64,000 nucleotides of DNA, from contig NZ_JACJPO010000054.1 in the NCBI RefSeq assembly GCF_014696105.1, positions 1 to 64,000 on the forward strand. The letters run 5' to 3'. Positions 1-64,000 of this stretch are shown piece by piece. Positions within the stretch are counted from its first letter, which is position 1, and every line of letters starts with the position of its first letter. The DNA is from Microcoleus sp. FACHB-1515. Its GTDB lineage: Bacteria; Cyanobacteriota; Cyanobacteriia; Elainellales; Elainellaceae. The notes beneath the pieces were generated by a model that saw only the letters and a program-made list of their open reading frames with translations, was not told the origin of the DNA and did not search any database. A program made the translations under genes and the position numbers.

Positions 1-90
1 AAGACACTCTCGTTCTCAAAGAAGCTTGCTAACCATATTGGAGCAATTTGGTACTTCATCCACCACTACAATGCGAGTTTACAACCCTGA
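1..90 (+). CDS. IS1-type transposase, C-terminal end (partial)
   Basis: The frame is open from the first base of the window to a TGA at 88-90 and encodes the last 29 residues of a protein that begins upstream. The piece KTLSFSKKLANHIGAIWYFI followed by HHYNAS resembles, from memory, the C-terminus of the IS1-family transposases common in cyanobacteria. Only the tail is visible, so the DDE catalytic core cannot be inspected. The next gene starts almost at once and lacks its N-terminus, which fits an insertion. The fragment is short, so the family call is provisional. Confidence 0.6.
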   Translation, partial: KTLSFSKKLANHIGAIWYFIHHYNASLQP

Positions 91-113
91 ATCATTACTT
101 CTACATCTCTACC
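1..113 (+). mobile_element. Right end of an IS1-like insertion sequence
   Basis: The stretch holds the end of a transposase frame and about 23 bases of non-coding sequence. Read on the minus strand from position 113 it starts GGTAGAGATGTAG, which resembles the GGTGATG-type tips of IS1 terminal inverted repeats. At 114 the sequence switches to the reading frame of a truncated DUF6585 gene. The left end and any 8-9 bp target duplication lie outside the window, so the boundary at 113 is inferred from the frame switch and the GG tip. Confidence 0.5.
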
Positions 114-608
114 CAAATTTTTTTGTATGAGCGTGGGCTAGTGGAAACGCGAGGCGACCAGGTTCGATCGGCTCGCTATCAGGACTTAAAAATTTTTCAG
201 AAGGGCGTCCGGGTTACTGCCTATGGAGTTGTTCCGCTTGCAACTGCGGTTGATTACACCTTGCATTTTCCAGACGGAACCCGATCGAGCCTTGACTGGA
301 GCTACGGTCGTCGTTCAATTGGCGAAGTTCTCCAAGATCTCATTTATCAACAGCAACTTGTTAATGCGATCGCCACGATTGAACACGGAAATGATGTCAC
401 CTTTGGGCAGGTTCATCTTAATGCTAGGGGTTTAAGCGATGGACGCAAAATGCTGACCTGGGCAGAAATCGATCGCGTTCAGCTATTAGACGGAACGTTT
501 TACGTTTTTCCACCCCGCAGCGATCGCTTCGCTATTCATGTTGACTATGGTAATGTACCAAACGCTCCTGTATTCATGGCGCTTCTCAAGCAGTTTGGTA
601 AATTTTGA
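114..608 (+). pseudogene. DUF6585-like protein, N-terminus lost
   Basis: This frame encodes a soluble protein resembling the cyanobacterial DUF6585 family (function unknown). Recognisable blocks are IFLYERGLV at the start, YTLHFPDGTRSSLDW in the middle, and GLSDGRKMLTWAEIDRVQL with the ending FMALLKQFGKF. Family members usually have about 60-100 further residues in front, often with membrane segments; these are absent. The only upstream start in frame is a TTG at 48, which lies inside the IS1-like tail, so any protein made would carry insertion-derived residues. I infer disruption by the insertion. A shortened protein from GTG at 141 is possible. Confidence 0.6.
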
Positions 609-652
609 GTTCTGGTTGTTTCTTCAAACTCACTTGATCTACTCAGCCACAC

Positions 653-892
653 ATGATCTTCGATCTCATTCTCGCGCCGATCGCCGCTCCCATCAACGGC
701 CTTTCCTGGATTGGCGAAAAAATTCTAGAAAGCGCCTCGGCTGAACTGGACGAAAAGGAAAACTTGAGTAAGCAACTGCTCGCGCTGCAACTGGCGTTTG
801 ATTTGGGTGAAATTCCCGAAGACGAATTTGAGGCGCAGGAAGAAGCTTTGCTGCTGGCAATGGCGGAACTGGCCGATCGCGAGAAAAGCTAA
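653..892 (+). CDS. gvpG: Gas vesicle protein GvpG
   Basis: The 79-residue product matches GvpG, a small accessory protein for gas vesicle assembly. The diagnostic run starts with a hydrophobic N-terminus (MIFDLILAPIAAPINGLSWI), continues with GEKILESA and an acidic helix DEKENLSKQLLALQLAFD, and ends with an E-rich helix (EDEFEAQEEALLLAMAELAD). No other gvp gene (A, C, N, J, F/L, K) is present in the window, and serA follows. Upstream is the insertion-truncated DUF6585 gene. In known clusters GvpG acts with GvpF/L and GvpA; whether this copy still has partners elsewhere cannot be seen. Confidence 0.85.
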   Translation: MIFDLILAPIAAPINGLSWIGEKILESASAELDEKENLSKQLLALQLAFDLGEIPEDEFEAQEEALLLAMAELADREKS

Positions 893-1019
893 GACTTTCA
901 GAAAGCGCAAATGGGGATCGATTCCTGCGGACAGCGCTTCGCGATCGCAATGCAGTAAAATTACTGTTTGTGGAATTTGTGGAAACTCACAGCCGCGCCG
1001 ATCCTCACCGTGCCAACTC

Positions 1020-2606
1020 ATGCATAAGGTTCTTGTTTCCGATCCGATCGATCAAGTCGGCATCGATATTTTGTCTCAAGTTGCTCAGGTCGATGTTCAG
1101 ACCAGCTTGTCCAACGAAGATCTGATTCGCATCATTCCCGACTACGATGCGCTGATGATTCGCTCTGGAACCCGCGTCACCCAAGACATCATCGAAGCGG
1201 GCAAACAGCTTAAAATTATTGGTCGCGCCGGAGTGGGCGTGGATAACGTCGATGTGCCTGCCGCCACGCGCAAGGGAATTGTCGTCGTTAATTCGCCTGA
1301 GGGCAATACGATCGCTGCCGCCGAACATGCGGTCGCCATGATGCTGTCGATGTCGCGCTACATTCCAGAGGCCAACGCTTCCGTCAAAAGCGGCAAGTGG
1401 GATCGCAAAAGTTTTACCGGAGTCGAAGTTTACAAAAAAACGTTGGGCGTGGTCGGACTCGGCAAAATTGGGTCACACGTCGCCACGATCGCCCGCGCAA
1501 TGGGAATGCGTCTTTTGGCCTTCGATCCGTTCCTCTCACTCGAACGCGCCGAACAGCTTGGCTGTCAACTCGTCGATCTTGACATTCTGTTTCAAGAATC
1601 GGACTACATCACGCTACACATCCCGAAAACGCCAGAAACGCAGCACTTGATTAACGCCGAAGCGATCGCCAAAATGAAGCCGACCGCTCGGATCATCAAC
1701 TGCGCCAGAGGCGGCATCATTGACGAAAACGCTCTAGCCGAAGCGCTGAAAGCGGGCAAAATTGCCGGAGCCGCGATCGATGTCTACGAAACTGAGCCGC
1801 TGGGTGAATCGGACTTGCGATCGATCGGCAAAGAAATCGTTCTGACGCCGCACTTGGGAGCTTCGACGGAAGAGGCGCAGGTGAACGTGGCGATCGACGT
1901 GGCCGAACAAATTCGCGATGTCTTGCTCGGACTTCCGGCGCGATCGGCGGTCAACATTCCCGGATTGCGCCCGGAACTCTTGGAAAAACTGCGCCCCTAC
2001 TTGCAGCTTGCCGAAACGCTGGGCAACTTGGTCAGTCAGCTTGCAGGCGGACGGATCGAATCGTTTAACGTGCGGCTTCAGGGCGATCTGGCGATGAAGG
2101 AAAGCCAGCCGATCGTGATTGCCGCGCTCAAAGGTTTGCTCTCTCACGCTTTGCAGGAGCGGGTGAACTATGTGAACGCCTCGATCGAAGCCAAGGAGCG
2201 CGGCATCCGCGTCACGGAAACTCGCGATGCTCAGGTGAGAGACTACACCGGATCGCTGCATCTCTCAGCCAAAGGCTCGCTCGGTGAACATTCGGTCACA
2301 GGCTCGATCTTGGGCGACAACGAAATCCGCATCACCAACATTGACGACTTCCCGATCAACGTGCCGCCCAACCGCCACATGCTGTTTACGCTGCACCGCG
2401 ATATGCCTGGAATCATCGGCAAAATCGGCTCGCTCTTGGGCAGCTTCAACGTCAACATCGCCAGTATGCAGGTCGGTCGCAAGATTGTGCGGGGTGATGC
2501 CGTCATGGTGCTGAGCATCGACGATCCGCTACCGGATGGCATTCTGGAGGAAATCTTGAAAGTCTCCGGCATTCGCGATGCCTACACGGTGACGCTTTCA
2601 ACTTGA
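1020..2606 (+). CDS. serA: D-3-phosphoglycerate dehydrogenase
   Basis: SerA oxidises 3-phosphoglycerate to 3-phosphohydroxypyruvate with NAD+, the first step of the phosphorylated serine pathway. The 528-residue protein has the long type I layout: catalytic and nucleotide-binding domains (about 1-310) with GRAGVGVDNVD, the dinucleotide loop VVGLGKIGS, the arginine of NCARGG and the histidine of TPHLGAST; an allosteric substrate-binding domain (about 320-450); and a C-terminal ACT domain (about 455-528) beginning MLFTLHRDMPGIIGKIG. The ATG at 1020 gives the usual N-terminus MHKVLVSDPID; the frame is open further upstream but that part is not conserved. The ACT domain suggests serine feedback control, by family knowledge. 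Confidence 0.97.
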   Translation: MHKVLVSDPIDQVGIDILSQVAQVDVQTSLSNEDLIRIIPDYDALMIRSGTRVTQDIIEAGKQLKIIGRAGVGVDNVDVPAATRKGIVVVNSPEGNTIAAAEHAVAMMLSMSRYIPEANASVKSGKWDRKSFTGVEVYKKTLGVVGLGKIGSHVATIARAMGMRLLAFDPFLSLERAEQLGCQLVDLDILFQESDYITLHIPKTPETQHLINAEAIAKMKPTARIINCARGGIIDENALAEALKAGKIAGAAIDVYETEPLGESDLRSIGKEIVLTPHLGASTEEAQVNVAIDVAEQIRDVLLGLPARSAVNIPGLRPELLEKLRPYLQLAETLGNLVSQLAGGRIESFNVRLQGDLAMKESQPIVIAALKGLLSHALQERVNYVNASIEAKERGIRVTETRDAQVRDYTGSLHLSAKGSLGEHSVTGSILGDNEIRITNIDDFPINVPPNRHMLFTLHRDMPGIIGKIGSLLGSFNVNIASMQVGRKIVRGDAVMVLSIDDPLPDGILEEILKVSGIRDAYTVTLST

Positions 2607-2681
2607 GGCGTTGGGGCGAGCGCTCCTCACCTGTGATTGCACTTTTCCTAAAATGGAAAGTGTGGAAGTGGTTCGATCGCG

Positions 2682-3362
2682 ATGCGAATTTTGCTAGTAG
2701 ATGACGAAGCCGAACTGACCGATCCGCTCAGTCGCGTTTTGGTGCGGCAGGGCTACGAAGTCGATGTGGTGCATGATGGCGGCGAGGGCAGCAAACTGGC
2801 GTCACAAGGCGACTACGATTTGCTGATTCTCGACTGGATGCTGCCGATGCAGACGGGACTGGAGATTTGTCAGCAGTTGCGATCGCAAGGCGACACCACG
2901 CCCGTTTTGTTTCTGACGGCAAAAGATACCGTTGACGATCGCGTCCTTGGACTGGATGCGGGCGCAGATGACTATCTCGTCAAGCCGTTTGAACTGCGCG
3001 AACTGCTGGCACGAGTGCGGGCGTTGCTCAGGCGTCCACCTTTGGCTGCGCTGGAAGTTGATCGCCTCCGCGTTGAAGATTTGGAACTCGATTTGCAAAA
3101 TCAACGAGCCTATCGGCAGGAGCGATCGATCGAACTGTCAGAAAAAGAAAGCCAGTTGCTCGCCTACTTCATGCGCCATCCAAACCAACTCCTGACGCAC
3201 GACCAGATTCAGCAGCACATCTGGGGAGCGGAACCACCAAGCAGTAATGCGCTTGCGGCTCAGGTGCGTCTGCTGCGGCGAAAAATTGAAGCGGATGGCG
3301 AATCTGCTTTGATTCAAACCATTTACGGCAAGGGCTATCGGTTTGGAAGTGGCGAGAATTAG
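2682..3362 (+). CDS. rppA: OmpR-type response regulator RppA
   Basis: This 226-residue regulator has an N-terminal receiver (D7, D8, phospho-acceptor D51 in LILDWMLP, K101 in LVKPFE) and a C-terminal winged-helix DNA-binding domain with LSEKESQLL and the ending IYGKGYRF. It closely resembles cyanobacterial RppA, studied in redox-dependent control of photosynthesis genes and as a metal-responsive regulator. The usual partner kinase gene rppB is not adjacent. A weak inverted repeat at 2640-2662 (CACTTTTCC / GGAAAGTG) lies just before the start, between serA and this gene. The 3' end overlaps that of the convergent ABC ATPase by 4 bases. Confidence 0.9.
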   Translation: MRILLVDDEAELTDPLSRVLVRQGYEVDVVHDGGEGSKLASQGDYDLLILDWMLPMQTGLEICQQLRSQGDTTPVLFLTAKDTVDDRVLGLDAGADDYLVKPFELRELLARVRALLRRPPLAALEVDRLRVEDLELDLQNQRAYRQERSIELSEKESQLLAYFMRHPNQLLTHDQIQQHIWGAEPPSSNALAAQVRLLRRKIEADGESALIQTIYGKGYRFGSGEN

Positions 3363-4084
3363 TGACGTGTCGTTGCGCCGAGATAGAGTTCACCGACTTT
3401 GGGATCGTTGAGCAGATCGCTTCCGCGTCCTTCAAATCGATCGCGTCCCGACTCCAAAACATAACCGCGATCGGCCATCTCCAGCGCTTTGCGGGCATTT
3501 TGTTCGACCAGAACGATCGCCGTTCCCGTTTGATTAATGCGACGGATTTGCTCAAAAACGCTGTTGACCAAAATCGGAGACAGGGCGGCAGAAGGTTCAT
3601 CTAACAAAAGCAGCGTGGGTTGCAGCATCAGGGCGCGTCCCATTGCAAGCTGTTGGCGTTCACCGCCGGATAGAGTTCCGGCTCGCTGGCGGCGACGCTG
3701 AGCAAGCAGGGGAAAGGTGTCGAAAATTTGCTGCTTGAGCGGCTGGAGCGGCGTCTTGCGGATGAACGCGCCCATTTCCAGATTTTCCTCGATCGTCAGC
3801 GAGGGAAACACATTGGCAATCTGTGGCACATAGCACATGCCGCGCTCGACAATTTGATTCGACTTGAGACCGACAATGTTTTCGCCGTTGAAGTGAATTT
3901 TGCCGCGATGGGGGGTGAGCAGGCCAAAAATCGTTTTTGCCAGCGTGGATTTTCCGGCTCCGTTCGGACCGATCACGGCCACCAGTTCGCCTGAGGCAAT
4001 CCGAAAATTGATGCCTTGCAGAATGTCGAGATCCTGCACATATCCGGCGTAAACATCCTCAACGGACAGCAGCGAATTCGTCAT
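3359..4084 (-). CDS. ABC transporter ATP-binding protein, LivF type
   Basis: The 241-residue ATPase belongs to the LivF class that energises branched-chain or neutral amino acid uptake; in cyanobacteria the nearest characterised relative is NatE. Visible motifs are Walker A GPNGAGKST (39-47), the signature LSGGERQQLAMGRAL, Walker B LLLLDEPSAAL and the switch-region sequence IVLVEQNARKAL. No permease or binding-protein gene lies nearby, as expected for scattered cyanobacterial nat genes. The start ATG at 4084 follows the ferredoxin stop codon by two bases, so the two are almost certainly translated from one message. The frame is open further upstream only as an antisense shadow of the ferredoxin. 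Confidence 0.88.
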   Translation of the reverse strand: MTNSLLSVEDVYAGYVQDLDILQGINFRIASGELVAVIGPNGAGKSTLAKTIFGLLTPHRGKIHFNGENIVGLKSNQIVERGMCYVPQIANVFPSLTIEENLEMGAFIRKTPLQPLKQQIFDTFPLLAQRRRQRAGTLSGGERQQLAMGRALMLQPTLLLLDEPSAALSPILVNSVFEQIRRINQTGTAIVLVEQNARKALEMADRGYVLESGRDRFEGRGSDLLNDPKVGELYLGATTRH

Positions 4085-4086
4085 GG

Positions 4087-4314
4087 CTACTGCGGCGTTT
4101 CCTGCAACTCTGGGCGTTCTTCGGGCACGATCGCTCCCTCCACCGGACACACTTCCAAACAGATGCCGCAGTCGATGCAGGTGTCGAAGTCGATCCAGTA
4201 CCAGTCTGTTCCCTTTTGATTTTTTCCGGGTCCTTCGTGGATGCAGGCGACGGGGCAGTTGTCGGCACAGGTGGCAACGCCTTCGCAAACGTTGGTCACG
4301 ATCGTATGCGGCAT
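4087..4314 (-). CDS. Bacterial-type ferredoxin, probably [3Fe-4S][4Fe-4S]
   Basis: A 75-residue acidic electron carrier with cysteines at 10, 16, 20, 24, 46, 49, 52 and 56. The spacing matches 7Fe ferredoxins: C10, C16 and C56 would hold a [3Fe-4S] cluster, and C20, C46, C49 and C52 a [4Fe-4S] cluster, with C24 as the free cysteine. The family's second cysteine (C11 in the Azotobacter protein) is missing, which supports a 3Fe rather than an 8Fe type. The motif CIDCGICLEVCP is clear. Small ferredoxins of this kind are conserved in cyanobacteria. The stop codon sits two bases before the ATG of the LivF-type ATPase gene. Confidence 0.9.
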   Translation of the reverse strand: MPHTIVTNVCEGVATCADNCPVACIHEGPGKNQKGTDWYWIDFDTCIDCGICLEVCPVEGAIVPEERPELQETPQ

Positions 4315-4402
4315 AATTCTTCTTTCAGCGGATCGAGCAGTGTTCTCTTTCAGCCTAGCAGGTTACTTTACTTCACAAAGACGAGTTAAGTTCTGCTGCC
4401 AT

Positions 4403-4427
4403 AAAAAAATCAGAGCCTTGGCTCTGA
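4403..4427 (-). terminator. Rho-independent terminator
   Basis: A perfect 8-bp stem, TCAGAGCC (4410-4417) with GGCTCTGA (4420-4427), and a 2-nt loop. On the minus strand it is followed directly by seven T (4403-4409). It sits just after the stop of the small minus-strand ORF at 4457-4660 and would end its transcript before the ferredoxin gene. Confidence 0.85.
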
Positions 4428-4456
4428 CTTTGGCAAGACAATTGGAACCAGAAGAT

Positions 4457-4660
4457 TTAGAGGGCTTGACGAGAGATTTGCATCTCGATCGCAGCCTGGG
4501 TGCGATGCAGCAATTGTTCGCGGCTGTCGGCAGTGTGGGTCAGGGTGGGAACGAGTTTGCGAGCTTGCAAGGCCATGTGGAGTTGGAGTTCGGCCACGTA
4601 CTCGCTAAAGTTTTCGCGCAGGGGTAGGGATTGTTCAGACTGGGAAATCAAAGTGTTCAT
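4457..4660 (-). CDS. Small conserved cyanobacterial protein, function unknown
   Basis: The product is 67 residues, soluble, mostly helical, with no cysteine and no membrane segment. The central part VAELQLHMALQARKLVPTL looks conserved in cyanobacterial hypothetical proteins, but I cannot name a family. I chose the ATG at 4660 because it gives a typical N-terminus (MNTLISQSEQSLPLRENF); a TTG at 4687 would add nine residues. A strong terminator follows the gene, which supports it being transcribed on its own. No function is assigned. Confidence 0.6.
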   Translation of the reverse strand: MNTLISQSEQSLPLRENFSEYVAELQLHMALQARKLVPTLTHTADSREQLLHRTQAAIEMQISRQAL

Positions 4661-4871
4661 CCTCTCTAGCACTATCGACTGATGCAATCTGACATAGACC
4701 GTATCATAGAGGGGTCGATCGATTTTTTCAACTGTAATGAAGCGTTACTTATTCTTCCCAAAAGGTTGAGTAATTTTAACTTCAGTTACAACTGCTTCAA
4801 GTCGATCGCCCAATTTCATCCTAGCTGCATTTCGATCGACGTATCCCGTTGGGCAGATAACCTCGCGAATT

Positions 4872-5738
4872 TTGCTCCACTTGCTCTGTAACCTGCTGCA
4901 TCCTCTCTTGAGTTCTAAACAGTTCTTAACTCTTTCACCGCCCCACACTTACCGTGCTGCCTACCAAGAAGCAGGCACGGGTTCGCCGATCGTGCTTCTG
5001 CACGGCTTCATGGGCGACAGCAGCAATTGGCGGTTTCTCGTTCCCCTGCTGCAAAGTCGCCATCGCTGTATCAGCCTTGATCTATTGGGTTTTGGCGATT
5101 CGTCAAAGCCACAAATTCGCTACGACATTGCTCAGCAAGTGGAATTTTTAGATCAGGTGATTGCGGCTTTGGGGTTGGAGAACTGCGCGATCGCAGGCCA
5201 TTCTCTTGGCGGCTGGGTGGCTTCAGCTTATGCGCTGGCACATCCCGATCGCGTCCGCGCTCTTGTCCTCGTTGCGCCCGCAGGCATTCGCGATGACAGC
5301 TTCTGCGGCAAATACGATCATCTGCGTCCTCTGCTGTGGCAAACGCCGATCGTCGATTGGGCACTCAGTCTCGCTGATCCGATCGCGCCACTGCTCGGAC
5401 AAGAAAAAAATCTGAATCAACTGCGCTGGTTTCGACGCGAACTCAACGCCCAACCTGCGGCTCGATCGTTTCTGGTCGATCGCCTGCGTCCCGAAGATGC
5501 GATCGATACGGTCGAAAAAGAAATTCACCGTTTGCGCGTTCCCACTTTGGTCATCGCCGGAGAGCTTGACGAAACGATTCCGATGTGGCACTGCCAAACC
5601 TACGCCCGCGAAATTCTCCACGCTCAGCTTGAGATCATCCCGCACGCCGATCACGCTTTGCCGCAGAAAAATAGCGAGTCGATCGCCACTTTGGTTGAAC
5701 CATTCCTCGCTCAACTAGAAGCGGCGATCGACCAGTGA
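4872..5738 (+). CDS. Alpha/beta-fold hydrolase
   Basis: A soluble alpha/beta hydrolase of about 288 residues. It shows the oxyanion motif VLLHGFMGDSSNW (41-53), the nucleophile elbow GHSLGG (serine about 111), the acid region VIAGELDETIP and the catalytic histidine in HADHALP. The substrate cannot be told from sequence; relatives include esterases and haloalkane-dehalogenase-like enzymes. No ATG exists in frame before the core: possible starts are TTG at 4872, 4881 and 4908, so the N-terminus is uncertain. nanE follows 33 bases downstream on the same strand. Confidence 0.82.
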   Translation: MLHLLCNLLHPLLSSKQFLTLSPPHTYRAAYQEAGTGSPIVLLHGFMGDSSNWRFLVPLLQSRHRCISLDLLGFGDSSKPQIRYDIAQQVEFLDQVIAALGLENCAIAGHSLGGWVASAYALAHPDRVRALVLVAPAGIRDDSFCGKYDHLRPLLWQTPIVDWALSLADPIAPLLGQEKNLNQLRWFRRELNAQPAARSFLVDRLRPEDAIDTVEKEIHRLRVPTLVIAGELDETIPMWHCQTYAREILHAQLEIIPHADHALPQKNSESIATLVEPFLAQLEAAIDQ

Positions 5739-5771
5739 TAAGCTGATCCCCATTCGACCTCCACCATCCCA

Positions 5772-6449
5772 ATGCACTCCTCGATCGCTTCTCTCCAGCA
5801 CGGTCTGATCGTCTCCTGCCAAGCTCCCGCCGACTCGCCTTTGCATTCGCCCGTTGTGATTGCGGCGATGGCAAAAACGGCAGTCAATCAAGGGGCGATC
5901 GCGGTTCGCATCGATTCGCCTGATCATGTGGCAGCGGTGCGGCAGCAGGTAGACGTGCCGATCATCGGCTTGTGGAAGCAGCAGTTTCCCGACTCGTCGG
6001 TTTACATTACGCCGCAGTTTCATCACGCCCAAGCAATTGCAGCAGCGGGAGCCGACATTATTGCGATCGATGCGACAAATCGAACTCGACCCGGAGGCGA
6101 AACGCTTGCCGAATTAATCGCGCAAATTCACAGTTTGAATAAGCCTGTGATGGCCGATGTCGATACTTTGGAGGCGGCGATCGCGGCGGCGGAAGCGAAA
6201 GCCGATTGCGTTGGCACGACACTTTACGGCTACACCGAAGCAACGCAGAACTGTCAACCGCCAGGATTCGATCTGCTGAAACAGATGGTTGAAAACCTTC
6301 AAGTTCCGGCGATTTGTGAAGGGGGAATTGCGTCGCCCGCAATGGCAAAAGAGGCGATCGATTTGGGTGCCTATGCAGTTGTCGTGGGCACAGCAATTAC
6401 CGGGATTGATGCATTAGTCAAAACCTACCGATTGGCTTTAACAAATTGA
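5772..6449 (+). CDS. nanE: N-acetylmannosamine-6-phosphate 2-epimerase
   Basis: NanE converts N-acetylmannosamine-6-phosphate to N-acetylglucosamine-6-phosphate. The 225-residue TIM-barrel protein shows GLIVSCQAP near the start, GAIAVRI, IIGLWKQ, AGADIIAIDATNRTRP, VMADVDTLEAA, GTTLYGYT and the phosphate-binding end ICEGGIASPAMAKEAIDLGA with VVVGTAIT. This matches the family throughout. No sialic acid lyase or ManNAc kinase gene is nearby, so here it may serve amino-sugar interconversion in the cell envelope rather than sialate breakdown; that is inference. Confidence 0.93.
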   Translation: MHSSIASLQHGLIVSCQAPADSPLHSPVVIAAMAKTAVNQGAIAVRIDSPDHVAAVRQQVDVPIIGLWKQQFPDSSVYITPQFHHAQAIAAAGADIIAIDATNRTRPGGETLAELIAQIHSLNKPVMADVDTLEAAIAAAEAKADCVGTTLYGYTEATQNCQPPGFDLLKQMVENLQVPAICEGGIASPAMAKEAIDLGAYAVVVGTAITGIDALVKTYRLALTN

Positions 6450-6556
6450 AAGCTCGACCTCAGTTTGGGGAACTCTAAACAAAAGTCGCGAGACAAAGTA
6501 GTTTTGCTGCGATATTGCGGTTCGATTTTAGAAAACTCCGTTAACATCTCGTTGGT

Positions 6557-8584
6557 ATGTCTTCGATCAAGATTCTTGCTGTGTCGGATGATCCGGCTGT
6601 CGCTGCCTTTTGCGATCGCCTCCGTTCACCCTCAATTCATCTTACCTGTGTTGCCTCTGCTGCTTTTCCGATCGCCGCTGATCTTTACCTGGTGGATGAA
6701 CAGCTTGCTTGGCAAACTTTTCATCCCGCGATCGTTCTGGCTCGCTCTGAAAATTCTGCTGACGCGATTGCTGCGCTGCAAGCAGGCGCGATCGACTATC
6801 TCGCTCTTGACCATCTCACAGCAGACAGCTTTGCGATCGCGCTGCATAAAGCGGCTGTCCGCTGGCAGCAACGACAGCAAGACGAACGCAACGCGCTGGC
6901 GATCGCCGGAGCCAATGACGGCCTGTGGGACTGGAACATTGCAAGCGGACAGGTTCATTTTTCGCCGCGCTGGAGGGAAATGCTGGGGTATGGCGAAGAA
7001 ATTGGCGATGCGATCGATGAATGGCTCGATCGCATCCATCCCGACGATCTCGATTGGGTGAAGGTGAAGCTAGTTGCTCATGTGAATGGACTGACTGCCC
7101 ACTTTGACAACGAACATCGCCTGCGCCACCAAGACGGCAGCTACCGCTGGATGCTGACACGCGGATTGGCCGTGCGCGATGCCAACGGGCAAACCACTCG
7201 CATGGTTGGCTCGCTCACCGACATCACCACGCGCAAACACACCGAAGCGCAACTCTTACACGACGCGCTGCACGATGTCTTAACCGGACTGCCGAATCGC
7301 ACCTTGCTGCTCGATCGCCTCCGGCACGCCATCCAAATTGCTAAGCGCAACTCAGACTATCTGTTTGCTGTTTTGTTTCTCGACCTCGATCGCTTCAAAG
7401 TGATTAACGACAGCTTGGGTCACATGATCGGCGATCAGCTTTTAATTGCGATCGCACATCGGCTCTCGATCTGTTTACGTCCCGGTGATACGGTTGCTCG
7501 CTTGGGCGGCGATGAATTTGTTGTGCTGCTCGAAGATGTGCCGCATGTGCAGGACGTGACAACGATCGCCGAACGCATTCAGCAGGCACTCAGCCAGCCG
7601 TTTAACATCGACGGCAACGAAGTGTTTACAACGGCCAGCATCGGCATTGCCCTCAGTCCGACAGGCTATGACGCACCGGAAGATCTGTTGCGCGATGCCG
7701 ACATCGCCATGTATCGTGCTAAGGAGCAAGGCCGCGCCCGTCATGAAATTTTCAATCCTGGCATGTACACTCGTGCGGTTGCGCTGTTGCAGATCGAAAC
7801 GGATTTGCGTAGGGCGATCGATCGGCAAGAGCTAGCGCTTTATTATCAGCCGATCGTTTCACTGCGAACGCTGCAAATCACCGGATTTGAAACGCTGCTG
7901 CGCTGGCATCATCCCTATAAAGGATTGGTGTCGCCCACTGACTTTATTCCGATCGCTGAAGAAACCGGATTGATCGTGCCGATCGGGTTGTGGGTATTGC
8001 GGCAAGCCTGTCAGCAAATGCGCCAGTGGCAGGCGGAATTTCCCGATCGATCGCCGCTGACGATCAGCGTCAACCTCTCAGGCAAGCAGTTTACGCCGCA
8101 GATGGTGCAGCAAATTCGCACAATTCTAGAAGAAACTCAGCTTCAGCCGCGCTTTTTGCGCCTGGAAATCACCGAAAGCGTGCTGATGGACAATACCGAA
8201 GCTGCCGCTTCAATGCTGAGTGAACTGCGGAATCTTGGCATTCAGTTGTCGATGGATGATTTTGGCACAGGCTATTCTTCGCTGAGCTATTTGCATCGCT
8301 TTCCGATCGACACGATCAAAATCGATCGATCGTTCATTCACCAGATCGATCGCGACGGCGAACAGCTCGCGATCGTCCGCACAATCATCACGCTTGCTTG
8401 GAATTTGGGCATGGACGTGATTGCTGAAGGACTTGAAACAACAAAGCAGTTGGCGCAGTTGCGATCGCTCCAGTGCGATTTGGGGCAGGGCTATTTGTTT
8501 TCACCACCGCTCAATGCCGCAGATGCCGTTCACCTGTTGTCGGGATCGCAACCCTGGCCGAGTTTGATCAGCGCCAGTGCCTAG
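6557..8584 (+). CDS. PAS-GGDEF-EAL protein, cyclic di-GMP turnover
   Basis: A 675-residue cytoplasmic signalling protein that could both make and degrade cyclic di-GMP. In order it has a receiver-like domain (1-105), a PAS/PAC unit (about 112-232) with GSYRWMLTRGLAVRD, a GGDEF domain (about 240-400) with DVLTGLPNR and an intact LGGDEFV, and an EAL domain (about 415-660) with GFETLLRW, ITESVLMD and MDDFGTGYSSL. An RPGD I-site lies five residues before GGDEF, so product feedback is likely. The receiver lacks the conserved lysine (it reads DYLALDH) and the usual T/S context, so it is probably not phosphorylated. The EAL triplet itself reads ETL. Confidence 0.93.
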   Translation: MSSIKILAVSDDPAVAAFCDRLRSPSIHLTCVASAAFPIAADLYLVDEQLAWQTFHPAIVLARSENSADAIAALQAGAIDYLALDHLTADSFAIALHKAAVRWQQRQQDERNALAIAGANDGLWDWNIASGQVHFSPRWREMLGYGEEIGDAIDEWLDRIHPDDLDWVKVKLVAHVNGLTAHFDNEHRLRHQDGSYRWMLTRGLAVRDANGQTTRMVGSLTDITTRKHTEAQLLHDALHDVLTGLPNRTLLLDRLRHAIQIAKRNSDYLFAVLFLDLDRFKVINDSLGHMIGDQLLIAIAHRLSICLRPGDTVARLGGDEFVVLLEDVPHVQDVTTIAERIQQALSQPFNIDGNEVFTTASIGIALSPTGYDAPEDLLRDADIAMYRAKEQGRARHEIFNPGMYTRAVALLQIETDLRRAIDRQELALYYQPIVSLRTLQITGFETLLRWHHPYKGLVSPTDFIPIAEETGLIVPIGLWVLRQACQQMRQWQAEFPDRSPLTISVNLSGKQFTPQMVQQIRTILEETQLQPRFLRLEITESVLMDNTEAAASMLSELRNLGIQLSMDDFGTGYSSLSYLHRFPIDTIKIDRSFIHQIDRDGEQLAIVRTIITLAWNLGMDVIAEGLETTKQLAQLRSLQCDLGQGYLFSPPLNAADAVHLLSGSQPWPSLISASA

Positions 8585-8622
8585 CGCGATATCGTGGAGA
8601 GGAAAAATCGAAAAATTGGCTC

Positions 8623-9060
8623 ATGAGCAGTTTGGATCAAGCCGCCTCGATCGAACTCGCGGCGCAAATTGACGCAGGCGATCGCAGCTTTGACAATGCC
8701 TACCGTGCAGTTTTGGCGGTCGAAGGTGCAGTTTATGTGCAGGGATTTTTGGTCACGCCGACTTCCATCGAGCCGATCGAGCATGGCTGGATCGAAGCGG
8801 GCGATCGCATTCTTGATCCAACGCTGGCGCGTTTGCCCAGTCCAACGCTGCTGCAATATTTTCCGGCTCAGCGACTCAGCCGCAAGCAGCTCAAAGCGGC
8901 GATCGAAGAAGCCCAAGAAGACTATCCCGAAGATGAACCGCTCCCGGTTTATGGCGCAGCTCCCTATGCGTACTACGGTGACGTAATGCTGGGCGGACAA
9001 GACTATCTTGATGCCTATGAAGCCGCAAAAGCTCAGTGCAACGCTGCTGACTTGAATTAG
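8623..9060 (+). CDS. Conserved hypothetical protein
   Basis: The product is 145 residues, soluble and acidic, with no signal peptide or membrane segment. The part YVQGFLVTPTSIEPIEHGW with IEAGDRILDPTL looks like a conserved block: it reads as a response-to-substrate phrase found in some cyanobacterial hypothetical proteins, but I cannot place it in a named family. The middle carries a lysine/glutamate-rich helix (RKQLKAAIEEAQEDY) and the end is DYLDAYEAAKAQ. The start ATG at 8623 has a GAGAGG sequence about 20 bases upstream. The frame extends further 5' only as a shadow of the GGDEF-EAL gene. Confidence 0.7.
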   Translation: MSSLDQAASIELAAQIDAGDRSFDNAYRAVLAVEGAVYVQGFLVTPTSIEPIEHGWIEAGDRILDPTLARLPSPTLLQYFPAQRLSRKQLKAAIEEAQEDYPEDEPLPVYGAAPYAYYGDVMLGGQDYLDAYEAAKAQCNAADLN

Positions 9061-9256
9061 GCTGCTGAACGACACGATCGACTGGCGATGCGCGGTCGCG
9101 CCGGACTGAAAGTTCCCAAGGTGGGCGACGGTGATTTTGTTGCGTGTCATTTAGCCGAGTCAATGAACAGCAGCGGTAATTTTTTGCTAAACAGAAAGGT
9201 GAATCGATCGCGGCTTGCCGGACTGTCGATTTGTTGCCGAACTATTTTCAAGATTT

Positions 9257-9859
9257 ATGGTAGGGAAATTTTTTCAAAAGCCAGCACCAGAGCAAAGCGA
9301 TCGCGTTCCTCCGGGGCAGCATCTCGCCAAAGGCTTTCCAGTTTTAACGTATGGGGAAACGCCGATCGTTTCCAAAGCAGAATGGCAGTTTCGCGTTTGG
9401 GGTCTTGCCAAGCCCGCAACGTTCACCTGGGACGATTTCATGAACATGCCCCAGAGCAACTTCACCGCAGATTTTCACTGCGTCACCACTTGGTCAAAGC
9501 TGGATGTGCAGTGGACAGGCGTGAAAGTGCTGGACTTCATGAAGCACATTGAAGTCGATCCCAAAGCCGTTCACATCATGGAACACTGCTACGGCGGCTA
9601 TACGACGAACATTGCAATCGATGACTTCCTGCGCGAAGAAAATTTCTTTGCTCACACGCTGTCTGGCGAACCGCTGCCTGCCGATCACGGTGGTCCGATG
9701 CGCCTCGTCGTCCCGCACCTGTACGCTTGGAAAAGCGCCAAGTGGATCAACGGTCTGGAATTTCTCGATCATCAAGAACTCGGCTTCTGGGAACGCAACG
9801 GCTATCACCATCGCGGCGAACCGTTTGCTGAAGAGCGCTACAGCAGTCGATTTTTCTGA
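9257..9859 (+). CDS. Sulfite oxidase-like molybdopterin oxidoreductase
   Basis: A 200-residue protein of the oxidoreductase molybdopterin-binding family (SuoX/YedY fold, YuiH-like branch). The block FHCVTTWSKLDVQWTGV holds C75, the expected cysteine ligand of molybdenum; the later blocks EHCYGGYTTN, HGGPMRLVVPHLYAWKSAKW and GFWERNGYH are typical. There is no Tat signal and no C-terminal dimerisation domain, so it should be cytoplasmic. The physiological substrate is unknown. The ATG at 9257 gives the normal N-terminus; the frame is open from 9215 but without conserved residues. Confidence 0.9.
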   Translation: MVGKFFQKPAPEQSDRVPPGQHLAKGFPVLTYGETPIVSKAEWQFRVWGLAKPATFTWDDFMNMPQSNFTADFHCVTTWSKLDVQWTGVKVLDFMKHIEVDPKAVHIMEHCYGGYTTNIAIDDFLREENFFAHTLSGEPLPADHGGPMRLVVPHLYAWKSAKWINGLEFLDHQELGFWERNGYHHRGEPFAEERYSSRFF

Positions 9860-9871
9860 GGCTGAAGGCGG

Positions 9872-9900
9872 AGGGATGAAGGCAGTGCTTTTTCATCCCT
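9872..9900 (+). terminator. Likely terminator of the oxidoreductase gene
   Basis: A 9-bp inverted repeat AGGGATGAA (9872-9880) / TTCATCCCT (9892-9900) with an 11-nt loop lies 12 bases after the stop codon. There is no long T-run after it, so the strength is uncertain. Confidence 0.5.
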
Positions 9901-9947
9901 TCCGATGAATGCGATACGATCGCACATAATGTAACGAGCAACACGCT

Positions 9948-10328
9948 ATGGAGTCAGAAACGCTGCCCACTGAGGTGATCTTGAGTCATCCGCGCAAAAC
10001 GATCGGCAATGTGCGGCTCGACTGGAACCCGCAGCCAGGGGCATTTCTCGACCTGGAAGGCAAAACCTACGCCGTTTTAGAACGCCGTCACCGCTATCAG
10101 TTTCGCGCCGGAAAATATCGCCTCCACAAAATCGCGCTCTATGTCCAAAAAGCGCAGCGACCAGCGGAACGCACGCAAATTGATGGTCGCTGGATCATTG
10201 GCGATGCATCTTGCCGCTTTAATGCCCTGTCGGAACTGATGCGCTGTGCCGTGAATCCAACTGGCCCCTGTGAGTCTTGCCGTTTCTATGAGCAGCACGC
10301 CGAATCGTTTGATGCGGTGACAGATTAG
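9948..10328 (+). CDS. DUF6464-like cyanobacterial protein
   Basis: The 126-residue basic, soluble protein resembles the cyanobacterial DUF6464 family (function unknown). It has GNVRLDWNPQPGAFLDLEG, then a cysteine-bearing C-terminal part: ASCRFNALSELMRCAVNPTG followed by PCESCRFYE. Four cysteines (C-R-F-N, R-C-A-V-N, P-C-x2-C) could bind a metal. The family name is from memory of the C-terminal pattern. Its 3' end overlaps the convergent LOG-like gene by 4 bases. Confidence 0.7.
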   Translation: MESETLPTEVILSHPRKTIGNVRLDWNPQPGAFLDLEGKTYAVLERRHRYQFRAGKYRLHKIALYVQKAQRPAERTQIDGRWIIGDASCRFNALSELMRCAVNPTGPCESCRFYEQHAESFDAVTD

Positions 10329-10807
10329 CCGCAAATTATTTTTGCCCAGTCGATCGCCTGCTCGATCGAGTCTGCCGTCTCAACCGCTCCCAACTGTTGA
10401 AAAAATTCGATACTGCGATCGGTTGCCCCTAGCAGCAAGACAGGCTTTTTTTCCTTCAGCGCGATCGCAACTTCGCTGGCCGTACCCGCTCCCATGCCGC
10501 AGGCGATCACCGCGTCGCTCGACAGAACGTTGATGGCGTTGCGGGCGTTGCCCATTCCGGTGCAAATTGCGATCGCTACTGCTGCCGAAGCGTTCGCCGC
10601 TGTGCGATCGGGCAAAATTCCGATCGTCAAGCCGCCCGCTTGCTGTGCGCCGCGACAAGCCGCATCCATCACGCCGACATTGCGGCCTCCGGTCAACAGC
10701 ACCCAGCCTTGAGCCGCGATCGCCCTGCCCAACTCAAACGCCAACTGTCGATCGATCGCGCTTGCACTTTCTCCGGCTCCCATCACGCCAACAATTATTT
10801 TTCGCAT
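10325..10807 (-). CDS. LOG-like Rossmann protein (TIGR00725 type)
   Basis: A 160-residue nucleotide-binding-fold protein related to the lysine decarboxylase-like/LOG superfamily. It shows an N-terminal GVMGAGE, LLTGGRNVGVMDAACRGA and ACGMGAGTASEVAIAL. In true LOG phosphoribohydrolases the second motif is PGGxGTxxE; here it reads GMGAGTASE, keeping the glutamate. This pattern fits the TIGR00725 family, whose reaction is not firmly known. Its 3' end overlaps that of the DUF6464-like gene. Confidence 0.8.
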   Translation of the reverse strand: MRKIIVGVMGAGESASAIDRQLAFELGRAIAAQGWVLLTGGRNVGVMDAACRGAQQAGGLTIGILPDRTAANASAAVAIAICTGMGNARNAINVLSSDAVIACGMGAGTASEVAIALKEKKPVLLLGATDRSIEFFQQLGAVETADSIEQAIDWAKIICG

Positions 10808-10954
10808 GGGTTAAAAACCTGAGTCGCGATCGCGCTTGTCAAAATTTGATCACATTGGGAACTGCAAACGGCGAAAACTCCCTCTTGAGAAATTTGCATC
10901 TTTGAATGGAGATTGACTAGGTTTAATATCAAACTAGCTCCTCCTCGAAAGTGA

Positions 10955-11938
10955 ATGGCTTCTACTCAGCGAAATCCAGCGGGTGTACTGCCGCTGGTGT
11001 CGGTGGTCATTCCCCTATACAACGCCGCCGCAGACCTGGATGGCCTGCTGCATTGTCTTGCACTTCAGGACTATCCGATCGATCGCGTGGAATATCTGCT
11101 GGTGGACAATGCCAGCCGCGATCGCACTGCCGCTCTGCTGCAAGCCGCCGCGCAACAATCGCATCTCCGTTTGCTCAGTCAGCCGCAGATTCAAAGCTCC
11201 TATGCGGCTCGCAACGTCGGTATTCAAGCGGCCAGCGGCGAAATCATTGCGTTTACGGATGCGGACTGTCGCCCCAAGTCGAACTGGCTCTCTCGCCTGG
11301 TTGCGCCGTTTGTCGATCGCACGGTCGGACTGGTGGCCGGAGAAGTTACCGCTCTTCCCGGTCGCACAATTTTGGAGCAGTTTGCCGATCGCCAAGCTTT
11401 CCTCTCACAGCGGCACACCTTGGCGCATTCGCACCCTTATGGTCAAACGGCGAATCTGGCCGTGCGGCGATCGATTTTTGAGCAAATTGGCTTGTTTCGT
11501 CCTTATCTGACGACCGGAGGCGACGCGGATTTTTGCTGGCGCGTGCAGCAGCAGACCGACTGGCGATTGACGTTTGCGCCCGATGCGATCGTGCAGCATC
11601 GGCATCGATCGCGTCTTCCTGAACTGCGGCAGCAGTGGCAGCGCTACGGCCAATCGAACCGCTATTTGCACGAACTACACGGCGTTGCACTCGCACCCGA
11701 ACTGAACGCGCTAGATTATCTCTACCGCTGTAGTCGCTGGCTGGTGAAGGAAATGCCGATCGCGCTGGTGCAGCAGCAATGGACAACGCTGCTCGACACG
11801 CCGCTGCACTTGGTTTGCGTTCAAGCACGGCTGCATGGTCAGCAGCGATCGCAACTGCCGCCCAAAGCAGATTGGATTGAGCCGTTTGCCAAGCCGCTGC
11901 TGACCTGCGGCACTCGTCGCAGCAAACCGCCTGACTAG
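10955..11938 (+). CDS. Glycosyltransferase family 2
   Basis: The 327-residue GT-A fold transferase has VSVVIPLYNAAADLDGLL at the N-terminus, LLVDNASRDRT, SYAARNVGIQAASGEII and the metal-binding DxD-like FTDADCRPK, followed by LTTGGDADFCWRVQQ. No N-terminal signal is seen; the C-terminal third lacks a clear membrane segment. It probably adds a sugar to an envelope glycan or lipid. The acceptor cannot be predicted, and no polysaccharide cluster surrounds it. Confidence 0.9.
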   Translation: MASTQRNPAGVLPLVSVVIPLYNAAADLDGLLHCLALQDYPIDRVEYLLVDNASRDRTAALLQAAAQQSHLRLLSQPQIQSSYAARNVGIQAASGEIIAFTDADCRPKSNWLSRLVAPFVDRTVGLVAGEVTALPGRTILEQFADRQAFLSQRHTLAHSHPYGQTANLAVRRSIFEQIGLFRPYLTTGGDADFCWRVQQQTDWRLTFAPDAIVQHRHRSRLPELRQQWQRYGQSNRYLHELHGVALAPELNALDYLYRCSRWLVKEMPIALVQQQWTTLLDTPLHLVCVQARLHGQQRSQLPPKADWIEPFAKPLLTCGTRRSKPPD

Positions 11939-12042
11939 CGAATGGCCTGATAGCTCTTGGCTACAGGCGGGAACGTTAAATTCCACAAGTTCCTCTGGTT
12001 CGCTTTGGTTGCCCCGCTATTGTTGCCCTCCGTGAAGCTCCA

Positions 12043-13899
12043 GTGAAGTTCTCCTTGTTCTCCTCACACCGACTGCTGCCCCGATTCGATCGCCCCCAAA
12101 CCTGGCTGTCTGCTTTGGCCTTGGCGATCGGCCTTGCTGCTCCTGCCCACGCTGCCGAACGGCTCACTATCCGCTTGGGACCAGTGCAGCAAACCGTTGA
12201 AGTATCCGATCTAGCACGATTTGCTCAGACGGGCGAAGTTCCAGACTCGCTAAATCTGTTTGCGCCCTTGCTGAACGCAGACACACAGCAAGCACTCACC
12301 AGTCGGCTGCTGGTTGAACCCGAAGTGGCCGAAAAGCTGATGGATGACTTGATGCAGACTTCAGCCGGAGAGCGAATTTTAGGCACGATCAATCTGGCCT
12401 TGCCCGACAGCAGCCCGCAGACGATCAAAACCGCGATCGCCAACGCCACCCAGCAGCGCGAAGGCTTAAGCGTGATTGGCTTTTTGCGCGGCTATCCCGA
12501 CCAAACGCTGACGATCGATGCGCGATCGGCGATCGTCCTGGCGTCCCAGATGAACCTTCCCTATTGGCACAGTCAGGCACTCGGTTCGCTGCTGCAAAGC
12601 GAACTGACGGTTCCCGATGCCAGCTTCAACGCGCAGTTTGACCCGACGCAACTGGGGCCAGAGTGGGTACGTCAGCAAACTTTGACCTTTCACGATTACG
12701 ATCGCAACCGCTCCATTCCGGTTGATCTCTACTGGAGTCGGCACACGCGCGGTCCCTTGATCGTCATTTCACACGGCTTTGGTGCCGATCGCCGCTTCTT
12801 GAGCTATCTAGGCTATCATCTCGCCTCCTATGGCTTCAGCGTGGCAGCGATCGAGCATCCGGGCAGCAATGTCACCTGGCTGACGCAGATTGCGACGCAA
12901 ACGAGCTACGGAACGCCCAGCGAAATTTTGCCCGCCAACGAATTTATCGATCGCCCCAAAGATGTCAGCTTTTTGCTCGACCAGCTTCGCCGACTCAACG
13001 AATATTCCCTGACCTTTCGCGGCAAGTTCAACACGCAGCAGACCACCGTGATCGGCCACTCGCTCGGCGGCTACACGGCGTTGGCTTTAGCGGGCGGACA
13101 GCTTGATTTGGCGCAACTGCGGCAGTTTTGCGATGTGCGACAGCTTGTTGGGCTTGCGCCTGCGGACTGGCTTCAGTGTGCCGCTGTTGATCTGCCGACT
13201 GACCAGCCTGTGAATCTGCGCGATCCGCGTGTCGTTCAAGCGATCGCGCTCAATCCGGTGATTGGACATCTCTTTTCTGCCGCCAGTTTGAGCAAAATTA
13301 CCGTTCCCGTCATGATGCTCAGCAGTACGGATGACGCCATTACGCCCGCTGTGAGCCAGCAGCTTTTGCCGTTTGCACAACTGCGAATGAAAAATAAGTA
13401 TTTGCTGGCGGCGATCGGTGGGACGCACCTGAGCGCAGGCGATCCGGCGAATCTCAATCAAGCCCTGACGCAAAGCTTGTTTGTGCGCGAACGGCGCGGC
13501 GAAGATACCGAAGTGCTGCGGCAAATGCTGCGCGGCACGACTTTGGCCTTCGTCGAGCAGATGACGCCCCAAGCACGACGCTATGCGCCGTTTCTTTCGT
13601 CGGCCTATGTCCAGTCGTTTTCCAGTCCCAGCCTTCAGTTACGCCTCAGTTCGAGTTTGCCTGCCAGCTTGTCAAACTGGCTGAGTGCCGCTGTGCCGAT
13701 CGAACAGTTTGTTTCAACCGCGCTGCTTCAGCAAGGCCGCCACCGCAACGCCGCCGAGTGCAACACTTCGGTTTCCTGCGTGTTCAGCCGTTTGCCTTTG
13801 GTAATGTTTATTTTGCCAGGAGGATTGCCGCTGGTCGCCGGAAAGTTTCGGCTCGATCGCTGGCAGCAGCGTCGCGATCGCAGAACACGTCGCCTGTAG
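12043..13899 (+). CDS. Exported alpha/beta hydrolase with DUF1400 domain
   Basis: A 618-residue secreted or periplasmic hydrolase. The GTG start gives a signal peptide (basic start, hydrophobic LSALALAIGLAAPAHA, cleavage probably after AHA about residue 37). A DUF1400-type cyanobacterial domain follows (about 38-180), then a dienelactone-hydrolase-like catalytic domain with VISHGFGADRRF, the nucleophile elbow GHSLGGYTALAL, an acid in LSSTDDAITP and the histidine in GTHLSAGD. The C-terminus includes a hydrophobic stretch (LPLVMFILPGGLPLVAG) before a very basic tail, possibly a membrane anchor. The substrate is unknown. Confidence 0.87.
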   Translation: MKFSLFSSHRLLPRFDRPQTWLSALALAIGLAAPAHAAERLTIRLGPVQQTVEVSDLARFAQTGEVPDSLNLFAPLLNADTQQALTSRLLVEPEVAEKLMDDLMQTSAGERILGTINLALPDSSPQTIKTAIANATQQREGLSVIGFLRGYPDQTLTIDARSAIVLASQMNLPYWHSQALGSLLQSELTVPDASFNAQFDPTQLGPEWVRQQTLTFHDYDRNRSIPVDLYWSRHTRGPLIVISHGFGADRRFLSYLGYHLASYGFSVAAIEHPGSNVTWLTQIATQTSYGTPSEILPANEFIDRPKDVSFLLDQLRRLNEYSLTFRGKFNTQQTTVIGHSLGGYTALALAGGQLDLAQLRQFCDVRQLVGLAPADWLQCAAVDLPTDQPVNLRDPRVVQAIALNPVIGHLFSAASLSKITVPVMMLSSTDDAITPAVSQQLLPFAQLRMKNKYLLAAIGGTHLSAGDPANLNQALTQSLFVRERRGEDTEVLRQMLRGTTLAFVEQMTPQARRYAPFLSSAYVQSFSSPSLQLRLSSSLPASLSNWLSAAVPIEQFVSTALLQQGRHRNAAECNTSVSCVFSRLPLVMFILPGGLPLVAGKFRLDRWQQRRDRRTRRL

Positions 13900-14197
13900 T
13901 TTTTACCACCGTGATTGTACAGAAAGCGCACAGCTAATCTGAACAAAAACCTTAGGGCGATCGCGGTTTTAACGAAAGCTTAAATCTGTTATGTTGCGTG
14001 CCTTTTCTAACGGTGACTAGTTTAGGATGGAGGCAGTTGTGCATTTTGAGAAGCGACCCAAGATCATTCGTTTTGCGCTGATCGAGAACGCATGGTCTGT
14101 TAAGTTTGAACGATAGCGGGTGGTGCCGCTAAACGATCGGGGTGTAGTGCCGTTTCAGTACAGTTCATCGCTGGACTTTAAGCGTTTTCAACCGTTC

Positions 14198-16459
14198 ATG
14201 AACTTCTCCGTCTCCGATCGATCGCTGATGAATTCAAGCGATTTGCAGGCATTTATTGAGCAGTCGAGCGATGCGTTTGTTGCGTATGATGCACGGCTGC
14301 GCTGCATTTCGCTGAATGCGGCTGGAGCAGAATTTCTTGGCCTCTCGCTTGATGGGGCGATCGACCGACCGATTGCTGAATTTTCCGATCGCACGATTCT
14401 CACAACGGTTGAGCAGGTCTTTGCCACGCAAATGAGCGTCACCGTGACGCATTCGCGCAGCGATCGCAGCTATGAGACGGTCTACACGCCCGTGCGCGAC
14501 GCTGCCGGAAGCGTTGTCAAAGTTTGTAGCTGGGGTCGCCCGATCGATCGCGCCGTTCCTGTGACCGCTGACGATCGCCGCCTTGCCACTTTCACCGCTG
14601 TGCTGCAACAGGTGATCGATCATTTGCCCTGGCTGATTTTTTGGAAAGACCGCAACCTGGTTTATCAAGGCTGCAATCAAGCTTGGGCAGAAGTGGCGGG
14701 CTTGAGCAGTCCAGCAGATGCGATCGGCAAAGTGGATGCTGACCTGCCCTGGACAGCCGCCGAAACCGAATGGTATCTCGAAATCGATCGCCGCGTGATG
14801 GAAACGGGCGTGGCCGAACTGCATATCGAGCAGACGCAGCACCAAGCCAACGGTCAGCGCAACTGGCGCGACTGCAACAAAATTCCGCTACGCAACGCTC
14901 AGGGCGAAATTATTGGCGTGCTGGGCACGATCGAAGACATCACGCAGCGCAAAGAAGCCGAACTGCGATTGCAAGAGCGCGAAACGCAATTTCGCACGCT
15001 GGCTCAGCGCGAAAAGCTGATCAACTACCTTGCCAGCCAGATTCGCAACTCGCTCGATCTCGAAACGATCTTGCAAACCACCGTCGATGCCCTCCGCAGC
15101 TTGCTTCAGGTCGATCGCTGCAACTTCGTGTGGTACTGCGCCGACACCGATCCGCCCAGCTACGATTTGGTGCATGAATCGCACGCCGCCGACTTGCCCA
15201 GCGTCATTCGCCGCTATCCGATCGACAATCCTGACAATCCGTTTCTTCAGGCGATGCTGAACTTTCGCACAGTGGCGATCGACAATCTCGCGACCGATGC
15301 GCTGCTCGATGCCCAAACCCGCGATCGCCTGATTGCCTCTGGCTACATTTCCCATCTCAGTTGCCCGGTTCAAACGCACTCTGGTCGCATTGGCATTCTC
15401 ACCTGCGCCCACACCCGCGAACAGCGATCGTGGCAAACCGAAGAAGTTGAACTGCTCGAAGCCACCGCGATTCAACTGGCGATCGCGCTCGACCAAGCCA
15501 CGCTCTATCACCAAAGCCACACCGCTGCCTTGCAAGCCCAAGCGCAAGCCCGTCAGCTTGCCCACGCGCTCAAAGAACTTCAGCGGACGCAAATGCAGCT
15601 GATCCAAACCGAAAAAATGTCAAGTTTGGGTCAGTTGGTGGCCGGAGTTGCTCATGAAATTAACAACCCCGTCACCTTCATCACGGGCAATTTGCTACAC
15701 ACGCACAACTACGCGCACGATTTGCTGGGCGTGCTGCATCTTTATCAGCAGCACTATCCCACTCCCGTTGAAGAAATTCAGCAGGCATCCGAAGCGATCG
15801 ACCTGGATTTCTTGATGGAAGATTTTCCCCGCCTGCTGGACTCCATGAAGGTTGGAGCCGAACGCATCCGCCAAATTGTCGCCAGCCTGCGGAACTTCTC
15901 GCGCTTCGACGAAGCGACCAAAAAGCCGATTGATCTGCACGAAGGACTCGACAACACGCTGATGATTTTGCAGCATCGCCTCAAAGCGAAACCGGACTGT
16001 CCTGCGATCGCGGTGATCAAAGATTACGGCGATCTGCCGCTTGTGGAATGCTGGGGCGGCCAGATCAATCAGGTGTTCATGAACATTTTGTCGAACGCGA
16101 TCGACGCGCTGGAAGACCGAGTCGCGCAAGAAACACAAGCCCGATTTGCCAAAGGCGAAAGCTTGAGCCGCTGGGATCAAAGCCCCTCGCCGCTGATTCG
16201 GATTGCCACCGACGTTTTGCCCACGTTCGATCGCGTCGTCATTCGCATCAGCGACAACGGCACGGGCATTCCGCCGCACGCCATTCGCCGCCTGTTCGAT
16301 CCGTTTTTCACCACCAAACCCGTCGGCACCGGAACTGGACTCGGCCTTTCCATCAGCTATCAAATCGTGGTGGATCGACATGGCGGCTTGTTGAAATGTC
16401 GATCGACTCCGCAGCAAGGCGCAGAATTTTGGATTGAACTGCCTGTGCATCAGCGGTAG
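14198..16459 (+). CDS. PAS-PAS-GAF sensor histidine kinase
   Basis: A soluble histidine kinase of 753 residues. It has two PAS domains (about 15-120 and 135-255; the second ends GTIEDITQRKEAE), a GAF domain (about 285-435) with VDRCNFVWYC and SHLSCPVQTHSGRIGILTC, a helical linker, and a kinase core with the H-box GVAHEINNPVTF (H486), N-box MNILSNAIDAL, and G-boxes SDNGTGIP and GTGTGLGLSIS. The GAF motif is like those of Cyanobacteria-type chromophore or small-molecule sensors but has no clear bilin cysteine. The frame also opens at a GTG (14120); ATG at 14198 or 14228 is more natural. No response regulator gene is adjacent. Confidence 0.92.
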   Translation: MNFSVSDRSLMNSSDLQAFIEQSSDAFVAYDARLRCISLNAAGAEFLGLSLDGAIDRPIAEFSDRTILTTVEQVFATQMSVTVTHSRSDRSYETVYTPVRDAAGSVVKVCSWGRPIDRAVPVTADDRRLATFTAVLQQVIDHLPWLIFWKDRNLVYQGCNQAWAEVAGLSSPADAIGKVDADLPWTAAETEWYLEIDRRVMETGVAELHIEQTQHQANGQRNWRDCNKIPLRNAQGEIIGVLGTIEDITQRKEAELRLQERETQFRTLAQREKLINYLASQIRNSLDLETILQTTVDALRSLLQVDRCNFVWYCADTDPPSYDLVHESHAADLPSVIRRYPIDNPDNPFLQAMLNFRTVAIDNLATDALLDAQTRDRLIASGYISHLSCPVQTHSGRIGILTCAHTREQRSWQTEEVELLEATAIQLAIALDQATLYHQSHTAALQAQAQARQLAHALKELQRTQMQLIQTEKMSSLGQLVAGVAHEINNPVTFITGNLLHTHNYAHDLLGVLHLYQQHYPTPVEEIQQASEAIDLDFLMEDFPRLLDSMKVGAERIRQIVASLRNFSRFDEATKKPIDLHEGLDNTLMILQHRLKAKPDCPAIAVIKDYGDLPLVECWGGQINQVFMNILSNAIDALEDRVAQETQARFAKGESLSRWDQSPSPLIRIATDVLPTFDRVVIRISDNGTGIPPHAIRRLFDPFFTTKPVGTGTGLGLSISYQIVVDRHGGLLKCRSTPQQGAEFWIELPVHQR

Positions 16460-16655
16460 AAGTCAGGAGTCGGCCAAAGCGAGTGAGTCTGCTTGACAAA
16501 CGATGACGATCGCCAGATTCACACCTCCAGATGTCAATCCCTCGATCGCCACAACTGCCGCTCCTGCCTTTACCAATTCCCAAAATGTCGATTTGCAGGC
16601 AAACGCAAATCAATTGCCAATGGTAGGATCGCTTCGATCGATTCGCATCCCCGCT

Positions 16656-17168
16656 ATGGATCTCAAAACTCTGATTCGCGACATTCCCGATTTTCCAAAA
16701 CCTGGCATTTTGTTTCGCGACATCACCACGCTGCTCAACAATCCAGACGGGTTGCGCTACACGATCGACCGCTTGGCCGACTCCTGCGGAGATCTCAACG
16801 TTGAATATGTCGCTGGAATGGAATCGCGCGGCTTTATTTTTGGCACCGCTTTGGCTTACCGCTTAGGCGTTGGCTTCATCCCTGTGCGTAAACCGGGAAA
16901 GCTGCCCGCTCCCACGTTTTCCGGCGAATATTTGCTGGAATATGGCAGCGATCGCCTCGAAATGCATCAGGACGCCGTACCTCCTGACAGCCGCGTTTTG
17001 ATCGTCGATGACCTGATCGCCACAGGCGGCACCGCCGCTGCCACCGCCAAGCTGATCGAACAGGCCAACGCTGAACTGGTAGGCTTTGCCTTTGTAATTG
17101 AGCTAACCTTTTTGCAAGGGCGCAAACAGCTTCCCGACGTTCCGATTCATACGCTTGTGCAGTATTAG
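16656..17168 (+). CDS. apt: Adenine phosphoribosyltransferase
   Basis: Apt salvages adenine to AMP using PRPP. The 170-residue protein is of standard length and has [46 protein letters not shown]-like residues (here [13 protein letters not shown]) and the PRPP loop [17 protein letters not shown]. The ATG at 16656 gives the family N-terminus; the frame is open from 16503 without conservation. A transporter permease gene starts 24 bases after the stop and may be cotranscribed. Confidence 0.96.
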
Positions 17169-17192
17169 GTTGCCACTTGCTCTTCGACTCCT

Positions 17193-18248
17193 ATGACTTC
17201 TCGATCGACCCGCTCTTCTCGTCTCCAAACCATCGGCACTGGTGCTCGAAATTTCCTGACGGGCGAAACTTTTCGCTACATTGTCAAACGGCTGCTGCAA
17301 GCGCTGTTGACGCTGCTGTTGGCTTCAGCATTGTGCTTTGGAATTATTCAGCTTGCGCCCGGAGATTATTTGGATACGTTGCGATCGAATCCGCAGATCG
17401 ATCAAGAAACGATCCAAGCTTTGCAGGAGCAGTTTGGCCTGGATCAGCCTGTGTGGGAGCAATATCGCCGCTGGCTAACGCAAATTCTGACGCAGGGCAA
17501 TTTTGGCCGCAGTTTTGCCTACAACCGATCGGTGGCTGCGCTCTTGTGGGAGCGGGTTCCGGCCACGCTGCTGCTGTCGATCGCCTCCCTCCTAGTGACT
17601 TGGGCGATCGCCGTGCCGCTGGGAATTATTGGAGCGGTCAAGCAAAATACCTGGCTCGATCGAATTTTGCGCGTCCTGAGCTACACCGGACAAGGCTTTC
17701 CCGCCCTGATTACCGGATTGCTGCTGCTGTTTTTGGCGCAAAACCTGTCGCCGCTGGTTCCGGTTGGCGGCATGACCAGCATTGACCATTCGGATCTGTC
17801 CCCGATCGGCAAAGTTCTTGACATCGGCTGGCACATGATCTTTCCGACGCTGGCTTTGGGAATTACCGGATTTGCCGGACTGCAACGGCTCACACGCGGA
17901 CAGATGCTCGATGTGATGCGCCAAAACTACATTCAAACCGCTCGCGCCAAAGGCTTGCCAGAAAATCGCGTCATCTACGTTCACGCCCTGCGAAATGCCG
18001 TCAACCCGCTGATCACGCTGCTGGGATTTGAGTTCGCTGGCTTGCTGGGCGGCGCATTCATTACCGAAAATTTGTTTGACTGGCCGGGATTGGGTCAACT
18101 GATTTTGCAGGCACTCACGGCCCAAGATCTGTACTTGGTGATGGCAAGTTTGATGATGGGAGCCGTCTTGCTGATCATTGGCAACTTACTTGCTGATTTG
18201 CTGCTCAGTGCCGTTGACCCGCGCATCAAGCTCTCAGAGATTGATTAG
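17193..18248 (+). CDS. ABC transporter permease, DppB/OppB type
   Basis: The 351-residue inner membrane permease belongs to the binding-protein-dependent peptide/nickel transport class. It has a first membrane helix at about 35-55, a DYLDTLRSNPQIDQETIQ periplasmic region typical of DppB, and the ATPase-contact EAA loop RLTRGQMLDVMRQNYIQTAR followed by AKGLP. About six membrane helices are visible. Partner genes (DppC, ATPases, binding protein) are not in the window, which is common in cyanobacteria. The substrate is likely an oligopeptide, but this is not shown. Confidence 0.9.
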   Translation: MTSRSTRSSRLQTIGTGARNFLTGETFRYIVKRLLQALLTLLLASALCFGIIQLAPGDYLDTLRSNPQIDQETIQALQEQFGLDQPVWEQYRRWLTQILTQGNFGRSFAYNRSVAALLWERVPATLLLSIASLLVTWAIAVPLGIIGAVKQNTWLDRILRVLSYTGQGFPALITGLLLLFLAQNLSPLVPVGGMTSIDHSDLSPIGKVLDIGWHMIFPTLALGITGFAGLQRLTRGQMLDVMRQNYIQTARAKGLPENRVIYVHALRNAVNPLITLLGFEFAGLLGGAFITENLFDWPGLGQLILQALTAQDLYLVMASLMMGAVLLIIGNLLADLLLSAVDPRIKLSEID

Positions 18249-18456
18249 GCGAATGGGCAATACTCAGGCTGGTTCAACTTTTAGCGAGAAGCAAATCGAG
18301 CAATTTTGGTAAATGGTAGAAGACGAGCGAGTGTGACTTCGCGATCTGTGTCTTTAGGCGGCGTAAGATGAGAGCAAATTGCATCAAGATGAGAAGCAGC
18401 GCTCGCGCCAGCGGATGCTTTCGTATAATTGATGAAGTTTTGTTAAGGGATTTGTC

Positions 18457-19137
18457 ATGAGTCTGAGTTTAGAGGAGATTGCAAATCGGCTAGAAAGCGA
18501 AAACTCTGCCGATCGCATGGTGGCACTCGCCTCACTGCGCGATTTTCCGGCTGCTGATGCCGTGCCGCTGATCAAAAAAATGCTGGACGACGACAATTTA
18601 CAGATTCGATCGATGGCCGTGTTTGCGCTCGGCATCAAGCAAACCGAAGACTGCTACCCGATTTTGGTGCGAATTCTAGAAACCGACCCGGATTACGGCA
18701 TTCGCGCTGACGCGGCGGGCGCACTGGGCTATCTCGAAGATGTCCGAGCACTATTGCCACTCAAGCGTGCTTTTTACGAAGATACAGACTGGCTGGTGCG
18801 CTTTAGTGCTGCTGTTGCTTTGGGAAATCTCAAAGATCCTGGTGCGCGAGATGTGCTGCGCCAAGCGCTCGACAGCCCGGAAACCGTACTTCAACAAGCG
18901 GCGATCGCGGCTCTGGGTGAAATCAAAGATGTCTCTTCGGTCGAAAAGCTGCTGACCTTTGCTCAGTCGGAAGATTGGCTGGTGCGTCAGCGATTAGCCG
19001 AAGCGCTTTCGCAACTGCCTTCTCCCAAAACGATTTCTGCCCTGCAATATCTGGCGAAGGACAATCACCCAAACGTTTCTGCCGCAGCCACGATCGCCCT
19101 GCAACGCCTCGAAGACGCTGACGCTAATCCCAGCTAA
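18457..19137 (+). CDS. HEAT-repeat protein, NblB/PBS-lyase-like
   Basis: A 226-residue all-helical protein of about six HEAT-like repeats, each with an AA.ALG or AL..L core: IRADAAGALGYLED, VRFSAAVALGNLKD, LQQAAIAALGEIKD and VRQRLAEALSQL. This is the fold of the PBS-lyase HEAT family, which includes phycobilin lyases and NblB, needed in phycobilisome turnover. Which role applies here cannot be decided from sequence. An AAGGGA ribosome site precedes the ATG. The last 14 bases overlap the 3' end of the convergent ldcA. Confidence 0.85.
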   Translation: MSLSLEEIANRLESENSADRMVALASLRDFPAADAVPLIKKMLDDDNLQIRSMAVFALGIKQTEDCYPILVRILETDPDYGIRADAAGALGYLEDVRALLPLKRAFYEDTDWLVRFSAAVALGNLKDPGARDVLRQALDSPETVLQQAAIAALGEIKDVSSVEKLLTFAQSEDWLVRQRLAEALSQLPSPKTISALQYLAKDNHPNVSAAATIALQRLEDADANPS

Positions 19138-20014
19138 GACTGCCGCGATCGCCATCGATTGTGACGGGCAGGCCGACGGGCAAGCAGGCATTGACGCCAT
19201 CGTGACCGAACGGCAGATCGGAGACGATCGGGATCTTCAGGTCAGATAGGCGATCGCGCAGCACTTCCTCAACCGTGAAGCTCGGAAGATTGGGCGGCGG
19301 CAAGCACTGGCTGAAGCGTCCGATCGCCACGCCGCGAATTTGCCTCAGTGCGCCGCTCATGCGCCACTGAGTCAGCATTCGATCGATGCGGTAGGGCGCT
19401 TCGGACACATCTTCGATCGCCAAAATCACGCCGTCCAAATCCGGCTGTGCTGCGGTATTCAGCAGATGCGTGGCAACCGTGAGATTTGCAGGCAACAATA
19501 GACCACGAGCCGCACCGCCTCCCCAGCCTTGACCGGAAAGCGACGGCAGTGATTTTCCGGCGACCCACTCGAAAAGCCGCTGCTGTGACCAGGTTGGCTC
19601 AGTGGCGATCGTCGTCAACAAAGGCGCATGGACGCCCGAAATTCCTTGCAGGCTGAGGCTCCACAGCAAGCTGGTAATATCCGAAAAGCCGATCAGCCAT
19701 TTGGGTTCGCTGGGCGGCCACTGCCACTGCTCCAGCAGCCTTGCACCACCCCAGCCGCCACGAGCGCACAAAATTCCGCGACAGTCCGGATCTTTCCAGG
19801 CAATTTCTAGCTGCGATCGCCGCTCCTCGTCTGTTCCAGCCAGATAGCCGGATCGCCCGTCAAATCCCGGAGTCAGTTCAACCTGATAGCCTTGTGCTCG
19901 CCACAGTTCTACCCCGCGATCGAAAGCGGCGTATTCGCGCAGTGTGCCGCTGGGAGCAACGACGCAGAGGCGATCGCTGGGACGAAGGGGAGGAGGCGTT
20001 TGGCAGGACAGCAT
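19124..20014 (-). CDS. ldcA: LD-carboxypeptidase (peptidase S66)
   Basis: LdcA trims the terminal D-alanine from murein tetrapeptides during peptidoglycan recycling. The 296-residue protein carries the S66 Ser-Glu-His triad: S111 in LIGFSDITSLLW, E201 in LAIEDVSEAPYRID and H271 in LPFGHDGVN. Also typical are CVVAPSG at the start and LCARGGWGGARLL. No signal peptide, so it acts in the cytoplasm. Its start is 9 bases after the stop of the upstream GT4 gene, so the two probably share a transcript. Confidence 0.93.
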   Translation of the reverse strand: MLSCQTPPPLRPSDRLCVVAPSGTLREYAAFDRGVELWRAQGYQVELTPGFDGRSGYLAGTDEERRSQLEIAWKDPDCRGILCARGGWGGARLLEQWQWPPSEPKWLIGFSDITSLLWSLSLQGISGVHAPLLTTIATEPTWSQQRLFEWVAGKSLPSLSGQGWGGGAARGLLLPANLTVATHLLNTAAQPDLDGVILAIEDVSEAPYRIDRMLTQWRMSGALRQIRGVAIGRFSQCLPPPNLPSFTVEEVLRDRLSDLKIPIVSDLPFGHDGVNACLPVGLPVTIDGDRGSLSWD

Positions 20015-20023
20015 GAGCGGCGA

Positions 20024-21115
20024 TCAAGTGTTGGCTTTGTGTGTGTCAAGAATATCACCGAGCCAAGATTCGACGCGATCGCCCATTGCGGCGATCGAAT
20101 ATTCAGCTTCGGCCTGATGGCGGCAGGCGTGGCGATCGAGTTTGTCTAATCGGGCGATCGCGCTGACGAGTCCAGCGACAGAATCGGGTTCAACCAGCCA
20201 TCCCGTTTCACCATCGCGAACGATTTCAGCCGGGCCACCGCGACGGTAGGCAATGACGGGAACGCCACAGGCCAACGCTTCGATCGCCACATTGCCAAAG
20301 GCTTCTACCCAGCGCGGCGTCATCAGCAAACCGCAACATCGACCCAGAATTTGCTGAAGCTGAGCAGTCGGCAAAAATCCCTCATAGCTGATGGGTGCAT
20401 GGGGATAAGTTTGCTGTAGCTGCTGCCAATAGTCGGAATCTTGCAGGATGCCCATGATTTTGAGCGATCGATTTGCGGTTTGACAAGCGGCGATCGCATC
20501 TTCCAGTCCTTTTTCCGGCGCAATCCGTCCGACCCAGGCCAGTGAATTTCCAGGCCGAGCACAAAATTCATACTGCGACAGGTCGAATCCGTTTCCTAAG
20601 ACTCGGCAGGCAGCGGCAAAGGGAAACGTTTCAGCTTGAGCGCGACTGTGAACGCCGATCGATCCGGGAAAGTTTTGGGCGACCTGAGCGATCGCTGCAT
20701 CCATTGTGTCTGTGAGCGATCCCATGCTGACCAGGTGCGCGATCGGACGGCGAAAAAATGGCGTCAGATAAAACGGCAGCCAGTCATAAGCAAAATTGAT
20801 CAGCGCGTCGTAGTCGCTTTGAACGGTGCGGGCATAGTCCCACATGTGAGCCAGGACGGAATTGGCAGGCAGTTCGATCGCCGCTTCGCGACTCTGCGTT
20901 TGTGCCGTTGTTTGAAGTTGACCGGGGATCTGCTCGATTCGCACGTCCATATCGAGGACGGAACCTGCTGGAGCAACGATCGTGACCGCATGGCCTTTCA
21001 GCCTGAGCGCTTGGACGAGATTCCGCAGCGTCAATTCCACGCCGCCGCCGAGTCCGGAGCCGATCGCCCCGACGGAAGTGGAAAGCAGCAGCAGACGAAG
21101 GGAAGTTGAGGACAC
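20024..21115 (-). CDS. Glycosyltransferase family 4
   Basis: A 363-residue GT-B fold transferase. The N-terminal domain has the glycine-rich loop GSGLGGGVELTLRNLVQAL; the C-terminal domain has LAWVGRIAPEKGLEDAI and the donor-binding EX7E block beginning EAFGNVAIEALACGVPVIAY and continuing RRGGPAEIV. It is a retaining glycosyltransferase of unknown acceptor. It is followed at 9 bases by ldcA, so a role in envelope glycan metabolism is plausible, but that is inference. Confidence 0.88.
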   Translation of the reverse strand: MSSTSLRLLLLSTSVGAIGSGLGGGVELTLRNLVQALRLKGHAVTIVAPAGSVLDMDVRIEQIPGQLQTTAQTQSREAAIELPANSVLAHMWDYARTVQSDYDALINFAYDWLPFYLTPFFRRPIAHLVSMGSLTDTMDAAIAQVAQNFPGSIGVHSRAQAETFPFAAACRVLGNGFDLSQYEFCARPGNSLAWVGRIAPEKGLEDAIAACQTANRSLKIMGILQDSDYWQQLQQTYPHAPISYEGFLPTAQLQQILGRCCGLLMTPRWVEAFGNVAIEALACGVPVIAYRRGGPAEIVRDGETGWLVEPDSVAGLVSAIARLDKLDRHACRHQAEAEYSIAAMGDRVESWLGDILDTHKANT

Positions 21116-21194
21116 TAGCGGATCGAGGAGTTGAGGATAGGCAATTCGAGGTTGCGGCTTGAGGCTGCTAGACGATCGTACCGTTCCTTACCCC

Positions 21195-22127
21195 TCACCC
21201 CTGACCTGCACTTTGCGAAATCGCGAGCTTTTCCGAAATTTGCTTCGCGGCTTCTTGCAGATAGTCGAGGAATGTGCTGGCGACGACCGACAACTGCTTG
21301 CCCGACAAAGAAACAACGTACCACTGCCGATCGATCGGAAAGCCCTCGACATCAAGCACCACGAGTTCTCCGGCGTTTTCGTTGGTAAGCGTGTGGCGCG
21401 ATAGGACGGAAATTCCCAGACCTCCGGCGATCGCCTGCTTGATCGCTTCGTTGCTGCCCAGTTCTAGGCGCACTTTCACCGTTAGATTTTTCTGATCGAG
21501 CATGGTTTGAATCGCTCGGCGTGTGCCTGATCCGGGTTCGCGCATGATGAACGGTTCTTCGGCCAAGCGTTCCAGCGTAATGTTGCGTTCTTTTTCCAGC
21601 GGGTGTCCAGCGGGTGCGATGACGACTAGGGGATTATCGAGAAACGGATGCGAATTGATTTCTAGATGTTCGGGCAACTGGCTCATCACATACAGATCGT
21701 CTTGATTGTTGGCGAGGCGATCGATGACGCGCTCGTGATTTGTGACCGTCAGCGAAACGTCGATGCCCGGATAAAGCTGACAAAATGGCCCCAGCAGCTT
21801 CGGCATGAAATATTTGGCCGTTGTAATGACCGACAGCCGCAAATGTCCTTGCTTCATGCCTTTGAGGTCAGCGACTTTCATCTCAAGCTGTTCAAGCTGA
21901 CTAAAAATTTGCTGACAGGTTGAGAACAGTTCGCGTCCGGCCTCGGTCAGAAACAGCCGCTTGCCGACCTGCTCAAATAGGGGAAGACCAACGGCCTTGG
22001 TCAACTGCTTGACCTGCATTGAGACGGTGGGCTGGGTCAGAAACAGTTCTTCAGCGGCGCGAGTGAAGCTACCGTGACGAGCGGTCGCTTCAAAAACTTT
22101 GAGCTGGTGTAAGGTCGCGTGAATCAA
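21195..22127 (-). CDS. LysR-family regulator, CmpR/NdhR-like
   Basis: A 310-residue LysR regulator with an N-terminal helix-turn-helix (ATLHQLKVFEATARHGSFT, RAAEELFLTQPTVSMQVKQL) and a C-terminal effector domain containing LGPFCQLYPGIDVSL, EPFIMREPGSGTRRAIQ and GLGISVLSRHTL. It resembles cyanobacterial CmpR, NdhR/CcmR and RbcR, which control inorganic carbon acquisition. I place the start at a TTG (22127): it gives the family N-terminus MIHATLHQLK and has a GAGGAG ribosome site (22137-22142) nine bases before. An ATG-like upstream start (22166) adds 13 unconserved residues. No carbon-uptake genes lie adjacent. Confidence 0.88.
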   Translation of the reverse strand: MIHATLHQLKVFEATARHGSFTRAAEELFLTQPTVSMQVKQLTKAVGLPLFEQVGKRLFLTEAGRELFSTCQQIFSQLEQLEMKVADLKGMKQGHLRLSVITTAKYFMPKLLGPFCQLYPGIDVSLTVTNHERVIDRLANNQDDLYVMSQLPEHLEINSHPFLDNPLVVIAPAGHPLEKERNITLERLAEEPFIMREPGSGTRRAIQTMLDQKNLTVKVRLELGSNEAIKQAIAGGLGISVLSRHTLTNENAGELVVLDVEGFPIDRQWYVVSLSGKQLSVVASTFLDYLQEAAKQISEKLAISQSAGQG

Positions 22128-22169
22128 CGGTGCGGCTCCTCGATGGTTACAAGAGTTCGGATGCAATTC

Positions 22170-22185
22170 ATAGAATAAAATCTAT
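22170..22185. promoter_or_regulatory. Candidate LysR operator
   Basis: An inverted repeat ATAGA-N6-TCTAT lies in the AT-rich spacer 43 bases before the proposed LysR start, close to where an autoregulatory site would be expected. LysR regulators often bind T-N11-A motifs; this palindrome fits that size. The assignment is by position and symmetry only. Confidence 0.4.
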
Positions 22186-22449
22186 TGTATTATTAAAATA
22201 TAGTGATTTTCATCTATGTGCCTTAAGGCTATCATAAATTGCAATGGCAACTCTACAAGTTCCCTTCCAGTCTGTGCCGCTCAATCAACAAGCTGCTGCT
22301 TAGCTTCAGGAAGCACCTGATTTCCACTCCTACAGTCGATCGGTTTTGCCGAAGATGACTAAGCAGAAACGCTCGATTGGGCGGCACTTTCTTTGAGTTG
22401 ACCGATTGATGTAAGTTGTGTGTGAAGGCAGAGGAAAGGAATCGATCGA

Positions 22450-22851
22450 ATGGCAGATATTGTAGACATCGCAGTTGGTGCAGACAATTTTAAAACGCTT
22501 GTGACCGCAGTAACCGCAGCAAATCTAGTCGAAACGCTCAAAAGTCCAGGGCCGTTCACCGTTTTCGCCCCCACTGATGATGCTTTCGCAAAATTGCCGC
22601 CTGGAACGATTCAAACGCTGGTGCAAAACATTCCGCAACTAACGCGAATTCTTTGCTATCACGTTGTTCCCGGTCGGCTGAAAAAAGAAGACCTCGCCAA
22701 AGTGAATTCTGTCACATCCGTTGAAGGCTCTACAATTCGCATCGACTGTTCGGACGGCTTTGAGGTGAAAAACGCAACCGTGATTGCTGCCGACATTGAA
22801 GCTGACAACGGCATTATTCACGTGATTGACAACGTGATTTTGATGGGATAG
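22450..22851 (+). CDS. Fasciclin (FAS1) domain protein
   Basis: The 133-residue single-domain FAS1 protein has the family blocks [52 protein letters not shown] and the ending [13 protein letters not shown]. Relatives act in adhesion or as extracellular matrix proteins. There is no signal peptide, which is common for the cyanobacterial single-domain form. An AAAGGA ribosome site precedes the ATG. A hairpin terminator follows the gene. Confidence 0.93.
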
Positions 22852-22881
22852 CCCATCCAGATGCAGCCAGTCCGGATCGCG

Positions 22882-22921
22882 ATCGCTCCCTCAATTTCAT
22901 TTGTGAGATTGGGGGAGCGAT
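22882..22921 (+). terminator. Terminator-like hairpin after the fasciclin gene
   Basis: An inverted repeat ATCGCTCCC (22882-22890) / GGGAGCGAT (22913-22921), extended inward by TCAAT / ATTGG to about 14 bp, lies 30 bases after the stop. Only a short T-rich run follows, so the efficiency is uncertain. Confidence 0.6.
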
Positions 22922-23204
22922 TGCTATGAACTTCTAGGAACAAACTTGTAAAGCTAGTTTAAGTAATTTTGCGAAAAATATGTTTCTGTTCGCTTTATTT
23001 CAGTTTTTCAGGCTTTTGCTGAAGGTCAACAAAGTAACGTTAAATACTATCAAACTGCTCTGTCGGCTGATGGATTGAATAGACAAAGCTTTGACTCTAC
23101 AGGAAGACGTTTTAGTGAGAAGCGATCGGCACGATGGAACTTAATTCCACTCGTGCATTCTACAAACTTAGCGAGGAGGAAAATTAAAGATTGGAGTAAA
23201 TCAA

Positions 23205-23300
23205 ATGTCTACAATTGCAAAATCCGTTCAATGGCTGCCACTTTGTTCCACTGCGGCGATCGGCGTATTGTTCATCGTCATCGCTCACTGTTTCGCATGA
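23205..23300 (+). CDS. Candidate 31-residue membrane protein
   Basis: A short ORF with ATG at 23205 and TGA at 23298. Its product, starting MSTIAKSVQWLPLCSTAAIG, has one hydrophobic stretch near the C-terminus (VLFIVIAHC), enough for one membrane span. A GGAG ribosome site sits eight bases before the ATG. Many small cyanobacterial proteins of this size belong to photosynthetic complexes, but I do not recognise this as one. The surrounding spacer (22922-23447) has no other gene I can support. Confidence 0.4.
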   Translation: MSTIAKSVQWLPLCSTAAIGVLFIVIAHCFA

Positions 23301-23398
23301 TTTCAAGCTGAAAAACAACTTTCGATCGACCCTGCTGCACATTCGCTTCAGCTAAAGCAGCTTGATTCGTATTTTTCCCACACTAACTTGAACTCAAA

Positions 23399-23430
23399 AG
23401 CGCGATCGATTGAATGATTTCGATCGCGCT
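23399..23430 (-). terminator. Terminator of the RTX protein gene
   Basis: A perfect 11-bp inverted repeat AGCGCGATCGA (23399-23409) / TCGATCGCGCT (23420-23430) with a 10-nt loop lies 18 bases after the stop of the minus-strand RTX gene. On that strand it is followed by TTTT. The stem is made of HIP1-like sequence. Confidence 0.65.
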
Positions 23431-23447
23431 CCTGGCAAGAATTGACT

Positions 23448-25019
23448 TTAACGAGCGATCGAGAAATCACTCGCCGTCAACTGCAATCCATTCGCTAGAT
23501 CGGCAAACTGACCGCCAGAACCAAATCCTTTTGCTGCACCATTTTGGTTGTAAAACAGTGCGCCTGTTCTTTGAATATAGGTGATTTCGGCATCGCTGTT
23601 TCGGGCTTGGGCGATCGTTCTCACCGTTCTAAAATCCGATCGATCGACATTTCCAAACGTCGATCGACGCAGCACGATCGAATCTTCACCGCGCTCAAAG
23701 TCGGTGATGCGATCGATGCTCATTTTTTCGGGAGATCTCGATCGGCTAGGAGAAACACTACCAAACTGAAAGTCATCTGCGCCTTCTCCTCCGGTGAGTC
23801 GATCGGTTCCTGTGCCGCCGCTGAGTGTGTCCCTGCCTGTATCGCCAATCAATGTATCTCGACCGACTTCACCTGTGAGATTGTCGTTGCCTGCACCACC
23901 CACTAGCGTGTCATTTTCTTCTCCGCCCGTGAGATCGTCGTTGCCCTCAGTGAGATCAAGATTAAGGATCTTCCCGCTAGAAATGCCGTTGATGATCTCA
24001 AAACAGCCAATCCCTGCTTCATTGGTTCTAAAATTCTTGAAGAAATCCAGGATCGCAAAATCGTCTTTTACGTTGTACTTGCCGTCTCGATTCAGGTCGA
24101 TCCCCAAATCTTTGCCCAGTCTTGCAAATCCGACAGTGCCACGTTCCATTGCAGCGGGAGAAATTCTGACGCCTACGATGATTATGGTGTCGGTACCATC
24201 ATTTACACCTGCTCCAGTACCCAGACTTCCACCCGCCGCATATGATGGGGAGAACACGAAATCGGTGCTTCCATCTTTGTCTGGAGTGCCACCTGCACCA
24301 AGGTTGAGCTTCAAGATTTCAGCACCTGGAATACCACCAACATTTTCGATGAAGCCGGAGCCTGCACCAATTTTTCTCGACTCAGCAAAGAAACTTTCGA
24401 TCGCCAGATCTTCATGCAAAGTAAATTTGCCATCGCGATTTAGATCAACTTGGAGTGCAACGCCGCTTCGTGCAAATCCCATTACACCTGGGGCAAACAA
24501 CCCTAATGTTGGCGAACCACCTGTAAAAGTTACCGTGTCTATACCGCCTCTATCCTCAATGTAGGTAACACCTCCAGCTACATCGATCACAAAAGTCGTA
24601 TCACCTGCATCGCCATCTCGCGATCGCAAGAAAGGCATGAAAAAAGGTGGAGGCCAAATGCTGAAATCAGCAGCAAGAATGTCAGTACCAGAAATGCCGC
24701 CGATCGTCTCGATAAAGCCTCGACCTGGAAGATTACTAGATGGGTTAGCAAAAAAATCCACAATGGTCAAATCTTCTGTCCAAACATCTTGACCGTCACG
24801 ATTTAGATCAACATACAAATTGGTGGAGAAGCGATCGAATCCCATTACGCCAGGAGTTCGCTTTGCAAGTGTCGGGGAAGCATCAGTAAAAGTTAGCGAG
24901 TCCGTCCCACCTGAATCAGAAATAGTAGTGCCGCCTCCACTAGCAGCCGTCACAACGTAAGCTGTGTCGCTTGCGCTGTCTCCCGGTGAGTCGTAGAGAA
25001 GAGTTGGATTAAAAGACAT
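23448..25019 (-). CDS. RTX protein with three DLNRDG repeats
   Basis: A 523-residue acidic protein without signal peptide. Residues 14-122, 130-241 and 246-360 are three copies of one unit of about 105-115 residues, each with a GGIDTVTFTGGSPTL-like turn, GVMGFAR, a calcium-loop-like DLNRDG, a D/EDLAI..FF helix and a GFIENVGGI end. After that come RTX calcium-binding nonapeptides (about 362-415; GGAGNDNLTGEVGRDTL), then a C-terminal region ending GLQLTASDFSIAR that resembles those of type I secreted cyanobacterial proteins. I do not recognise the N-terminal repeat family. The usual assumption is secretion by a type I system, with calcium-induced folding outside; no transporter gene is adjacent. 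Confidence 0.85.
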   Translation of the reverse strand: MSFNPTLLYDSPGDSASDTAYVVTAASGGGTTISDSGGTDSLTFTDASPTLAKRTPGVMGFDRFSTNLYVDLNRDGQDVWTEDLTIVDFFANPSSNLPGRGFIETIGGISGTDILAADFSIWPPPFFMPFLRSRDGDAGDTTFVIDVAGGVTYIEDRGGIDTVTFTGGSPTLGLFAPGVMGFARSGVALQVDLNRDGKFTLHEDLAIESFFAESRKIGAGSGFIENVGGIPGAEILKLNLGAGGTPDKDGSTDFVFSPSYAAGGSLGTGAGVNDGTDTIIIVGVRISPAAMERGTVGFARLGKDLGIDLNRDGKYNVKDDFAILDFFKNFRTNEAGIGCFEIINGISSGKILNLDLTEGNDDLTGGEENDTLVGGAGNDNLTGEVGRDTLIGDTGRDTLSGGTGTDRLTGGEGADDFQFGSVSPSRSRSPEKMSIDRITDFERGEDSIVLRRSTFGNVDRSDFRTVRTIAQARNSDAEITYIQRTGALFYNQNGAAKGFGSGGQFADLANGLQLTASDFSIAR

Positions 25020-25281
25020 TGGTTTCCCGCTCGAAAAGGTAAAAACTGTTACCGCCTAGCTCGAAAATACTCGATCTTCTAGCTCAAAGTATCCGGTTTT
25101 TCTCGTAAATGTTGCCTGGATGTGATGAAGATTTGGTGAGGAGCGATGTCGGTTTTCAAGCTGGCGCGATCGCCCCTCTTCTTTTTCCACATTCAATTGC
25201 CACGAAAAAGCAGCCTTGCTCATTGAGCAAAACTGCAATTTGTGTAATTAATCAGCGAAAAATTGTGCGAATTGCTAAACG

Positions 25282-26757
25282 CTATTTGACGCGAATCAAA
25301 TCGTAGATTTCCAGATAGTCTTTGCCGGGATAATTCCACGAGTAATCGTAGTTCATGCCCTGCACCACAAGCTGATGAAATTCTTCCGGTGCATTGCGCC
25401 AAAGTCCGATCGCTCGATTGATCGCAAATTCAAGCGCATGATAATCGGTTTGATAAAAAACATAGCCGTTGCGCTGTTCGGGCAAATGCGTTTCATCGTA
25501 GTCGCGATCGAACACGGTATTTACTAAGCCACCGACACCGCGCACGATTGGAACTGTGCCGTATTTCAAGCCGATCATCTGCGTTAAGCCGCAGGGTTCG
25601 TAGTTGCTGGGCACGATGATCATGTCTGCGCCCGCATAAATTAAATGCGACAGTTCTTCGTTGAATCCGAGTTCAAGATGCACGTCGGGGTTGTCGTTGA
25701 GAAACTGCTTTTCGTGCTGAAAATGCGCGTTGATTCCGGCTTCCGTTGCTGATCCTAATAATACAAACTGGGCGTTTTGTTTGAGGGCGTGGTAGATCGC
25801 ATGGTGAACGAGGTGTACACCTTTCTGTTCATCTAAGCGACCGATAAAACAGATGAGTGGTTTATCAGCATCTTGCAGAAGCAGTCGATCGCGCAGTGCT
25901 TTTTTATTTTGGGTTTTGCCTTCCAAATTTTCAGCGTTGAACTTGAAGGGAATGTAGCGATCGATTTCTGGGTTCCAAACATCATAATCGATACCGTTTA
26001 AGACTCCCCGGAACTTATCTTGATAAAGGTGCAGCGTGTGACCGAGACCATAGCCGACATCGGTGTGGCGAGCCTCCCAAGCGTGATGCGGTGAAACGGT
26101 GGTGACGAAATTGGAATAGACAATTCCGCCTTTCATGAAGTTGAGCGAGAACGGATTGAAATTGTCTTGCAGGCGATCGAGATTAAAATAATATTCGGGT
26201 CGATTTAATCCCGTTAAGGCTAATACGTTCTCGCCGCCAAAGCCTTGATGTTTAAAGTTGTGAATGGTGTAGCAAACGCGCTGGTTCTCCATGCCGATGT
26301 ATTTGTACATCTCAAACAGCATGACGGGAACCAGTCCAGTTTGCCAGTCGTGGCAGTGAATCACGTCAGGACGTTTGTTGGTTTTGAGCAGAAATTCAAG
26401 GGCAGCTTTGCTGAAGAAAGCGAAGCGAATATTGTCATCATCGCAGCCGTAATAGCAGCCGCGATCGAAGTAAAAATCATCCGAATGCGGCTCAATAAAA
26501 AAGCACTGCCGTCCATGTACCCAGCCACAGAAAACGGTGCAGTGAATCGTGCCTTGATACCAAGGCACAAATAGATCGCGGTAGGCTTCATGCAGTCCCC
26601 AAATGTGGTCATAGCGCATACAGTCGTACTTGGGCAGAATGATTTCGACCGTGTTGCCGCGCGTTTCGAGTTCGCGACTTAGCCCATACACAACATCACC
26701 CAAGCCGCCCGCTTTGATCACCGGAGCGCATTCGGAGGCAATTTGTACGATATACAT
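25282..26757 (-). CDS. glgA: Glycogen synthase, GlgA2 type
   Basis: GlgA transfers glucose from ADP-glucose to growing alpha-1,4-glucan. The 491-residue GT5 enzyme has the ADP-glucose motif KAGGLGDV (15-22), HCHDWQTGLVPV, NGIDYDVWNPE, FIGRLDEQKGVHL and the C-terminal PSNYEPCGLTQMIGLKYGT with PIVRGVGGL. The N-terminus MYIVQIASECAPVIKAGGLG is typical of the second cyanobacterial isoform (GlgA2) rather than GlgA1. An unlinked GlgA1 would be expected elsewhere. No glgB, glgC or glgP gene is adjacent. Confidence 0.95.
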   Translation of the reverse strand: MYIVQIASECAPVIKAGGLGDVVYGLSRELETRGNTVEIILPKYDCMRYDHIWGLHEAYRDLFVPWYQGTIHCTVFCGWVHGRQCFFIEPHSDDFYFDRGCYYGCDDDNIRFAFFSKAALEFLLKTNKRPDVIHCHDWQTGLVPVMLFEMYKYIGMENQRVCYTIHNFKHQGFGGENVLALTGLNRPEYYFNLDRLQDNFNPFSLNFMKGGIVYSNFVTTVSPHHAWEARHTDVGYGLGHTLHLYQDKFRGVLNGIDYDVWNPEIDRYIPFKFNAENLEGKTQNKKALRDRLLLQDADKPLICFIGRLDEQKGVHLVHHAIYHALKQNAQFVLLGSATEAGINAHFQHEKQFLNDNPDVHLELGFNEELSHLIYAGADMIIVPSNYEPCGLTQMIGLKYGTVPIVRGVGGLVNTVFDRDYDETHLPEQRNGYVFYQTDYHALEFAINRAIGLWRNAPEEFHQLVVQGMNYDYSWNYPGKDYLEIYDLIRVK

Positions 26758-27124
26758 CTGTACGTCCTGCTGCTAATAGAAATTTGCCACTTCACAAAAG
26801 TATAGGAAGTTCTGAGCGATCGCAACCAACCTATGGCAGGTTTCAATTGAGGCAAAATTAGGCAGGACTGAGGATTTAGAGTGAGTGGAAGTAAAGAGAT
26901 CAACCTAAAGTTATGACCGCTTGTTGATCCAAACCCCTGGAGGCTAGTGCCTGTATTAGAAGCCTAAAGCTAAAGCACAATAGCAGCCATTGTGCGGACA
27001 GCAATCTCGCGATCGATCCCGCACTTCCATTAATTTCAATGAATCTACAGCGATCGCGTCCCTGAGTCGATATTATGTCTGACGAGCACAACCTCCACAC
27101 CACCCCAGCAGGACACGACTCAAG
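26758..27124. other. Intergenic region between divergent glgA and the wall hydrolase-like gene
   Basis: This 367-base spacer separates two divergently transcribed genes and should hold both promoters. I find no convincing small gene, RNA or strong hairpin. The short frames on the minus strand have no ribosome site or conserved features. Confidence 0.6.
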
Positions 27125-28477
27125 ATGGCACGAATTTTCATTTCGGCGCAGCACGGCGGCATCGAAGGCGGCAGACCCGATCCGGGCGCGATCGTCGGCA
27201 ACACAACCGAAGCCGCCGAAATGATTCAGCTACGCAATCTCGTCGTTGCCGAACTGCGATCGCGCAATCAGCTTGTCCTCTCTGTGCCCGACGACCTCAG
27301 CCAAGAGCAAACCCTTTCCTGGATCAACACTCGCGCCCAGCCCGGAGACGTTGCCCTCGAAATTGCTGCCAACGCCTACGGCAACCCGTCCGTGCGCGGA
27401 GCCAGCGTCTTCTATATCGTCAACAACGCTCAGCGCAAAGGCCACGCCGAACTTGTCCTGATGGCCTATTTGCAGCGCGTCCCCCAACTGCCCAGTCGCG
27501 GCGCAATTCCTGATACCGCAACCGCGACGGGCAGCCTTGCCTTCTGCCGCCGCCTCACCATCCCCTCGCTGATCATGGAAGTCGTCGTCTTGACCAACCC
27601 AGACGATCGCGCCATTTTGCAAAACCGCCGCCGCGATCTTGCTGTGGGCATTGCCGATGGACTGGTTGCCTTCAGCCGCGCCGTCAACAACACGACACCC
27701 ACACCGCCCGATGTTGTCTATGAAGCGATCGACATCAACGTGAACGGCGGCATCTACGGTGAGCGCGGCATCATCGTCAACGGCAACGCCTATATTCCAA
27801 TCGATCTGGTCGATCGACTGGGCGTGAATCTAGCCGACGCGCCCAACGTGGTGCGGCTCACCTATCGCGGCGTTGTTTACGTCAAAGCGATCGAACTGCG
27901 CGACTTTAATATCTCGGTGAGTTGGGATGCCACCACGCGCACCGTCACCTTGCGATCGGCAATCGGCAATTGTCCGGGCGCATTCGATCGGATTATGGGA
28001 TTTGGCAACACCAGCGAAGTGCAGTTGCTTGTTTTTCTCAAGTCAAACAACGAAAGTGCCGTGACGGTTTTTCCCGACTTGCCGCGCCTTTATCGCGAAG
28101 AAGGCGCGATCGAGCGCGTCAATCACGATATCGCCTTTGCCCAAATGTGTGTCGAAACTGATTTTCTCCGCTTTGGGCGTGACGTGCTGCCCACGCAAAA
28201 CAACTTCGCCGGATTGGGAGCCGCAGGCGGCGAAAATGTCTCGGCCTCATTTCCCAGTGCCCGAATCGGGGTGCGAGCGCAAATTCAGCACCTCAAAGCT
28301 TATGCCAGTACCGAACCGCTCGTGCAAGAACTGGTCGATCCGCGCTTTCGGTTCGTGACGCGCGGCATTGCACCGCTGGTCGGGCAGCTTAGCGGACGCT
28401 GGAGAGCCGACCCCAACTATGGCGCGAACATTCTTGCCGTTTTGCGGCGGCTGTATGAATCAGCCGGATTGCTGTAG
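27125..28477 (+). CDS. Amidase-like / copper-amine-oxidase-N / glucosaminidase three-domain protein
   Basis: A 450-residue protein with three units: an N-terminal Amidase_3-like domain (1-190), a central beta domain like the copper amine oxidase N-terminal domain (about 200-285; GERGIIVNGNAYIPIDLVDR), and a C-terminal glucosaminidase-type domain (about 290-450). In the last one the glutamate of CVETDFLRFG and the block QNNFAGLGAAGG match active lysozyme-like enzymes. In the amidase part H10 (SAQHGG) and the glutamates remain, but the usual SIHANA motif reads EIAANA, losing one zinc histidine. It lacks a signal peptide. A role in peptidoglycan cleavage or binding is likely; amidase activity is doubtful. 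Confidence 0.82.
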   Translation: MARIFISAQHGGIEGGRPDPGAIVGNTTEAAEMIQLRNLVVAELRSRNQLVLSVPDDLSQEQTLSWINTRAQPGDVALEIAANAYGNPSVRGASVFYIVNNAQRKGHAELVLMAYLQRVPQLPSRGAIPDTATATGSLAFCRRLTIPSLIMEVVVLTNPDDRAILQNRRRDLAVGIADGLVAFSRAVNNTTPTPPDVVYEAIDINVNGGIYGERGIIVNGNAYIPIDLVDRLGVNLADAPNVVRLTYRGVVYVKAIELRDFNISVSWDATTRTVTLRSAIGNCPGAFDRIMGFGNTSEVQLLVFLKSNNESAVTVFPDLPRLYREEGAIERVNHDIAFAQMCVETDFLRFGRDVLPTQNNFAGLGAAGGENVSASFPSARIGVRAQIQHLKAYASTEPLVQELVDPRFRFVTRGIAPLVGQLSGRWRADPNYGANILAVLRRLYESAGLL

Positions 28478-28611
28478 AAACTCGATCGCAACCGCAAAAC
28501 CTGATATCTTCCCGTAAAAGCACGATCGCGCTGAAAATCTGTCGCTAGACTCTAGATCGAAGCGCTTTTGCGCCTCTACAGTCTCCTACAGCATTTGTGC
28601 GGCAGTTAGCC

Positions 28612-29700
28612 ATGTATATCGACCATGTTCACTTCTATGTCGAAGATGCAAAAGCGTGGCGCGACTGGTTCGTTTCCATCTTTGGATTTAGCCCGATCGC
28701 ATCCGGCTTGAGTGCCGACACGCACAGCGAAGTCGTTGGCATCGGGCGAATTTGCATAGTACTGTCTGCGGCACGAACTGAGCAAAGCGCGATCGCGCAA
28801 TATCTGCGGCAGCATCCGCCTGGCGTTGTGAATATTGCGCTGCGTGTTCCGCAGCTTGAGCCAGTTTTGGCGCAGGCGATCGCAGCAGGAATGCCGCTGC
28901 TGCAATCAATTCAGACGCGATCGCAGCAGCGCTGGGCAATCGTTGGCGGCTGGGAATCGCTTCAGCACACGCTAATCGAAGGCGACGGACTGGCAGCAGC
29001 GCTGGCGCATCTAGGCAGCGAGCGTTCGATCGAGTTCGCTCCGGTTCCACCATCACAACATTCGCCATTTTTGGGTGTCGATCACGTTGTATTGAACGTT
29101 GCCGCAGGCGAATTAGAGCGGGCAGTTGCTTGGTATGAAGCAGGATTAGGACTGTGCCGCCAGCAGGTGTTCGCGATTCACACCGATCGATCGGCACTGT
29201 GCAGCCAGGTGTTGAAGCATCCACAAGGTTCGGTGCAAATGCCGATTAATGAACCTGCTTCTTCCAGTTCACAAATCCAAGAATTTCTCGACCATAATCG
29301 CGGTGCGGGCATTCAGCACATTGCGATCGCCACTGCAAATGTGGTCGAGTCGATCGCTCGTTTGCGGCAGCGCGGCTTGGCGTTTCTGCCCGTTCCCCAA
29401 ACCTATTACGACGAACTGCCGCAGCGATCGGGCTTTCAACTGTTGGCAGCGCAGTGGCAAGCGATCGCCCGTGAGCAGGTGTTGGTAGATTGGCCGAGCG
29501 ATCGTCCGGAAGCGATGTTGCTTCAAGCGTTTACGCAGCCAATTTTTTCGCAACCCACTTTCTTTTTTGAACTGATTGAGCGCCAACGCTATCAGGTAAA
29601 TCAGCGCACGCATCAGGCAGAAGGCTTTGGCGAAGGCAATTTTCGCGCGTTGTTTGAGGCGATCGAGCGAGAACAACTGAAGCGCGGTAGCCTACAGTGA
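28612..29700 (+). CDS. hppD: 4-hydroxyphenylpyruvate dioxygenase
   Basis: Hpd converts 4-hydroxyphenylpyruvate to homogentisate, used in cyanobacteria for tocopherol and tyrosine catabolism. The 362-residue protein has two vicinal-oxygen-chelate halves. The iron ligands are H158 (GVDHVVLNV), H236 (IQHIAIAT) and E320 (TFFFELIERQ), the standard 2-His-1-Glu triad. The C-terminus FGEGNFRALFEAIEREQ is diagnostic. I take the ATG at 28612, giving MYIDHVHFYVED; a GTG at 28597 would add five residues. Gene symbol hppD (also hpd). Confidence 0.95.
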   Translation: MYIDHVHFYVEDAKAWRDWFVSIFGFSPIASGLSADTHSEVVGIGRICIVLSAARTEQSAIAQYLRQHPPGVVNIALRVPQLEPVLAQAIAAGMPLLQSIQTRSQQRWAIVGGWESLQHTLIEGDGLAAALAHLGSERSIEFAPVPPSQHSPFLGVDHVVLNVAAGELERAVAWYEAGLGLCRQQVFAIHTDRSALCSQVLKHPQGSVQMPINEPASSSSQIQEFLDHNRGAGIQHIAIATANVVESIARLRQRGLAFLPVPQTYYDELPQRSGFQLLAAQWQAIAREQVLVDWPSDRPEAMLLQAFTQPIFSQPTFFFELIERQRYQVNQRTHQAEGFGEGNFRALFEAIEREQLKRGSLQ

Positions 29701-29724
29701 AGCGCGACTAGGGCGTGGCTTCAG

Positions 29725-29786
29725 AAGCGCTAGCAGCAGTGGATGGTGTGCGACCGCGAAGCGCTCTTTGCAGGAATCGATCCCCC
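29725..29786. repeat. Left 62-nt inverted repeat flanking the SIMPL gene
   Basis: This sequence, with core GCGAAGCGCTCTTTGCAGG (29757-29775) and end GATCCCCC, matches the reverse complement of 30802-30863 at 55 of 62 positions. The two copies bracket one gene. The right copy runs into the GATCC...GGATC dispersed repeat at 30728-30809; the left continues into a different hairpin, CCCTGCTTGAGCAGGG. Confidence 0.8.
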
Positions 29787-29969
29787 TGCTTGAGCAGGGC
29801 AGATTGGGTCGTCTGCGTCTCTCGTGTTGCTTGCTTTCTCTTGGACTCCTCGTGCCTTCTGCGACACCCGGTTATCTCCTATAAAGTTGCAAAAAATGTA
29901 ACCAAAACATCTTGTTCAACGTGGGAATGCCACAGTAGAAGCATCGAATCCATGTAAGGTGAGGAGATT

Positions 29970-30707
29970 ATGAAGACTCGATCGATGGCAAAGGTTCCAG
30001 CGCGGTTTCTACTGCCTTTGGCGCTAGGTTTGGCAAGTGTGATGATGGTGCTTCCGGCAAATGCTCAACAGTCCCAACAGCTTATGCGAACGATTACGGT
30101 AACAGGTCAAGGTAGCGAGGATATTCCAACGACGATTACGCAGGTGCGGCTGGGCGTGGAAGTGCAGGGTCGGACGGCGGAGGAAGTGCAGCAGGAGGCG
30201 GCAAGGCGATCGAGTGCTGTTGTGGATTTGCTGCGATCGCGCAATGTGCAAAAGCTGCAAACGACGGGGATCAGTCTTAATCCGATCTATAGCTATGAAG
30301 ACAATCGACAGCGGCTGACGGGCTATTCGGCCACCAACACGGTTAGCTTTGAAATTGTGACGGATCAGGCAGGCTCGATCCTCGATGATGCGGTGAGTGC
30401 AGGTGCAAGCCGCATTGATGGGGTCAGCTTTATTGCCAGTGATGAAGCGATCGCCCAAGCTCGTCAGGTGGCGTTGCGCGAGGCGACGCAAGAAGCGCGG
30501 CAGCAGGCGCAAGCGGTGCTGGAAAGCTTGAACCTCAGCGAGCAAGAGATCGTGGGCATTCAAGTGAATGGTGCGAGTGCTCCACCGCCGCCGCCTGTTG
30601 CGCTTCAAGCATTGGCGCAGCGAGCAGAACTGTCTGATGCCCGCACTCCCGTTGTGGGTGGCGAGCAGGAAGTGCAAGCGTCTGTGACGCTGCAAATTCG
30701 CTACTAA
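29970..30707 (+). CDS. SIMPL-domain (DUF541) exported protein
   Basis: The 245-residue protein has a signal peptide (basic start, hydrophobic FLLPLALGLASVMMVLPANA, cleavage near residue 32) and a SIMPL domain: RTITVTGQGSEDIPTTITQV, VQGRTAEEVQQEAARRS, LQTTGISLNPIYSYE and GYSATNTVSFEI. Family members are periplasmic and oligomeric; some affect oxidative stress resistance, but the molecular role is unclear. GAGGAG precedes the ATG by four bases. The gene is bracketed by long inverted repeats. Confidence 0.92.
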   Translation: MKTRSMAKVPARFLLPLALGLASVMMVLPANAQQSQQLMRTITVTGQGSEDIPTTITQVRLGVEVQGRTAEEVQQEAARRSSAVVDLLRSRNVQKLQTTGISLNPIYSYEDNRQRLTGYSATNTVSFEIVTDQAGSILDDAVSAGASRIDGVSFIASDEAIAQARQVALREATQEARQQAQAVLESLNLSEQEIVGIQVNGASAPPPPPVALQALAQRAELSDARTPVVGGEQEVQASVTLQIRY

Positions 30708-30727
30708 GGTGAGTGTTAACAGGCAGT

Positions 30728-30809
30728 GATCCTCCCCAACCCTCCTTAGCAAGGAGGGAGCCGAACCACACCTCAAAGTCCCCCTTGAAAAGGGGGATTT
30801 AGGGGGATC
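30728..30809. repeat. Dispersed palindromic repeat, copy A
   Basis: It starts GATCCTCCCCAACCC and ends GGATTTAGGGGGATC and contains two hairpins: CCCTCCTTAGCAAGGAGGG and CCCCCTTGAAAAGGGGG, with GAGCCGAACC between them. A near-identical copy is at 51670-51751 and a more diverged one at 37935-38030. The surrounding bases CAGGCAGTGATCC / GGATCAATGCCTG (30720-30817) extend the terminal symmetry. Confidence 0.85.
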
Positions 30810-30863
30810 AATGCCTGCAAAGAGCGCTTCGCAATCGGACACCCTCCACTCCTGCTAGCGCTT
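30802..30863. repeat. Right 62-nt inverted repeat flanking the SIMPL gene
   Basis: It is the reverse-complement partner of 29725-29786, with seven mismatches in 62 positions. It begins within the end of repeat copy A and ends with CTAGCGCTT. Confidence 0.8.
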
Positions 30864-30886
30864 TTAACACACCCTATGCTTTTGCT

Positions 30887-30934
30887 AATTTGCCGCTCAA
30901 GTTCTTTAGAAGAAAGTTGAGGGGCGAATTTTTT
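30887..30934 (+). terminator. Rho-independent terminator
   Basis: A long imperfect hairpin, with arms AATTTGCCGCTCAAGTTCTTT and its near-complement AAGAAAGTTGAGGGGCGAATT, a 2-4 nt loop and a following T-run (30929-30934). It lies downstream of the SIMPL gene and the repeat and upstream of the receiver gene. The rest of the 483-base spacer (30708-31190) holds the repeat and the promoter of the next gene. Confidence 0.75.
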
Positions 30935-31190
30935 GGCGATCGGCTAATTGCGGTACAGGTCTTTTCTGCGCCCACCCTCTCTGGGGAGAGAGGCGATCGA
31001 GCCTTGCTGCTGGCTAGGCTGTAGAAAACAATACAAATTCTAGATGGAATCTAAAACAAAGCTTAAGATTTTTAACTTTTGACCTGAATCTGCTGAATTA
31101 CTGATCTAAGTTTGGAAGATAAACGGTATAGTCGGTACGAATTAACACAACATATTTTTTAACAATTGAATCTTTGACATTTACACCACC

Positions 31191-31577
31191 ATGTTTATTA
31201 GCAACTATCAAATCCTCGTTGTCGATGACATTCCTGATAATGTGTTTCTGCTGCAAATGCTGCTAGAGGCAGAAGGATACGAGGTTGAAACGGCTCCAGA
31301 TGGCAGCACCGCGCTTCAAAAAGTCAAGGAAATTCAGCCCAATCTTATTCTGTTGGATGTGATGATGCCGGATTTGAGCGGCTTTGAAGTGACGCGCCGC
31401 ATTCGGGAAGATGAAGCAGTTTCCGATATTCCGATCGTTCTACTGACGGCTCACGACGAAGCTAGCTTGAACGAAGGGCTTGAAGCTGGAGCGAATGAAT
31501 TTCTGCGGAAGCCGCTGGAGTGCGATCGCCTGCTAGAGCGAGTCAAAGCATACTGCCCTAGCGTGATAGCGTCATAA
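31191..31577 (+). CDS. Single-domain response regulator
   Basis: The 128-residue CheY-like protein consists of a receiver only. Conserved residues are D12/D13 (LVVDDIPDN), phospho-acceptor D56 (LILLDVMMP), T86 (VLLTAHDE) and K107 (LRKPLE). There is no output domain, so it should act by protein-protein contact or phosphotransfer. No kinase gene adjoins it; a topoisomerase IB gene starts 81 bases later on the same strand. Confidence 0.93.
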   Translation: MFISNYQILVVDDIPDNVFLLQMLLEAEGYEVETAPDGSTALQKVKEIQPNLILLDVMMPDLSGFEVTRRIREDEAVSDIPIVLLTAHDEASLNEGLEAGANEFLRKPLECDRLLERVKAYCPSVIAS

Positions 31578-31658
31578 CCTAAAGCTCTGCTTCTGTATAG
31601 ATTTCAACGCAAAGTTGATATCACTACAGTAAAAGCAGTTGGGTTCAACCAGGTTTCC

Positions 31659-32810
31659 ATGTCTCCCGCGCAGCAAGACCGCGCCCTGCGGCAACACATC
31701 AAAGCGATTACCAGCACGAAACCCGTTGCGGCTGCCAGTGCCGTTGGCCTGCGCTATGTGTCGGATGACGCACCGGGAATCACTCGCAAGCGATCGCGGC
31801 GTGCCGAAGCGAACTCGCGCCAGGACGACAGCTTTGTTTACACGGATGCGAACGGGCGGCGAGTGCGCGATCGCCAAACGCTAGAGCGTATCCGGGCGTT
31901 GGGCATTCCGCCCGCTTGGGAACAGGTGTGGATTTGCCCAATCGAAAATGGTCATTTGCAGGCGACCGGACGCGACGCCAAAGGCCGCAAGCAATATCGC
32001 TATCATGCGCTTTGGCGACAAATTCGCGACCAAACGAAGTTCACCAAAATGATTGCGTTCAGCGAAACATTGCCGAAGCTCCGTCAGCAAATTAATCACG
32101 ACCTGGCTCTGCCCGGACTGCCAAAACAAAAAGTTTTAGCAACGGTCTTGCGGCTGATGGAACTGACTCGTATTCGAGTTGGCAATGAGGAATATGCCAA
32201 GACAAACAACTCGTTCGGCTTGACTACGATGCAAGACGAACATGTGGATATTTCTGGTTCAACCGTGCGTTTTCAGTTTCGCGGCAAAAGCGGCGTTGAA
32301 CACGATATTGAAGTGCGCGATCGCCGCCTTGCAAACATCATCAAGCGCTGCCGCGACATTGCCGGACAAGAACTGTTTCAGTACATTGATGACAACGGCG
32401 ATCGCCAGTCGATTGATTCTGGCGATGTCAATGAATACCTGAAAGAAGTCACCGGACAAGACTTTACCGCCAAAGATTTTCGCACTTGGGCAGGCACAGT
32501 TTTAGCTGCCAGAGAACTGCACGGACTGGGTGAATGTTCTTCCCAAACTGAAGCGAAAAAAGCGCTCGTTCAAGCGATCAAAACCGTTTCGCAACACTTG
32601 GGAAACCGCCCGGCCACCTGCCGCAAATACTACGTTCATCCCACGATTCTGGACTGCTATCTGGATGGTTCACTCTGCCAAATCGTGCAGCAGCATCTCG
32701 ATCAAGAGTTAGCGATTGATCCGCACGGTTTGCGTCAGGAAGAACTGGCGGTTGTCATGCTGCTCAAGCAGCAGCTTCTCCAAGAGCTACAGCAGCAAGT
32801 CGCCAGCTAA
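31659..32810 (+). CDS. DNA topoisomerase IB
   Basis: A 383-residue topoisomerase of the poxvirus/bacterial IB type, which relaxes supercoils through a 3'-phosphotyrosyl intermediate. The N-terminal domain contains RIRALGIPPAWEQVWICP and GRDAKGRKQYRYHALWR; the catalytic core has LMELTRIRVGNEEYAKTN, FRGKSGVEHDIEV, KDFRTWAGTVLAA and the active tyrosine in CRKYYVHPTIL. Length and motifs match the family fully. This enzyme is patchily distributed in bacteria. Confidence 0.94.
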   Translation: MSPAQQDRALRQHIKAITSTKPVAAASAVGLRYVSDDAPGITRKRSRRAEANSRQDDSFVYTDANGRRVRDRQTLERIRALGIPPAWEQVWICPIENGHLQATGRDAKGRKQYRYHALWRQIRDQTKFTKMIAFSETLPKLRQQINHDLALPGLPKQKVLATVLRLMELTRIRVGNEEYAKTNNSFGLTTMQDEHVDISGSTVRFQFRGKSGVEHDIEVRDRRLANIIKRCRDIAGQELFQYIDDNGDRQSIDSGDVNEYLKEVTGQDFTAKDFRTWAGTVLAARELHGLGECSSQTEAKKALVQAIKTVSQHLGNRPATCRKYYVHPTILDCYLDGSLCQIVQQHLDQELAIDPHGLRQEELAVVMLLKQQLLQELQQQVAS

Positions 32811-32815
32811 ATGAC

Positions 32816-35023
32816 CTACTTTGCTCGTCCTGTCTGCTGATGATAGCTCATGTAGATGACCGCAGCGGTTTCGGCAGCGAGCAGGGCAATTCCCGGCGCA
32901 GCGATCGGAATCCACCCGCGATCGAGCAGCAGTCCCCAGCTTACTCCGGCGATCGTGACGACTGCGAGAATTGTGCCTGCCGCCAGCTTGACGGGATGAC
33001 GCAGCCAAACGGCGATCGCGCCGCCGACACCCGCCCAAACCACAATCCAACCAATTTCGATCGCATCCGGCCAGAACCAGTAGAGCGCTTTTGGATCAGT
33101 TGCGCTATCGAGAATTTGGCTGACGATTTGCGCGTGCAGCATCACGCCCGCCATTTGAAAATCAGTTGATTCCCCGGCGCTGTACGGTGTCGTAAACAAG
33201 TCTTTGGCGCTCGGTGCAGTTGTGCCAATCAGGACGATTTGATTGTTGATCTGGGCGGGATCGATGCGATCGCTCAGTACATCTGTGAGCGTCAGGCGAT
33301 GGGCAACCGCCTCGATCGCCCGATAGCGCAGCAAAATTTGATAGCCTGCTGTGTCTGCGTGCTGATAGCCGCCTGCTGTTGGCTGAAGCGGCACAAAGGT
33401 TGTTTTGCCAATCTGAAGATAGTCCCGCATCTCTGGATTGCTTTGGGGTTTGAGGTTTTGCCGCGCGAGATATTGCAGGGCAACGCGCAGAGCAAAGGAA
33501 TAATATGTCGTGCCATCCGGCGGCGAGGCAAACAGCAGGGCGCGACGGGCAACGCCGTCCGGGTCAAGCGGCATATCGTTAAAGCCGATGCGATCGATCG
33601 GCACGTTTGGCGGTGGCGGAATGCGATCGGTGTTGCTGGTTCCCAGATTCGTGATCGCCACGAGATTGTCGGCCTGTAGCTGCTGCGCCAGTTCTGCCGC
33701 GCCGGGAGCTTGAGGAATGTCGCGATGCAAATCCAAACCAATCACGGCGGGCTGATGCTGCTGGAGGTTCGCGATCGCCTGCGCCAGCGATCGATCGGTT
33801 GGCGTCGTCCGCTGAAGCTGCTGCAAATCGGTTTCGGTGATTTCTACCAGCGTCAGCCGAGAATCAGATGGCATCTGCGGCTGGAGGCGCACCATGCGAT
33901 CGAACGCAGCCAGTTCAAGCGATTCAAACCAGCCAAGCTGTCTGCTGCCCAGCACAATTGCGGCGATCGCCAGGGAAGCGATCGCCGCACTGCGCCACCG
34001 TCGGCGTAGCGGAGCGCCTAACGTGGTTTCGACCACATCTTCTATTTTCTCCTGTTCACCCTGCGGCAGCAAAATGCTGGGAATGCTCGTCAATTCTGTG
34101 GGTAGTTCGGCCAAATGCTGCAACGCTCGCAGCACTTCATGCGCCGACTGATAGCGCTCTCTTGCCTGAAGCCGCACCATGCGATTGAGGACGATCGCCA
34201 GTCCCAAACTCACCTTTGCCTCACTTTGCCACAGCAGTTCTCCGGTGTCGGGGTCTTCGGGCAACACCGAGGGCTGATAGCCTGTGAGCGCGTGAATCGC
34301 CGTCATCCCCAGCGCATATAGATCGCTACAGTAGCGCGGCTTTCCGGCAAGCTGTTCGGCTGGCGTATAGCCCTGCGTGCCAATGCCCACTGTGAAGCTA
34401 GAGTGACCCGCCTGCTGCAAAATCTGAGTTTGAATTTCTTTGACCGCGCCAAAATCGATCAGCACAATCCTTCCATCGCTGCGGCGGCGAATCAAATTTC
34501 CTGGCTTGATGTCGCGATGAATCACATGCTGGCCGTGCACGAATTCCAAAATGTTCAGCACGTCCTTGAGCAAATCGATCGCTTCCATTTCGCGATACGG
34601 CTCCCGATTGGCAAATTCCTCGCTCAGCGTTTCCCCGTCAACATATTCCTGTACCAGATAAAATTCGTTGTCTTCCTCAAAGGAATCGAGCAGAGCCGGA
34701 ATTTGATTGTGCTGGCCGACCTTGCGGAGCGTTTCGACTTCCGTATCAAACAGGCGGCGGGCGATCGCCAAAAACTGAGGTTCCTGATTGCTCGGCTTAA
34801 ACTGTTTGATCACGCAGGACAAACTGTCGGGCTGCTGCGTATCCTGCGCCAAAAAAGTTTGCCCAAAGCCGCCAGTGCCCAGTTCTGCAATCAGCTTATA
34901 TCGGCCTGCCAGTAGTCCCATGCGCTCCAGTGGCGATCGTCTTTCGATTCTGGCATACAATTCTGGGGCTAGCCGGACGCAATCCGTCGCGATCGCGCCT
35001 CGCTTCCTCATCGACTCAGCCAA
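32816..35023 (-). CDS. Ser/Thr protein kinase with CHASE2 sensor
   Basis: A 735-residue membrane kinase. The kinase domain (about 40-315) has LGTGGFGQTFLAQD, VAIK-type K73 (CVIKQFK), HRDIKPGN (D171), LIDFGAVKE (D190) and GTQGYTPAEQL. A membrane segment (about 347-363) leads to an extracytoplasmic CHASE2 domain (about 370-640) with VEITETDLQQL, AVIGLDLHRD and LIGTTAPSAKDL, then two or three C-terminal membrane helices. This kinase-CHASE2 order is familiar in cyanobacteria. The start may be the ATG at 34921 (MGLLAGRYKLIAELG), as residues 1-34 are poorly conserved. The ligand and targets are unknown. Confidence 0.92.
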   Translation of the reverse strand: MAESMRKRGAIATDCVRLAPELYARIERRSPLERMGLLAGRYKLIAELGTGGFGQTFLAQDTQQPDSLSCVIKQFKPSNQEPQFLAIARRLFDTEVETLRKVGQHNQIPALLDSFEEDNEFYLVQEYVDGETLSEEFANREPYREMEAIDLLKDVLNILEFVHGQHVIHRDIKPGNLIRRRSDGRIVLIDFGAVKEIQTQILQQAGHSSFTVGIGTQGYTPAEQLAGKPRYCSDLYALGMTAIHALTGYQPSVLPEDPDTGELLWQSEAKVSLGLAIVLNRMVRLQARERYQSAHEVLRALQHLAELPTELTSIPSILLPQGEQEKIEDVVETTLGAPLRRRWRSAAIASLAIAAIVLGSRQLGWFESLELAAFDRMVRLQPQMPSDSRLTLVEITETDLQQLQRTTPTDRSLAQAIANLQQHQPAVIGLDLHRDIPQAPGAAELAQQLQADNLVAITNLGTSNTDRIPPPPNVPIDRIGFNDMPLDPDGVARRALLFASPPDGTTYYSFALRVALQYLARQNLKPQSNPEMRDYLQIGKTTFVPLQPTAGGYQHADTAGYQILLRYRAIEAVAHRLTLTDVLSDRIDPAQINNQIVLIGTTAPSAKDLFTTPYSAGESTDFQMAGVMLHAQIVSQILDSATDPKALYWFWPDAIEIGWIVVWAGVGGAIAVWLRHPVKLAAGTILAVVTIAGVSWGLLLDRGWIPIAAPGIALLAAETAAVIYMSYHQQTGRAK

Positions 35024-35129
35024 GACGCGATCGCTGAATTCAATTGCCGCTGTCAGCGAGTCTTAAAACTGAATGTGGCGACACAGGTTTCAAGATTGAC
35101 TTCAGCAGTGGAGATGTCGATCGAGGTGC

Positions 35130-36787
35130 TTAGCGCACTACGAAATCGCGGGAAGTAATCAATCCTTGAGGCGTGTTGCGTAAGGTTGCCAGCGTGACAA
35201 AATTCGTTCCAGATCCCACGCCATCCGCATCAATTTGAATTCGCGTAGCGGCTCCTACCTGACCCAGGCGAACGAACTGCTGTAGCCGATTGACATCACT
35301 TGCGCCTTCCACCTGAAAAGCAGGCTGACGAAAGATTTGTCGCAAATCAATCAGGTCTTGCCCGATTCTGAAGCCGACGATCGCATCGTTGCCGTCATTG
35401 ACGCGCTCATACACGAACAGATCGCGACCTGTTCCGCCGTTGAGCGTATCGGCTCCTGCCCCGCCAATTAAAACATCATTGCCAGCATCGCCGTTGAGCG
35501 TACTCTGCCGCCACCGCCTGTGAGCAAATCATCGCTCTGCCTGCCAATCAGCCGATCGCCGCTTGCTGCTCCAAACAGGCGGTCTTTGCGCGGTGTTCCC
35601 TGCAAGACGCGATTGCGACGAGTCGATCGCAACACCGCGCCACGATTGACCCGAAAGTTAATTGGCGGTAGGGCAGTGCCGAGGACTCCATCGGTCGGAG
35701 GAGGAGTTAAGAAAACCGTCGTATTGATTAGAACGGTCGCAGTACCGCCGCTATTTGCCGTTGCAATGTCCAGCTTGCCGTCGCCATTCAGGTCAGCGAC
35801 TGCCACTGCACCGGGCGATCGCCCAGTAATTGGAAAAGCAATTTGAGGCAGAAAGCCACCGCTGCCATTGTTGAGCAGCACGGATACCGAGGCATCGCTG
35901 AAGCTGGTTGCACTCGTGCCGAAGTTTGCTGCTGCAATGTCAGGTCTGCCATCTTCGTTGAAGTCACCCACCGCGATCGAGAAAGGTCTTCCGCTAACCG
36001 GAAAAATGCTTTGAGGTAGAAACCCGCCGCTGCCATTGTTGAGCAGCACGGATACTGAGTCATCGTCAAGATTTGAAACAGCTAGATCGGCCTGACCATC
36101 GCTGTTGAAATCGTTCACTGCTGCTGAAGCTGGCGACAGCCCAGTTGCAAAAATGCTTTGAGGCAAAAAACCGCCACTGCCATTGTTGAGCAGCACGGAT
36201 ACTGAGTCATCGCTGAAATTTATCGTTGCAATGTCAGGTCTGCCGTCACGGTTGAAGTCAGCCGCAACCGTTGAGGAAACGTTTCGCCCAGTCGGAAAAG
36301 CAGTTCGAGGCAGAAACCCGCCACTGCCATTGTTAAGCAGGACGGATACAGAGCCGTTGATGCTGTCGCTTCCTACCGCCAAGTCAAGTCTGCCGTCACG
36401 ATTAAAGTCGTTCACCGCGATCGAGAAGGGCGACAGCCCAGTCGCAAAAACGCTTTGAGGCAGAAATCCGCCGCTACCGTTGTTGAGCAGGACAGAGACC
36501 GAGGCATCGCCACGATTCGCGACAGCCAGGTCGAGTCTACCATCTGCATTAAAGTCGCCTACTGCGACCTCTTCAGGAGCAGCTCCCACTGTAAAAGGAG
36601 TTTGAGAAAGAAAACTGCCGCTGCCGTTGTTGAGCAGCACGAACACCGGTCGAGTGTCATTACCACCTATGGCAACCAGATCCGGTCTACCATCTCCGTT
36701 GAAGTCGCCCGCTGCCAGTGAGAAAGGACTCAGTTCAGCCGCAAGAGTCGATCGAGTCGAAAAGGTAAGCGTTGTCATCGAGATCAC
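35130..36787 (-). pseudogene. FG-GAP/RTX protein interrupted by a one-base frameshift
   Basis: The first frame (36787 to 35468) encodes about seven FG-GAP/VCBS repeats of the type GDFNGDGRPDLVA...VFVLLNNGSGSF, forming a beta propeller with calcium loops, then a linker and the start of RTX repeats (DLLTGGGG). At 35502/35503 one base is missing: restoring it in the GAT codon continues the RTX series (TLNGDAGNDVLIGGAGADTL) into the 35130-35414 frame, ending ITSRDFVVR. The intact gene would be about 550 residues. No signal peptide; type I secretion is likely by analogy. Whether the deletion is real or a sequencing error cannot be told here. Confidence 0.82.
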
Positions 36788-36924
36788 TCCTGATCAAGAG
36801 GTTTAATAGATTGAATCGTGAGATTGAACCGTGAGAGTGCAGGCAGTTCCTGGACTCGCTCGACATCACAAGCGATCGCTTTTTGTCGATCGCCCAGCCA
36901 ACATCAGTGAATGGCGATCGCACT

Positions 36925-36956
36925 GTGACAGGCCGCGATCGTGACAGGCCGCGATC
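36925..36956. repeat. Exact 16-bp tandem duplication
   Basis: GTGACAGGCCGCGATC occurs twice in immediate succession in the 267-base spacer before aroE. Each copy contains part of a HIP1-like GCGATC. No other gene is evident in that spacer. Confidence 0.85.
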
Positions 36957-37054
36957 GATCATTATCTTGCAAATGCTGCGGCATTTCGATCCACTCCTCA
37001 ACGCTCATGCCCTTTGAACTGCGCCATACTGTTTGACGATTCGCCACTCCCTCT

Positions 37055-37897
37055 ATGATCACTGGAACGACCAAACTTCTCGGCGTGATCGGCCACCCGA
37101 TCGCCCACTCGCTTTCGCCCGTCATGCACAACGCCGCGATCGCCCATCTCGGCTTAGATTTTGTTTATCTGCCGCTGCCTGTGCCGCCCGATCGATTAGC
37201 GCAGGCGATTGAGGGATTTGACGCGATCGATCTGCAAGGCTTTAGCGTCACCATTCCGCACAAGCAGGCGATTATGCCGCTGTTGCAGGAAATTTCGCCA
37301 ACGGCAAAGACGATTGGCGCGGTGAATACCGTTGCTCGCACCGATCGCGGCTGGTTTGGCACCAATACCGACGCGATCGGATTTCTGGCTCCGCTGCGGG
37401 AACTGAATCGATCGTGGCGGCGAGCCGTAATCTTAGGCAATGGCGGCGCAGCGCGAGCAGTCGTAGCTGGATGTCAAACGCTTGGCTGTGCAGAAATTCA
37501 AGTGGTGGGACGCGATCGCAGCAAGCTCGACGCTTTCCGCACTAGTTGGCCGGAGAATTTGCCGCTCACCGTTCACGCTTGGTTCGATCTGCCGACGCTG
37601 CTTCCCCAAGCGGATTTGCTGGTCAACACGACACCGATCGGAATGCATCCAAACAGCGATCGATCGCCGCTCGAAGCACTCGATCGCTTGTCGGACACGG
37701 CGATCGTCTATGACTTGATCTACACGCCGCGTCCGACTCTGCTGTTGCAGCAGGCGCAAGCGCGGGGACTCAGGGCGATCGATGGCCTCGAAATGCTGGT
37801 GCAGCAGGGAGCCGCCGCGCTGGAACTTTGGATAAAGCAGCCTGTTCCTGTTGAGGTGATGCGGCAGGCTTTGGAAGCAGCTTTGGCAAAGCACTAA
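37055..37897 (+). CDS. aroE: Shikimate dehydrogenase
   Basis: AroE reduces 3-dehydroshikimate to shikimate with NADPH in aromatic amino acid synthesis. The 280-residue protein has the substrate motif GHPIAHSLSPVMHNAAI, the catalytic lysine K70 (SVTIPHK), the catalytic aspartate D106 (GTNTDAIGF), the NADP loop LGNGGAARAV and NTTPIGM. Length and motifs are standard. It is transcribed alone: upstream genes face away, and the next + gene is 2 kb on. Confidence 0.96.
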   Translation: MITGTTKLLGVIGHPIAHSLSPVMHNAAIAHLGLDFVYLPLPVPPDRLAQAIEGFDAIDLQGFSVTIPHKQAIMPLLQEISPTAKTIGAVNTVARTDRGWFGTNTDAIGFLAPLRELNRSWRRAVILGNGGAARAVVAGCQTLGCAEIQVVGRDRSKLDAFRTSWPENLPLTVHAWFDLPTLLPQADLLVNTTPIGMHPNSDRSPLEALDRLSDTAIVYDLIYTPRPTLLLQQAQARGLRAIDGLEMLVQQGAAALELWIKQPVPVEVMRQALEAALAKH

Positions 37898-37934
37898 TCG
37901 GTTTTAGGGGCGATCGAGCTTACCCAAAGGCTTT

Positions 37935-38030
37935 GCCCTCATCCCCCAACCCCTTCTCCCTTGGGGAGAAGGGGAACCGAACCGAATTCAAAGTCCCTCT
38001 CCCTCAGGGAGAGGGATTTAGGGTGAGGGC
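37935..38030. repeat. Dispersed palindromic repeat, copy B
   Basis: Starts GCCCTCATCCCCCAACCCC and ends GATTTAGGGTGAGGGC; inside are hairpins CCCCTTCTCCCTTGGGGAGAAGGGG and CCCTCTCCCTCAGGGAGAGGG with GAACCGAACC between. It shares layout with copies A (30728) and C (51670) and lies between convergent aroE and the beta-CASP gene, so it may also serve as a terminator. Confidence 0.75.
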
Positions 38031-38054
38031 GGCTGTTCCTAATTGATAATCCTA

Positions 38055-39647
38055 CTAATCGCCTTTTGGATCGATCGCCTCAAACGCCGGACAAAATCCT
38101 TCTGGTGTAACTTTGAAGCCGTAGAGCGGTGAGGCTTGATTCCAGCAGCGGCTCGCCCGGAAGTGGACGCAGGTTTCGCAGCATTCCAGGTCGATTGCCG
38201 GAGCGGTTTCGTGAATGCGGCTGAGCAGTTCGCGCTGCGGCAATCCGCGCAAAATCAGTTCGTCCCCTTGCCAGCGAGCTTCCACCACGCCCGTATCCGC
38301 GAAGTTCTGCCAGCGCGGATCGGCAGCGAGGCCATCCGGCAGCGTGATCATGATGGTGGTTTCCAGTTCAGTCAGTTCGCCTTCATAGCGAGCATCCGGG
38401 GCAGCAGGCTGAATGAACACTTCACCGATCGGCAGTTCCACCTGAGTTCCGGCTGAAGGCGAATGGAGCTGATAGCGATTGTGCAGTTCTTCCAAATTCG
38501 TCAAATCGCTCAGATATGTCGGCGCACCGTGAACAAAAACAACATGCTGCGGACGCAAATTGTGAATAAGCTGTGTCGTTCCCGCCCCGTCGCAGTGTTC
38601 GCTCAGCAGATAAGACTCGATCGCGACCTGATCGGCTCTTTGCCAATCATGCCAGTCGGTTCGATCGCTTTGCCCCGGTCGCTGCGGCAGCAACACCAGC
38701 CAAGACAAATCGCACAAATACGGTGCGGGATCGGCTTCTTCTTGAACGATGACGATGCAGGGATGCTTCAGTTCAGTGTCAGGCGTGTGACGGCGCACAT
38801 GTGGACGAATGCGATCGTCCCAAAACAGCGCTTGATGTCGAGCGAAATTCTGCACCGAACTGGGAAAATGCGGCAGCAGTTCTAGATAAGCATCGCAGGC
38901 AGCGGCGATCGACTCGTCCACCCAAATTTCGATCGGGCGTCCTGTGAAGTGATGGTGACTCCGCAACAGCATCAGCAGTTCTTGTCCCAGTCCCAGCGTC
39001 GGGGCGGGCAGCAGGATCGATCGCCCACTTGCCAAAGCGCGATTGATTCGTTCGGCAAGCCGATTTTCCTGCTGCCGACGATGCGGATAGCGAGCCGTGC
39101 CGTAGCTGCCTTCGAGAATCAGCACGTCGGGCTTGAGGCTTCGCAGTTCACCCAGCGGCAAACCATCGACCAAGCGCGAATTTGATAGGAAAAAGTCGCC
39201 GCTGTAAAAAACAGTCTGCGTCCGCTCTTGAGTCGTGTAGCTCAGCAGCAGTGCCGCTGCTCCAGGCAAATGTCCAGCGGGAATCAGCTCGGCACTGAGT
39301 CCGTCAAAAAATTCCAGGGGCGATCGCCAAGGCAAAGCGTGACAAAAGGCAGGAACCGATCGATCGAGCCAGTTGAGCGGCAAAAGCTGCGCCGTCACTT
39401 CGCTGGCATAGATCGGCAGTTGCGGAAACGCCTCATGCAGGGCAAGCAGTCCCCGCGCATGATCGGCATGAGCATGACTGCACAGCACCAAGTCAGGCGG
39501 ATTCGATCGCTGCAAGTCATCCAGCAGCGGCGTCAAGCTCTTCAGTCCGCAGTCGAGCAGAACGCGATAGGGGCCAAGTCGCAGCAGTAAACAAATGCCC
39601 TCGTCGGTGTGACCCACGCCGTAGGGCAGGCATTCGAGATCAATCAC
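38055..39647 (-). CDS. Beta-CASP metallo-beta-lactamase-fold hydrolase
   Basis: The 530-residue protein is of the MBL/beta-CASP superfamily, which includes RNA exo/endonucleases. The metal motif is SHAHADHARG (H58, H60, D62, H63); further blocks are AGHLPGAAALLLSY, FYSGDFFLS and the C-terminal FVHGAPTYLSDLTNLE. Beta-CASP proteins usually have about 450 residues; here a C-terminal addition (about 450-530) carries a cysteine cluster (ECCETCVHFRASRC with a later GFCPAFE) that could hold zinc or iron-sulfur. RNA processing is the best guess. Substrate is not proven. Confidence 0.85.
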   Translation of the reverse strand: MIDLECLPYGVGHTDEGICLLLRLGPYRVLLDCGLKSLTPLLDDLQRSNPPDLVLCSHAHADHARGLLALHEAFPQLPIYASEVTAQLLPLNWLDRSVPAFCHALPWRSPLEFFDGLSAELIPAGHLPGAAALLLSYTTQERTQTVFYSGDFFLSNSRLVDGLPLGELRSLKPDVLILEGSYGTARYPHRRQQENRLAERINRALASGRSILLPAPTLGLGQELLMLLRSHHHFTGRPIEIWVDESIAAACDAYLELLPHFPSSVQNFARHQALFWDDRIRPHVRRHTPDTELKHPCIVIVQEEADPAPYLCDLSWLVLLPQRPGQSDRTDWHDWQRADQVAIESYLLSEHCDGAGTTQLIHNLRPQHVVFVHGAPTYLSDLTNLEELHNRYQLHSPSAGTQVELPIGEVFIQPAAPDARYEGELTELETTIMITLPDGLAADPRWQNFADTGVVEARWQGDELILRGLPQRELLSRIHETAPAIDLECCETCVHFRASRCWNQASPLYGFKVTPEGFCPAFEAIDPKGD

Positions 39648-39687
39648 TCTTGATGGAATTTACAAGCCCGATCGATCGGGGACGGAG

Positions 39688-39810
39688 CTAGTGGGCTGAG
39701 CCGTTGCCGTGATAGTTGTCGGTATCGTAGAAGCCGTTGCGTGTGCCAAAAAACAAGCAGGCCACAATAAAGATCGGCGTCAGCGCTAGCAAAATCAGTT
39801 TTACATCCAT
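39688..39810 (-). CDS. Conserved 40-residue single-span membrane protein
   Basis: The ORF starts at an ATG (39810) seven bases after a GAGG ribosome site. Its product has one membrane helix (KLILLALTPIFIVACLFFG) followed by a polar end, RNGFYDTDNYHGNGSAH. The ending looks conserved in my memory of cyanobacterial small hypothetical proteins, and the layout resembles small photosystem or NDH-1 subunits. I cannot name it. It lies between the beta-CASP gene and the + strand DUF4079 gene. Confidence 0.7.
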   Translation of the reverse strand: MDVKLILLALTPIFIVACLFFGTRNGFYDTDNYHGNGSAH

Positions 39811-40018
39811 TATCCCACCTCTAATAAAACGGCGTCTTGAAGAAATGAATCTCAACAGTCGCCAAAGTTACCTCGATTGTGTCTTAAATTTCCACGACTG
39901 GGAATGTCTGAAGCCTGATTTCTTTCTTAAGAACGATCGCGTATCGTCTGCTGCTGTATCGATCGCCCTAATTCTTAAGTTTTATGAAAAACTGGAAGCG
40001 AGAGGTTTGGAACACTGT

Positions 40019-40498
40019 ATGTCGAATTTGAGTGAACTGCTAGAACCGATCGCGGCTTGGTTTCGCAGCCTGGGAATCCCCAGCCCGATCGTGCATTGGG
40101 GACATCCGGCGATGATGGCGATCGTGGTTTTCGTGATGGGCAGCTATGTTGGACTGACGGGCTGGCGCGGTCGCGTCGTCGAGGACAAAGATGCTGCCGT
40201 CAAAAGTCGGCTCGATCACCGCAAGCTTGCTCCGCTGATGTATCTGTTCATCGTGCTGGGCGCAACGGGCGGAATTTTGTCGCTCGTCATGCAGCACAAG
40301 CCGATTTTGACTAGTCCGCATTTTTGGACGGCGATCGCGGTACTGATTTTGCTGACTGGAAACGCAGTGATAGCGGCGATCGGTTTCGGGAACAATAAAG
40401 CAACCCTCCGCACGATTCACGCTTATTCTGGCAGCATCGCGCTGTGTTTGCTGTTTCTGCACGCGCTGCTCGGCCTGAAATTGGGACTCTCCATTTAG
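40019..40498 (+). CDS. DUF4079 membrane protein
   Basis: The 159-residue integral membrane protein has four predicted helices (about 30-50, 70-95, 102-125 and 135-155). The first contains HWGHPAMMAIVVFVMGSYVG, and the last HAYSGSIALCLLFLHALLG. This layout, with conserved histidines near helix ends, matches the DUF4079 family, which resembles haem-binding cytochrome b561-like proteins; function is unknown. A GAGAGG site lies 15 bases before the ATG. comEC follows after 36 bases. Confidence 0.82.
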   Translation: MSNLSELLEPIAAWFRSLGIPSPIVHWGHPAMMAIVVFVMGSYVGLTGWRGRVVEDKDAAVKSRLDHRKLAPLMYLFIVLGATGGILSLVMQHKPILTSPHFWTAIAVLILLTGNAVIAAIGFGNNKATLRTIHAYSGSIALCLLFLHALLGLKLGLSI

Positions 40499-40534
40499 CA
40501 AATCGGCGGCGGGAAATTCGGGTACGGAGATCCC

Positions 40535-42712
40535 ATGACGCCGTTTGCGATCGCGCTACTTTGTGCTGCCTACATTTTTGGCCTGCTGCTGACCGGATTT
40601 GGCAACGTGGCCGGACTGCCGATCGGCGCGATCGCCTCGCTCGGTTTGGCTGTTCTAGCGGCGGTCGCGATGCCGAAATTTTGGCGAATCGGGCGATCGC
40701 GCAACTGGCTGGCCGCAGGTCTAGTAGGCTGCATCGCCGTTTTCTACTTTCAATTTCGCATTCCACAGCCGATCGCATCCGACATTAGCCATCTGCTCAA
40801 TGACGATTTTTTACAGGTGCAGGTACAAGGAACGATCGACAGTACGCCCCGCCTGACGCGCAGCCAGAAAATTCAGTTTTGGCTGAGGGCAAATCAAGCG
40901 AAAATTGGCGATCGATCGCAGTCCGTTACAGGCAAGCTGTACGTCACCGTGCCACTTTTGCAAGCAACCGGACTCTATCCAGGGCAAACGGTCAGCGTCA
41001 GTGGATTCCTTTACGATCCCAAGCCTGCCACGAATCCAGGTGGCTTCAATTTTCAGGCATATTTGCGGCAGGAAGGCGGATTTGCCGGACTGAGTGGGCG
41101 ATCGATCGAGATCACTTCTTCATCTCCACCGCCGATTTTGTGGACGGTACGGCAGCGAATTTTGCGATCGCAAGTTTCCGCCTTGGGCGTTCCTGCTGGC
41201 GTGCTGGTCAGCGCGATGGTAATGGGGCGCAATGGAATCGATTTGCCGTTTGCCGTGCAAGATGAATTTAGCCGCGCAGGTTTGGCGCACGCACTGGCGG
41301 CTTCTGGCTTTCAGGTGTCGCTGCTGATCAGCATGATTTTGGCGTTGACACGAAGACTTTCCGGTCGGACGGGCTGGATTTTAGGAACTGCAATTGTCCT
41401 CGCTTATGTTGGCCTGACGGGACTTCAGCCCGCCGTTTTGAGAGCCGCAATCATGGGATTGGCGGCGCTGTATGCCTTGACGAGCGATCGCAAAATCCGC
41501 CCGATCGCCAGTCTCCTTGTCGCGGCCACCGTTCTACTTTTGTGGAATCCGCTGTGGATTTGGAATCTCGGCTTTCAGTTCAGCTTTATGGCAACGCTGG
41601 GCTTACTGCTGACGGCGCAACCGTTGAGCGATCGCCTCGACTGGCTGCCGACTTCGATCGCTTCGACGGCTGCCGTTTCGATCGCCGCCTATTTGTGGAC
41701 ATTGCCGCTTCAGCTTTACGTGTTTGGGACGGTTTCGCCCTACAGCATTTTGATTAACATTCTGGCGACACCGCTGATTGTCGGGGTCAGCATTGGCGGC
41801 ATGGTCAACGCGCTGATTGCTTTGGGTTCGCCTGCGATCGGTGCTTTGACCGCGAAATTGCTGTTTCTCCCGACTCACGCCCTGTTGCAACTGGTCGCTC
41901 AGGTCGATCGCCTGCCGGGAAATCTGTACGCGATCGGTGCGGCTTCCACCTTTCAAGTCGTGATTCTCTACCTACTTTGGGCTAGCCTAAGCTGGCGACT
42001 TTCTCCACCGCAAAAGCCAGCCCCGCGTTTGCTGTGGATAACTGCCTTCTTGAGTTTGAGTTTGGTTGCCCTGCCTGCTTGGTACGATCGCGCTCATCTC
42101 ACGCAAATCAGCGTTCTTGCAACCGAGGAAATGCCCGTTGTCGTTGTGCAAACGCCTGGTCAGGTAGTTTTGATTAACAGCGGCAGCGAAACCGAAGTGC
42201 GCTACACGGTGCAGCCGTTTTTGCGGCAGGCGGGAATCAACCGGATCGATCGCGCCATCGCCCTCGACGATCGATCGAACTGGGAAAAACTGCGTGAAAC
42301 GAATGCGATCGAAACGCGCTATCAGGTCGGGCGGGCGATCGATGCTCGGCTGTTGGGCGAAGGTCAAACGCTGACGATCGACCCGCTACGCCTACACATT
42401 GTTTCGGCAAATCCGCCGATTCTCGAAATGCAACTTCACAATCAGCGCTGGCTACTGTTGGGATCGAAAGGGCAAATTCCTTCAACGCTGCCTCGCGCCG
42501 ATGTAGTTTGGTGGCCGGGGCACAACGCATCCATGCTGTTTCGTGCTGTTCAGCCGCAAGTAGCGATCGCCCCCAGCCTTGAGCCACCAGCCTCCAGCCT
42601 TCAGCAGAAAAACATCCACACGATCGCCACTGACGAGCAAGGTGCGATCGTGTGGACGCCCGATCGCGGATTTGCTGCCCTCCTGAGCGAAGACGAATCA
42701 AGTGGCCTATAA
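40535..42712 (+). CDS. comEC: ComEC/Rec2-family DNA uptake channel protein
   Basis: ComEC forms the inner membrane channel for DNA in natural transformation. The 725-residue protein has N-terminal membrane helices, a DUF4131/OB-like region (about 85-190; GFNFQAYLRQEGGFAGLSG), and the competence core (about 215-480) with LVSAMVMGRNGIDL, GLAHALAASGFQVSLL and LRAAIMGLAAL. A C-terminal MBL-like region (about 520-720) starts VVLINSGSETEVR but lacks the HxHxDH metal motif at the expected place. Cyanobacterial transformation needs ComEC together with type IV pili; no pil or other com gene is adjacent. Confidence 0.92.
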   Translation: MTPFAIALLCAAYIFGLLLTGFGNVAGLPIGAIASLGLAVLAAVAMPKFWRIGRSRNWLAAGLVGCIAVFYFQFRIPQPIASDISHLLNDDFLQVQVQGTIDSTPRLTRSQKIQFWLRANQAKIGDRSQSVTGKLYVTVPLLQATGLYPGQTVSVSGFLYDPKPATNPGGFNFQAYLRQEGGFAGLSGRSIEITSSSPPPILWTVRQRILRSQVSALGVPAGVLVSAMVMGRNGIDLPFAVQDEFSRAGLAHALAASGFQVSLLISMILALTRRLSGRTGWILGTAIVLAYVGLTGLQPAVLRAAIMGLAALYALTSDRKIRPIASLLVAATVLLLWNPLWIWNLGFQFSFMATLGLLLTAQPLSDRLDWLPTSIASTAAVSIAAYLWTLPLQLYVFGTVSPYSILINILATPLIVGVSIGGMVNALIALGSPAIGALTAKLLFLPTHALLQLVAQVDRLPGNLYAIGAASTFQVVILYLLWASLSWRLSPPQKPAPRLLWITAFLSLSLVALPAWYDRAHLTQISVLATEEMPVVVVQTPGQVVLINSGSETEVRYTVQPFLRQAGINRIDRAIALDDRSNWEKLRETNAIETRYQVGRAIDARLLGEGQTLTIDPLRLHIVSANPPILEMQLHNQRWLLLGSKGQIPSTLPRADVVWWPGHNASMLFRAVQPQVAIAPSLEPPASSLQQKNIHTIATDEQGAIVWTPDRGFAALLSEDESSGL

Positions 42713-42814
42713 GTAGCTCCCCACCCGTTTATGTGCTTTTGCAAGCGTCAGTAGTGCCAAAACTTTAGCTTGGCGATCGCTCTATCTCCACGTCGATATC
42801 TTGTGCTTCTTGAC

Positions 42815-42844
42815 CTTAACCTGTTCTTAATCTTATCATCCCCT
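42815..42844 (+). promoter_or_regulatory. Pho box (SphR/PhoB-type operator)
   Basis: Two perfect copies of the cyanobacterial Pho repeat PyTTAAPyPy(T/A), namely CTTAACCT (42815-42822) and CTTAATCT (42826-42833), are separated by exactly 3 bases. A degenerate third copy (CATCCCCT, 42837-42844) follows at the same spacing. The array ends 29 bases before the mgtC-like ATG. Confidence 0.7.
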
Positions 42845-42873
42845 TATCTGAGCGACTTACCGGAGTTAAGGCA

Positions 42874-43431
42874 ATGCAAGACGAAACCAATCTGCTGTTT
42901 TTCAGCCCGAATGATTGGCAAATGCTTGTGTTTCGCTTGAGTATGGCTTTGTTGGCTGGTGGCGCGATCGGATTGAATCGTCAGCGATCGAATCGACCCG
43001 CAGGAGTGCGAACCTACATGACTGTCAGCGTTGGGGCAGCCATGTTTGTGATGATTCCGCTTCAAACGAGCATTGACATTAACTCAATTAATGCGCTCAG
43101 CCGCACGGTTCAAGGCATTGCCACAGGGGTAGGATTCATCGGTGCGGGGTTGATTTTGCAGCAGTCAAGACAGAACTTGAAACCCCAAGTCAAAGGCTTA
43201 ACGTCTGCCGCAGCACTGTGGCTGACCGCAGGGCTAGGAACAGCGGCAGGCTGCGGATTGTGGCGCATGAGCTTAATTGGAACAGTGCTGATGCTGTTTA
43301 TTTTAAGCGGCGTGAAAGAACTCAAACGCGCTCCGATTTATCGATATCACCTCTATGGCAAGCGCAGTAAGAAGGCGCGATCGATTCACACTTCATCCAG
43401 TACCTCGTCTTCAACTGACGAATCAGATTAA
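42874..43431 (+). CDS. MgtC/SapB family membrane protein
   Basis: The 185-residue protein has four to five membrane helices and the MgtC blocks LLAGGAIGLNRQ, RPAGVRTYMTVSVGAAMFVM, IATGVGFIGAGLILQQ and GLTSAAALWLTAGLGTAAGC. MgtC in pathogens modulates low-magnesium and phosphate-related physiology, but its biochemical role is debated. A Pho box before the gene suggests phosphate control here. The C-terminal part is a basic, serine-rich cytoplasmic tail (about 150-185). Confidence 0.92.
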   Translation: MQDETNLLFFSPNDWQMLVFRLSMALLAGGAIGLNRQRSNRPAGVRTYMTVSVGAAMFVMIPLQTSIDINSINALSRTVQGIATGVGFIGAGLILQQSRQNLKPQVKGLTSAAALWLTAGLGTAAGCGLWRMSLIGTVLMLFILSGVKELKRAPIYRYHLYGKRSKKARSIHTSSSTSSSTDESD

Positions 43432-43527
43432 TTTGTTTTAACATTAGGGGCGATCGCAGCTTCGGCTATCACGCGGATTGCTCAAAATTACGATCGGCGG
43501 CTTTTCGGCCAAGCGTGAAGTGCTGCA

Positions 43528-45768
43528 ATGATGCCGCTCAGCTTACGATGGAGATTTGCAGTTCGTGATTCTATGGTGTCGATCGACTCACACGCTGCCA
43601 GCCCGCTCGCTGCCCGAATGCGTCCGCGCACGCTCGATGAATTTGTCGGGCAAGATGCCATTTTGGGACAGGGACGACTGCTCAGACGAGCCATCCAAGC
43701 CGATCAGCTTTCTTCCATCATTTTTTACGGTCCACCGGGGACGGGCAAAACGACGCTGGCGCAGATTATCGCCAACACAACTCGCGCTCACTTCATTGCG
43801 ATCAATGCCGTCCTCGATGGGGTCAAGGAAATTCGTGCTGCGGTGGCTTCGCCTCCGGGTGCCACTGCCCAAACGAAGCAGCAGTCCAAGCAAAAAACGA
43901 TTCTGTTTGTCGATGAGGTGCATCGCTTCAACAAAGCGCAGCAAGACGCGCTCCTGCCTTGGGTTGAGAATGGCACCGTCATCTTGATTGGCGCAACAAC
44001 TGAAAATCCGTATTTTGAGGTCAACAAAGCCCTCGTGAGTCGATCGCGCCTGTTCCAACTCAAGCCACTGACTGAAACGGATTTGCGATCGATCGTGCAG
44101 CAGGCGTTAACCGATGGCGATCGCGGTTATGGCAAGCTCAACGTTCAAATTGACTTGGACGCGATCGATCATCTGGTCAACGTTGCCAATGGCGATGCGC
44201 GAGCTTTGCTCAACGCGCTGGAACTGGCGGTTGAAACGACGCCGCCCAACGACGCAGGCGAAATTCACATTTCCCTGTCGGTTGCGGAAGAATCGATTCA
44301 GCAGCGAGCCGTGCTGTATGACAAAGAAGGCGACGTGCATTTCGACACGATCAGCGCCTTCATCAAAAGTGTGCGCGGCTCCGATGCGGATGCTGCTTTG
44401 TACTGGCTGGCTCGCATGGTGTATGCGGGAGAAGACCCGCGCTTTTTGTTTCGACGGATGCTGATTTTGGCGAGCGAGGATGTGGGTTTGGCCGATCCGC
44501 AGGCGGTTGTCGTCGTGAATGCTTGTGCAATGGCGTTCGATCGCGTCGGACTGCCCGAAGGCCGCTATCCGCTGGCTCAAGCTGCGCTGTATCTGGCAAC
44601 CGCTCCCAAGTCCAACAGCGTCATGGGCTTTTTTGATGCCCTCGCTGCCGTCGAACAAGAGCGCGAAGCCGAAGTGCCCAATCCGCTGCGTGATGCTAAG
44701 CGCGATCGCGAAGGCTTTGGGCATGGCGCAGGCTACCTCTATCCGCACGCCTATCGCGATCACTGGGTTGCCCAGCAGTATTTGCCGAACGCCTTGCAAG
44801 GCCAAGTGTTCTATCAGCCATCCAGTCAAGGCGATGAACTGCAAATCCAAACGCAGGTGGCACGGCAGCGCGAAGCCCAACTCGCGGCAATGGTTGCAGG
44901 CAGCGCGATCGCCCCGCCCGAAATTCTCACCAATAGTCCTGTCAATCGATCGCAAGACCGCTGGCTGGAGCGCACGATTTCTCAAACCGCCACGCAGCTT
45001 GCCACCGTGCGCGATCGCCTGTTTGCCGCCGCCGCGCCCCAGCGTCATCATCTGCTGCTCGACCTCAACGCCAGCAGCGGCTTACTGGTGTGGGAAGCGG
45101 TGCGACAAGTGCCCGAAGGCGGCGTGTATGCCAGGGTTCGCACTCCGGTAGAAGCTGAGGCGTTGCAGGAGCAGGCGATCGCGCTGGCCGAATTGTCGCG
45201 CCCGATCGTTGTCACCAGTTCACTAATTGAGCTGTCCACACCGTTGCCGGAGTTGCGCTTCGATCGCATCCTCGGACACAACGCCCTGATTGCGGAGCCA
45301 AACAAAGCGGAAATTTTGCGATCGATCGCCACCTTGCTCGCCGCCGATGGGGTGCTGTTGCTGGGGGAAACCGTACCCCGCCATACGCAACGGCTCTATC
45401 AGCTAGTTGAATCCGATCGATTTCCGGCTGATTTCTACCAGCGGTGGATTGCGGCGGAAGAAACGATCTACCAGAATGCCGCTGATCCGATGACCAACTG
45501 GGATGCGGTTGATCTGCAAGCTGCCGCTGAGCAGGCCGGACTGAGGGCGACCGTGCAGCTAGAGCCGACCCAAACCCAAATGCTGCTGACGCCTGCGCTG
45601 CTCGATCGCTGGTTTCGTCCGGGTAAAGATCGCCCCAGCTATGGCGATCGATTGGCGCAACACCTCAAGCCGAGTGAGGTTGCAGCCATTGAGCAGGCAT
45701 TGACCCGCCTTGCTTCGCAGCAGGTGCACTGGCGAGGCGCGATCGCTTATCTGCGTGCAGAGCTTTAA
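43528..45768 (+). CDS. RarA/MgsA-type AAA ATPase fused to a methyltransferase-like domain
   Basis: A 746-residue fusion. Residues about 25-440 form a complete RarA (MgsA) clamp-loader-like ATPase: Walker A YGPPGTGKTTLA, Walker B TILFVDEVHRFNKAQQDALL, sensor ATTENPYFEVN and the C-terminal GYLYPHAYRDHWVAQQYLP. RarA acts at stalled replication forks. From about 485 on comes a domain with the pattern of a Rossmann methyltransferase: HHLLLDLNASSGLLVWEAV, FDRILGHNALIA, LLAADGVLLLGETVP. Its SAM loop is degenerate, so activity is doubtful. The first ATG is at 43528; ATG 43573 (MVSIDSHAA) is likely. Confidence 0.88.
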   Translation: MMPLSLRWRFAVRDSMVSIDSHAASPLAARMRPRTLDEFVGQDAILGQGRLLRRAIQADQLSSIIFYGPPGTGKTTLAQIIANTTRAHFIAINAVLDGVKEIRAAVASPPGATAQTKQQSKQKTILFVDEVHRFNKAQQDALLPWVENGTVILIGATTENPYFEVNKALVSRSRLFQLKPLTETDLRSIVQQALTDGDRGYGKLNVQIDLDAIDHLVNVANGDARALLNALELAVETTPPNDAGEIHISLSVAEESIQQRAVLYDKEGDVHFDTISAFIKSVRGSDADAALYWLARMVYAGEDPRFLFRRMLILASEDVGLADPQAVVVVNACAMAFDRVGLPEGRYPLAQAALYLATAPKSNSVMGFFDALAAVEQEREAEVPNPLRDAKRDREGFGHGAGYLYPHAYRDHWVAQQYLPNALQGQVFYQPSSQGDELQIQTQVARQREAQLAAMVAGSAIAPPEILTNSPVNRSQDRWLERTISQTATQLATVRDRLFAAAAPQRHHLLLDLNASSGLLVWEAVRQVPEGGVYARVRTPVEAEALQEQAIALAELSRPIVVTSSLIELSTPLPELRFDRILGHNALIAEPNKAEILRSIATLLAADGVLLLGETVPRHTQRLYQLVESDRFPADFYQRWIAAEETIYQNAADPMTNWDAVDLQAAAEQAGLRATVQLEPTQTQMLLTPALLDRWFRPGKDRPSYGDRLAQHLKPSEVAAIEQALTRLASQQVHWRGAIAYLRAEL

Positions 45769-45822
45769 CTCAAGCTTGAGCATCGGGCGAGCACCCGCGC
45801 GAGGGCATGGCACGCCATGCCC
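45769..45822. terminator. Two palindromes between convergent genes
   Basis: Directly after the stop of the RarA fusion is the perfect palindrome CTCAAGCTTGAG (45769-45780). At 45803-45822 is GGGCATGGC-AC-GCCATGCCC, a 9-bp arm palindrome. They lie between convergent genes and may terminate both; no T-run follows. Confidence 0.45.
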
Positions 45823-45895
45823 CGACACCAAGTCATTGATCTGAAAACGGATGCGATCGCCACGAAATCAACGCAGTCTGCTACGGGACGGTTCG

Positions 45896-48367
45896 TTAAC
45901 CAAGTCCGCTCAAGGTTGAGCCGGAAAAAACAGAATTAGCGGCGAGTGCCTGAGTGCGAGTGAACGGCTGATTGGCTTCCTGATACATGCGTGCCAAAGC
46001 ACCTGTAAAGGCAGCATTGTAGTCCAAGGCGACTTCGTTCGTGATGAAGTTGGTGCGATCGTCAACATAGGCGTTGTCGTTGGGCGCAGACAAGCCGCCA
46101 ACCAACGCACCCGTCAAGACATTGCGGTTAGTCAGCGGGTCGTTGATGTTGTTGGTGGTGGAGCCATGTGCAGCGCGATGGTGCGGATTGCGGGGAGCGT
46201 TGTTGCCAAATCCCACCACATAGCTGCGGTTGTTGGGATTATCGCCCAGCAGGTAGTCGATTTGATCAGCGGCAAAGTTGGAGTAGCGCCCGGAGGAGGC
46301 GGAGCCACCGCCCGGATCGTTCACCGTGTCGCTATAAACTCCGGCCACAAACGCAGTATTGGCGCTATAGCGAGCGGAACCCCACTGGTCGAGCCACGCG
46401 AAACCACCGGGCGTGTAGCGAATGCCTGCGCCGCTTTTGTCGCTCCAGTGGTTGAGCCAGTTTTCGACATCTGTGCGATAGCGAGAATTGCCCGTTTCCT
46501 GCGCCAGCAGAACTGCTGCACCGTGCGATTTTTCATCCCAAGATTGCGTCCAGCCTTGGTACACACCTTGGTAGTAGCTTTGCGCTTTGTTGAGGTAGAA
46601 CGTGTCGGTTCCACCTTTGGCTTCGATCGCTTTGTGCAGCCAAGTTGCAGACCACACCAGTTCATCCGTGTAGCTGTAGGACGGATAGAAGTTGGCCGCA
46701 TCAGGAATCGAATCTGAGTATTTGCCGCGATACGTGTCTGCGAAGCTAAAAAGCTGGGTGGCGTGGGTGAGCAGGCGATCGGCATAGGCAGCATCAGTGG
46801 GACGAAACGCGATCGAGGCTGCTGCTAGTGCTGCCGCTGCTTCTCCAGCTAGATCAGAGCCAGGACGCTGAGCATCAATCTTGAAGGCTGGCCGCGCCAT
46901 TGTCATCGTTTCGGGCGGCCCCCAGTAGGCATGGTCAGGCCCACCGAGTCCGACTTGACCCCAAAATTCGTTCGGTGCAGTGTGCGCTTTGAGAATGTAG
47001 TCGGTTCCCCACTTGATCGCGTCGAGCGCTTCATCAAGCTGGCCGCTTTGCTGGTAGGCACTGCGATATTGCACCACGCCCCAGCCCAACATCGTCATTG
47101 ACGCGGCCATCGGAAAGCCAAACTTGACGTGATCGCCCGCGTCGTAATAGCCGCCTGTCAGGTCAACACCGACATCTGCACCATCGCGCAAGGCGGAATC
47201 GCCCCGCCAAGCAATGCGATTGGTGCTGGGCAATCTGCCCGATCGCTGCGCTTCGTAAAACAAAAACGACTTCTCCAATGCCTCCCCGTAGTTAAACCTG
47301 CTGGATGCAGGCGGCGCATCGTTGTCGATAATCGTCGCAACGCCTTCTCCATCCGCGATCGTCGCGTTGGCGGCACTGCTGAGGTTAACCGCAAAAGTTT
47401 CACCCGATTCCGCGATCGTGTCGCCCAAAACGCTCACTTCGATCGTCTTGCGCGTTTCGCCCGGAGCAAAGCGCAGTGTGCCCGTTTTGCTGGTGTAGTC
47501 CGAATTGGCGATCGCAGTCCGATTGGCCGTCGCAAAATTCACGTCAATGGTGCGCGTGCTGCTGGCGGAAAGGTTGACGCTGAACGTGGCGGTTGCTGCG
47601 CCAGTGTTGCCCTCGGTGACGGTGACATCACCGATCGAAAGATTAGGGGTTGGAATGGGAGTTGGGGCTGGAGTTGGAGCGGGCGTTGGAATTGGAACTG
47701 GAGCAACATCATCGTTGGTAATTGTGCCAACGCCTTCTCCATCTGCGATCGTGGCGTTGGTTGCACCGCTGAGTCTGACCGAGAAAGTTTCGTTAGATTC
47801 CGCGATCGTGTCGCCCAAAACGCCGACCGTAATGGTTTTCTTTGTTTCGCCTGGTGCAAACCTCAAGGTGTTGGTGCTGGCCGTGTAGTCTGAGCCTGCC
47901 GTTGCGGTTCCATTGGCAGTGGCGTACTGCACCGTCACGGTTTGCTGGCTGGCTTGTGACAGTTGCACATCAAACGTGGCAGGCGCGGTTCCGGTATTGC
48001 CCTCAGCGATCGTTCTGTCGGCGATGGACAAGGTTGGCAGAGCGACTGCGCCACCGCTATTGAGGGGAGAACCGTTCAAAATGAAGTTCGTCGGCTGTGC
48101 GACTGCGCCGCTCGCTTTGCTGCCGTTGAACCCAAAAGAGGCAGTGCTAGTTGGAACGATGGTGCGGTTCCAACTAGCGTTCCGTATCACATAGCGGCTA
48201 CCTTGACGGCTAACAATTTCAGCATTCCAGATTTCAGTAATCGTGAAGGGCGCGTCAAACTCTAGCGTCCAGCCATTTAAACTGCTGGTGCTGGAGTTGG
48301 CGATCGACAGATTCGCACTGAAGCCGCTGCCCCAGTCGCTTGCAACGGAGAAGTCAACAGTATTCAT
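45896..48367 (-). CDS. GH9 cellulase with CBM2 and two Calx-beta domains
   Basis: An 823-residue glycoside hydrolase. Residues 1-100 form a family 2 carbohydrate-binding module (SDWGSGFSANLSIAN, LNGWTLEFD, ASWNRTI); about 112-225 and 240-350 are two Calx-beta repeats (ATANGTATAGSDYT, RFAPGETKKTI) joined by a proline-rich linker; 355-800 is the GH9 catalytic domain with TGGYYDAGDHVKFGFPMA, NPHHRAAHG and DDRTNFITNEVALDYNA, the last holding the acid glutamate. Enzymes of this family cut beta-1,4-glucans. There is no N-terminal signal peptide, since the CBM begins at residue 3. In cyanobacteria such enzymes may remodel the organism's own cellulose. Confidence 0.92.
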   Translation of the reverse strand: MNTVDFSVASDWGSGFSANLSIANSSTSSLNGWTLEFDAPFTITEIWNAEIVSRQGSRYVIRNASWNRTIVPTSTASFGFNGSKASGAVAQPTNFILNGSPLNSGGAVALPTLSIADRTIAEGNTGTAPATFDVQLSQASQQTVTVQYATANGTATAGSDYTASTNTLRFAPGETKKTITVGVLGDTIAESNETFSVRLSGATNATIADGEGVGTITNDDVAPVPIPTPAPTPAPTPIPTPNLSIGDVTVTEGNTGAATATFSVNLSASSTRTIDVNFATANRTAIANSDYTSKTGTLRFAPGETRKTIEVSVLGDTIAESGETFAVNLSSAANATIADGEGVATIIDNDAPPASSRFNYGEALEKSFLFYEAQRSGRLPSTNRIAWRGDSALRDGADVGVDLTGGYYDAGDHVKFGFPMAASMTMLGWGVVQYRSAYQQSGQLDEALDAIKWGTDYILKAHTAPNEFWGQVGLGGPDHAYWGPPETMTMARPAFKIDAQRPGSDLAGEAAAALAAASIAFRPTDAAYADRLLTHATQLFSFADTYRGKYSDSIPDAANFYPSYSYTDELVWSATWLHKAIEAKGGTDTFYLNKAQSYYQGVYQGWTQSWDEKSHGAAVLLAQETGNSRYRTDVENWLNHWSDKSGAGIRYTPGGFAWLDQWGSARYSANTAFVAGVYSDTVNDPGGGSASSGRYSNFAADQIDYLLGDNPNNRSYVVGFGNNAPRNPHHRAAHGSTTNNINDPLTNRNVLTGALVGGLSAPNDNAYVDDRTNFITNEVALDYNAAFTGALARMYQEANQPFTRTQALAANSVFSGSTLSGLG

Positions 48368-49115
48368 TCAAGGTTGGGGGTAATGTATGCAGGGAAGGCG
48401 TGACAAAATCACGTCAACAAAAGCGATCGATGCAAGATTGAGTTGAGAACCATTGCCCTTAACCAGAGCAAATTGGCTGCAAAACTAGAACCACATCATT
48501 GTGAAAATTCCAATCAATTGTGCTGTTGTCTTGAGACAAGAGAAGCCATGTTTCAAGGAAAGGGCGATCGCCTAATGAAGCTGCAAATCTGTGTTTGCAG
48601 AAGATAAAGGTTAGGCGAGAGTTTGTCGTTCAAGCAACGACTCACCGTAGGTTTAACAGTCAGAAAAGCATCAAAAAGCAGCGTTTAACAAATATCTACG
48701 TGAGTTTTAACTCGGTAAGCGTTGAAATTAAACGACGACCCAACTTTAACGACCCAATTTCCATTGAGAACTGCTCAAGAGTCTTAACAGGCAGATGCTC
48801 GCGTCCAAATATAGCCCAACCAAGATTGAGCCAGTTGAGTAAATTTACGAAAGTTTTAAGCTCGTGCCGCTGTAAAATTAATAACACTGCTTTATGCAAT
48901 ACACCGAGCAAAAAGTTGTGCATTGAGAATTGAACTATCAGTTGATGAAGTTTCGTTGTATACGTTACGTGAACTTCAAGCAACTTAAATATCTGCAAAA
49001 CAAACTTCAAATGATACTCGGGTAATTTGTAGAATCTTTAACCGCAAGTCCGGAAGTGTGATTTCAATTACTAGACTTGAGATCTTAATAAACTAACTCA
49101 ATTTGACTCGATGAA
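48368..49115. other. 748-base AT-rich intergenic region upstream of the fructose PTS
   Basis: This long spacer between divergent GH9 and fruB genes has a distinctly higher A+T content than its surroundings and almost no HIP1 sites after 48570. It includes repeated TTTAAC/TTAAAC-like words, but no clear gene, hairpin terminator or operator. The open frame at 48595-48933 is basic, low in complexity and without a ribosome site. A regulator (FruR/Cra-like) site is possible but I cannot assign one. Confidence 0.6.
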
Positions 49116-51563
49116 ATGCTCGAATTAGACAAGAACAGTATCAAGCTTGGCGCATCTGCCTCAAGCAAGATAGACGCTATTCAACAGGTAGGGTCGCTGC
49201 TGGTTGAAGCCGGACATATGCAGCCGGAATATGTCAGTAGCATGGTTAATCGCGAGAAAGTTGCCAATACTTATCTTGGTAACGGCATCGCCATTCCACA
49301 TGGTCTACCGATCGATCGCAACCTAATCAAAGAAACGGGGATCGCGGTTTTGCAGGTTCCTGCTGGAGTCGAGTGGAATCCGGGTGAAACTGTTCACTTA
49401 GTTGTCGGAATTGCAGCAAAATCCGATGAACATATCGAAGTTTTGCAGAATTTGACGCATGTTTTGGGCGATGAATCGATCGTCGCTCGACTTGCAACGA
49501 CAGAAAATCCGATCGATATTGTTCGCCAATTAACGAATCCGCAAGCTGCATCTGCACCGATTGAAATTGAGCCGGATTTTGCCAAATCGATCGACGTGGC
49601 GATCGCAGCGGGAGCCGGATTGCACGCTCGTCCGGCAACCGCTTTGGTGAATTTAGCCAAAGAATTCGAGTCAGAAATTCGAGTGCGATATGGCGATCGA
49701 ACCGCCAACGCCAAAAGCTTAGTTTCACTGTTGAAATTAGGCGTAGAAGGCGGGCAAACGATTCGCATTATGGCCGAAGGAACAGATGCCGATCGCGCTT
49801 TGGAGACGCTCAGAAGTGCGATCGCGGCTGGACTCGAAGACGAAGAGGAAAACGTTCCCGTCAGGCTCGGCCAAAGTTTGCAGTTTGAATCGACTCCAAT
49901 TCCCGGAATTGCGGCTTCTCCGGGCGTAGCGATCGGCTCGGTTTTTCAGCTTCAGCGCGGCAGCATTGTCTTTGCAGGAACCGCAAAAGATCCTGCTTTG
50001 GAAGAAACCCGTTTGCTGCAAGCGATCGAGGCGGCCAAAGTTCAGCTTCAAGATTTGTATGAAGAGGTGAAGGCGAAATCGGGCGCGGCCAAAGCGCAAA
50101 TTTTCCAGGCACATCAGGAGTTTTTGTCTGATCCCGAACTGGTGGAGGACGCGATCGCCCACCTCAAAGACGATCGCAGCGCAGCGTGGGCATGGCAGCA
50201 AAGCTATGAACAGCGAGCTTCTGCGCTGGAAAAACTGCCGGATGCGCTGCTGGCAGCCAGAGCGATCGATCTGCGGGATGTCGGTCAGCGCGTGTTGCGT
50301 TTGCTGGCCGATCGCGTCGAGGATGAGCCAGTCATGCCAAATTCTCCGATGATTTTGATTGCCGAAGATTTGTCACCCTCGGACACGGCGCGGCTGAATC
50401 CGGATTTGATCTTGGGATTCTGCACGGCTTACGGCGGCGCAACGTCGCACTCGGCCATCATTGCGCGATCGCTCGATATTCCGGCGATCGTTGGGGCGGG
50501 ACCTGCCGTCCTGAATTTGCCGAACGGCACACCCTGCATTCTCGATGGCGAAGGCGGCAACCTCTACCCCAACCCGTCTGAAGCGGATTTGCGAACGGCT
50601 ACCACTGCCCAGAAAGATTTGCAGGCAATTCGGGCAGCAGAAAAGCTGGCCTGCTATCAGCCTGCGCTGTTGACGGACGGGCATCGCGTTGAGGTCGTGG
50701 CGAATATTGGGGCGGCGATCGAAGCGGAACAAGCCGTCAATGCCGGAGCGGAAGGGGTCGGACTGCTGCGGACGGAGTTTCTGTTTTTGAATCGATCGGA
50801 GCCACCTTCGGAAGAAGAACAGTACGCCGCTTATGCCCAAATGGTCGATGCGCTCAACGGTTTGCCGCTGATCGTCCGCACGCTCGACATCGGCGGCGAT
50901 AAAGCGATTCCCTACCTGAACATGCCTGCCGAAGAAAACCCGTTCTTGGGTGTGCGCGGTGTGCGGCTTTGCTTCCAGCGTCCGGATCTGTTTGAGACGC
51001 AGCTTAGAGCGATCTTCCGCGCCTCGGCTCAAGGTGAAATCAAGATCATGTTTCCGATGATCGCCACGATCGAAGATTTCCGGCAGGCGAAACAGATGGC
51101 CGAACAGGTGCGATCGCAAGTCGGTGCGGTTCCGGTCGAGTACGGCATGATGGTCGAGGTTCCGTCTGCGGCGATTCTGGCGGCGGAATTTGCCAAAGAA
51201 GTCGATTTCTTCTCAGTTGGCACGAACGATCTCACGCAGTACACGCTGGCAATGGATCGCGGCCATCCCGTCCTCGCCAAACAAGCGGACGGCTTGCATC
51301 CTGCCGTGTTGCGCCTGATTCACCAAACTGTGCAGGCGGCAAAATCGGAAGGCAAATGGGTCGGCGTTTGCGGCGGCATTGCTGGGGAGCCGATCGGCGC
51401 GGCGATTCTGACGGGCTTGGGCGTGAGCGAACTCAGCGTCAGCATTCCCAGCGTGGCGGCGGTGAAAGCGAAACTGCGGAGTTTATCGCTGGCTCAGGCA
51501 GAGGATTTGGCGAATCGGGCGTTGCACTGTCGGACTGTGCAAGCGGTGAGAGCGCTGCGTTGA
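49116..51563 (+). CDS. fruB: Fused EIIA(Fru)-HPr-EI phosphotransferase
   Basis: This 815-residue cytoplasmic protein joins three PTS parts and so relays phosphate from phosphoenolpyruvate to FruA. Residues 1-142 are EIIA with H62 (AIPHGLP); 158-245 are HPr with H170 ([11 protein letters not shown]) and the serine region [11 protein letters not shown]; 262-815 are enzyme I, with SPGVAIGSV at the start, H445 ([10 protein letters not shown]), the PEP-binding [25 protein letters not shown] and C752 (GVCGGIAGE). The order is that of multiphosphoryl-transfer proteins. No separate ptsH or ptsI gene is needed. fruK follows after a repeat-filled 277-base gap. Confidence 0.95.
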
Positions 51564-51567
51564 AGCT

Positions 51568-51658
51568 GCCCTCACCCTAAATCCCTCTCCCCCAGGGAGA
51601 GGGACTTCTGATTCCGGTTCGATCCCCCTTCTCCCCAGAGAGAGGGAGCTAGGGAGAG
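51568..51658. repeat. Dispersed repeat, inverted variant
   Basis: Starts GCCCTCACCCTAAATCCCTC, with hairpin CCCTCTCCCCCAGGGAGAGGG, and ends GAGAGAGGGAGCTAGGGAGAG. It contains the start of the copy B unit in the reverse orientation. It sits right after the fruB stop, so it may also affect readthrough to fruK. Confidence 0.65.
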
Positions 51659-51669
51659 TTTAAACAGCC

Positions 51670-51751
51670 GATCTTCCCCAACCCTCCTTTTTAAGGAGGG
51701 AGCCGAACCACCGATCAAAGTCCCCCTTTCTAAGGGGGATTTAGGGGGATC
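51670..51751. repeat. Dispersed palindromic repeat, copy C
   Basis: Begins GATCTTCCCCAACCC, has hairpins CCCTCCTTTTTAAGGAGGG and CCCCCTTTCTAAGGGGG, with GAGCCGAACCACC between them, and ends GGATTTAGGGGGATC. It is about 90 percent identical to copy A at 30728-30809. Both are followed some 30-50 bases later by a CACACCCTA-type sequence (51790 and 30870). Confidence 0.85.
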
Positions 51752-51840
51752 TCCACAGGCCAACCAAGCCACACAGAAGATTTTAAAGCACACCCTAGGG
51801 AATTTAGAGGGCGATCGCAAACCCAACTCAATCAACAATC

Positions 51841-52782
51841 ATGACTCTTCAAATCGCCACAGTGACGTTAAATCCAGCGATCGATCAAACCGCCTCGATC
51901 GCCAATTTCCGCGCAGGCGAAGTCAATCGCGTGGCGTGGGAGCAGTCCGATCCGGGCGGCAAAGGCGTTAACGTGGCTTCGTTTCTGCGCGACTTTCAGC
52001 TAACCGTAACCGCATCGGGTTTTTTGGGAAAAGGAAATATCGAACTGTTTCGCAATTTCTTTTTCAAGAAGCAGATTTGCGATCGATTCATTCCGATCGC
52101 AGGACGAACGCGCACGAATGTCAAAATCATTGACGAGGTGCAAAATCAAGTTACCGACATTAATTTTCCCGGTCAAGCTCCCACCGGAGAAGATGTGGAA
52201 AGTTTGCATCAGGAGATCGATCGATTGGCGATCAATCACGACTGGTTCATTCTTTCTGGCAGTTTGCCTGCCAATGTTTCTCCTAATATTTATTTCGAGC
52301 TAACTGAACGACTCAAAGCGCAAGGAAAAACGATCGTTCTAGATGCGAGTGGTGAAAGCTTGAAACAGGCACTTCGTGCTGCACCTTTTGCCATTAAACC
52401 AAATCTAGAAGAACTGCAAGAAGGATTGGGGCGATCGCTCCAATCCACTACAGAAATTGTGCAGGCGGCTCGCGAACTGATCGATCGCGGCATTCAGTGC
52501 GTAGTCGTGTCGATGGGTGTAAAGGGTGCACTTTTTGTCGAAGCAAAATCGGCAGTTTGGGCGCGTCCGCCTCGTGTCGAAGTGGTCAGCACGGTGGGCG
52601 CGGGCGATGCGATGGTGTCGGGTTTAGTGGTGGGAAAACTGCGGAATTTGTCACTTCCGGATACGGCTCGATTGGCAACCGCTTGTTCGATCGGAGCCTT
52701 GAGCCAAGTGGGACCACGTTTGCCGCCTCAAGACGCGATCGCCTCGTTCACTACACAAGTTGAAGTCGAAGTTTTGGACTAA
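51841..52782 (+). CDS. fruK: 1-phosphofructokinase
   Basis: FruK phosphorylates fructose-1-phosphate, the product of FruA, to fructose-1,6-bisphosphate. The 313-residue PfkB-family sugar kinase has the N-terminal TLNPAIDQTASI, GGKGVNVASFL, the glycine-rich FILSGSLPANV, and the catalytic-base motif VGAGDAMVSG (D256). Its position between fruB and fruA supports the specific assignment over related tagatose kinases. The ATG follows the fruB stop by 277 bases and precedes fruA by 27. Confidence 0.94.
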   Translation: MTLQIATVTLNPAIDQTASIANFRAGEVNRVAWEQSDPGGKGVNVASFLRDFQLTVTASGFLGKGNIELFRNFFFKKQICDRFIPIAGRTRTNVKIIDEVQNQVTDINFPGQAPTGEDVESLHQEIDRLAINHDWFILSGSLPANVSPNIYFELTERLKAQGKTIVLDASGESLKQALRAAPFAIKPNLEELQEGLGRSLQSTTEIVQAARELIDRGIQCVVVSMGVKGALFVEAKSAVWARPPRVEVVSTVGAGDAMVSGLVVGKLRNLSLPDTARLATACSIGALSQVGPRLPPQDAIASFTTQVEVEVLD

Positions 52783-52809
52783 TTCAATTCACCTTTCAAA
52801 CACAAGAAA

Positions 52810-54651
52810 ATGACAACCATTCAAAACATTGTGGCGGTTACTGCCTGTCCAACCGGAGTCGCTCACACCTTTATGGCGGCGGAAGCATTGCGGCAAACCG
52901 CCCAGATGCAAGGCTATCGAATCAAGATCGAAACGCAAGGATCGGAAGGCGTCAAAAATGCGCTTTCTGACAGCGATATTGGTGCGGCGGATCTGGTGAT
53001 TATTGCCGCAGATATTCACGTCAATCTCGATCGATTTCGCGGCAAACCTGTTTACGCTGTTTCAACAAGCAAGGCAATTCGCGATACAAAACAGGTGTTG
53101 TCGGCGGCGATCGCGGAAGCCCAACAAACCAGCGCTCCTGCTGCACAACTGACAGCTCCACCGCCCGTTTCAACAACTGATCAAAACGGTACAGCGACAA
53201 AGCGATTGGTGGGCATCACGTCTTGTCCAACCGGAATTGCACATACCTTCATGGCAGCGGAAGCGTTGCGAAAGGCAGCGATCGGACTCGGCCACGAAAT
53301 TAAAGTGGAAACGCAAGGTTCGGTCGGTGCAAAAAACCAACTGACATCCGAAGAAATTGCTCAAGCCGATGCAGTCGTAATCGCCGCCGATACGCACGTC
53401 GATCTGTCGCGCTTTCGAGGCAAACGAGTCTACGAAACTTCGACTAAGCAGGCGTTGAAAGATGGGGCGGGCGTGGTTCAAGCAGCCTTGGCCTTGCCTG
53501 AACCTGTAGCAACGACGGCTTCCGGGTCGAACGGACAAGGCTACTTACAGTCGGTGCAGGAAGCGAAGGCAGCGCGATCGGCTCAGCGCTCTGGCCCCTA
53601 CAAGCATTTGCTGACGGGCGTTTCCTACATGCTGCCTGTGATCGTGGCGGGCGGCTTGATTATCGCGATGTCGTTTGTGTTTGGGCTGACGCCAGCACCA
53701 GGATCGATCGGCGATGCTCTGCTGCAAATTGGCGGCAAGTCGGCCTTTGCGCTGATTGTTCCGGTGCTATCAGGATTTATTGCATTTTCGATCGCAGACC
53801 GCCCCGGACTCGCTCCCGGACTGATTGGCGGCATGTTGGCCTCAAACCTCGGCATGGGCTTTCTAGGCGGAATTTTGTCCGGATTTCTGGCGGGATATAT
53901 TGCGCTGTGGGTGCGCGATCGCATCAAGCTGCCGCCCAACCTAGAAGGACTTAAGCCCGTTTTGGTGATTCCTCTGCTTTCCACACTTGCGGTCGGACTG
54001 CTGCTGTTCTACGTCTTCGGCACTCCGGTCAAGGCGCTTCTCGATGGCCTGACCGCATTTTTGCAAAACATGGGGCAGACGAACGCCATCCTGCTGGGTT
54101 TGGTGCTTGGCGGCATGATGGCGGTTGATATGGGTGGCCCGGTCAACAAGGCTGCTTATACGTTTGCGGTTGGCCTGCTGGCAAATAATACGGCTGGAAA
54201 TAGCGTATTTCTCCCGATGGCGGCTGTGATGGCGGCGGGAATGACGCCACCGCTCGGTTTGGCGCTTGCCACGCTGATCAACAAGCGCAACTTCAGCGAA
54301 GATGAACGCGAGGCGGGCAAAGTCGCATCCGTTTTAGGAATTTCCTTTATCACCGAGGGCGCGATTCCGTTTGCGGCGAAAGATCCTTTGCGCGTGATTC
54401 CTGCGTGCATCGCGGGGTCTGCGATCGCGGGCGCATTGTCGATGCTGTTTGGCTGTACGCTTCGCGCTCCACATGGCGGAATTTTCGTGCTGGCAATTCC
54501 GAATGCGGTCGGCAATGGCGGCATGTATGTTGTGGCGATCGCTGTCGGTACACTTGTCACCGCGATCGTTGTAACTCAACTCAAGCGAATGCAGCGCACT
54601 CCCAAAGTTGAGCAGGAAACACCACCAGAAATGGCTTCTTCCGTTCGCTAA
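52810..54651 (+). CDS. fruA: Fructose PTS permease EIIB'BC
   Basis: FruA is the membrane transporter that phosphorylates fructose as it enters. The 613-residue protein has two EIIB domains, with active-site cysteines C13 ([18 protein letters not shown]) and C139 ([18 protein letters not shown]), and an EIIC domain (about 265-590) with about nine membrane helices, [20 protein letters not shown] and the substrate-binding [11 protein letters not shown] and FITEGAIPF. The first EIIB' copy keeps its cysteine; in E. coli the equivalent domain has a different role. The order fruB-fruK-fruA is the standard operon. Confidence 0.95.
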
Positions 54652-54679
54652 ACTAAACTGAAATCATTGCTTAAACCGC

Positions 54680-54709
54680 AGAGCAGAAGGTATCTTGATC
54701 TTCTGCTCT
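54680..54709 (+). terminator. Terminator of the fructose operon
   Basis: A perfect 10-bp stem AGAGCAGAAG (54680-54689) / CTTCTGCTCT (54700-54709) with a 10-nt loop lies 28 bases after the fruA stop. It is followed by a T-rich stretch (TGCTCTTTCT). Confidence 0.8.
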
Positions 54710-54789
54710 TGCTCTTTCTAAGTCAGACAAATGCACTAAAATAGCTACATTAGCAGTTCAAGTTATCTTCTCTCAAGTAAGCACTCAAC

Positions 54790-55356
54790 ATGGTTCAAAC
54801 TAAAGTAAGATTTGAAAGTTTTGAAGAGTATCTGGCCTATGATGACGGCACAGACTATCTGTATGAGCTATTCAATGGAGAGTTAGTTGCATTGCCACCG
54901 GAATCAGGAAGAAATTTCAGTATTGCAGGCTTTCTCTTTATGCAGTTCGCTTCGATACTAGGACATCAGCGAGTACGCGGGCATGGCCTAGAGCTTGAAG
55001 TGCGAGGAGAGCCAAGAAATCGCTTTCCCGATCTCACCATTTTGCGCGAAGAACACATCGAACAACTACAGAAACGCAACACGATTCGTCTATCAATGGC
55101 TCCACCGTTATTGGTGATTGAAATTGTCAGTCCGGGCGATTTGCAGCGCGATCGAGACTACATCGCCAAGCGATCGCAATACCAAGATCGAGGCATTCCT
55201 GAATACTGGATCATCGATCCGCAGACTGAGGAAATTTTGCAATTAAGTTTAACTGAAGCTGGGTTCACTGAAGTTCAATATCAACAGGATGAGCAGATTC
55301 GCTTTCAACTTATCGAACTCAATCTGACGACTGCTCAGATTCTTGCAGCAGGATAA
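54790..55356 (+). CDS. Uma2-family (DUF820) putative endonuclease
   Basis: The 188-residue protein belongs to the Uma2 family, a PD-(D/E)XK nuclease-like group greatly expanded in cyanobacteria with no firm function. It shows ELFNGELVALPPESG, the metal-site NRFPDLTIL, LLVIEIVSPGD and a conserved RSQYQDRGIPEYWIIDP. Likely acidic residues are the D of FPDL and the E of IEIVSP. The last A of its TAA stop is the A of the ATG of the following glycosyltransferase gene. Confidence 0.88.
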   Translation: MVQTKVRFESFEEYLAYDDGTDYLYELFNGELVALPPESGRNFSIAGFLFMQFASILGHQRVRGHGLELEVRGEPRNRFPDLTILREEHIEQLQKRNTIRLSMAPPLLVIEIVSPGDLQRDRDYIAKRSQYQDRGIPEYWIIDPQTEEILQLSLTEAGFTEVQYQQDEQIRFQLIELNLTTAQILAAG

Positions 55357-56537
55357 TGAAAATTTTGATGCTGTCTTCTACCTTTCCATTTCCGCCAAGT
55401 CGAGGCGGAACGGAGGTGCGGACATTCAATTTACTAAAGTATTTAGCTCAAAATTATAGCGTCACGATCGCCACTCAGCGTCATTCTCAAGTCAGCGATC
55501 GAGACATCGAATTGCTGAAACAATACGTCGATCGTCTGGTGATTTTCTCCCTACCTAATTCCCCTCGAAATTTGAGTTGGACAGGAAAGATCGATCGATT
55601 CACGCAATCTTGGATCAAGCAAACTCCGCCAAACGTCCTGCATCGCTACAGCGCAGAAATGCAAGATTGGGTTGATGAAAATCTCGCGGATTTTGATGTT
55701 GTGACCTGTGAGCATAGCGTGAATGAAATTTATATTCGTTCTTCTGAGATTCGATCGATCGTTAACATTCATAGTTCAGTTTATGGCTGGACGCGCAATC
55801 AGCTTGCTGCTGGTGCATCGGTTCAACCTTGGCGCGATCGCCTCTATCTTCCTTTACTCAAGAATTACGAGAAACGCTATTGCGAAAAGTTCGATCGCAT
55901 TGTCGTCACAACTGAGGACGATCGCCGAACACTGCAATCAATCGGCGTTAAGAAATCGATCGAGGTGATTCCAAACGGAGTGGATCTGGAATTGTTTCCG
56001 ATGCGATCGCGCGATCCCAGCAATCATCAGCTTGTGTTTGTCGGGGCGATGGACGCCGATCACAACATTGACGCGATGCGGTTCTTCGTGCTAGAAGTTC
56101 TACCTCAAGTTCGCGATCGCGATGCGGATGTGGACTTGGCGATCGTCGGGGCGCGTCCGGCTGCCACTGTGCGATCGCTTGCGAACCATCCGGGCGTGAC
56201 TGTCACGGGTGCAGTGGAATCCGTTGCGGCTTGGCTGCATGAAGCGACCGTTTGCGTGTTGCCGTTGCGCGTTGGGTTTGGCATCAAAAACAAAACCCTC
56301 GAAGCAATGGCGGCAGGTGTGCCGATCGTCGGCAGCGATCGCGCCCTCGAAGGCTTGCCGCCGATCGGACTGCGAGCCAATCGCGTCGAGGAATATGTCA
56401 GCGCGATCGATCGCCTCCTCACCCAGCCCGACCTGCGATCGCAACTGTCCACTCAAGGCCGAATTTGCGTCGAGCAAGCGTACACTTGGGAGCAGATTGG
56501 CCGCAGGTATGCCGGGGTGCTTGAGCAAACGGATTGA
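55356..56537 (+). CDS. Glycosyltransferase family 4
   Basis: The 393-residue GT-B fold protein begins MLSSTFPFPPSRGGTEVRTF and has the C-terminal donor-binding region: VIPNGVDLELFPM, LVFVGAMDADHNIDAMRFF, VCVLPLRVGFGIKNKTLEAM and AAGVPIVGSDRALEGLP. Unlike many GT4 enzymes the E-x7-E motif is modified (GFGIKNKTLE). The acceptor is unknown. The start overlaps the Uma2 stop by one base (TAATG), so translation is probably coupled. Confidence 0.9.
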   Translation: MKILMLSSTFPFPPSRGGTEVRTFNLLKYLAQNYSVTIATQRHSQVSDRDIELLKQYVDRLVIFSLPNSPRNLSWTGKIDRFTQSWIKQTPPNVLHRYSAEMQDWVDENLADFDVVTCEHSVNEIYIRSSEIRSIVNIHSSVYGWTRNQLAAGASVQPWRDRLYLPLLKNYEKRYCEKFDRIVVTTEDDRRTLQSIGVKKSIEVIPNGVDLELFPMRSRDPSNHQLVFVGAMDADHNIDAMRFFVLEVLPQVRDRDADVDLAIVGARPAATVRSLANHPGVTVTGAVESVAAWLHEATVCVLPLRVGFGIKNKTLEAMAAGVPIVGSDRALEGLPPIGLRANRVEEYVSAIDRLLTQPDLRSQLSTQGRICVEQAYTWEQIGRRYAGVLEQTD

Positions 56538-56562
56538 GAGCAAACTGAATTGAGGAAAGCGC

Positions 56563-58818
56563 ATGTCAGGGTCTCGATCGCCACATCCGCATCACCGCAA
56601 CCAACAGGCTCGTTGTGCCGTCGCCAAGCCTGTGAAACAGGCGGTGAAAGTCAAAGTTTTGCAGCCACGCCGTTCTAGCATCTTAACGCCGCTTCTGAGC
56701 CTAGCGCTGCTGATGGCGATGAGCAGTACGGTCGTGCTGGGGGCGTGGCTGGCCGTGATGCTGATTGTCAATCCCGGTTCGGTGAGTGGGCTGGCGTGGC
56801 TGCTGCCAGAGTGGAACCGCACGCCGCTGTCGCGCTACCAGTCGATCGCAGAAATTCGTCAGGAAGCGCAATCACTGGGCTTGACGGTGGGCACGACAAT
56901 TCCGATCGCCGCTCACGTCAGTGGCGATCGAGATGAACTGCTCATCCCAATTTTGAAATCGTCCGAAGAAATGGTGGAACTGCGCGTCTACCGTCCGCAC
57001 TCCAACAATCAAAGTCAGCTAGAGCTAATCGATCGCCTCAACGTCACTGGGCCGCAGGAAATTTTTGTTCTCGCGCCCTTGAGCCAAACGCCTTCAACCA
57101 GCGGCGGTACGGCGCGATCGCTGCCCGTCAGTCAGGTGAGCGTTTTGAACGACAGCGGCGCACCGGGAGTTTGGCTGAGTTTGCGCGGCGAGTGGGCACG
57201 CGGCAGCACTCGCACCAGCTATGGATTGATCGTGCGCTATGACCTGAATCAGCATCGGCTGCAAACGCTGCTGCCCTGGACAAGTCCAAACGGCGAAGAT
57301 CCCAAGTGGCAGCAGGTGACGGGCAATTTTACTCCGGAACTCGTCGTCAATCAAACGGTTGGACTGTCGCCAAACTTCAAGTTCTATCAGCCGATCGCCA
57401 CTGGCCGACCGATCGACCCGATGAAACTGGTGGCGATCGCGCTTGATCCGCCTGCTTTGCAGCAGTCTCGATTCGTCAACGGACTGCGACTCGCGCAGCA
57501 AGGACTGTGGACACCCGCCCTGCAACTGCTAGAAGCCGCCAAGCAGCGCGGCGACTGGTCAACAGTGGCGCAGGCACAGCTTGATGTCGTGAAGTTTCAC
57601 GCCGCGATTACAAAAGCGCAGGCCGATCGCGACTGGGCAAATCCGACCGAGGCGATCGCTGCCAATTTGCTGGATGGCCGCTGGAGTCGATCGCTTCAGC
57701 TTTTGCAGTCGGCAGTGGCGAGCGGTGCAGAACTTCAAGATCTGCTGGGGAATGTCGATCGCTTGGCAAATCGCATCGACACGGCACTCAGCCTCAATCC
57801 GGCGCAAGTCGATTTGCAGGCGTTGGGCACTTTGGCGCAGTTTGTGCAGCATGGGCGCGAACCTGCGTTGCGCTGGCTGACGACTCGCAATCGCAATGTG
57901 GCGACGCTGGTGGCAAATCGATCGATCGATCCGCGCCTCCAAGCTGTCCTCGATTTGCTCAATCGTCCGCTGCTCGTGGCCGATCACACCAGTCGGATTG
58001 TGGGAACTGCTGTGCCAATTCGTCCGCAGGCAAATGATTGGCTGTGGCCGCGATCGCCGGATCTGCCGCCCAATCAAACCTGGTATCGCATCCGCGTCAG
58101 CGATTTTTTTGATGGGCGAAGCTGGCGGCGATCGAGCGCGGACTTGAATCTGGCGGCGATCGGGCAAGCGCAACAGCTTTGGAGCGCTTTGGGGCTGACC
58201 AGCGATTCCACCATCCAACTGATTCGCTGGGATGCAAACAGTCAGCCGCAGTCGATCGAAGCCGTGATCAAAGCAACGCAAGTTCAAAACGGCCAAGTCT
58301 CTTTGCTAGCGGCTGTTGCTGATCCATCTCCGGTTGTGGATGCGCCTGCGGTTGCTTCGGCCTCACCCATCCTTGCCCTCACAACTGCCACCGTTCAGTG
58401 GATCACGCCCACGCAGCAATCGCTCAGCGATCTATCGCGCCAACAGCCCGCTTGGACAGAGCTGATGCTGCCAACGCTGCAAGCGGCACTTCCCAACATC
58501 ACTTTGGTTTCGACGCCGAGCGAATCAATTTTGCAGGGCGCGGAAAATCTTGCTGTCCAGCTTCAGGAACTCACAGGCAATCAGCAGCTTGACGCGATCG
58601 TGACGCTTCCCCATCGATCGGGGCGTTCCGAAACGCGATCGCCAACCGTGATTTTTTCTGACCAAGGCCGATTGATCTACAGTGAACTCGGTCAAAATGC
58701 TGGACAATCGCTTGCAGCGATCGCCAATTTGGGTGATGGAAAAACGGCGCTTTTGGTGGAACGCAATCAAGCCTATTCGCTGCAACTGTGGTCGCCAGAG
58801 CGCGATCGATTTGAGTAG
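56563..58818 (+). CDS. Large membrane-anchored protein, function unknown
   Basis: A 751-residue protein with a basic N-terminal segment (1-40, KPVKQAVKVKVLQPRRS) and one membrane helix (about 42-70: LLSLALLMAMSSTVVLGAW). The rest, presumably outside the membrane, is a mix of beta-rich and helical sequence. An alpha-helical, TPR-like part lies at about 305-440 (QQGLWTPALQLLEAAKQRGD, QSAVASGAELQDLL). I recognise no catalytic motif. It follows the GT4 gene by 26 bases, so it may be part of the same transcript. It resembles cyanobacterial hypothetical proteins, but no role is known to me. Confidence 0.8.
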   Translation: MSGSRSPHPHHRNQQARCAVAKPVKQAVKVKVLQPRRSSILTPLLSLALLMAMSSTVVLGAWLAVMLIVNPGSVSGLAWLLPEWNRTPLSRYQSIAEIRQEAQSLGLTVGTTIPIAAHVSGDRDELLIPILKSSEEMVELRVYRPHSNNQSQLELIDRLNVTGPQEIFVLAPLSQTPSTSGGTARSLPVSQVSVLNDSGAPGVWLSLRGEWARGSTRTSYGLIVRYDLNQHRLQTLLPWTSPNGEDPKWQQVTGNFTPELVVNQTVGLSPNFKFYQPIATGRPIDPMKLVAIALDPPALQQSRFVNGLRLAQQGLWTPALQLLEAAKQRGDWSTVAQAQLDVVKFHAAITKAQADRDWANPTEAIAANLLDGRWSRSLQLLQSAVASGAELQDLLGNVDRLANRIDTALSLNPAQVDLQALGTLAQFVQHGREPALRWLTTRNRNVATLVANRSIDPRLQAVLDLLNRPLLVADHTSRIVGTAVPIRPQANDWLWPRSPDLPPNQTWYRIRVSDFFDGRSWRRSSADLNLAAIGQAQQLWSALGLTSDSTIQLIRWDANSQPQSIEAVIKATQVQNGQVSLLAAVADPSPVVDAPAVASASPILALTTATVQWITPTQQSLSDLSRQQPAWTELMLPTLQAALPNITLVSTPSESILQGAENLAVQLQELTGNQQLDAIVTLPHRSGRSETRSPTVIFSDQGRLIYSELGQNAGQSLAAIANLGDGKTALLVERNQAYSLQLWSPERDRFE

Positions 58819-59027
58819 CATATTCGGTGCGGTTCAATCAGGTTGCAGTGCCTTGAAGCGAGTGAATATTATGGTCGAAGCGATCGACTGCGCCCAGCGA
58901 GCGATCGTGACTGAGAATACACTGAATAATTTCCAACTAAAGGCGGATTTTCTCACGCTTACCCTTTTGGAGATAGTGAGAGGTGTCGCAATTTTTAGCG
59001 ACTTGTCCACGTTTTGAAAAAAGCACA

Positions 59028-59189
59028 ATGAACAGCGATCGCCCTATTCAATCTCGCAATTCAGCTCCGTCTTCAGAGCCAACCGGAACCTGCACGATCG
59101 ATCCGCAATTTGATTTTGATAGCTGGGCGATCGCGGTGAGACGCCAGCTATTAGCCTCTTTGCATAAGCGGACGGAGCGATCGTCCTAA
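59028..59189 (+). CDS. Small hypothetical protein
   Basis: The 53-residue ORF encodes a proline/serine-rich start and a helical end, DFDSWAIAVRRQLLASLHKR. This motif looks conserved in cyanobacterial small proteins, but I cannot name a family. A terminator-like hairpin follows 18 bases after the stop, which supports expression. There is no clear ribosome site before the ATG. Confidence 0.5.
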   Translation: MNSDRPIQSRNSAPSSEPTGTCTIDPQFDFDSWAIAVRRQLLASLHKRTERSS

Positions 59190-59206
59190 TCAATTTTTCG
59201 GTGAGA

Positions 59207-59245
59207 TAAACCCGATCGAAAAACGCTGCAATTGGATCGGGTTTA
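59207..59245. terminator. Bidirectional terminator
   Basis: A perfect 11-bp inverted repeat TAAACCCGATC (59207-59217) / GATCGGGTTTA (59235-59245) with a 17-nt loop, between convergent genes. The + side is followed by TTTG, and the - side by TCTCACC. Confidence 0.65.
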
Positions 59246-59272
59246 TTTGAACATGCTGTATTAATCAGTACG

Positions 59273-59758
59273 CTAAATATTTACAAACAGGCGATCGACT
59301 GCTCTTTGTCCGCCAAACTGCTCAGTAATCAAATCTTGGTAGGTGTTGGCGATCGCAGCAACAGCGAGAATGCAGGTTTGCAGTTCCAGCAAATCCATAT
59401 TTTCGCCGCCCAAAACCGTATGCGTGAATAGCACCTGTCCGGCTTCGTCAAGCTGAAACGCACCAAAGCGCATTTTGCGATTTTCAGAGAGCAGATATTG
59501 CATCAGCTTAGCGTCGCCCTGAGAACCGATCGAAACGCAGCTTGAAGCTTTGACGATCGCCAGTTCATCGCCGTCCCAAGGATTGATGTTCCAAGGTAAA
59601 ACTTCGACTTCGATTAAGGTGGCATCTTGATAGAGCAAATCGAATTTGGGCTGATCGGCGTGCGATCGCATCGAGTGGCGAAATAAGCTGGTTTTGAGAT
59701 AGTCTGCGACCTTGGTATAGGTCAATTCTTGAGTGCTGTTCGTGAAAACGATCGACAT
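59273..59758 (-). CDS. Hypothetical protein, possibly YbjN-like fold
   Basis: A 161-residue soluble protein with an alternating alpha/beta pattern. The layout (an N-terminal helix, then strands such as TLIEVEVLPWNIN, MRFGAFQLDEAGQVLFTHTVL, and a C-terminal helix LQTCILAVAAIANTYQDLI) resembles the YbjN/type III secretion chaperone-like fold found in many cyanobacterial proteins of unknown function. No catalytic residues are recognisable. It is followed upstream by the dev operon, whose devA start is beyond 59783, and runs in the same direction with only 24 bases between them. Confidence 0.6.
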   Translation of the reverse strand: MSIVFTNSTQELTYTKVADYLKTSLFRHSMRSHADQPKFDLLYQDATLIEVEVLPWNINPWDGDELAIVKASSCVSIGSQGDAKLMQYLLSENRKMRFGAFQLDEAGQVLFTHTVLGGENMDLLELQTCILAVAAIANTYQDLITEQFGGQRAVDRLFVNI

Positions 59759-59782
59759 AAATTTAACAGTTGCTGATAGAAA

Positions 59783-60565
59783 CTACATCATGAACATCTG
59801 AGAATCGATCGCTTTGGGATCGTGGGTGTGGCTGCTGACAAAATCGTTGGGATGCGAATCGGATTCCAGCCGACCGTCTACGAGGTTGATGATGCGATCG
59901 GCCACATCCAAAATGCGGTTGTCGTGCGTCACCATCAAGATCGTGCAGCCTTCTTCTTTGGCGAGCTTTTGCATCAGCGTGACCACATCGCGACCAGACT
60001 GCTTGTCAAGGGCTGCTGTCGGTTCGTCCGCAAGAATGAGCTTCGGCTGGTTCACCAAAGCGCGAGCGATCGCGACGCGCTGCTTTTGTCCGCCCGACAG
60101 CGAATTCGGCTTGTAATCAACACGATGACCCAGCCCCAGTTTGTCGAGAATAGCAACTGCTTGTTCGCGCTTGGTGCGAAAGCCGCCTAACAGTTCAACG
60201 GCCATTTCAACGTTTTGAGCGGCAGTGAGCGATTCAAACAAATTGTGTGCCTGAAAAATGAAGCCGATGCCGCGTCGGACGGTCACAAGCTCACGATTGC
60301 TCATACCCACAAGTTCGCGTCCCATCACTTTGAGGCTGCCTTCGTGAATCGTTCGCAGTGCGCCAATCAAACTTAAAAAAGTCGTTTTACCAGAACCAGA
60401 GGGACCCGTGATAATTGCAATTTGACCTTTGGGAAAGGTGATGCTGATATCAAATAGCGCTTGCTTTTGCAGATCGCCCGACCCGAAATAGTAGTTGAGA
60501 TTGGTCACTTCAACAGCGGGCGTTTCGTCGATCGCTCCATTCATTTGCAAAGAAGTTTGCATCAT
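59783..60565 (-). CDS. devA: DevA-type ABC exporter ATPase
   Basis: The 260-residue ATPase resembles DevA of Anabaena and the MacB/LolD class. It has Walker A GPSGSGKTTFLSLIG, Q-loop FIFQAHNLFESLTAAQN, signature LSGGQKQRVAIARALV, Walker B LILADEPTAALD and H-loop VTHDNRILD. It would power an export complex with the two DevC-like permeases upstream. The start overlaps the stop of the second devC by 4 bases (ATGA type). It is the last gene of the operon devB-HAD-devC-devC-devA as read. Confidence 0.92.
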   Translation of the reverse strand: MMQTSLQMNGAIDETPAVEVTNLNYYFGSGDLQKQALFDISITFPKGQIAIITGPSGSGKTTFLSLIGALRTIHEGSLKVMGRELVGMSNRELVTVRRGIGFIFQAHNLFESLTAAQNVEMAVELLGGFRTKREQAVAILDKLGLGHRVDYKPNSLSGGQKQRVAIARALVNQPKLILADEPTAALDKQSGRDVVTLMQKLAKEEGCTILMVTHDNRILDVADRIINLVDGRLESDSHPNDFVSSHTHDPKAIDSQMFMM

Positions 60566-61749
60566 CCGAACACCTCCGCCGGATCAGTAGCTTGAACTTT
60601 TCGCACGGCGATCGCGCCTGAGATTAAACACATAATGAAGGTTAGCAGTAGAATGTTGAGGGCGCGATCGAACCGCATTTCCATTAATAATCCCGTCGCG
60701 TTTGCGGTTGCAATATAGAGCAGCGTACTAATACAAAAACCGGGAATGAAGCCGAGAATTGAGAGAATTACAGCTTCTTGTAGAACAACACCGAGCAGGA
60801 AAATATTTTTGTAGCCCATTGCTTTTAATGTGGCGTATTCTGCCCAGTGATCGGCCACATCGGTATAGAGAATTTGGTAAACCAGGATAATTCCGACGAC
60901 AAAAGACATGGCCGTCAGCAGCGAAAACACAAATCCGATCGTGGTATTTTCCTGCCAGTAAGTCAGTTCTTGCTGCACGAACTCAGCTTTGGTTTTGACC
61001 GCGACATCTTTGGGCAATCGATCGCGAATGCTGGCCGCCATGCGATCGGCATTCACGCCCGGAGCAAGCTTGATTAAGCCGATGTCAACGGTGGCGAGGC
61101 TGCGGCTGTCTTCTTCGGGACCGAGGTTGGCGAAGTAGCGCAAGAAGTTTTGGTCGCTCATAATCAAATTGCCGTTGCCAGAGGCAAAGTCGGTTCCGAG
61201 TGTGAAATTGCCGATGACGCGGACTTGGCGATCGGACAGCTCGGTGACGGTTCCGGGCGTGATTGAACCGACTTCCGGACGCGATTTTGTATCAACCATT
61301 ACGGTGTCGGACATTTGTAGATCCGCTCGATGCGCTTTAATTTCCGGCAGCGGCAAGATCGGATCTTGCGGATTGAAAGCCAACACGCGCATCGGACGAG
61401 TCAGCTTGGTTTCCGGGTTTTTCCAGTTGGCGTTGTTGATGTAGAGCGGGTAGGCCGACTCGACGCCCTCAAACGTGCGAGCCTGAAACAGACGGCGGCG
61501 GGCGAACGCTTCGGGCACAAACATATTGGTGCGGAGGCTGCTCGACAGCACAATGTCGGCGTTGAGCTTGCCCAAAAGCTGCACTTGCGAATCAAACAAA
61601 GCGTTTTTGAAGCCTGTGAAGATGAACATCAGCAGCACAGCAAACGCAACTCCGGCCAGTGAAGTGGCAAGCTTGCGGCGATCGTGCGTCAGATTCAGCC
61701 AGGCCAGCGGAGTGCGTCTGGAAGATCTTCTTTGGGCAAATCGCTTCAT
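60562..61749 (-). CDS. devC: DevC-type ABC exporter permease (second copy)
   Basis: A 395-residue permease of the FtsX/MacB type with one membrane helix near the N-terminus (about 31-50), a large periplasmic domain, and three C-terminal helices, with FAVLLMFIFTGFKNALFD and VADHWAEYATLKAMGYKNIF as diagnostic blocks. It is homologous to but distinct from the neighbouring copy upstream. The overlaps with devA (4 bases) and the other devC (4 bases) show a tightly coupled operon. In Anabaena the DevBCA exporter carries heterocyst glycolipids; here the substrate is not known. Confidence 0.92.
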   Translation of the reverse strand: MKRFAQRRSSRRTPLAWLNLTHDRRKLATSLAGVAFAVLLMFIFTGFKNALFDSQVQLLGKLNADIVLSSSLRTNMFVPEAFARRRLFQARTFEGVESAYPLYINNANWKNPETKLTRPMRVLAFNPQDPILPLPEIKAHRADLQMSDTVMVDTKSRPEVGSITPGTVTELSDRQVRVIGNFTLGTDFASGNGNLIMSDQNFLRYFANLGPEEDSRSLATVDIGLIKLAPGVNADRMAASIRDRLPKDVAVKTKAEFVQQELTYWQENTTIGFVFSLLTAMSFVVGIILVYQILYTDVADHWAEYATLKAMGYKNIFLLGVVLQEAVILSILGFIPGFCISTLLYIATANATGLLMEMRFDRALNILLLTFIMCLISGAIAVRKVQATDPAEVFG

Positions 61750-62894
61750 GAAAACACCTCCGCAGGATCAGCTTTAATCACTTTTCGGACGGAAATCAAG
61801 CCGGAGATGGAACACATGGCGATCGTCAAGAGCAGCACAAAAATCGCGCGTCCCATGTTCATTGCCATTGGCAAAGCGTTGTTGGTCGCCGTGCGCGTCA
61901 ATCCATAAAGTCCGATCGAGATGATGTAGCCAGGAATGTAGCCCATGACTGCCAGAATCACGGCTTCTTGCAGAACGACGTTGAACAAAAAGCGGCTGCG
62001 GTAGCCCATTGCTTTGAGCGTCGCGTATTCCGGTAGATGGCTGGCGATGTCGGTTGAGAGAATCTGATAAACAATCACCGTGCCAACGATGAACGAGACG
62101 ACAACGCCCATGCCGAAGATGAAGCCGATCGAAGTGGTGCCAATCCAGTAAGCCTGCTCACGATCGATAATTTCCTGCTGCGTCATCACCAAGACATCTT
62201 TCGGCAATCGGGCGCGAACTGCCTTTTTCACCGCTTCGACGTTTGCACCTGGTGTGACTTGAATTAAGCCCAAATCAATGCTGCTGAGCGGACGCGGACT
62301 AAACAGCCTACGGAAATTTTGGTCGCTGACGATAATCGTGCCGTCTGCTGCAAAGCCGCCGCCCAACGTGTATTGCCCGCCGATCGTGACTCGCCGCCGA
62401 CTGCTTTCGGTTTCGATTCCGGTTGTCTGCGGTCCAAATTCTGGACGCGAGAAGCGATCGATCAAAACTGTATCCGGCTGGCGCAAAATCTGAAGCGTTT
62501 CCGGCTGATTCAGTTCTGGCATTGTCCAAACCGGATCGGTCGGATTAAAGCCATACACGAACATCGATCGCGTCCGGCGAGTTTCCGGATTGCGCCACTG
62601 CTGATAGCCGACATACAAAGGCATGACGCGCTCAACGCCTTCGAGTCCGGCCACCTGATAAAGTCGGTCGCGATCGAAGGGTTTGCTGGTGCTAATTTCC
62701 AACGTGCGCGGCGAGATCAGGAAAATTTGCGCGTTCATCCGGCTATAAAGCTGGCTGGCCGTTAGCGCCAAAGAACCGAGAAAGCCAAGATTCATGAACA
62801 CCAGCAGGACGGCAAACGCGACTCCGGCGATCGCCACAATCAAGCGCGTCCGTTCTGAAATTAAATTGAGAAAGGCCAATGGTGTGCGTTTCAT
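61746..62894 (-). CDS. devC: DevC-type ABC exporter permease (first copy)
   Basis: A 382-residue permease with the same layout as its neighbour: N-terminal TPLAFLNLISERTRLIVAIA, a large periplasmic domain, and the C-terminal membrane part with DIASHLPEYATLKAMGYRSR, LGYIPGY-like VMGYIPGYIISIGL and ISVRKVIKADPAEVF. The two permeases share the overall sequence pattern (TLKAMGY, PAEVF ending) but differ throughout, so they could form a heterodimer. The start overlaps the HAD gene stop by 4 bases. Confidence 0.92.
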   Translation of the reverse strand: MKRTPLAFLNLISERTRLIVAIAGVAFAVLLVFMNLGFLGSLALTASQLYSRMNAQIFLISPRTLEISTSKPFDRDRLYQVAGLEGVERVMPLYVGYQQWRNPETRRTRSMFVYGFNPTDPVWTMPELNQPETLQILRQPDTVLIDRFSRPEFGPQTTGIETESSRRRVTIGGQYTLGGGFAADGTIIVSDQNFRRLFSPRPLSSIDLGLIQVTPGANVEAVKKAVRARLPKDVLVMTQQEIIDREQAYWIGTTSIGFIFGMGVVVSFIVGTVIVYQILSTDIASHLPEYATLKAMGYRSRFLFNVVLQEAVILAVMGYIPGYIISIGLYGLTRTATNNALPMAMNMGRAIFVLLLTIAMCSISGLISVRKVIKADPAEVFS

Positions 62895-63457
62895 TCCAAC
62901 ACCTCTCGCACATCGATCGATCGCATTCCCGCTCGTTTGGCGGCTTCAAGTCCCGTATCGCTGTCTTCATAAACTAAGCAGTCAGCCGGAGCAACGCCGA
63001 GCCGTTCCGCCGCCAGCAGAAAAATGTCGGGTGCAGGTTTACCGTGCTGCACATCGTTTCGGCAAACGATCGCATCAAAATCTTGACGCATCTCGATCGC
63101 ATCCAAAGTCGCTTCCACCACAGATCGATCGCCGCCCGAAGCTAGTGCGATCGGCAGTTTTCCAGCGTGGTCGCGAGCAATTGCGGCGATCGGCTCGATC
63201 GGGCGAATTTTGTCAACAAGCTGATAAAACTGCTGCTGGCGCGATCGATTCACTGCGTCTACGTCCAGCGCGTAGCCAAACTGCTGATTGAACTGCACGA
63301 GCATTTCACCTGCCGACAAGCCACAGTGGTCGTAAAACCAAGCGCGATCGAACGCGATGCCAAATGCGTGGAGGGCGATCGCAAACGATTCAAAATGCGC
63401 GGGCAGCGTATCGGCCAGCGTCCCGTCGCAGTCAAAAATTAGAGCGCGGGCGTTCAT
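62891..63457 (-). CDS. HAD-superfamily phosphatase, beta-phosphoglucomutase-like
   Basis: The 188-residue protein has HAD motif I FDCDGTLADT (nucleophile D9, D11), motif II LASGGDRSVV, motif III GKPAPDIF and motif IV VYEDSDTGLEAA. A cap (about 15-85) is of the beta-phosphoglucomutase/phosphatase type. The substrate is unknown. It sits between the devB-like gene and the first devC, overlapping both by 4 bases, so it is translated with the exporter. That placement hints at a phosphorylated substrate, but this is inference. Confidence 0.9.
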   Translation of the reverse strand: MNARALIFDCDGTLADTLPAHFESFAIALHAFGIAFDRAWFYDHCGLSAGEMLVQFNQQFGYALDVDAVNRSRQQQFYQLVDKIRPIEPIAAIARDHAGKLPIALASGGDRSVVEATLDAIEMRQDFDAIVCRNDVQHGKPAPDIFLLAAERLGVAPADCLVYEDSDTGLEAAKRAGMRSIDVREVLE

Positions 63458-64000
63458 GACGGTTCAGAAGTAGCAGTGGGACTGGGCGAAGGCGTGACGG
63501 GTGAAGGCGCCCCTTCAACATCAATGCGGACATCCACCTGTAAGTTAGTAAGCTGCCGCACTGGTTCACTTTGATCGAGGCGGATGCGGACTTCGACCAC
63601 GCGAGCATCCGCATTTGCTGCGGGATCATCATCCAAAATATTGTTTTTGAAGATTTGGCTGCCGATGCGAGTCACGCGGCCTGTCAACGTCTCGCTGAAT
63701 GCTCCGTTGCGGCTGGTAATCGTTGCTGTTTGACCGACCCGGACGCGCCCGATGTCAGTTTCATATACTTCTGCCACCACATCCATCTGGCGTGTGTTGC
63801 CTAATTCCAAAATGCCCTGTTCTTGCGTGCCGCTGCCGCCTGCTGCGATCGCTTCTCCGGTTTTCGTATGGATTCGCAGCACTTCGCCTGTACGCGGAGC
63901 GCGAATGACCGTCCGAGCCAGTTGCGCCTCGGCAAGCTGCAAGTTGCGAGCAGCAGACTGAACGGTGACTTCGGCTTGCGATCGCGTCAGTTCCGCTTCA
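63454..64000 (-). CDS. devB: DevB-type membrane fusion protein (partial)
   Basis: Only the C-terminal 181 residues are inside the window; the gene continues beyond 64000. The visible part has a helical hairpin end (LTRSQAEVTVQSAARNLQ and LAEAQLARTVIRAPRTGEVL), the biotinyl-lipoyl-like half IHTKTGEAI, and the beta-barrel MDVVAEVYETDIGRVRVGQ of HlyD/DevB adaptors. The C-terminus is a proline/serine/threonine-rich tail (APSPVTPSPSPTATSEPS). In DevBCA systems it links the inner permease to an outer TolC-like protein. It leads the operon. Confidence 0.9.
   Translation of the reverse strand, partial: EAELTRSQAEVTVQSAARNLQLAEAQLARTVIRAPRTGEVLRIHTKTGEAIAAGGSGTQEQGILELGNTRQMDVVAEVYETDIGRVRVGQTATITSRNGAFSETLTGRVTRIGSQIFKNNILDDDPAANADARVVEVRIRLDQSEPVRQLTNLQVDVRIDVEGAPSPVTPSPSPTATSEPS

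What the first reader, a model, noticed from the sequence alone, without database searches (positions are those of the whole stretch)
42815..43431. Pho box directly upstream of an mgtC-like gene
CTTAACCT-3-CTTAATCT is a textbook cyanobacterial Pho repeat pair, with a weak third copy, ending 29 bases before the start codon. This suggests control by the phosphate regulator SphR, tying MgtC to phosphate rather than magnesium.
Basis: partly seen in the sequence, partly recalled or inferred. Interest (0 to 1): 0.5.

Follow-up and report, generated by a model that had tools for sequence, protein, structure and literature searches.

The report
Phosphate switch inside an mgtC promoter
A cyanobacterial membrane-protein gene related to mgtC carries the binding repeats of the phosphate regulator right inside its promoter, an arrangement kept in many relatives that should switch the gene off, not on, when phosphate runs short.

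Summary
The Pho box pair is real: CTTAACCT (42815-42822), 3 bp, CTTAATCT (42826-42833), before an mgtC-family gene (42874-43431). The sequence alone is not decisive: the genome holds 5 such pairs against 6 for a reversed control pattern. Conservation is. In an "NRQ" subclade of cyanobacterial MgtC proteins, 14 of 30 first-set genes have a strong 11-bp-period pair upstream (other periods 0-1; flanking windows 5 of 757). In a later set, 30 of 59 pass 13 bits at period 11 (other periods 0-8).

I disagree on direction. The boxes fill the spacer of a sigma70-type promoter, TTGACC-18-TATCAT. pstS promoters of the same family have the -10 exactly 8 bp after the last box in 12 of 17; mgtC has that in 0 of 25 later and 1 of 15 first-set genes, and 19 of the 25 have a strong core promoter overlapping the boxes. 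A published synthetic promoter with boxes between -35 and -10 is repressed in low phosphate through SphS (PMC13226834). Best reading: SphR represses this mgtC under phosphate limitation. No expression or binding data exist here; direction is inferred.

The parts
42804..42811 (+). decayed upstream position of a third Pho box (TGCTTCTT)
   Evidence: 11 bp upstream of box 1; in L004/L061 and L006/L050 this place holds TTTAACTT and ATTAACTA
42810..42815 (+). -35-like TTGACC; overlaps box 1 by one base
   Evidence: only sigma70-like promoter found in 42700-43540, 10 of 12 consensus positions; 2 of 500 shuffles as good
42815..42822 (+). Pho box 1 CTTAACCT
42826..42833 (+). Pho box 2 CTTAATCT
42834..42839 (+). 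-10-like TATCAT abutting box 2, 34 nt before the ATG
   Evidence: TATGAT, TATAAT, TATAAT at the matching place in L061, L048, L065; box-less sister clade keeps TATAAT 33-35 nt before the assumed start in 4 of 5
   Evidence: -0.1 bits; not conserved
42857..42867 (+). TTACCGGAGTT, similar element in several relatives; its GGAG (42862-42865) can serve as ribosome binding site
42874..43431 (+). mgtC/sapB-family gene, 185 aa, NRQ subclade
40535..42712 (+). upstream neighbour: ComEC/Rec2-like gene
43528..45768 (+). downstream neighbour: MgsA/RarA-like AAA ATPase, long form

Best explanation
The gene encodes a small MgtC/SapB-family membrane protein transcribed from a strong sigma70-type promoter (TTGACC-18-TATCAT). 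Two SphR half-sites fill the promoter's spacer and touch both hexamers. When phosphate is ample, SphR is inactive and the gene is on. When phosphate is short, SphS phosphorylates SphR, SphR covers the core promoter, RNA polymerase is kept off, and mgtC is shut down. Shown: the sequence features, their conservation, and their difference from the pstS arrangement. Inferred: that SphR is the protein that binds, that binding represses, and the purpose, for which my guess is that removing MgtC lifts a brake on ATP or phosphate use.
For: Conservation: NRQ subclade 14 of 30 genes with a pair >=15 bits at period 11 against 0-1 at periods 8-10 and 12-15; flank windows 5 of 757. Later set: 30 of 59 pass 13 bits at period 11, other periods 0-8. 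Regulator: a PhoB-like/PhoR-like pair in L045 (below curated cut-offs) and a pstS-pstC operon with CTTAACCTttcCTTTACTT. Geometry: pstS -10 at +8 in 12 of 17; mgtC 1 of 15 first set, 0 of 25 later set. Core promoter around the boxes reaches 9.5 bits in 12 of 17 first-set and 19 of 25 later-set mgtC, 2 of 17 pstS. The -10 sits at the same distance in box-less sisters. Published: boxes between -35 and -10 give SphS-dependent repression; urtA, with boxes near the -10, is repressed (PMC13226834).
Against: No transcription start, binding or expression data. Many subclade members lack the box (34 of 59 in the later set lack a + strand pair >=13 bits). L077 and L081 have boxes but no good core promoter, and L189/L190 have boxes with the -10 at +6 or +5. 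Pho boxes resemble -10 and -35 hexamers (TAACCT, TTAACC), so some overlap is expected; in the f32 genomes the outer 'boxes' coincide with TTTACT and TAAATT. The -35/-10 frequencies are recalled E. coli values. Most known SphR targets are activated. This genome's urtA shows no good pair (best 7.5 bits).
Confidence: 0.62

Rival explanations
1. SphR activates this mgtC in phosphate limitation; the real -10 lies further downstream (for example TTATCT, 42844-42849) and the boxes replace the -35.
For: Most known SphR targets are induced (PMC13226834). The box pair is as good as that before pstS. TTATCT starts 10 bp after box 2.
Against: No good -10 at the pstS distance in mgtC genes (0 of 25 later set, 1 of 15 first set). 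TATCAT abutting box 2 is conserved and sits at the same distance from the start in box-less sisters.
Confidence: 0.2
2. SphR binds, but with mixed outcomes by lineage: repression in the window clade and most others, activation in a few (L077, L081, L189, L190).
For: Geometry differs between lineages.
Against: The majority pattern is a core promoter around the boxes (19 of 25 later set).
Confidence: 0.1
3. The repeats are chance, or a by-product of TTAA-rich core promoters, with no regulator.
For: Genome-wide pattern count is no higher than the reversed control (5 against 6). Boxes resemble promoter hexamers. Many members lack them.
Against: Period-11 specificity in two sets; flanking windows 5 of 757; the central box has no role in a sigma70 promoter.
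Confidence: 0.06
4. Another OmpR-family regulator, not SphR, uses these repeats.
For: The own genome gives 136 matches to the PhoB model, many of them over the whole model, so other OmpR-type regulators exist.
Against: Same sequence and period as the published SphR boxes and as the own pstS box.
Confidence: 0.05

Closest known systems
Synthetic promoter PPi-neg and native urtA promoter of Synechocystis PCC 6803 (PMC13226834; passages and sections 12-13 read)
   Same: Two SphR motifs between -35 and -10, partly overlapping the -35 (PPi-neg); boxes close to the -10 (urtA); both repressed in low phosphate
   Different: PPi-neg is man-made; urtA is a urea transporter gene. Here it is a natural promoter of an mgtC gene, shared by many species; no expression test
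Activated Pho promoters: pstS, sphX, phoA (PMC1906773 Table 1; own-family pstS)
   Same: Box sequence, 8+3 period, two or three copies
   Different: In pstS the -10 lies 8 bp after the last box and the core promoter is poor; here the boxes sit inside a good core promoter
Salmonella MgtC (PMC6658541, PMC12714265; passages read)
   Same: MgtC family; link to phosphate (it binds PhoR and promotes phosphate uptake; it also inhibits ATP synthase)
   Different: Salmonella mgtC is transcribed under PhoP; the cyanobacterial protein is shorter (185 aa against 231) and its PF02308 match ends at residue 152; here the phosphate regulator appears to act on the gene

Membership tests
Cyanobacterial Pho (SphR) regulon | at least two tandem YTTAAYYW boxes with 3-bp linkers upstream of the gene | tested here: met
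   42815-42833, 0 mismatches
Cyanobacterial Pho (SphR) regulon | three tandem boxes (as stated in PMC1906773) | tested here: not met
   third copy -0.1 bits in the window; PMC13226834 accepts two to four; relatives L061, L048, L064, L006 have three
Cyanobacterial Pho (SphR) regulon | box conserved before orthologues | tested here: met
   14 of 30 (>=15 bits) and 30 of 59 (>=13 bits); far from universal
Cyanobacterial Pho (SphR) regulon | SphS-SphR encoded in the genome | tested here: inconclusive
   best candidate pair in L045 has PhoB and PnpS/PhoR as best models but below curated cut-offs
Cyanobacterial Pho (SphR) regulon | SphR-dependent response to phosphate | not testable with these tools
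   needs expression and binding experiments
SphR-repressed promoter (urtA/PPi-neg type) | boxes between -35 and -10 or close to the -10 | tested here: met
SphR-repressed promoter (urtA/PPi-neg type) | lower expression in low phosphate | not testable with these tools
   no data
SphR-activated promoter (pstS type) | -10 about 8 bp downstream of the last box | tested here: not met
MgtC/SapB family | PF02308 domain above the gathering score | tested here: met
   121.9 against 31.4 bits, residues 22-152
MgtC virulence-type protein (NF011912, NF007431) | score above the NCBIfam equivalog cut-off | tested here: not met
   64.3 of 255 and 90.1 of 214 bits

The most novel reading that the evidence does not exclude
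A whole cyanobacterial MgtC subclade forms a phosphate-repressed arm of the Pho regulon: SphR switches MgtC off in phosphate famine by occupying the promoter core, lifting a brake on ATP or phosphate assimilation. This would mirror Salmonella, where MgtC acts on the phosphate sensor kinase PhoR, and would make MgtC a two-way link between phosphate and magnesium control far outside pathogens.
Probability: 0.35. Interest if true: 0.72.

Novelty: new member of a known kind. Interest (0 to 1): 0.55.

Why it matters
PMC13226834 calls urtA the only known exception in the Pho regulon, the one gene that SphR represses. A conserved, natural family of promoters built like the synthetic repressed one would widen the regulon and suggest that its direction can be read from geometry. 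What MgtC does outside pathogens is, to my knowledge, unclear; a phosphate-controlled mgtC in cyanobacteria gives a simple place to test whether MgtC balances phosphate against magnesium.

Tried and rejected
Rejected: the downstream third box; chance as the sole cause; a known structured RNA leader (no Rfam hit at E up to 5); an operon or conserved neighbourhood with phosphate genes (the recurring flank genes among 35 loci, showed no pst or phosphatase cluster by eye; they were not scanned against a library). No solved structure matches the protein by sequence; structure prediction was not run. Own urtA has no good Pho pair. Taking the single best sigma70 promoter around pstS gave scattered positions, so the pstS grammar rests on the -10 scan. 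The order-level search returned only the 36 genomes of the family and gave nothing new; the family of G146 gave no new subclade member.

Literature: the searches listed no paper that, from its title and the start of its abstract, ties mgtC to a cyanobacterial Pho box. MgtC is absent from the main texts of PMC1906773, PMC9846622 and PMC11358556. PMC1906773's supplementary tables of conserved genes were not readable, so a listing there is possible. PMC9846622 reports that attempts to find a conserved P-box in Nodularia failed (passage).

Full report
Observation. CTTAACCT-gtt-CTTAATCT lies at 42815-42833 on the + strand, 40 nt before the ATG (42874) of a 185-aa ORF. The ORF matches PF02308 MgtC at 121.9 bits but scores far below the cut-offs of the two NCBIfam MgtC models. 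The motif alone is weak evidence. In the window one match at up to one mismatch stands against 0.05 expected, but in the whole genome BTTAAYYWN3BTTAAYYW gives 5 hits and the reversed control 6.

Regulator and positive control. The genome has a pstS-pstC operon with CTTAACCTttcCTTTACTT, 54 nt before the start codon assumed for pstS, and a PhoU-like gene. L045 holds a response regulator whose best NCBIfam model is PhoB, followed by a kinase whose best models are PnpS and PhoR. All are below their cut-offs, and another regulator (L044) scores slightly higher on the PhoB model, so naming the L045 pair SphR-SphS is an inference.

Conservation, first set. I collected mgtC loci from the window's family of genomes (29 of 36 genomes with a match), from named genome contigs (12 loci) and from 388 genomes of the class (205 with a match, of which I analysed the 30 loci returned). 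Of 72 loci, 67 gave distinct proteins and 66 had enough upstream sequence. A maximum-likelihood tree puts the window gene in a group of proteins with a GxNRQ...RPAG(L/M)RT signature; the fork of 29 rows has support 98/73 and the fork just outside it 100/95. Thirty genes of this subclade were scored over 250 nt. At period 11, 14 reach 15 bits and 18 reach 11 bits; at periods 8, 9, 10, 12, 13, 14 and 15 the numbers at 15 bits are 1, 0, 0, 1, 0, 0, 1. Windows elsewhere in the same loci give 5 of 757 at 15 bits and 29 of 757 at 11 bits. The 36 other MgtC genes give 5 at 15 bits. Against: 12 of these 30 have no pair at 11 bits, among them Nostoc flagelliforme (L055) and a truncated copy in a contig named Cyanobium (L051). 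The five members of an N-type sister group (L049, L053, L054, L056, L057) have none. On the whole tree the box label needs 12 changes, so it was gained or lost many times.

Relatives closest to the window. L061: TTTAACTT-gct-CTTAACCT-gtt-TTTAACCT, then TATGAT. L048: CTTAACTT-gat-TTTAACCT-gag-TTCAACCT, then TATAAT. L065: CTTAAACT-tta-CTTAACCT-tgc-TCAAACCT, then TATAAT. L064 and L006 also have three boxes. In the window the last box is followed directly by TATCAT, so by this alignment the missing box is the upstream one (42804-42811).

Promoter geometry. A simple scan finds one sigma70-like promoter in 42700-43540: TTGACC (42810-42815)-18-TATCAT (42834-42839). Box 1 overlaps the -35 by one base and box 2 abuts the -10. 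For comparison I took 30 pstS loci of the same family. In 17 of them with a + strand pair of at least 13 bits, 12 have a -10 of at least 3 bits exactly 8 bp after the last box, the own pstS included. In mgtC this is so in 1 of 15 genes at that threshold in the first set (L059, a truncated gene). The best -35/-10 core around the boxes has median 10.2 bits in 17 mgtC promoters (those of the 30 with a + strand pair of 11 bits or more) and 5.9 bits in 17 pstS promoters (Mann-Whitney p = 0.001; 12 of 17 against 2 of 17 reach 9.5 bits). Shuffles of the window's region are as good in 2 of 500; L061 alone is not significant (58 of 500), and L077, L081, L058 and L059 show no good core. In the box-less sister group, 4 of 5 keep TATAAT 33-35 nt before the assumed start codon, the same place as in the window (34 nt). 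That supports TATCAT as the true -10, independent of the boxes; the sister starts are partly TTG and assumed. The hexamer frequencies are recalled E. coli values.

Later set. With the box matrix and the 9.5-bit promoter threshold already in use, I searched the family of G146 (no new subclade member) and 388 genomes of the order of G135 (233 with a match). I took all subclade places of that list down to 224 bits that were not yet in hand: 28 loci returned and 32 stretches fetched. Sixty genes were found; 59 had at least 150 nt upstream. At period 11, 30 of 59 reach 13 bits on either strand; periods 8, 9, 10, 12, 13, 14, 15 give 2, 1, 5, 8, 0, 1, 2. On the + strand 25 of 59 reach 13 bits. Of these, 19 have a core promoter of at least 9.5 bits around the boxes, against 2 of 17 for pstS (Fisher p = 9e-5), and 0 of 25 have the -10 at +8, against 12 of 17 (p = 6e-7). 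The rows are related to each other (L173 shares its last 120 nt with L048), so these p-values are too small. Misses: 34 of 59 lack a + strand pair of 13 bits; many are near-identical genes of one genus (f31 g127). L177, L180, L189 and L190 have boxes with other spacings.

What is published. PMC13226834 (sections 12 and 13 read) states that induced promoters have Pho boxes over or upstream of the -35, that the SphR-repressed urtA has two close to the -10, and that a synthetic promoter with two SphR motifs between -35 and -10, partly overlapping the -35, falls below detection after two days without phosphate; this repression is lost without SphS. The window's promoter has the same layout. In Salmonella, MgtC binds PhoR and promotes phosphate uptake (PMC6658541, passages) and inhibits ATP synthase (PMC12714265, passages). 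Bruna et al. 2021, seen only as a reference title there, was not readable.

Judgement. That this mgtC is a target of the phosphate regulator: about 0.88. That the effect is repression: about 0.7 given binding. The physiological purpose is a guess.

Noticed in passing
L034:1501-1519 (own genome C48:149670-149688): Strong Pho pair GTTAACCTcatCTTAACCT upstream of purC (recognised by eye); conservation not tested.
   Followed up: no
L001 (own genome C63:176422-176440) and L017: The second mgtC of this genome (GLERQ type) has a Pho pair on the opposite strand 30 nt before its start, also in a same-genus genome; 5 of 36 non-subclade mgtC genes have a pair of 15 bits or more.
   Followed up: partly
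42857-42867: TTACCGGAGTT downstream of the promoter is similar in L061, L048, L064, L006 and in L070, L072, L075, L073, where it lies far from the start codon; role unknown.
   Followed up: partly
42970-42987 (GLNRQR): The subclade has Asn (27 of 29 rows) or Asp (2) where 25 of 38 other MgtC rows have Glu in the GxER motif.
   Followed up: partly
L058 and L059: Scytonema tolypothrichoides and Brasilonema bromeliae carry truncated mgtC frames that still have a Pho pair about 170 nt upstream.
   Followed up: no
L051: A contig named Cyanobium sp. FGCU6 holds a truncated copy close to filamentous relatives; possible contamination or transfer.
   Followed up: no
L037:1501-1519 (own genome C78:74008-74026): Pho pair CTTAACTTcatGTTAACTT about 200 nt before a small membrane-protein frame.
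   Followed up: no
45896-48367 (-): Large reading frame that looks like a secreted cellulase with repeated Calx-beta-like modules (by eye, not tested).
   Followed up: no
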